Source: a bacterium | GTDB taxonomy: Bacteria; B130-G9 | Assembly (NCBI GenBank): GCA_021160245.1 | Contig: JAGHCW010000197.1 | Location: 1-12,641, forward strand | Direction of reading: 5' to 3' | Length of the DNA: 12,641 nucleotides | Shown here: positions 1 to 12,641 of the stretch, piece by piece | Layout: every line of letters begins with the position of its first letter | Position numbering within the stretch: the first letter of the stretch is position 1 | Made by a program: the position numbers and the translations under genes | Notes under the pieces: model-generated | Database searches by the model: none | Told to the model about the DNA's origin: nothing | The model's input: only the letters and a program-made list of their open reading frames with translations

Positions 1-1
1 G

Positions 2-136
2 CGAGGCCATCTTGCCAGCCGGCGGACGGTCTCTTTGGCCGCAATCGCGACTAGCCATGACGGCTTTGACGCGGAGACCACCCGCGCTAAAGTCCTTATG
101 CGCCTCGAGGATAAGATACCCATAACAGCATATTAG
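2..136 (+). CDS. Possible C-terminal end of an unrecognised protein (partial, 5' end outside window)
   Basis: From base 2 one frame stays open for 44 codons to a TAG at 134-136, ending in ...DKIPITAY. Third positions are mostly G or C, as in the real genes nearby. The frame contains a helix-like stretch (DAETTRAKVLMRL). The segment is too short to name. It loosely recalls the C-terminal helix of asparaginase-type proteins, but that is only an impression. The other two frames close at about 54 and 122, so this frame runs longest. It may be the tail of a gene upstream of the window, or chance. Confidence 0.35.
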   Translation, partial: RGHLASRRTVSLAAIATSHDGFDAETTRAKVLMRLEDKIPITAY

Positions 137-219
137 CAGGAATTGCCGCATTGGGAATATAGAGATTGGTTCCTTGAATGATCACGCGCCCATCAGCCCC
201 TTCTGCATATTTTGTCCTA

Positions 220-246
220 TTGAAATGCAACCACATCCTGTATTAT
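220..246 (+). promoter_or_regulatory. Candidate promoter for the dgt directon
   Basis: TTGAAA (220-225) and TATTAT (241-246) resemble sigma70 -35 and -10 boxes, but the spacer is only 15 bp. A second TATTAT lies at 255-260. The surrounding stretch (about 205-265) is clearly more AT-rich than the coding DNA, as expected for a promoter region. It lies about 60 bp upstream of the chosen dgt start. Weak evidence. Confidence 0.25.
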
Positions 247-294
247 CAATAGAGTATTATTGAATGGCGGTGGTTAAGACATCGAATGCGCGTT

Positions 295-301
295 GAGAGG
301 A
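295..301 (+). promoter_or_regulatory. Ribosome binding site that favours the GTG start of dgt
   Basis: GAGAGGA at 295-301 lies 6 nt before GTG 308. It overlaps or abuts the alternative TTG 293 and ATG 302 starts and cannot serve either. This makes GTG 308 the best-supported start. Confidence 0.55.
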
Positions 302-307
302 ATGCAG

Positions 308-1369
308 GTGGAAACGCTTAGGGAGCAGATCGAGGAAAGAGAGGGTCAATTTCTCTGCGATAAGGCTATGCTGAGCCGTAACAGCCGAGGCCGAAAGCGA
401 GACGAGTCGGAATGCGACATTCGGACCTGTTTCCAGCGTGACAGGGACAGGATCATCCACAGCAAGTCGTTCAGGCGATTGATGCACAAGACCCAAGTAT
501 TCTTAAAGCCTCGAGATGACCATTACCGAACTAGGTTGACACACACGCTCGAGGTCGGTCAGATAGCGCGGACAATATCACGGGCGCTGCGACTGAACGA
601 GGACCTGGTTGAGGCGATTGCCATGGGTCACGATCTCGGTCACACGCCATTTGGACACTCGGGAGAGGCAGCGCTGCAAGAGGTTCATCCGGGGGGGTTT
701 GAGCATCCGGAGCAATCGCTGAGGGTTGTGGACTGTCTTGAGCGGCAGGGCAAAGGCCTGAACCTCACGTTTGAGGTTCGCGATGGAATCGTCAGGCACT
801 CAAAGGGCTTATCGGACCTTATCCCTAGTGACAAGAGCGGACTGCCTCGAACGCTTGAGGGTCAGATTGTTAGGATATCGGACATCATCGCTTACGTAAA
901 TCACGACATCGACGACGCCATACGTGCCGGACTTCTGACGCCGGAGTCCATCCCCAGTGAGCTCAGCTCCGTAATTGGAACAACTCACTCCGGGAGAATC
1001 GGCGTGATGGTCAATGATGTTATCCGGGCAACCTGGGACGTTGGAATGGAGTTCATCGCCATGAGCGGCAGAATATGTGAGGCAACGGAGCGGCTGCGCG
1101 CATTTCTGCATCGGGAGGTCTATAACAACCCAACGTCCGTTGAGCAGTTCGACAAGGCCAAGAGGCTTTTGAAGCGGCTTTATCAATACTACCTCGAGCA
1201 TTTGCATCTTGTGCCTACGCCACGATTTCAGCCCAAATCGGAGAATGCTAATCAGATTGTTTGCGACTATATAGCTGGGATGACGGACGGGTTTGCCATA
1301 TTGTGTTATGAGGATGTTTTTATACCGAGACCGTGGGCACGAGCGGAGGGCGGAGATGTTTATACCTGA
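308..1369 (+). CDS. dgt: Deoxyguanosinetriphosphate triphosphohydrolase (HD-domain dNTPase)
   Basis: Cytosolic HD-superfamily enzyme that hydrolyses dGTP, or dNTPs more broadly, to deoxynucleoside and triphosphate, adjusting dNTP pools. With the GTG start the product is 353 aa. It opens METLREQIEERE and then has the family N-terminal signature SRGR...CDIRTCFQRDRDRIIHSKSFRRL..KTQVF. The metal-binding HD motif is H79 (RLTHTLEV), then H108-D109 in MGHDLGHTPFGHSGE, followed by FEHPEQS and LTFEVRDGIVRHSKG. The last metal-ligand region is VRISDIIAYVNHDIDDAI. The length fits the shorter bacterial dGTPase-like branch rather than the roughly 500-aa E. coli Dgt. In-frame alternatives are ATG 302 and TTG 293, but the Shine-Dalgarno site fits GTG 308. 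The 3' end overlaps the next gene by 14 bp, so translational coupling is likely. Family assignment is secure; substrate preference is not determined. Confidence 0.93.
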   Translation: METLREQIEEREGQFLCDKAMLSRNSRGRKRDESECDIRTCFQRDRDRIIHSKSFRRLMHKTQVFLKPRDDHYRTRLTHTLEVGQIARTISRALRLNEDLVEAIAMGHDLGHTPFGHSGEAALQEVHPGGFEHPEQSLRVVDCLERQGKGLNLTFEVRDGIVRHSKGLSDLIPSDKSGLPRTLEGQIVRISDIIAYVNHDIDDAIRAGLLTPESIPSELSSVIGTTHSGRIGVMVNDVIRATWDVGMEFIAMSGRICEATERLRAFLHREVYNNPTSVEQFDKAKRLLKRLYQYYLEHLHLVPTPRFQPKSENANQIVCDYIAGMTDGFAILCYEDVFIPRPWARAEGGDVYT

Positions 1370-2225
1370 GATTGACCTTCATCTTCATTCCAACGCCTCA
1401 GACGGGACCGAGACCCCTTCGGTTCTGGTTCGCATGGCGAGTGAGCTCGGGCTTGCGGCAATATCGCTCACCGACCATGACACCATTGAGGGCGTCGCTG
1501 AGGCCATGAGCGAGGGTGAGCGACTGGGCGTCGAGGTCATTCCCGGCATTGAGCTCAATTCCTTCTTCATGGGGCGTCCCGTTCATATTCTGGGCCTCCT
1601 TATTGACCCGGCGAGTGATTCCCTGAGAGATTTTGCGGCGAGGCGGCGCGAGGCGCGCCTCGTGAGGGCGAGGGAGATGATTCGAAGGCTTGCCGAGGCG
1701 GGGAAGCCAATCGATATGGACTTGGTGCTTAAGACAGCCGAGGGGGGCATAGTCGGCCGAGTGCATATCGCCCGTGCCCTTGTTCAGCGCGGCGCCGCTG
1801 CATCCGTGTCCGAGGCTTTCAAGAGCTACGTGAGACGAGGCTCGCCATACTATGTGTCGCTGGACAAACCGACCCCCGAGCAGGTGATCGCTGTGATACA
1901 AGATGCCGGGGGTATTGCCGCGCTTGCGCATCCGATCTTCATCCCAGATGATGTTCTGACTTCCCTGCTTCCGATCATCCTCAGCGCCGGCATCGGCGCG
2001 GTAGAGGTGCTTTGCGGCCTGAACAAGGACAAGGCTCAGGATATAGAAAAGCACTTGCAGCGGTGCTCGGAGATGTCTGCGTTTGCAGCGGAGCACAACC
2101 TTGCGCGATGCGGAGGCTCCGATTACCACGGGCTCTCGGTGAAGGGCATCCGGCTGGGTTCCGCTCATGTGCCAATTCAGTTTCTCGAGGAACTGAAGGA
2201 GAAGCACCGTGCGATGCAAGGATGA
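1356..2225 (+). CDS. PHP-domain phosphoesterase, RNase AM / YciV-type
   Basis: Cytosolic metal-dependent phosphoesterase of the PHP family, 289 aa. The PHP metal ligands are in order: H9 and H11 (DLHLHSNASDG), D16, D40-H41 (SLTDHDTIEG), E66 (PGIELN), H77 (VHILG), H192 (AALAHP), and D256 with H258 (GGSDYHG). The segments VGRVHIARALV and PYYVSLDKPTPEQVI match the group that includes E. coli RNase AM (Rnm/YciV), a 5'-3' exoribonuclease/3',5'-nucleotide bisphosphatase. ATG 1356 has a strong GGAGGG site (1345-1350) 5 nt upstream; the open frame extends to 1293 but that part lies inside dgt. It overlaps the dgt stop by 14 bp. The exact substrate (short RNA or pNp) is inferred from the family. Confidence 0.88.
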   Translation: MFIPEIDLHLHSNASDGTETPSVLVRMASELGLAAISLTDHDTIEGVAEAMSEGERLGVEVIPGIELNSFFMGRPVHILGLLIDPASDSLRDFAARRREARLVRAREMIRRLAEAGKPIDMDLVLKTAEGGIVGRVHIARALVQRGAAASVSEAFKSYVRRGSPYYVSLDKPTPEQVIAVIQDAGGIAALAHPIFIPDDVLTSLLPIILSAGIGAVEVLCGLNKDKAQDIEKHLQRCSEMSAFAAEHNLARCGGSDYHGLSVKGIRLGSAHVPIQFLEELKEKHRAMQG

Positions 2226-2275
2226 CACCAGTTTCACAGAACCGCGATGGCGATACTGACATCTTGGATGGCTCG

Positions 2276-3418
2276 ATGAACCACGAGCTTGAGGCCATTG
2301 TGGTCGGCGCGGGCCCGGCGGGAGGCATCTGCGCTCTTGAGCTCGCGTCCGCCGGAATCGATGTGGCTCTGCTCGAGAAAGAGGCCCTCCCGCGCTTTAA
2401 GCTATGCGCCGGTGGCTTCAGCGAGAGGGCACAAGATTTGCTGGGGCTGGATATCTCAGACGCCATCACAAACAAGGTCGAGGCGGTGGATTTCCTGGGC
2501 AAACATCGCTCTCGTCTCCGCAAGGATTCCACCAGCATCTTCGGCTCAATAGTCGACCGGAAACTCTTCGACGCGATCATTGTGGACGAGGCGCGCCTCG
2601 CTGGATGCGCCGTTTATGACGGTGCGGGGGCCCACTCGATTGAGCGTGAGGGTGGTTTATTCCGGGTGGCCACGCAAGACGGGCGCACGTTCACGAGCAA
2701 GGCCCTTGTGGGGGCGGACGGTTCCCGCTCAGTTGTCCGGCGCCATCTTGGCTTGCCTAATTTGAGGCGCCGAGGCGTAACCGTGATGTTTGAGCTCTTG
2801 CCTAATACGGATGTGAACCTTGAGAGCACAACGATCAAGCTCGATTTCGGCGTGGTTGATCACGGATATATGTGGATATTTCCGTTCGGCAAGGGCCTAT
2901 CTGTTGGAGCTGTAACCTCAAATAACTACTTGCCCGGCGCGAGGGCGAAGGTCTTGGAGTACATTGAGGACGACGAGGCGCTCTCATCGGGTTTCGATGT
3001 AAAATTTCTGGGTGGGTGTGTGGTTCCATATTGGACAGGCGAGCGTCGTGTCGGAGACGGGGGTTGCCTTCTTGCGGGCGATGCCGCCGGCCTTGTGGAC
3101 GCCTTCATGGGGGAGGGCTTGAGCTGGGCCATCTTGAGCGGTCGTATCGCGGCTGAAGCCATCATCACGCAGCGTGGGGCCGGGCGTGGGCCGCTTGGCC
3201 TACATGCGAGATACGCCACCGCGTTGAGACGCGAAGTCCTGCCCGAGCTGAGAAAGGCCTATTGGTTCGGGCGCCTCGCCTACAAGTATAAAGAGCCCAT
3301 TTTCAAACTCGTTTCGAGACTGAGCTTCGATGGTGATGTCTTCACTAAGATGACGAGGAGCAGGGTCTCCTATAGGGCACTCATCGCTCGAATGTTCAGG
3401 CAGTTGATCCGCTTTTAG
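2276..3418 (+). CDS. FAD-dependent geranylgeranyl reductase family oxidoreductase
   Basis: Flavoprotein of the geranylgeranyl reductase/digeranylgeranylglycerophospholipid reductase family, which saturates isoprenoid double bonds or acts on related hydrophobic substrates. The product is 380 aa from ATG 2276. The Rossmann FAD motif GAGPAGG is at about residues 11-17, with ELASAGIDVALLEKE closing the first beta-alpha-beta unit. The family motif PRFKLCAGGFSERA follows, where the usual form is KxCGGG. VGADGSRSVVRR and LLAGDAAGLVDAFMGEGLSWA are the later FAD-contact motifs. ATG 2222 overlaps the PHP stop as ATGA and would add 18 residues. I prefer 2276 because it puts the dinucleotide fold at the expected distance from the N-terminus, though neither site has a strong Shine-Dalgarno. 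The substrate cannot be read from the sequence; a quinone or membrane-lipid isoprenoid is plausible. Confidence 0.85.
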   Translation: MNHELEAIVVGAGPAGGICALELASAGIDVALLEKEALPRFKLCAGGFSERAQDLLGLDISDAITNKVEAVDFLGKHRSRLRKDSTSIFGSIVDRKLFDAIIVDEARLAGCAVYDGAGAHSIEREGGLFRVATQDGRTFTSKALVGADGSRSVVRRHLGLPNLRRRGVTVMFELLPNTDVNLESTTIKLDFGVVDHGYMWIFPFGKGLSVGAVTSNNYLPGARAKVLEYIEDDEALSSGFDVKFLGGCVVPYWTGERRVGDGGCLLAGDAAGLVDAFMGEGLSWAILSGRIAAEAIITQRGAGRGPLGLHARYATALRREVLPELRKAYWFGRLAYKYKEPIFKLVSRLSFDGDVFTKMTRSRVSYRALIARMFRQLIRF

Positions 3419-3476
3419 AGATATACGCGCCGGCAGTTAATCGATCTGATGCTAAATCGACGGGGATAATGGTCGG

Positions 3477-5792
3477 ATGACAGGTCTCGGTCCATTCATT
3501 GAGAAGATGATGACCTCAAAAGAGGCCGAGCGATGTATCGCCGCGAGCTGTGAGATTGCAGGGAAGGCCGCCCGATATGTCTCAGTTGCGCCGCCTTTGC
3601 CGGACCCACTCCTCCGGGGCCTCTCTGCTATCGGGATTGAGAAGTTGTACTCCCACCAGGCGGCGGCTATTGAGTCGGTGCGTCAAGGCCGGGACATTGT
3701 CGTTGTAACTTCGACGGCCAGCGGCAAATCGCTTTGCTACAATTTACCTATTCTCGAATCGCTGCTTTTCGACCCTTCCGGCAAGGCCGTTCTCATGTTC
3801 CCGACCAAGGCGCTCTCTTATGACCAGCAGGCGGCGCTGCAAGGTCTGGTTGCATCGGAACCCGAGCTGTCTGGGCGGGTCGTGTCTGGGGTATATGATG
3901 GCGATACGCCGAGCCACGCGCGAAGGAAAGTGCGAGAGAGGGCCAACGTTCTCATCACAAACCCGGACATGCTTCATCAGGGCATTCTGCCACATCATTC
4001 TCGCTGGGCGGGCCTCTTCTCGGGACTTAGGTTCGTCGTTTTGGATGAACTGCACACCTATCGGGGCATCTTCGGCTCGAATGTCGCGAATGTTATTCGA
4101 AGGCTACAACGAATTTGTGAACAATACGGCGCCAAGCCTCAGTTTATTTGCTGTTCGGCAACGATCAACAATCCCAAAGAACTTGCATCGAGGCTTACGG
4201 GCCGTCCGGTTGACCTGATAGACGACGATGGCGCGCCGCAGAGCAAAAGGCATTTCATTATATGGAACGCGCCCCCCGTTGACGCTAACGGACTGATCAG
4301 GCCGACCCGGGCGGGTCAGGCGGAGCGGCTAATATCCGAACTAATGTCCGCTGATGTGCAGACAATCGCCTTCACAAGAACCCGTATGGGTGCTGAGATT
4401 CTCTCGAAGAACATAAAGGCTCGCCTTGAGAAGCAAAAGAGTCCCCTTGCGGACCGCGTTAAGCCCTATCGAGGAGGCTACCTAGCCGAGAAGAGGCGCA
4501 GGACTGAGTCGGACCTGATGAAGCGGAAGCTGCTCGCGGTCGTAAGTACCTCGGCACTTCAGCTTGGGGTTGACATAGGGTCGCTGCAAGGGTGCGTCAT
4601 AGTCGGTTACCCCGGCACCATAGCCGGAACATGGCAGCAGGCGGGGCGTGCCGGACGAAAGCAGGGCGCGTCTCTTGCGATACTCGTGGCGGGGGCAGAC
4701 CCAGTCGATCAATACATCGCCCAGAACCCCTCCTACATCTTCGACCGGAACCCGGAGGATGCCGTCATAGACCCGATGAATCCATACATTCTCACCCAGC
4801 ATATATGTTGTGCCGCTATGGAGAGACCACTTAGGGAGGAGGACGAGGCCTTCTTTGGCCCTATGTTCAGGTCGATTGTGAAACTCCTCTCGGACTGTCA
4901 GAAACTAAAACGTATCGGCGAGACCTGGTTCTGGTCAACTGATGAATACCCATCCGGGCAGGCCGGGCTTCGAACCGTGAGCGGCAAGAAACTCACAATA
5001 CAGGCTTGGGATATGACCCATTCCGGCGACGTGGTGGGCGAGATTGACGCCGCCAGCGTTCCGTTCATAGCGCATCCCGAGGCAGTCTATCTGCATGAGG
5101 GTGAGACGTTCCTTGTGGCACATGTCGATTATGGCAGAGGCATCGTGACGGTTCAGCAGGAAGATGTCGGATATTTCACGACGCCAGTTGTCAGCACGTC
5201 GATAGACCTTAAGGAAACATACGAAAAAAAAGAGCTGCGCGGCCTCACGATCGCCTGGACGTCGGTATCCGTGACGTCTCAGACGACAGGATACATGAGG
5301 CGCCGGTTCTCGACGTTTGAGAATCTCGGGACATACGAGGTCTCGCTTGAGCCCGTTATCCTTGACACTGTGGCGACCTACATTATGATCGATGAGAGCT
5401 TGAGGGATGCTCTTGCGCTTGAGAATCTGCCGGCGGTTGGTGGCATTGTGGGTTTGAAGAATCTACTCTCCGTTGTGGTTCCACTGATTGCTATGTGTGA
5501 CAGGCTCGACATCGGGATTGTGCTTGATTCCGAGAACTTGGGCGAGCAGGCTATCTTCGTATTCGACAGGTTTGACGGGGGACTGGGCTTCTCCGAGAGA
5601 GTTATGGACAGGATTGAGGAGGTTCTCGCGATGTGCCTCAAGGTGGTGTGTGGATGCCCCTGCAAGAGGGGGTGCCCATCCTGTGTCGGGATCGCGGACC
5701 CATCGACCGAGTCGCCTGTGCTTCCAGAAAGTATGCAGTCAAAAAGAAAGAGCGCCACGAGGAGATTGCTGGAGCTTGCGCTGGATGAATAG
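3477..5792 (+). CDS. DEAD/DEAH-box helicase with C-terminal Cys-motif domain (MrfA/YprA, DUF1998 type)
   Basis: SF2 helicase, 771 aa. Motifs in order: TSTASGKS (Walker A, about 78-85), PTKAL (109-113), TNPDML (161-166), DELH (190-193, the DExH variant), SAT (227-229), STSALQLGVDIG (about 357-368) and QQAGRAGR (387-394). The C-terminal third ends in a Cys cluster C725/C727/C729/C733/C736 (CGCPCKRGCPSCVG), the metal-binding signature of the DUF1998/MrfA region. B. subtilis MrfA acts with MrfB in mitomycin C repair, so a DNA-repair role is inferred. No MrfB-like exonuclease is seen next to it. The start is ATG 3477 with GGGGA about 10 nt upstream; ATG 3507 and 3510 are in-frame alternatives. It follows the reductase by 58 bp and precedes the shell gene by 13 bp, so it is likely in the same transcript. 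Confidence 0.9.
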   Translation: MTGLGPFIEKMMTSKEAERCIAASCEIAGKAARYVSVAPPLPDPLLRGLSAIGIEKLYSHQAAAIESVRQGRDIVVVTSTASGKSLCYNLPILESLLFDPSGKAVLMFPTKALSYDQQAALQGLVASEPELSGRVVSGVYDGDTPSHARRKVRERANVLITNPDMLHQGILPHHSRWAGLFSGLRFVVLDELHTYRGIFGSNVANVIRRLQRICEQYGAKPQFICCSATINNPKELASRLTGRPVDLIDDDGAPQSKRHFIIWNAPPVDANGLIRPTRAGQAERLISELMSADVQTIAFTRTRMGAEILSKNIKARLEKQKSPLADRVKPYRGGYLAEKRRRTESDLMKRKLLAVVSTSALQLGVDIGSLQGCVIVGYPGTIAGTWQQAGRAGRKQGASLAILVAGADPVDQYIAQNPSYIFDRNPEDAVIDPMNPYILTQHICCAAMERPLREEDEAFFGPMFRSIVKLLSDCQKLKRIGETWFWSTDEYPSGQAGLRTVSGKKLTIQAWDMTHSGDVVGEIDAASVPFIAHPEAVYLHEGETFLVAHVDYGRGIVTVQQEDVGYFTTPVVSTSIDLKETYEKKELRGLTIAWTSVSVTSQTTGYMRRRFSTFENLGTYEVSLEPVILDTVATYIMIDESLRDALALENLPAVGGIVGLKNLLSVVVPLIAMCDRLDIGIVLDSENLGEQAIFVFDRFDGGLGFSERVMDRIEEVLAMCLKVVCGCPCKRGCPSCVGIADPSTESPVLPESMQSKRKSATRRLLELALDE

Positions 5793-5794
5793 AT

Positions 5795-5800
5795 AGGTGA
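5795..5800 (+). promoter_or_regulatory. Ribosome binding site that favours a TTG start for the BMC-T gene
   Basis: AGGTGA at 5795-5800 lies just past the helicase stop and 5 nt before TTG 5806. The alternative GTG at 5797 falls inside this motif and has no site of its own. A start at TTG 5806 gives 184 aa, the same length as Salmonella PduT as I recall it. Confidence 0.55.
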
Positions 5801-5805
5801 ACAAG

Positions 5806-6360
5806 TTGGATAGACCCACAAGTATCGGGCTCCTTGAGCTCAACAGCGTCGCCATTGGGATTAAAGCCTGCGACGTCATGCTAAAGGCGGCGTTTGTGAA
5901 GCTCTTGCGGGCTACCACAATCTGCCCCGGCAAATACGTGATCATGGTCTATGGCGGTGTGGACGCAGTCAGCGCCTCGGTCCGAGATGGCCGCGACGCT
6001 GGCGGGGAAAACGTCATCGATCACCTGATCATCCCGAATATCCACTCGTCCGTAATCCCGGCCATTGCTGCCGTAACCGAGGTTCAAGAGGTGGATGCGG
6101 TCGGCGTCATAGAGACCTTCTCGGCCGCATCCGCCATCGTCGCGGGGGACCTTGCGGCAAAAGCGGCGGACGTTCAGCTGATAGAGGTCAGGCTCGCAAA
6201 TGGCCTGGGCGGAAAGTCGTTCGTCGTTCTGACGGGTGATGTGTCGGCCGTTCAGGCTGCTATAGCTGCTGGTTCCGCCCATCCAAAGGAGCAGGGACTA
6301 TTCGTTCAAAGCGTCGTCATCCCGTCGCCTCACGAAGAGCTCAAGGATGCGCTGCTATAA
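5806..6360 (+). CDS. Tandem-domain bacterial microcompartment shell protein (BMC-T, PduT type with Fe-S pore cysteine)
   Basis: Structural shell protein forming pseudohexameric trimers in a microcompartment facet. Two BMC domains are visible: about residues 6-90 (IGLLELNSVAIGIKACDVMLKAA...) and about 98-180 (AVGVIETFSAASAIVAGDLAAKAADVQ...). The first carries ICPGKY with Cys40 where PduT has ICPGKF with Cys38, the ligand of the [4Fe-4S] cluster in its trimer pore. A similar Fe-S site is therefore likely here, with a role in electron or cluster transfer across a shell. NIHSSVIPAI between the domains and VIPSPHEEL near the end also match PduT. TTG 5806 is chosen from the AGGTGA site; GTG 5797 would add three residues. 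It lies 13 bp after the helicase, at the end of a directon with no other visible BMC function. Family assignment is secure; cargo is unknown. Confidence 0.92.
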   Translation: MDRPTSIGLLELNSVAIGIKACDVMLKAAFVKLLRATTICPGKYVIMVYGGVDAVSASVRDGRDAGGENVIDHLIIPNIHSSVIPAIAAVTEVQEVDAVGVIETFSAASAIVAGDLAAKAADVQLIEVRLANGLGGKSFVVLTGDVSAVQAAIAAGSAHPKEQGLFVQSVVIPSPHEELKDALL

Positions 6361-6361
6361 T

Positions 6362-6383
6362 CCAGATGCGTACGTTCATCTGG
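6362..6383. terminator. Hairpin between convergent genes, possible terminator
   Basis: CCAGATG (6362-6368), an 8-nt loop and CATCTGG (6377-6383) form a perfect 7-bp stem starting 2 nt after the BMC-T stop. The next gene converges on it. No T-tract follows on either strand, so this is not a classical intrinsic terminator. It could be a transcript-end hairpin. Confidence 0.35.
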
Positions 6384-6440
6384 CCGGACAACTCGGATAG
6401 CTCGGCCGTCAGAAAACAACGCGATTTGCTGCTTCCGTGA

Positions 6441-7883
6441 TCAATCGGCGCCCGGCTGCTGCGCCTCAATGGTCTTCTGCTCGCCCGAGGCGTCTTGATA
6501 CGGCTCTATGCCCAGACCTTCCATGATCACCTCAATTAGGGCGATGGCTTTGTGTTCCAGCGGCAGCACTTCCTTGAGCACCTCGGCCTGCTTGTTGCGC
6601 ATTTCCTGTGTCCACGCCTCATAGTTAACGGTGAAAGGAGACGGGATGTTTTCCTCACCCTCCTTTAACAGCTCGACCTGCTGGGCGTAGATGTCGGCCA
6701 GCCGCAGGACACTTTCTCGCATGCAGCCAAACACGCCGGCGTATGTCTTCAAAAACTTGACCGCCTCCCCTCTGTCGGCTATGAAGCGCTGATATATCCA
6801 GTGGTTACCGAGTAATATGTTATCGTGTTCTTGTGTGGAGATAGAGGCGATTGAGGCCTCATTGCCGAGGAAATCTATCCAATGCTCAAGAGCGCTTGGC
6901 CCCGAATAATACGTGTCAAACTTCTTCGTTGTTCCCGCCTTGTAGGCTATCGCGAGCGATTGACGGACGGCCTCCTCGCCGGAGAGCGACTCGGATTTCT
7001 CCCCGAGGACCGCGGCCACCCACGGCGTCTTCTCAGCGATGTTGTAGTCATTCATCTCGCCATCAAAGCAGGAACGGCAGAAAAAGTCGCGCTTGCCGTT
7101 CTGGTAGCCGGTGATTATACCCCACTCGGGGACATATACGATGTCGATGCCGATAACGGGCAGGCCCCTGTCTATGCTCTTGATGATCTGCTGCCTCATC
7201 TCATCCTCGGTTAAGGCCTTCGGATCTACAGAATTCTCGCCTATCATCTCAAACCACTCTACTTCGCGCCCAAGCGCCTTAAGCAACTGCTTGGTGCAAT
7301 TGAGGCCCACACCGGGGTCCGGTGAGCTTGGGCATAGCTGCTCGTGAACTTGCAGTCTGAAGGCGCTGCCGGAGATGCCCATTAAGTAGTTGTAGTTGTG
7401 CTGCTCGCCGAAATGGGCCAGAACGCGCCTCGCACAAGCTATGAAGCTGCTTAGCTCGTTGCTCTCCATTGAGAGCGGCTCAATCCCCTCGATTATCTTC
7501 GCGTCCGGCATTCGATGGACCTTCGTCACTGTCTTGAGAGATACGCCGATCCTGCCGGGCGCAAGCGTGATGTCGATCTTCTCTTCGCCGCGTCGAATGA
7601 CAAGGCCGATGTCAGCCTTTCCGCCGGCGGCCTCGATGGCCGTGTGCAGGTCGAAGAGGCTTTCTATGGGCTTGCCGTCATACATAAGAATAACGTCGCC
7701 TGGCTTCAAGCCCTTGCTATCCGCCTGGCTTCTCGGGACCAATTGCTCGACCTCAATGTAACGCTCGACGGACTTCGGCGGCGCTGTGACCGCGGTCGTC
7801 TCCTGAACCTGATTACCTGCACAGCCCCAAAGAACCGCGACAGAAAGCAGCAATATGCAAAATAAACTCGCTTGCCTCATCAT
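6441..7883 (-). CDS. PDZ-domain lipoprotein with BtrH-N-like / papain-like C-terminal region
   Basis: Predicted envelope lipoprotein, 480 aa. The N-terminus is MMRQ followed by a hydrophobic run ending in a lipobox-like LWGC with Cys21 (Trp at -2 is unusual). A PDZ domain spans about residues 41-117 (SKGLKPGDVILMYDGKPIESLFDL). From about 145 the protein has FIACARRVLAHFG, NYLMGISGSAFRLQVHE and PVIGIDIVYVPEWGIITGYQ. These resemble the BtrH-N/C39-like cysteine-hydrolase or acyltransferase fold, with Cys150 as a possible nucleophile. The region after 300 is helical and unrecognised. ATG 7883 has GAGGAG (7891-7896) 7 nt upstream. PDZ and lipid-anchor calls are well supported; the C-terminal call is tentative and no substrate is proposed. 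It probably has its own promoter, since a 206-bp gap separates it from the next upstream gene. Confidence 0.8.
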   Translation of the reverse strand: MMRQASLFCILLLSVAVLWGCAGNQVQETTAVTAPPKSVERYIEVEQLVPRSQADSKGLKPGDVILMYDGKPIESLFDLHTAIEAAGGKADIGLVIRRGEEKIDITLAPGRIGVSLKTVTKVHRMPDAKIIEGIEPLSMESNELSSFIACARRVLAHFGEQHNYNYLMGISGSAFRLQVHEQLCPSSPDPGVGLNCTKQLLKALGREVEWFEMIGENSVDPKALTEDEMRQQIIKSIDRGLPVIGIDIVYVPEWGIITGYQNGKRDFFCRSCFDGEMNDYNIAEKTPWVAAVLGEKSESLSGEEAVRQSLAIAYKAGTTKKFDTYYSGPSALEHWIDFLGNEASIASISTQEHDNILLGNHWIYQRFIADRGEAVKFLKTYAGVFGCMRESVLRLADIYAQQVELLKEGEENIPSPFTVNYEAWTQEMRNKQAEVLKEVLPLEHKAIALIEVIMEGLGIEPYQDASGEQKTIEAQQPGAD

Positions 7884-7918
7884 TTTTCATCTCCTCAATG
7901 TTGAAAAAGGTATATAGA

Positions 7919-7931
7919 TTGATGTCATCAA
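7919..7931. promoter_or_regulatory. Palindrome upstream of the PDZ lipoprotein
   Basis: TTGATG-T-CATCAA is a perfect 6+1+6 dyad 35 bp upstream of the lipoprotein ATG, next to the AT-rich stretch at about 7900-7918. It sits where an operator could be. No known factor is assigned. Confidence 0.25.
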
Positions 7932-7932
7932 C

Positions 7933-7949
7933 AGGGCTAAGACAGCCCT
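7933..7949. terminator. Hairpin in the 7884-8089 intergenic gap
   Basis: AGGGCT (7933-7938), a 5-nt loop and AGCCCT (7944-7949) form a perfect 6-bp GC-rich stem. It lies about 140 bp downstream of the end of the two-TM gene on the - strand and upstream of the lipoprotein. There is no T-tract. It may terminate the upstream unit or belong to the lipoprotein leader. Confidence 0.3.
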
Positions 7950-8089
7950 TTCAGGGGTGAGGGCCTCTCATGCCTCGTGATCCGTGGGTGGTACCCGCAG
8001 CTACTGTTGTTGTTCTCCTTCAGAGAACCTAAGGACATTCATAATACACAACCTATCTATCGAGCCAGGCACTGGCGCATTATCTCCAC

Positions 8090-8716
8090 TCACTGCGCTA
8101 GCGCTTGCGCAAACTGGTTTACAACCTCAAAATTGCGCCCGAAATCGAGAATAAGAAATCCTGAGACCGGTGTGCTGACGGCAGTGATCTCATGCGAACC
8201 ATTTTCCAGTTTATCTATCTTGAGCGTAACTCGGGATGCGTAGAAGGGCCTTGTGAACCCCTCAATACAGCCAACCTCTCGATCCACTACTCTCAACCTG
8301 ACGCCCAGGGACGAGACCGCCGAGAGAACATCGTCGAAGACCTGTTCAGGGCTGTGCTCCGGCCCGCGATGAACCACGCTGGATTGCGAGAGAAAAAGGG
8401 CTCTGCCATGAGGCGCGCCGTATTGCTTGCTCAGAGCGAGGCAGCGGTTCTTATCGTGCTTGACGACTGGCAATAAAATGGCCAGCGATATGATTGCGGA
8501 GACGAAACCGAATAGGATACCCATAACAACGACATCGCCAAATGAATATATGGGCAGCACCAGGGGATGGAGCGAGTCCTCCCGTATGATGTTTGGGCCG
8601 ACATAGAGCATGGCCACGATGACTCCTGCGCAGAAGAAGACGGAGACCGTAATCGTGATGCTCGCTACGAGTTTCGCGTATTGTCTCTTCATTCTGGTCT
8701 GAACGTGTGCTTTCAC
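8090..8716 (-). CDS. Two-TM membrane protein of unknown function
   Basis: Not recognised. The product is 208 aa with two hydrophobic helices at about residues 14-38 and 60-85, separated by a short loop. A hydrophilic C-terminal domain of about 120 residues follows (SPEQVFDDVLSAVSSLGVRLRVVDREVGCIEGFTR...). That domain has alternating beta and alpha character, and its LRVVD.E.G.IEG pattern recalls small DUF1499-like or lipid-binding alpha/beta domains, without a firm match. GTG 8716 overlaps the stop of the upstream FGE-like gene as GTGA, which suggests translational coupling, with GAGAT a few nt upstream. ATG 8692 (8 codons in) is an alternative. The gene almost certainly shares a transcript with its upstream neighbour. 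Confidence 0.75.
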   Translation of the reverse strand: MKAHVQTRMKRQYAKLVASITITVSVFFCAGVIVAMLYVGPNIIREDSLHPLVLPIYSFGDVVVMGILFGFVSAIISLAILLPVVKHDKNRCLALSKQYGAPHGRALFLSQSSVVHRGPEHSPEQVFDDVLSAVSSLGVRLRVVDREVGCIEGFTRPFYASRVTLKIDKLENGSHEITAVSTPVSGFLILDFGRNFEVVNQFAQALAQ

Positions 8717-9375
8717 TTGATCTCAATAGCCGGCGCTTTGCAGCAGCGAGCCCCATTGAAGACGTATCTGACAGATTTATCTAGCGTATAAGAGCTTCTG
8801 CAAGTCGAAAAACGGCCGCTAAGCCAACTTCCGCCGAAGATGACGGCGCTCTCCTTGTCGCTTGTCGTCCACTCTGAGACATTTCCGCTCATGTCGAAAA
8901 CGCCATAGCCACTAACGCAACCTGGAAACGTTCCCGACGGGAAGGCTTTGCTGCCGTTCATCATCCACTCCTGCTCCGTGTTGCAGGTCTCTGGAAAGTA
9001 GGAGACTCCATAAGGATAGGCGGTCTGTGCCGGGCCCTGGCACGCCGATTGCCATTCGCCGCCTGTGCAGAGCCTCTTGCCAGCCTTGAAGCAGAGCGAC
9101 TCGGCCTCGATCCAAGATATGTCGAGAATCGGCATCACTCCGATTTCATTGGGGTACTCGAAAAGATCGATGCAGAATGCCTCCTGCATCTCGCCGTCCC
9201 GGATTTTCATGGACGGAACAAGCGCCATGCCTGGGGGGCATATCAGCGATACTGTCGGAATGCGTTCCTCAAGAGTCTCGGGAGCATCCGGCGCAGCAGT
9301 TTCATCCTGTCCAAAGCCAATCATCGGTTGGCCGAAAAGGCATAGCGCGAAGCAGAATGCCAAAAAGCGTGTCAT
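8713..9375 (-). CDS. Secreted SUMF1/FGE-sulfatase-domain protein, probably non-catalytic
   Basis: 220 aa. A cleavable-looking signal peptide (about 1-22, MTRFLAFCFALCLFGQPMIGFGQ) precedes a formylglycine-generating-enzyme-like C-type-lectin fold. The family motifs are PPGMALVPS (47-55), SWIEAESLCFKAGKRLCTGGEWQSAC (about 87-112), YGVFDMSGNVSEW (about 157-169), FGGSW (180-184) and NGARCC (207-212). Catalytic FGEs carry a copper-binding CxxxxC pair just after the GGSY motif; here that stretch reads SWLSGRFSTCRSS with a single Cys, so sulfatase-activating catalysis is doubtful. The many cysteines fit a disulfide-bonded extracytoplasmic protein. ATG 9375 has AGGAGGG 8 nt upstream. It is the first gene of a two-gene unit with the overlapping two-TM gene. 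Confidence 0.87.
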   Translation of the reverse strand: MTRFLAFCFALCLFGQPMIGFGQDETAAPDAPETLEERIPTVSLICPPGMALVPSMKIRDGEMQEAFCIDLFEYPNEIGVMPILDISWIEAESLCFKAGKRLCTGGEWQSACQGPAQTAYPYGVSYFPETCNTEQEWMMNGSKAFPSGTFPGCVSGYGVFDMSGNVSEWTTSDKESAVIFGGSWLSGRFSTCRSSYTLDKSVRYVFNGARCCKAPAIEIK

Positions 9376-9826
9376 GTTCGCATCCCTCCTAAGTACCGTT
9401 CTAATGTGCGCTTGAATGATTGTGAATCTAATCTCTTATATTGTGAGCTGCAAGCGCGATTACGTTACCCCCATAATCAGATTGACTGCAAAGAACATGT
9501 TGGAATAAGCGCGCTTCCTCGCTGTCCGGGGGAGTACGAGCTAAAAGGGGATCAGTCAGTGAGATGCACCAGCTGGGTGATTGTGGAGTGCGGAGGCTTG
9601 ACGCCGCTTTGGCTGGCCGCGGTTTGACGCGGCATCGACCTTATGTCAATTGGCGTCCGGGTCGAAAGATCGTTGTCTGAAAGGTCAAAAAGGCAATTCA
9701 TGAGAGAGTGGTGTCAAGCCACCACCAATCAAGGCGGAGTCAAGCCTCCGCACTCCAAAAAGCCACAGCCGCCTGCGTCAATCTGATTACTGGGGCGTTA
9801 CATTCGATAATCGATTAAGACAATGA
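9376..9826. other. 451-bp intergenic region without a credible gene
   Basis: This lies between the start of the FGE-like gene and the end of the TonB-like gene, both on the - strand. It must contain the FGE promoter, probably in the AT-rich stretch at about 9410-9450, but no convincing box pair was found. It also contains the inverted hairpin element at 9585-9756 and a small perfect dyad TCGAT-A-ATCGA (9804-9814) just past the TonB-like stop. A 73-codon open frame on the + strand (9406-9627) runs into the repeat and is not accepted as a gene. Confidence 0.7.
9585..9756. repeat. REP/BIME-like element: 18-bp terminal inverted repeats with four 6-bp-stem, 6-nt-loop hairpins
   Basis: GGAGTGCGGAGGCTTGAC (9585-9602) is exactly repeated in inverse at 9739-9756. 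Within the element are four hairpins of identical geometry: 9590-9607 (GCGGAG/CGCCGC, loop GCTTGA, one A-C mismatch), 9616-9633 (GCCGCG/CGCGGC, loop GTTTGA), 9708-9725 (GTGGTG/CACCAC, loop TCAAGC) and 9734-9751 (GCGGAG/CTCCGC, loop TCAAGC). Starts are 26 bp apart within each pair, and the right pair is the inverse of the left. Stem sequences differ while pairing is kept; loops are nearly constant. No target-site duplication is seen at the outer edges, so a palindromic REP doublet is favoured over a MITE. Confidence 0.8.
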
Positions 9827-10627
9827 CTATTTCGGCCGGAAGGTTATTGTTATGGTGCCCCATTCGACGTAGTCCTTGCCCTCCGGAAGAGATGCGAATC
9901 TCAGCGCGCGGACGTATTGGGCGGAGTAGTTGTCCAATGTGGCATCCAGTTTTCTCTCAAAGATAATTCTTGAGACCGCGCCGTCCGGCTGGACCCAGAA
10001 CTTAATGGCAACGCTCCCCGGAGTTGTGATCTCGACCTTGCTCTGCGGGGCCCTATAGACGATACTCCTTGCGGAAACGGGACCGGCAATGGCCTCAACG
10101 TTGACTGGGGACTTCCCCTTGGGGGCAGCGGAGCCTTTAGGCGCGGCGAAGTCCGGAAGACGGACACTCTCCTTTGGCTGAGCGGGCTGAAGCGACCATA
10201 AATTGTTTCGCTCCCTACCCGTGCGGCCAACGTCCCGGCTGGATGTCGCGAGCCTCGAAAGCGTCTTTTCGATCATCTCTGGCAGCCGCTTTTGAGGAAG
10301 GTCGAGCTCGTCCACTTCCAGGTTGTCATCTGCGGGAGCTGCCCGAGGACTGCGAATGAATGCGCCAAGCGGCAACTGCTGAGCGAAGGCGATTGTTGAG
10401 CTATCCAGCTCCGAGAGAAGCCTCGCCTCATCCTCTGAGGCGCCAAACGCCACCGCTTCGTAGCCCAACGCTCCATAGTCCAGCGGAAATAGGTCCACCT
10501 CGATCAGTTCTTCCATCGCTTTGTGCTTGGGAACAGCCGCCGGGACTGGGATAAGCAGAATGGCAAGCAAGTGAATGGCGACCGAGGCCAGGAGACCCCA
10601 GATGATGCAGTGTCTATCGGACGACAT
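9827..10627 (-). CDS. TonB-family protein (single N-terminal TM, TonB-like C-terminal domain)
   Basis: From ATG 10627 the product is 266 aa. It starts MSSDRHCIIWGLLASVAIHLLAILLIPVP, with one TM helix at about residues 7-30 and the IHL pattern common to TonB proteins. A long periplasmic linker with some Pro/Lys (about 31-185) follows, including an APKGSAAPKGK segment. The last 80 residues (VYRAPQSKVEITTPGSVAIKFWVQPDGAVSR...YVRALRFASLP...TITITFRPK) match the TonB C-terminal domain that contacts outer-membrane receptors or other envelope partners. ATG 10660 would add 11 polar residues, and neither start has a strong Shine-Dalgarno. The start lies inside the 3' end of the BMC-P gene (14-bp overlap), so the two are probably translated together. 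No ExbB/ExbD is in view, so energy coupling is unproven. Confidence 0.78.
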   Translation of the reverse strand: MSSDRHCIIWGLLASVAIHLLAILLIPVPAAVPKHKAMEELIEVDLFPLDYGALGYEAVAFGASEDEARLLSELDSSTIAFAQQLPLGAFIRSPRAAPADDNLEVDELDLPQKRLPEMIEKTLSRLATSSRDVGRTGRERNNLWSLQPAQPKESVRLPDFAAPKGSAAPKGKSPVNVEAIAGPVSARSIVYRAPQSKVEITTPGSVAIKFWVQPDGAVSRIIFERKLDATLDNYSAQYVRALRFASLPEGKDYVEWGTITITFRPK

Positions 10628-10880
10628 GGGTCTGGTCCACGATTCCGACGACGCACGCATCGACTGGAAGCTCGACGCCGAAGGGGTTACAAGCCTCTTT
10701 TCCAGAGACCCACAAGACGAACTCTGAGGCGCCCGCGCCGACCGAATCCAGCACGACTATTGGACTTCCGGCCGGCGTCCGATCGCTCCGCATAGGCTGC
10801 ATTAGCAGCAATCTCTTGCCGTTAAGTCGCTCGTCCTTGCGCGTCGCGACCACGTTCCCTATTATTTTGCCAAGCCTCAT
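10614..10880 (-). CDS. Bacterial microcompartment vertex protein (BMC-P, EutN/CcmL family)
   Basis: 88 aa, close to the usual 85-100 of EutN/CcmL/PduN pentamers that cap the vertices of microcompartment shells. Family landmarks are MRLGKIIGNVVATRKDERLNGKRLLLMQP at the N-terminus, VVLDSVGAGASEFVLWVSGKEA in the middle (the normally conserved D.VGAG...V.V..GS.A) and PVDACVVGIVD near the end. ATG 10880 has CGGAGA 8 nt upstream. It is the first gene of a two-gene - strand unit, with the TonB-like start overlapping its stop by 14 bp. Together with the PduT-type BMC-T at 5806-6360 it implies that the genome encodes a shell. No BMC-H hexamer gene is within the window. Assignment is strong. Confidence 0.9.
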   Translation of the reverse strand: MRLGKIIGNVVATRKDERLNGKRLLLMQPMRSDRTPAGSPIVVLDSVGAGASEFVLWVSGKEACNPFGVELPVDACVVGIVDQTHVVR

Positions 10881-10960
10881 GCCACGATTCTCCGTTTAAG
10901 GTCAGGGGGCTTTCTAGCCTGCCACACAATCCGAACAATCATCTGCGATACAATTGCCCG

Positions 10961-10966
10961 ATTATA
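10961..10966 (-). promoter_or_regulatory. Candidate -10 box for the BMC-P/TonB-like unit
   Basis: On the - strand a perfect TATAAT occupies 10966-10961, about 80 bp upstream of the BMC-P ATG, in the AT-rich part of the divergent intergenic region. No good -35 hexamer is found 16-18 bp upstream, so an activator-dependent promoter or chance is possible. CAATTG occurs on both sides of it (10951-10956 and 10978-10983). Confidence 0.35.
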
Positions 10967-11045
10967 CAATCAGACAACAATTGGCAGATTTGAAAGTCCG
11001 TCCAACGCCTTTCCGACTTGCGATTGAAAACACAGCCAGCTATGA

Positions 11046-11060
11046 TTGCCCCTTGGGCAA
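11046..11060. promoter_or_regulatory. Palindrome TTGCCC-CTT-GGGCAA upstream of the AI-2E-family permease
   Basis: A perfect 6+3+6 dyad, 67 bp upstream of the permease ATG and about 80 bp beyond the divergent BMC-P -10 candidate. It could be an operator or a small hairpin. CATAAT (11072-11077) just downstream is a possible -10 box. Confidence 0.3.
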
Positions 11061-11113
11061 GTAGTCTATAGCATAATCTCAGTCCTTGCTCAAATGATGA
11101 TTTCTAGACTACT
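11060..11113 (+). promoter_or_regulatory. Inverted repeat in the AI-2E-family permease leader
   Basis: AGTAGTCTA (11060-11068) and TAGACTACT (11105-11113) are perfect 9-bp inverse complements separated by 36 nt. The right arm ends a few bases before the GAGGGAG ribosome site. If both arms are transcribed they would form a stem beside the start site and could affect translation. If transcription begins near 11084, only the right arm is in the RNA. Confidence 0.3.
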
Positions 11114-11127
11114 GCAAGAGGGAGACC

Positions 11128-12399
11128 ATGGCAGCAAATAGCGGTCGCGGAAGGTCTGATCTTATCGCGAAGACCGCCATTGTGACGTTGAGCGTTGCGG
11201 GCGTTCTATGTGGGTTTTACATAATTTACGAGCTGCGTTCTCTCATCTACATGATGCTCTTCGCGTCTATTATTGCGTATGCTCTAAGCCCAATCGTCGG
11301 TCGAATGGAAGACGCGGGCATAAATCGCACGCTAGGCATAATCGTCATCACCACGCTGATAACTGGCGGCATTGTCGCCTTGCTGCTTTTTGTTATCCCC
11401 ACAATACTCAGGGAGATAGCGGAGTTCTTCCAGGGGTTTCCGACCTACTTCGAGCAAGGCCGTGCATTGCTTATATCCCTCTGGGAGAGGTTCTTTGGCG
11501 AGAGCTTCCCATCCAACGTCCAGTCGTTTCTGGATACTATCGCTCCCAGTTCGGCCACGCTGAAATCCATCGCATCAAAGGCCATCAAACCTCTCGGAAC
11601 GCTTCTTGCAGGGGCATTCACCGGCGTCGTTGGATTCATCGTATGGATTGTTGGGCTTGCAATTGCCCCGGTGGTGATATTCTATCTGTTGCGTGATTTT
11701 GAGCGAATTGTGGACGGCGCGGTCGCGCTAATTCCTGTCAGCCGAAAGGAAACTGTGGTGAGTTTATTCAAAGAGATCAATGAGACGCTGGGGAATTTAA
11801 TTCGAGGCCAGCTGCTGGTTGCGCTAATTCTCTCGATTTTCTACAGCGCGGGATTCTATTTTATCGGCGTTCCTTATGCAGTACTACTCGGCTTCATATC
11901 GGGCTCTGCAAACATCATCCCCTACTTCAGCCTCGTCGTCGGTCTAATCCCCGCCATTGTGGTCGCCTCCATTCACTTCGCAAACTGGGTTGAGCCGCTC
12001 TACGTGGTCCTTCTCTTCGCAGTGGTCCAGACGCTGGAGGGTTTTGTCTTAACCCCTAAGATAGTCGGGAAAAAGGTCGGCCTGCATCCGCTTCTGATCA
12101 TCCTCGCGCTCCTCGTCGGCGCCTCGTTGGGCGGCATAGTAGGTGTGCTCCTGGCCGTGCCAAGCGCGGCTGTGTTGAAGGTAGTCGTAACGCATTTCCA
12201 TCGGAAACTGAAGGGCAGAACTGAGCAGGAGGAGGCATCGGGATCATCCATTGATGGCGAGATCACGCAAGAGCAAAGCCCTGATGCGGCTCCGCACGTC
12301 GATTCAAAGACCTCGCCGGCAATTGAGGCTCAAAAAGATGGCGAAGAGGCCCAGCAGAATGATGAGCGACAGGGCAAGGACCCTTGCCAATCATCGTAG
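11128..12399 (+). CDS. AI-2E family transporter (PerM-like inner-membrane permease)
   Basis: 423-aa polytopic inner-membrane protein of the AI-2E_transport/PerM family. Members have been linked to autoinducer-2 export or Na+/H+ antiport, but most have no proven substrate. Hydrophobic segments lie at about 15-35, 38-57, 67-91, 160-187, 228-247, 250-285, 289-305 and 321-352. A soluble loop occupies 92-158. Family motifs are ASIIAYALSPIVGRME near the N-terminus, GSANIIPYFSLVVGLIPAI (about 258-276) and VLTPKIVGKKVGLHPLLIILALLVG (307-331). After about 360 there is an acidic, Gln/Ser-rich tail of about 60 residues that looks disordered. ATG 11128 is preceded by GAGGGAG a few bases upstream. The 3' end overlaps the next gene by 16 bp. 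Confidence 0.9.
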   Translation: MAANSGRGRSDLIAKTAIVTLSVAGVLCGFYIIYELRSLIYMMLFASIIAYALSPIVGRMEDAGINRTLGIIVITTLITGGIVALLLFVIPTILREIAEFFQGFPTYFEQGRALLISLWERFFGESFPSNVQSFLDTIAPSSATLKSIASKAIKPLGTLLAGAFTGVVGFIVWIVGLAIAPVVIFYLLRDFERIVDGAVALIPVSRKETVVSLFKEINETLGNLIRGQLLVALILSIFYSAGFYFIGVPYAVLLGFISGSANIIPYFSLVVGLIPAIVVASIHFANWVEPLYVVLLFAVVQTLEGFVLTPKIVGKKVGLHPLLIILALLVGASLGGIVGVLLAVPSAAVLKVVVTHFHRKLKGRTEQEEASGSSIDGEITQEQSPDAAPHVDSKTSPAIEAQKDGEEAQQNDERQGKDPCQSS

Positions 12400-12641
12400 C
12401 GCGGATTGATCCCGGCTCGGCTGCGGACGGTCTAATACCCCCCGGCGCTGCGATAACAGTGGTCAACGACGAGCGCATTGACGACCCCATAGACTTCATG
12501 TTCGCCGCACAAGACTGCCAGCTGGACATCTCGTTTGTTGGCCCCGATAAAAGGCGCTGCTCAGCGCTGATACATCGGACCGCCGGGGAGCAGATCGGGC
12601 TCACATTCGAGCCAATCAAGCCCAAAATGTGCCCAAATAAC
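12384..12641 (+). CDS. DUF512 / radical SAM (Fe-S oxidoreductase) protein, N-terminal part only
   Basis: Partial: 86 codons to the window edge. The N-terminus is a PDZ-like domain (IVARIDPGSAADGLIPPGAAITVVNDERIDDPIDFMFAAQD), followed by IGLTFEPIKPKMCPNN. This is the layout of DUF512 proteins, where a short PDZ-like domain leads into a Cys-rich radical SAM segment; the Cys at the edge would be the first of that cluster. The frame is bounded by a TGA at 12363-12365, and TTG 12384 is the only usual start codon before the conserved part. AGGG and AAGGA lie 9 and 3 nt upstream. It overlaps the permease stop by 16 bp. Function in the family is poorly known; a cytosolic redox or modification enzyme is likely. 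Confidence 0.75.
   Translation, partial: MPIIVARIDPGSAADGLIPPGAAITVVNDERIDDPIDFMFAAQDCQLDISFVGPDKRRCSALIHRTAGEQIGLTFEPIKPKMCPNN

Follow-up and report, generated by a model that had tools for sequence, protein, structure and literature searches.

The gene studied here codes for a PduT-type BMC-T shell protein and stands at the end of a run of housekeeping and repair genes, which raises the question of whether its product belongs to a microcompartment or serves another purpose. The original prediction called it an orphan and left two options, namely that the shell genes are dispersed in this genome, or that the protein acts outside a classical metabolosome. The window, which is the whole stretch of DNA analysed, is an entire 12.6-kb contig (C14) of the draft genome G000 (3.43 Mb, 244 contigs, approximately 95% complete). 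This genome was compared with three relatives (G001, G002, and G003), the set covering three genera, and all four are MAG-like drafts of 180-420 contigs that are 83-95% complete. Only these three further members have been sampled from the family, and the closest genomes beyond them share only the domain with it, which indicates a deep and sparsely sampled lineage.

The BMC-T gene and its neighbours

The prediction of a PduT-type protein with two BMC domains was borne out. PF00936 matches the protein twice (150 bits, E 1.6e-44, Pfam), and its best matches among solved structures are all of the PduT type (3nwg, 6e-54; 3pac, 3e-46; 3n79, 4e-42), with approximately 50% identity to 3nwg and 3pac. 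The score against the NCBIfam model for PduT, TIGR02526, is 137 bits for a cut-off of 250, and the protein is therefore better named PduT-like than PduT proper. Both GTG 5797 and TTG 5806 are possible starts, the sequence AGGTGA lying 5 nt upstream of the latter. The conserved pore cysteine that had been read in an ICPGK motif is indeed present, encoded at 5923-5925 (residue 43 counted from the GTG). It aligns with Cys38 of PduT, which is a [4Fe-4S] ligand, and it is invariant across 12 homologues together with G45 and K46. The motif fits the C-P/S/A-G-K pattern expected of PduT-type pores. This suggests that the BMC-T may bind a [4Fe-4S] cluster at its pore. In G003, the BMC-T is an 82-residue fragment at a contig end.

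Table 1. Features of the window, with positions, strand, and the evidence for each.
Feature	Positions	Strand	Basis
dgt, dGTP triphosphohydrolase, at the head of the conserved run	293..1369	+	NF002327, 513 bits; synteny
PHP-domain phosphatase, nucleoside bisphosphate phosphatase-like	1293..2225	+	NF041577, 178 bits, below cut-off; ORF drawn from most upstream start
Geranylgeranyl-reductase-family FAD protein (GGR)	2276..3418	+	TIGR02032, 211 bits; PF01494, 62.7 bits
MrfA-type DEAH helicase (MZB and HRQ1 winged-helix domains), the gene immediately preceding BMC-T	3477..5792	+	
PduT-type BMC-T shell protein	5797..6360	+	GTG 5797 (187 aa) or TTG 5806 (184 aa) start
Pore motif C-P-G-K of BMC-T	5923..5934	+	Alignment to 3nwg/3pac; Cys invariant
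TonB-C-like protein, ORF overlapping the end of BMC-P1 by 47 bp	9827..10660	-	PF03544, weak, 0.0015; synteny in 4/4
BMC-P vertex protein (BMC-P1), one of three	10614..10880	-	PF03319, 2.2e-26
Presumed AI-2E-type membrane protein, upstream of and divergent to BMC-P1	11128..12399	+	Orthology computed

The genes upstream are those originally named, as judged from NCBIfam and Pfam matches, and the comparison of neighbourhoods that had been proposed showed the order dgt-PHP-GGR-MrfA-BMC-T to be kept in all four genomes. The distance of 13 bp given between the helicase stop and the shell gene holds for the TTG start and becomes 4 bp for the GTG. The MrfA-type helicase is a syntenic host gene and not part of the BMC machinery. 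Its contact with the shell gene is dispensable, given that in G002 the two are separated by an inserted pair of genes for a D12 adenine methyltransferase and a SacI-type restriction endonuclease (L047 11845-13849). The GGR flavoprotein is a conceivable redox link to the BMC-T. A promoter-like site inside the helicase gene (5362-5389; 11/12, recurring in G001) was given no weight, because it coincides with conserved codons and the overall scan showed no excess over shuffles. Convergent to the BMC-T gene, at 6441-7883 on the reverse strand, a PDZ-domain lipoprotein-like protein is encoded, which occupies the same place in G001 (57%). An RNA-family scan of the window found no RNA family and no tRNA.

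The dispersed shell genes

It is clear from PF00936 and PF03319 profile searches of the whole genome that the BMC-T gene is not an orphan. There are exactly six shell genes, namely two BMC-H (contigs C31 and C21), one BMC-T (C14), and three BMC-P (C94, C11, and C14), the last of these being the BMC-P1 gene that had been overlooked in this same window. The count that had been suggested as a check thus favours the first of the two options, that of dispersed shell genes. None of the six forms an operon with another, and the searches found no main locus in which BMC-H and BMC-P occur together, nor any complete BMC operon that includes a BMC-T. Altogether, the BMC genes are scattered singly across about ten genomic places. 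The shell genes are dispersed in all four genomes and the same set is present in the relatives, with gaps only in the less complete G002 and G003. Dispersal as an artefact of assembly was rejected, since most shell genes are internal to their contigs, with non-BMC genes on either side, and their positions repeat between genomes. The idea that the BMC-T is a relocated duplicate was likewise discarded, given that no second BMC-T or BMC operon carrying one was found and that the neighbourhood is conserved in 4/4 genomes.

Each shell gene has its own surroundings. BMC-T and BMC-P1 are 4.3 kb apart in G000, but G001 and G002 carry them on different contigs. BMC-P1 is kept with the TonB-C-like and AI-2E-type genes in all four genomes, with orthologues 65-70% identical in the three relatives, and BMC-P3, which follows queC-queD-queE, is also kept in all four. 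BMC-H1 adjoins a class II aldolase gene, with LeuRS nearby, an arrangement seen in three of the four genomes and divided between contigs in the fourth. BMC-H2 adjoins a gene for an unannotated 198-aa protein, the pair being kept in 3/3 genomes. This partner (L013 7553-8149) had no Pfam match and gave a poor AlphaFold model (pLDDT 63, pTM 0.35); its N-terminal 'DAIITPLA', invariant in three genomes, recalls EutT/EutQ-type N-termini.

A few other genes were observed around these loci. Between BMC-T and BMC-P1 (8090-9375, reverse strand), the window encodes an FGE-sulfatase-domain protein and a 208-aa protein. Orthologues of both adjoin the aldolase-BMC-H pair in G001, and that of the FGE protein does so in G003 as well (L049, L051), which indicates that rearrangement has shifted genes between BMC loci. 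In the BMC-H1 locus of G000 (L012), a 605-aa DUF262-like protein is encoded between BMC-H1 and LeuRS (3837-5654) and a transposase-like fragment lies beyond the aldolase (7868-8374), both recognised by eye.

Candidate cargo and a probable redox partner

The class II aldolase beside BMC-H1 is the sole PF00596 protein of each genome and scores below every NCBIfam cut-off. It adjoins BMC-H1 in G000, G001, and G003, while in G002 it is split into two parts at contig edges, of which the tail part adjoins BMC-H. Its C-terminus consists of a variable linker followed by a conserved helix of the form VAELVSAIKEEFAEL, which is likely an encapsulation peptide. The hydrophobic-moment test of this helix was weak, 0.3-23% of shuffles reaching the observed value in single sequences, and since it is only suggestive, the argument for encapsulation is carried by the conservation of the helix. 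The aldehyde dehydrogenase, a single-copy cargo candidate encoded on C71, belongs to the CoA-acylating EutE/PduP kind (PRK15398, 641 bits; 5jfl, 1.7e-126), which is a metabolosome-core enzyme. Its N-terminus is lost at the contig start in G000; in G001 it reads VSIDEEQIARLVRETLAELGQ and has the look of a typical N-terminal encapsulation peptide. Two further large aldehyde dehydrogenases were considered for this role and rejected, as the one on C240 matches alpha-ketoglutaric-semialdehyde types and the one on C94 looks, by eye, like a P5C dehydrogenase. PduL (PF06130) was absent from all four genomes by profile search. A EutD-like Pta, another single-copy cargo candidate, is encoded in every one of the four, although a contig end truncates it in G002, and AckA gave a full match in three of them. 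For the iron alcohol dehydrogenase PF00465, the matches were weak (27-38 bits).

A standalone PduS is encoded once in each of the four genomes, always on a contig other than that of the BMC-T (C113 in G000). It has the domain set PF01512/PF10531/PF13534/PF13375, and the tree separates all PduS proteins, those of this family included, from RnfC with 100/100 support, the cysteine motifs differing accordingly. In eight loci outside the family (G015, G021, G026, G032, G047, G055, L009, and L010), the PduT-type gene comes immediately after an RnfC-like PduS gene, and the coordinates in G053 also place the two side by side; such contact is the norm in other phyla. With one PduS per genome located elsewhere, the pair is split in this family and both members are kept. 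PduS is a binding partner of PduT and may export electrons (PMC2982820). The original prediction had thought of the nearby GGR flavoprotein as an electron partner, which is now less likely than PduS, present once per genome and a known partner of PduT. At the PduS locus, the next gene always encodes an RNase_H_2-family exonuclease whose N-terminus is helical (L166 8099-8971; L167-L169), and ispG, by eye, is next upstream in the three relatives.

A probable compartment without a main locus

Taken together, the protein is probably the single BMC-T of a dispersed metabolosome with the FRAG layout, a candidate aldolase cargo, and a putative PduS/PduT electron exit, as judged from gene content. The shell proteins and the cargo candidates would form one compartment with the aldolase and the dehydrogenase inside. 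There, the aldolase may cleave a sugar phosphate, the presumed class of substrate, to DHAP and an aldehyde, which the aldehyde dehydrogenase would convert to acyl-CoA with formation of NADH. Pta and AckA would give back CoA and yield ATP. PduS, with its FMN and Fe-S centres, would re-oxidise the NADH and hand the electrons to the presumed [4Fe-4S] cluster of the BMC-T pore, from which they may pass to the cytosol. The location behind housekeeping genes would provide steady expression that does not depend on the substrate. A further-reaching version holds that the FRAG-type compartment of this lineage is a sugar-phosphate aldolase metabolosome in which NADH is re-oxidised by the PduS/PduT port of the shell and not by an internal iron alcohol dehydrogenase, and which is made constitutively because every gene is on a different housekeeping transcription unit. 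This version is tentative, and on the sequences at hand we regard it as rather doubtful.

The constancy of the BMC-T locus could also be explained if the protein had left the microcompartment and now acted as a free Fe-S trimer alongside either the helicase or the GGR flavoprotein, with DNA repair and redox sensing as examples of such a role. The gene order dgt-PHP-GGR-MrfA-BMC-T kept in four genomes of three genera, the mere 3-4 bp that separate BMC-T from the helicase in two of these genomes, and the recurrence of PF01494 flavoproteins in BMC loci (PMC4207490) are in line with this. However, it is the sole BMC-T of a genome that retains the full shell set and PduS, G002 retains it despite the restriction-modification pair that separates it from the helicase, and its homologues elsewhere adjoin PduS. 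Moreover, the other shell genes are found behind unrelated housekeeping genes (LeuRS, queCDE), and the helicase therefore looks like an incidental neighbour. This makes a role as a free trimer quite unlikely.

The scattering itself admits two other readings. It is very improbable that the shell genes are what remains of a microcompartment in decay, even with the operon structure lost, PduL absent, and PduS and PduT separated. The shell genes are all intact in the most complete genomes, the cargo extensions are conserved, and purifying selection is strong, with dN/dS values of 0.03-0.17 for the shell genes and the aldolase (0.03-0.11 and about 0.15, respectively; NG86, with dS close to saturation between G000 and G001). 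The three distinct BMC-P proteins form a triplet whose orthologues are 65-78% identical, versus 36-47% for the paralogues, indicating that the triplet predates the family. Alternatively, a normal clustered locus might be missing from the drafts, with the dispersed genes as its satellites. Four independent drafts would all need to lack such a locus, and the shell set of 2+1+3 found across them (with gaps only in G002 and G003) is already sufficient for a shell. Despite the fragmented state of these MAG-like assemblies (180-420 contigs, 83-95% complete) and the fact that satellite loci are common (PMC8217296, PMC4207490), we find this explanation improbable.

The preferred reading, that of a dispersed metabolosome, has precedents. 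FRAG BMCs have shell genes in up to six locations, a BMC-P triplet, and no known enzymes nearby; they lack an obvious signature enzyme and are found in many candidate phyla (Sutter 2021; PMC8217296). The present compartment, assigned to this type by layout, shares the dispersed shell genes and the triplet, and it differs in that BMC-H1 adjoins a class II aldolase whose tail is likely an encapsulation signal, whereas Sutter reports no obvious signature enzyme. A PF00596 class II aldolase beside a shell gene, here with a predicted C-terminal encapsulation peptide (EP), recalls the ACI (Acidobacteria) and PVM systems. In ACI, the resemblance extends to the C-terminal EP on the aldolase, the BMC-P triplet, and an AldDh away from the main locus. 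Both systems have a main locus, unlike this one, and here a PduT-type BMC-T is present. With the PduT/PduS pairs of PDU and GRM, the proteins share the pore cysteine and CPGK of the BMC-T and the four domains and two cysteine motifs of PduS (PMC2982820, PMC6325248), but pduS and pduT are normally adjacent there and lie on separate contigs in all four genomes here. BMC genes that are not near each other were reported in Poribacteria and BRC1 by Axen et al. 2014, who suggested constitutive expression (PMC4207490). The satellite-like scattering is similar, while the present genes have conserved positions in four genomes and a cargo set without PduL.

Given that scattering has already been described for FRAG (PMC8217296) and for Poribacteria and BRC1 (PMC4207490), dispersal itself is not new. 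The additions made here are candidates for the signature enzyme and for the electron route, together with housekeeping neighbours that are fixed across the family. As a caution, a shell gene without BMC neighbours is no evidence of a role outside a compartment, and the second option of the original prediction is unsupported for this BMC-T, as the parts list of a metabolosome is present, though scattered. The fixed housekeeping neighbour of each shell gene in four genomes makes the constitutive-expression idea of Axen et al. testable. FRAG compartments are listed as functionally cryptic, and for one of them this lineage gives a testable candidate enzyme and electron route.
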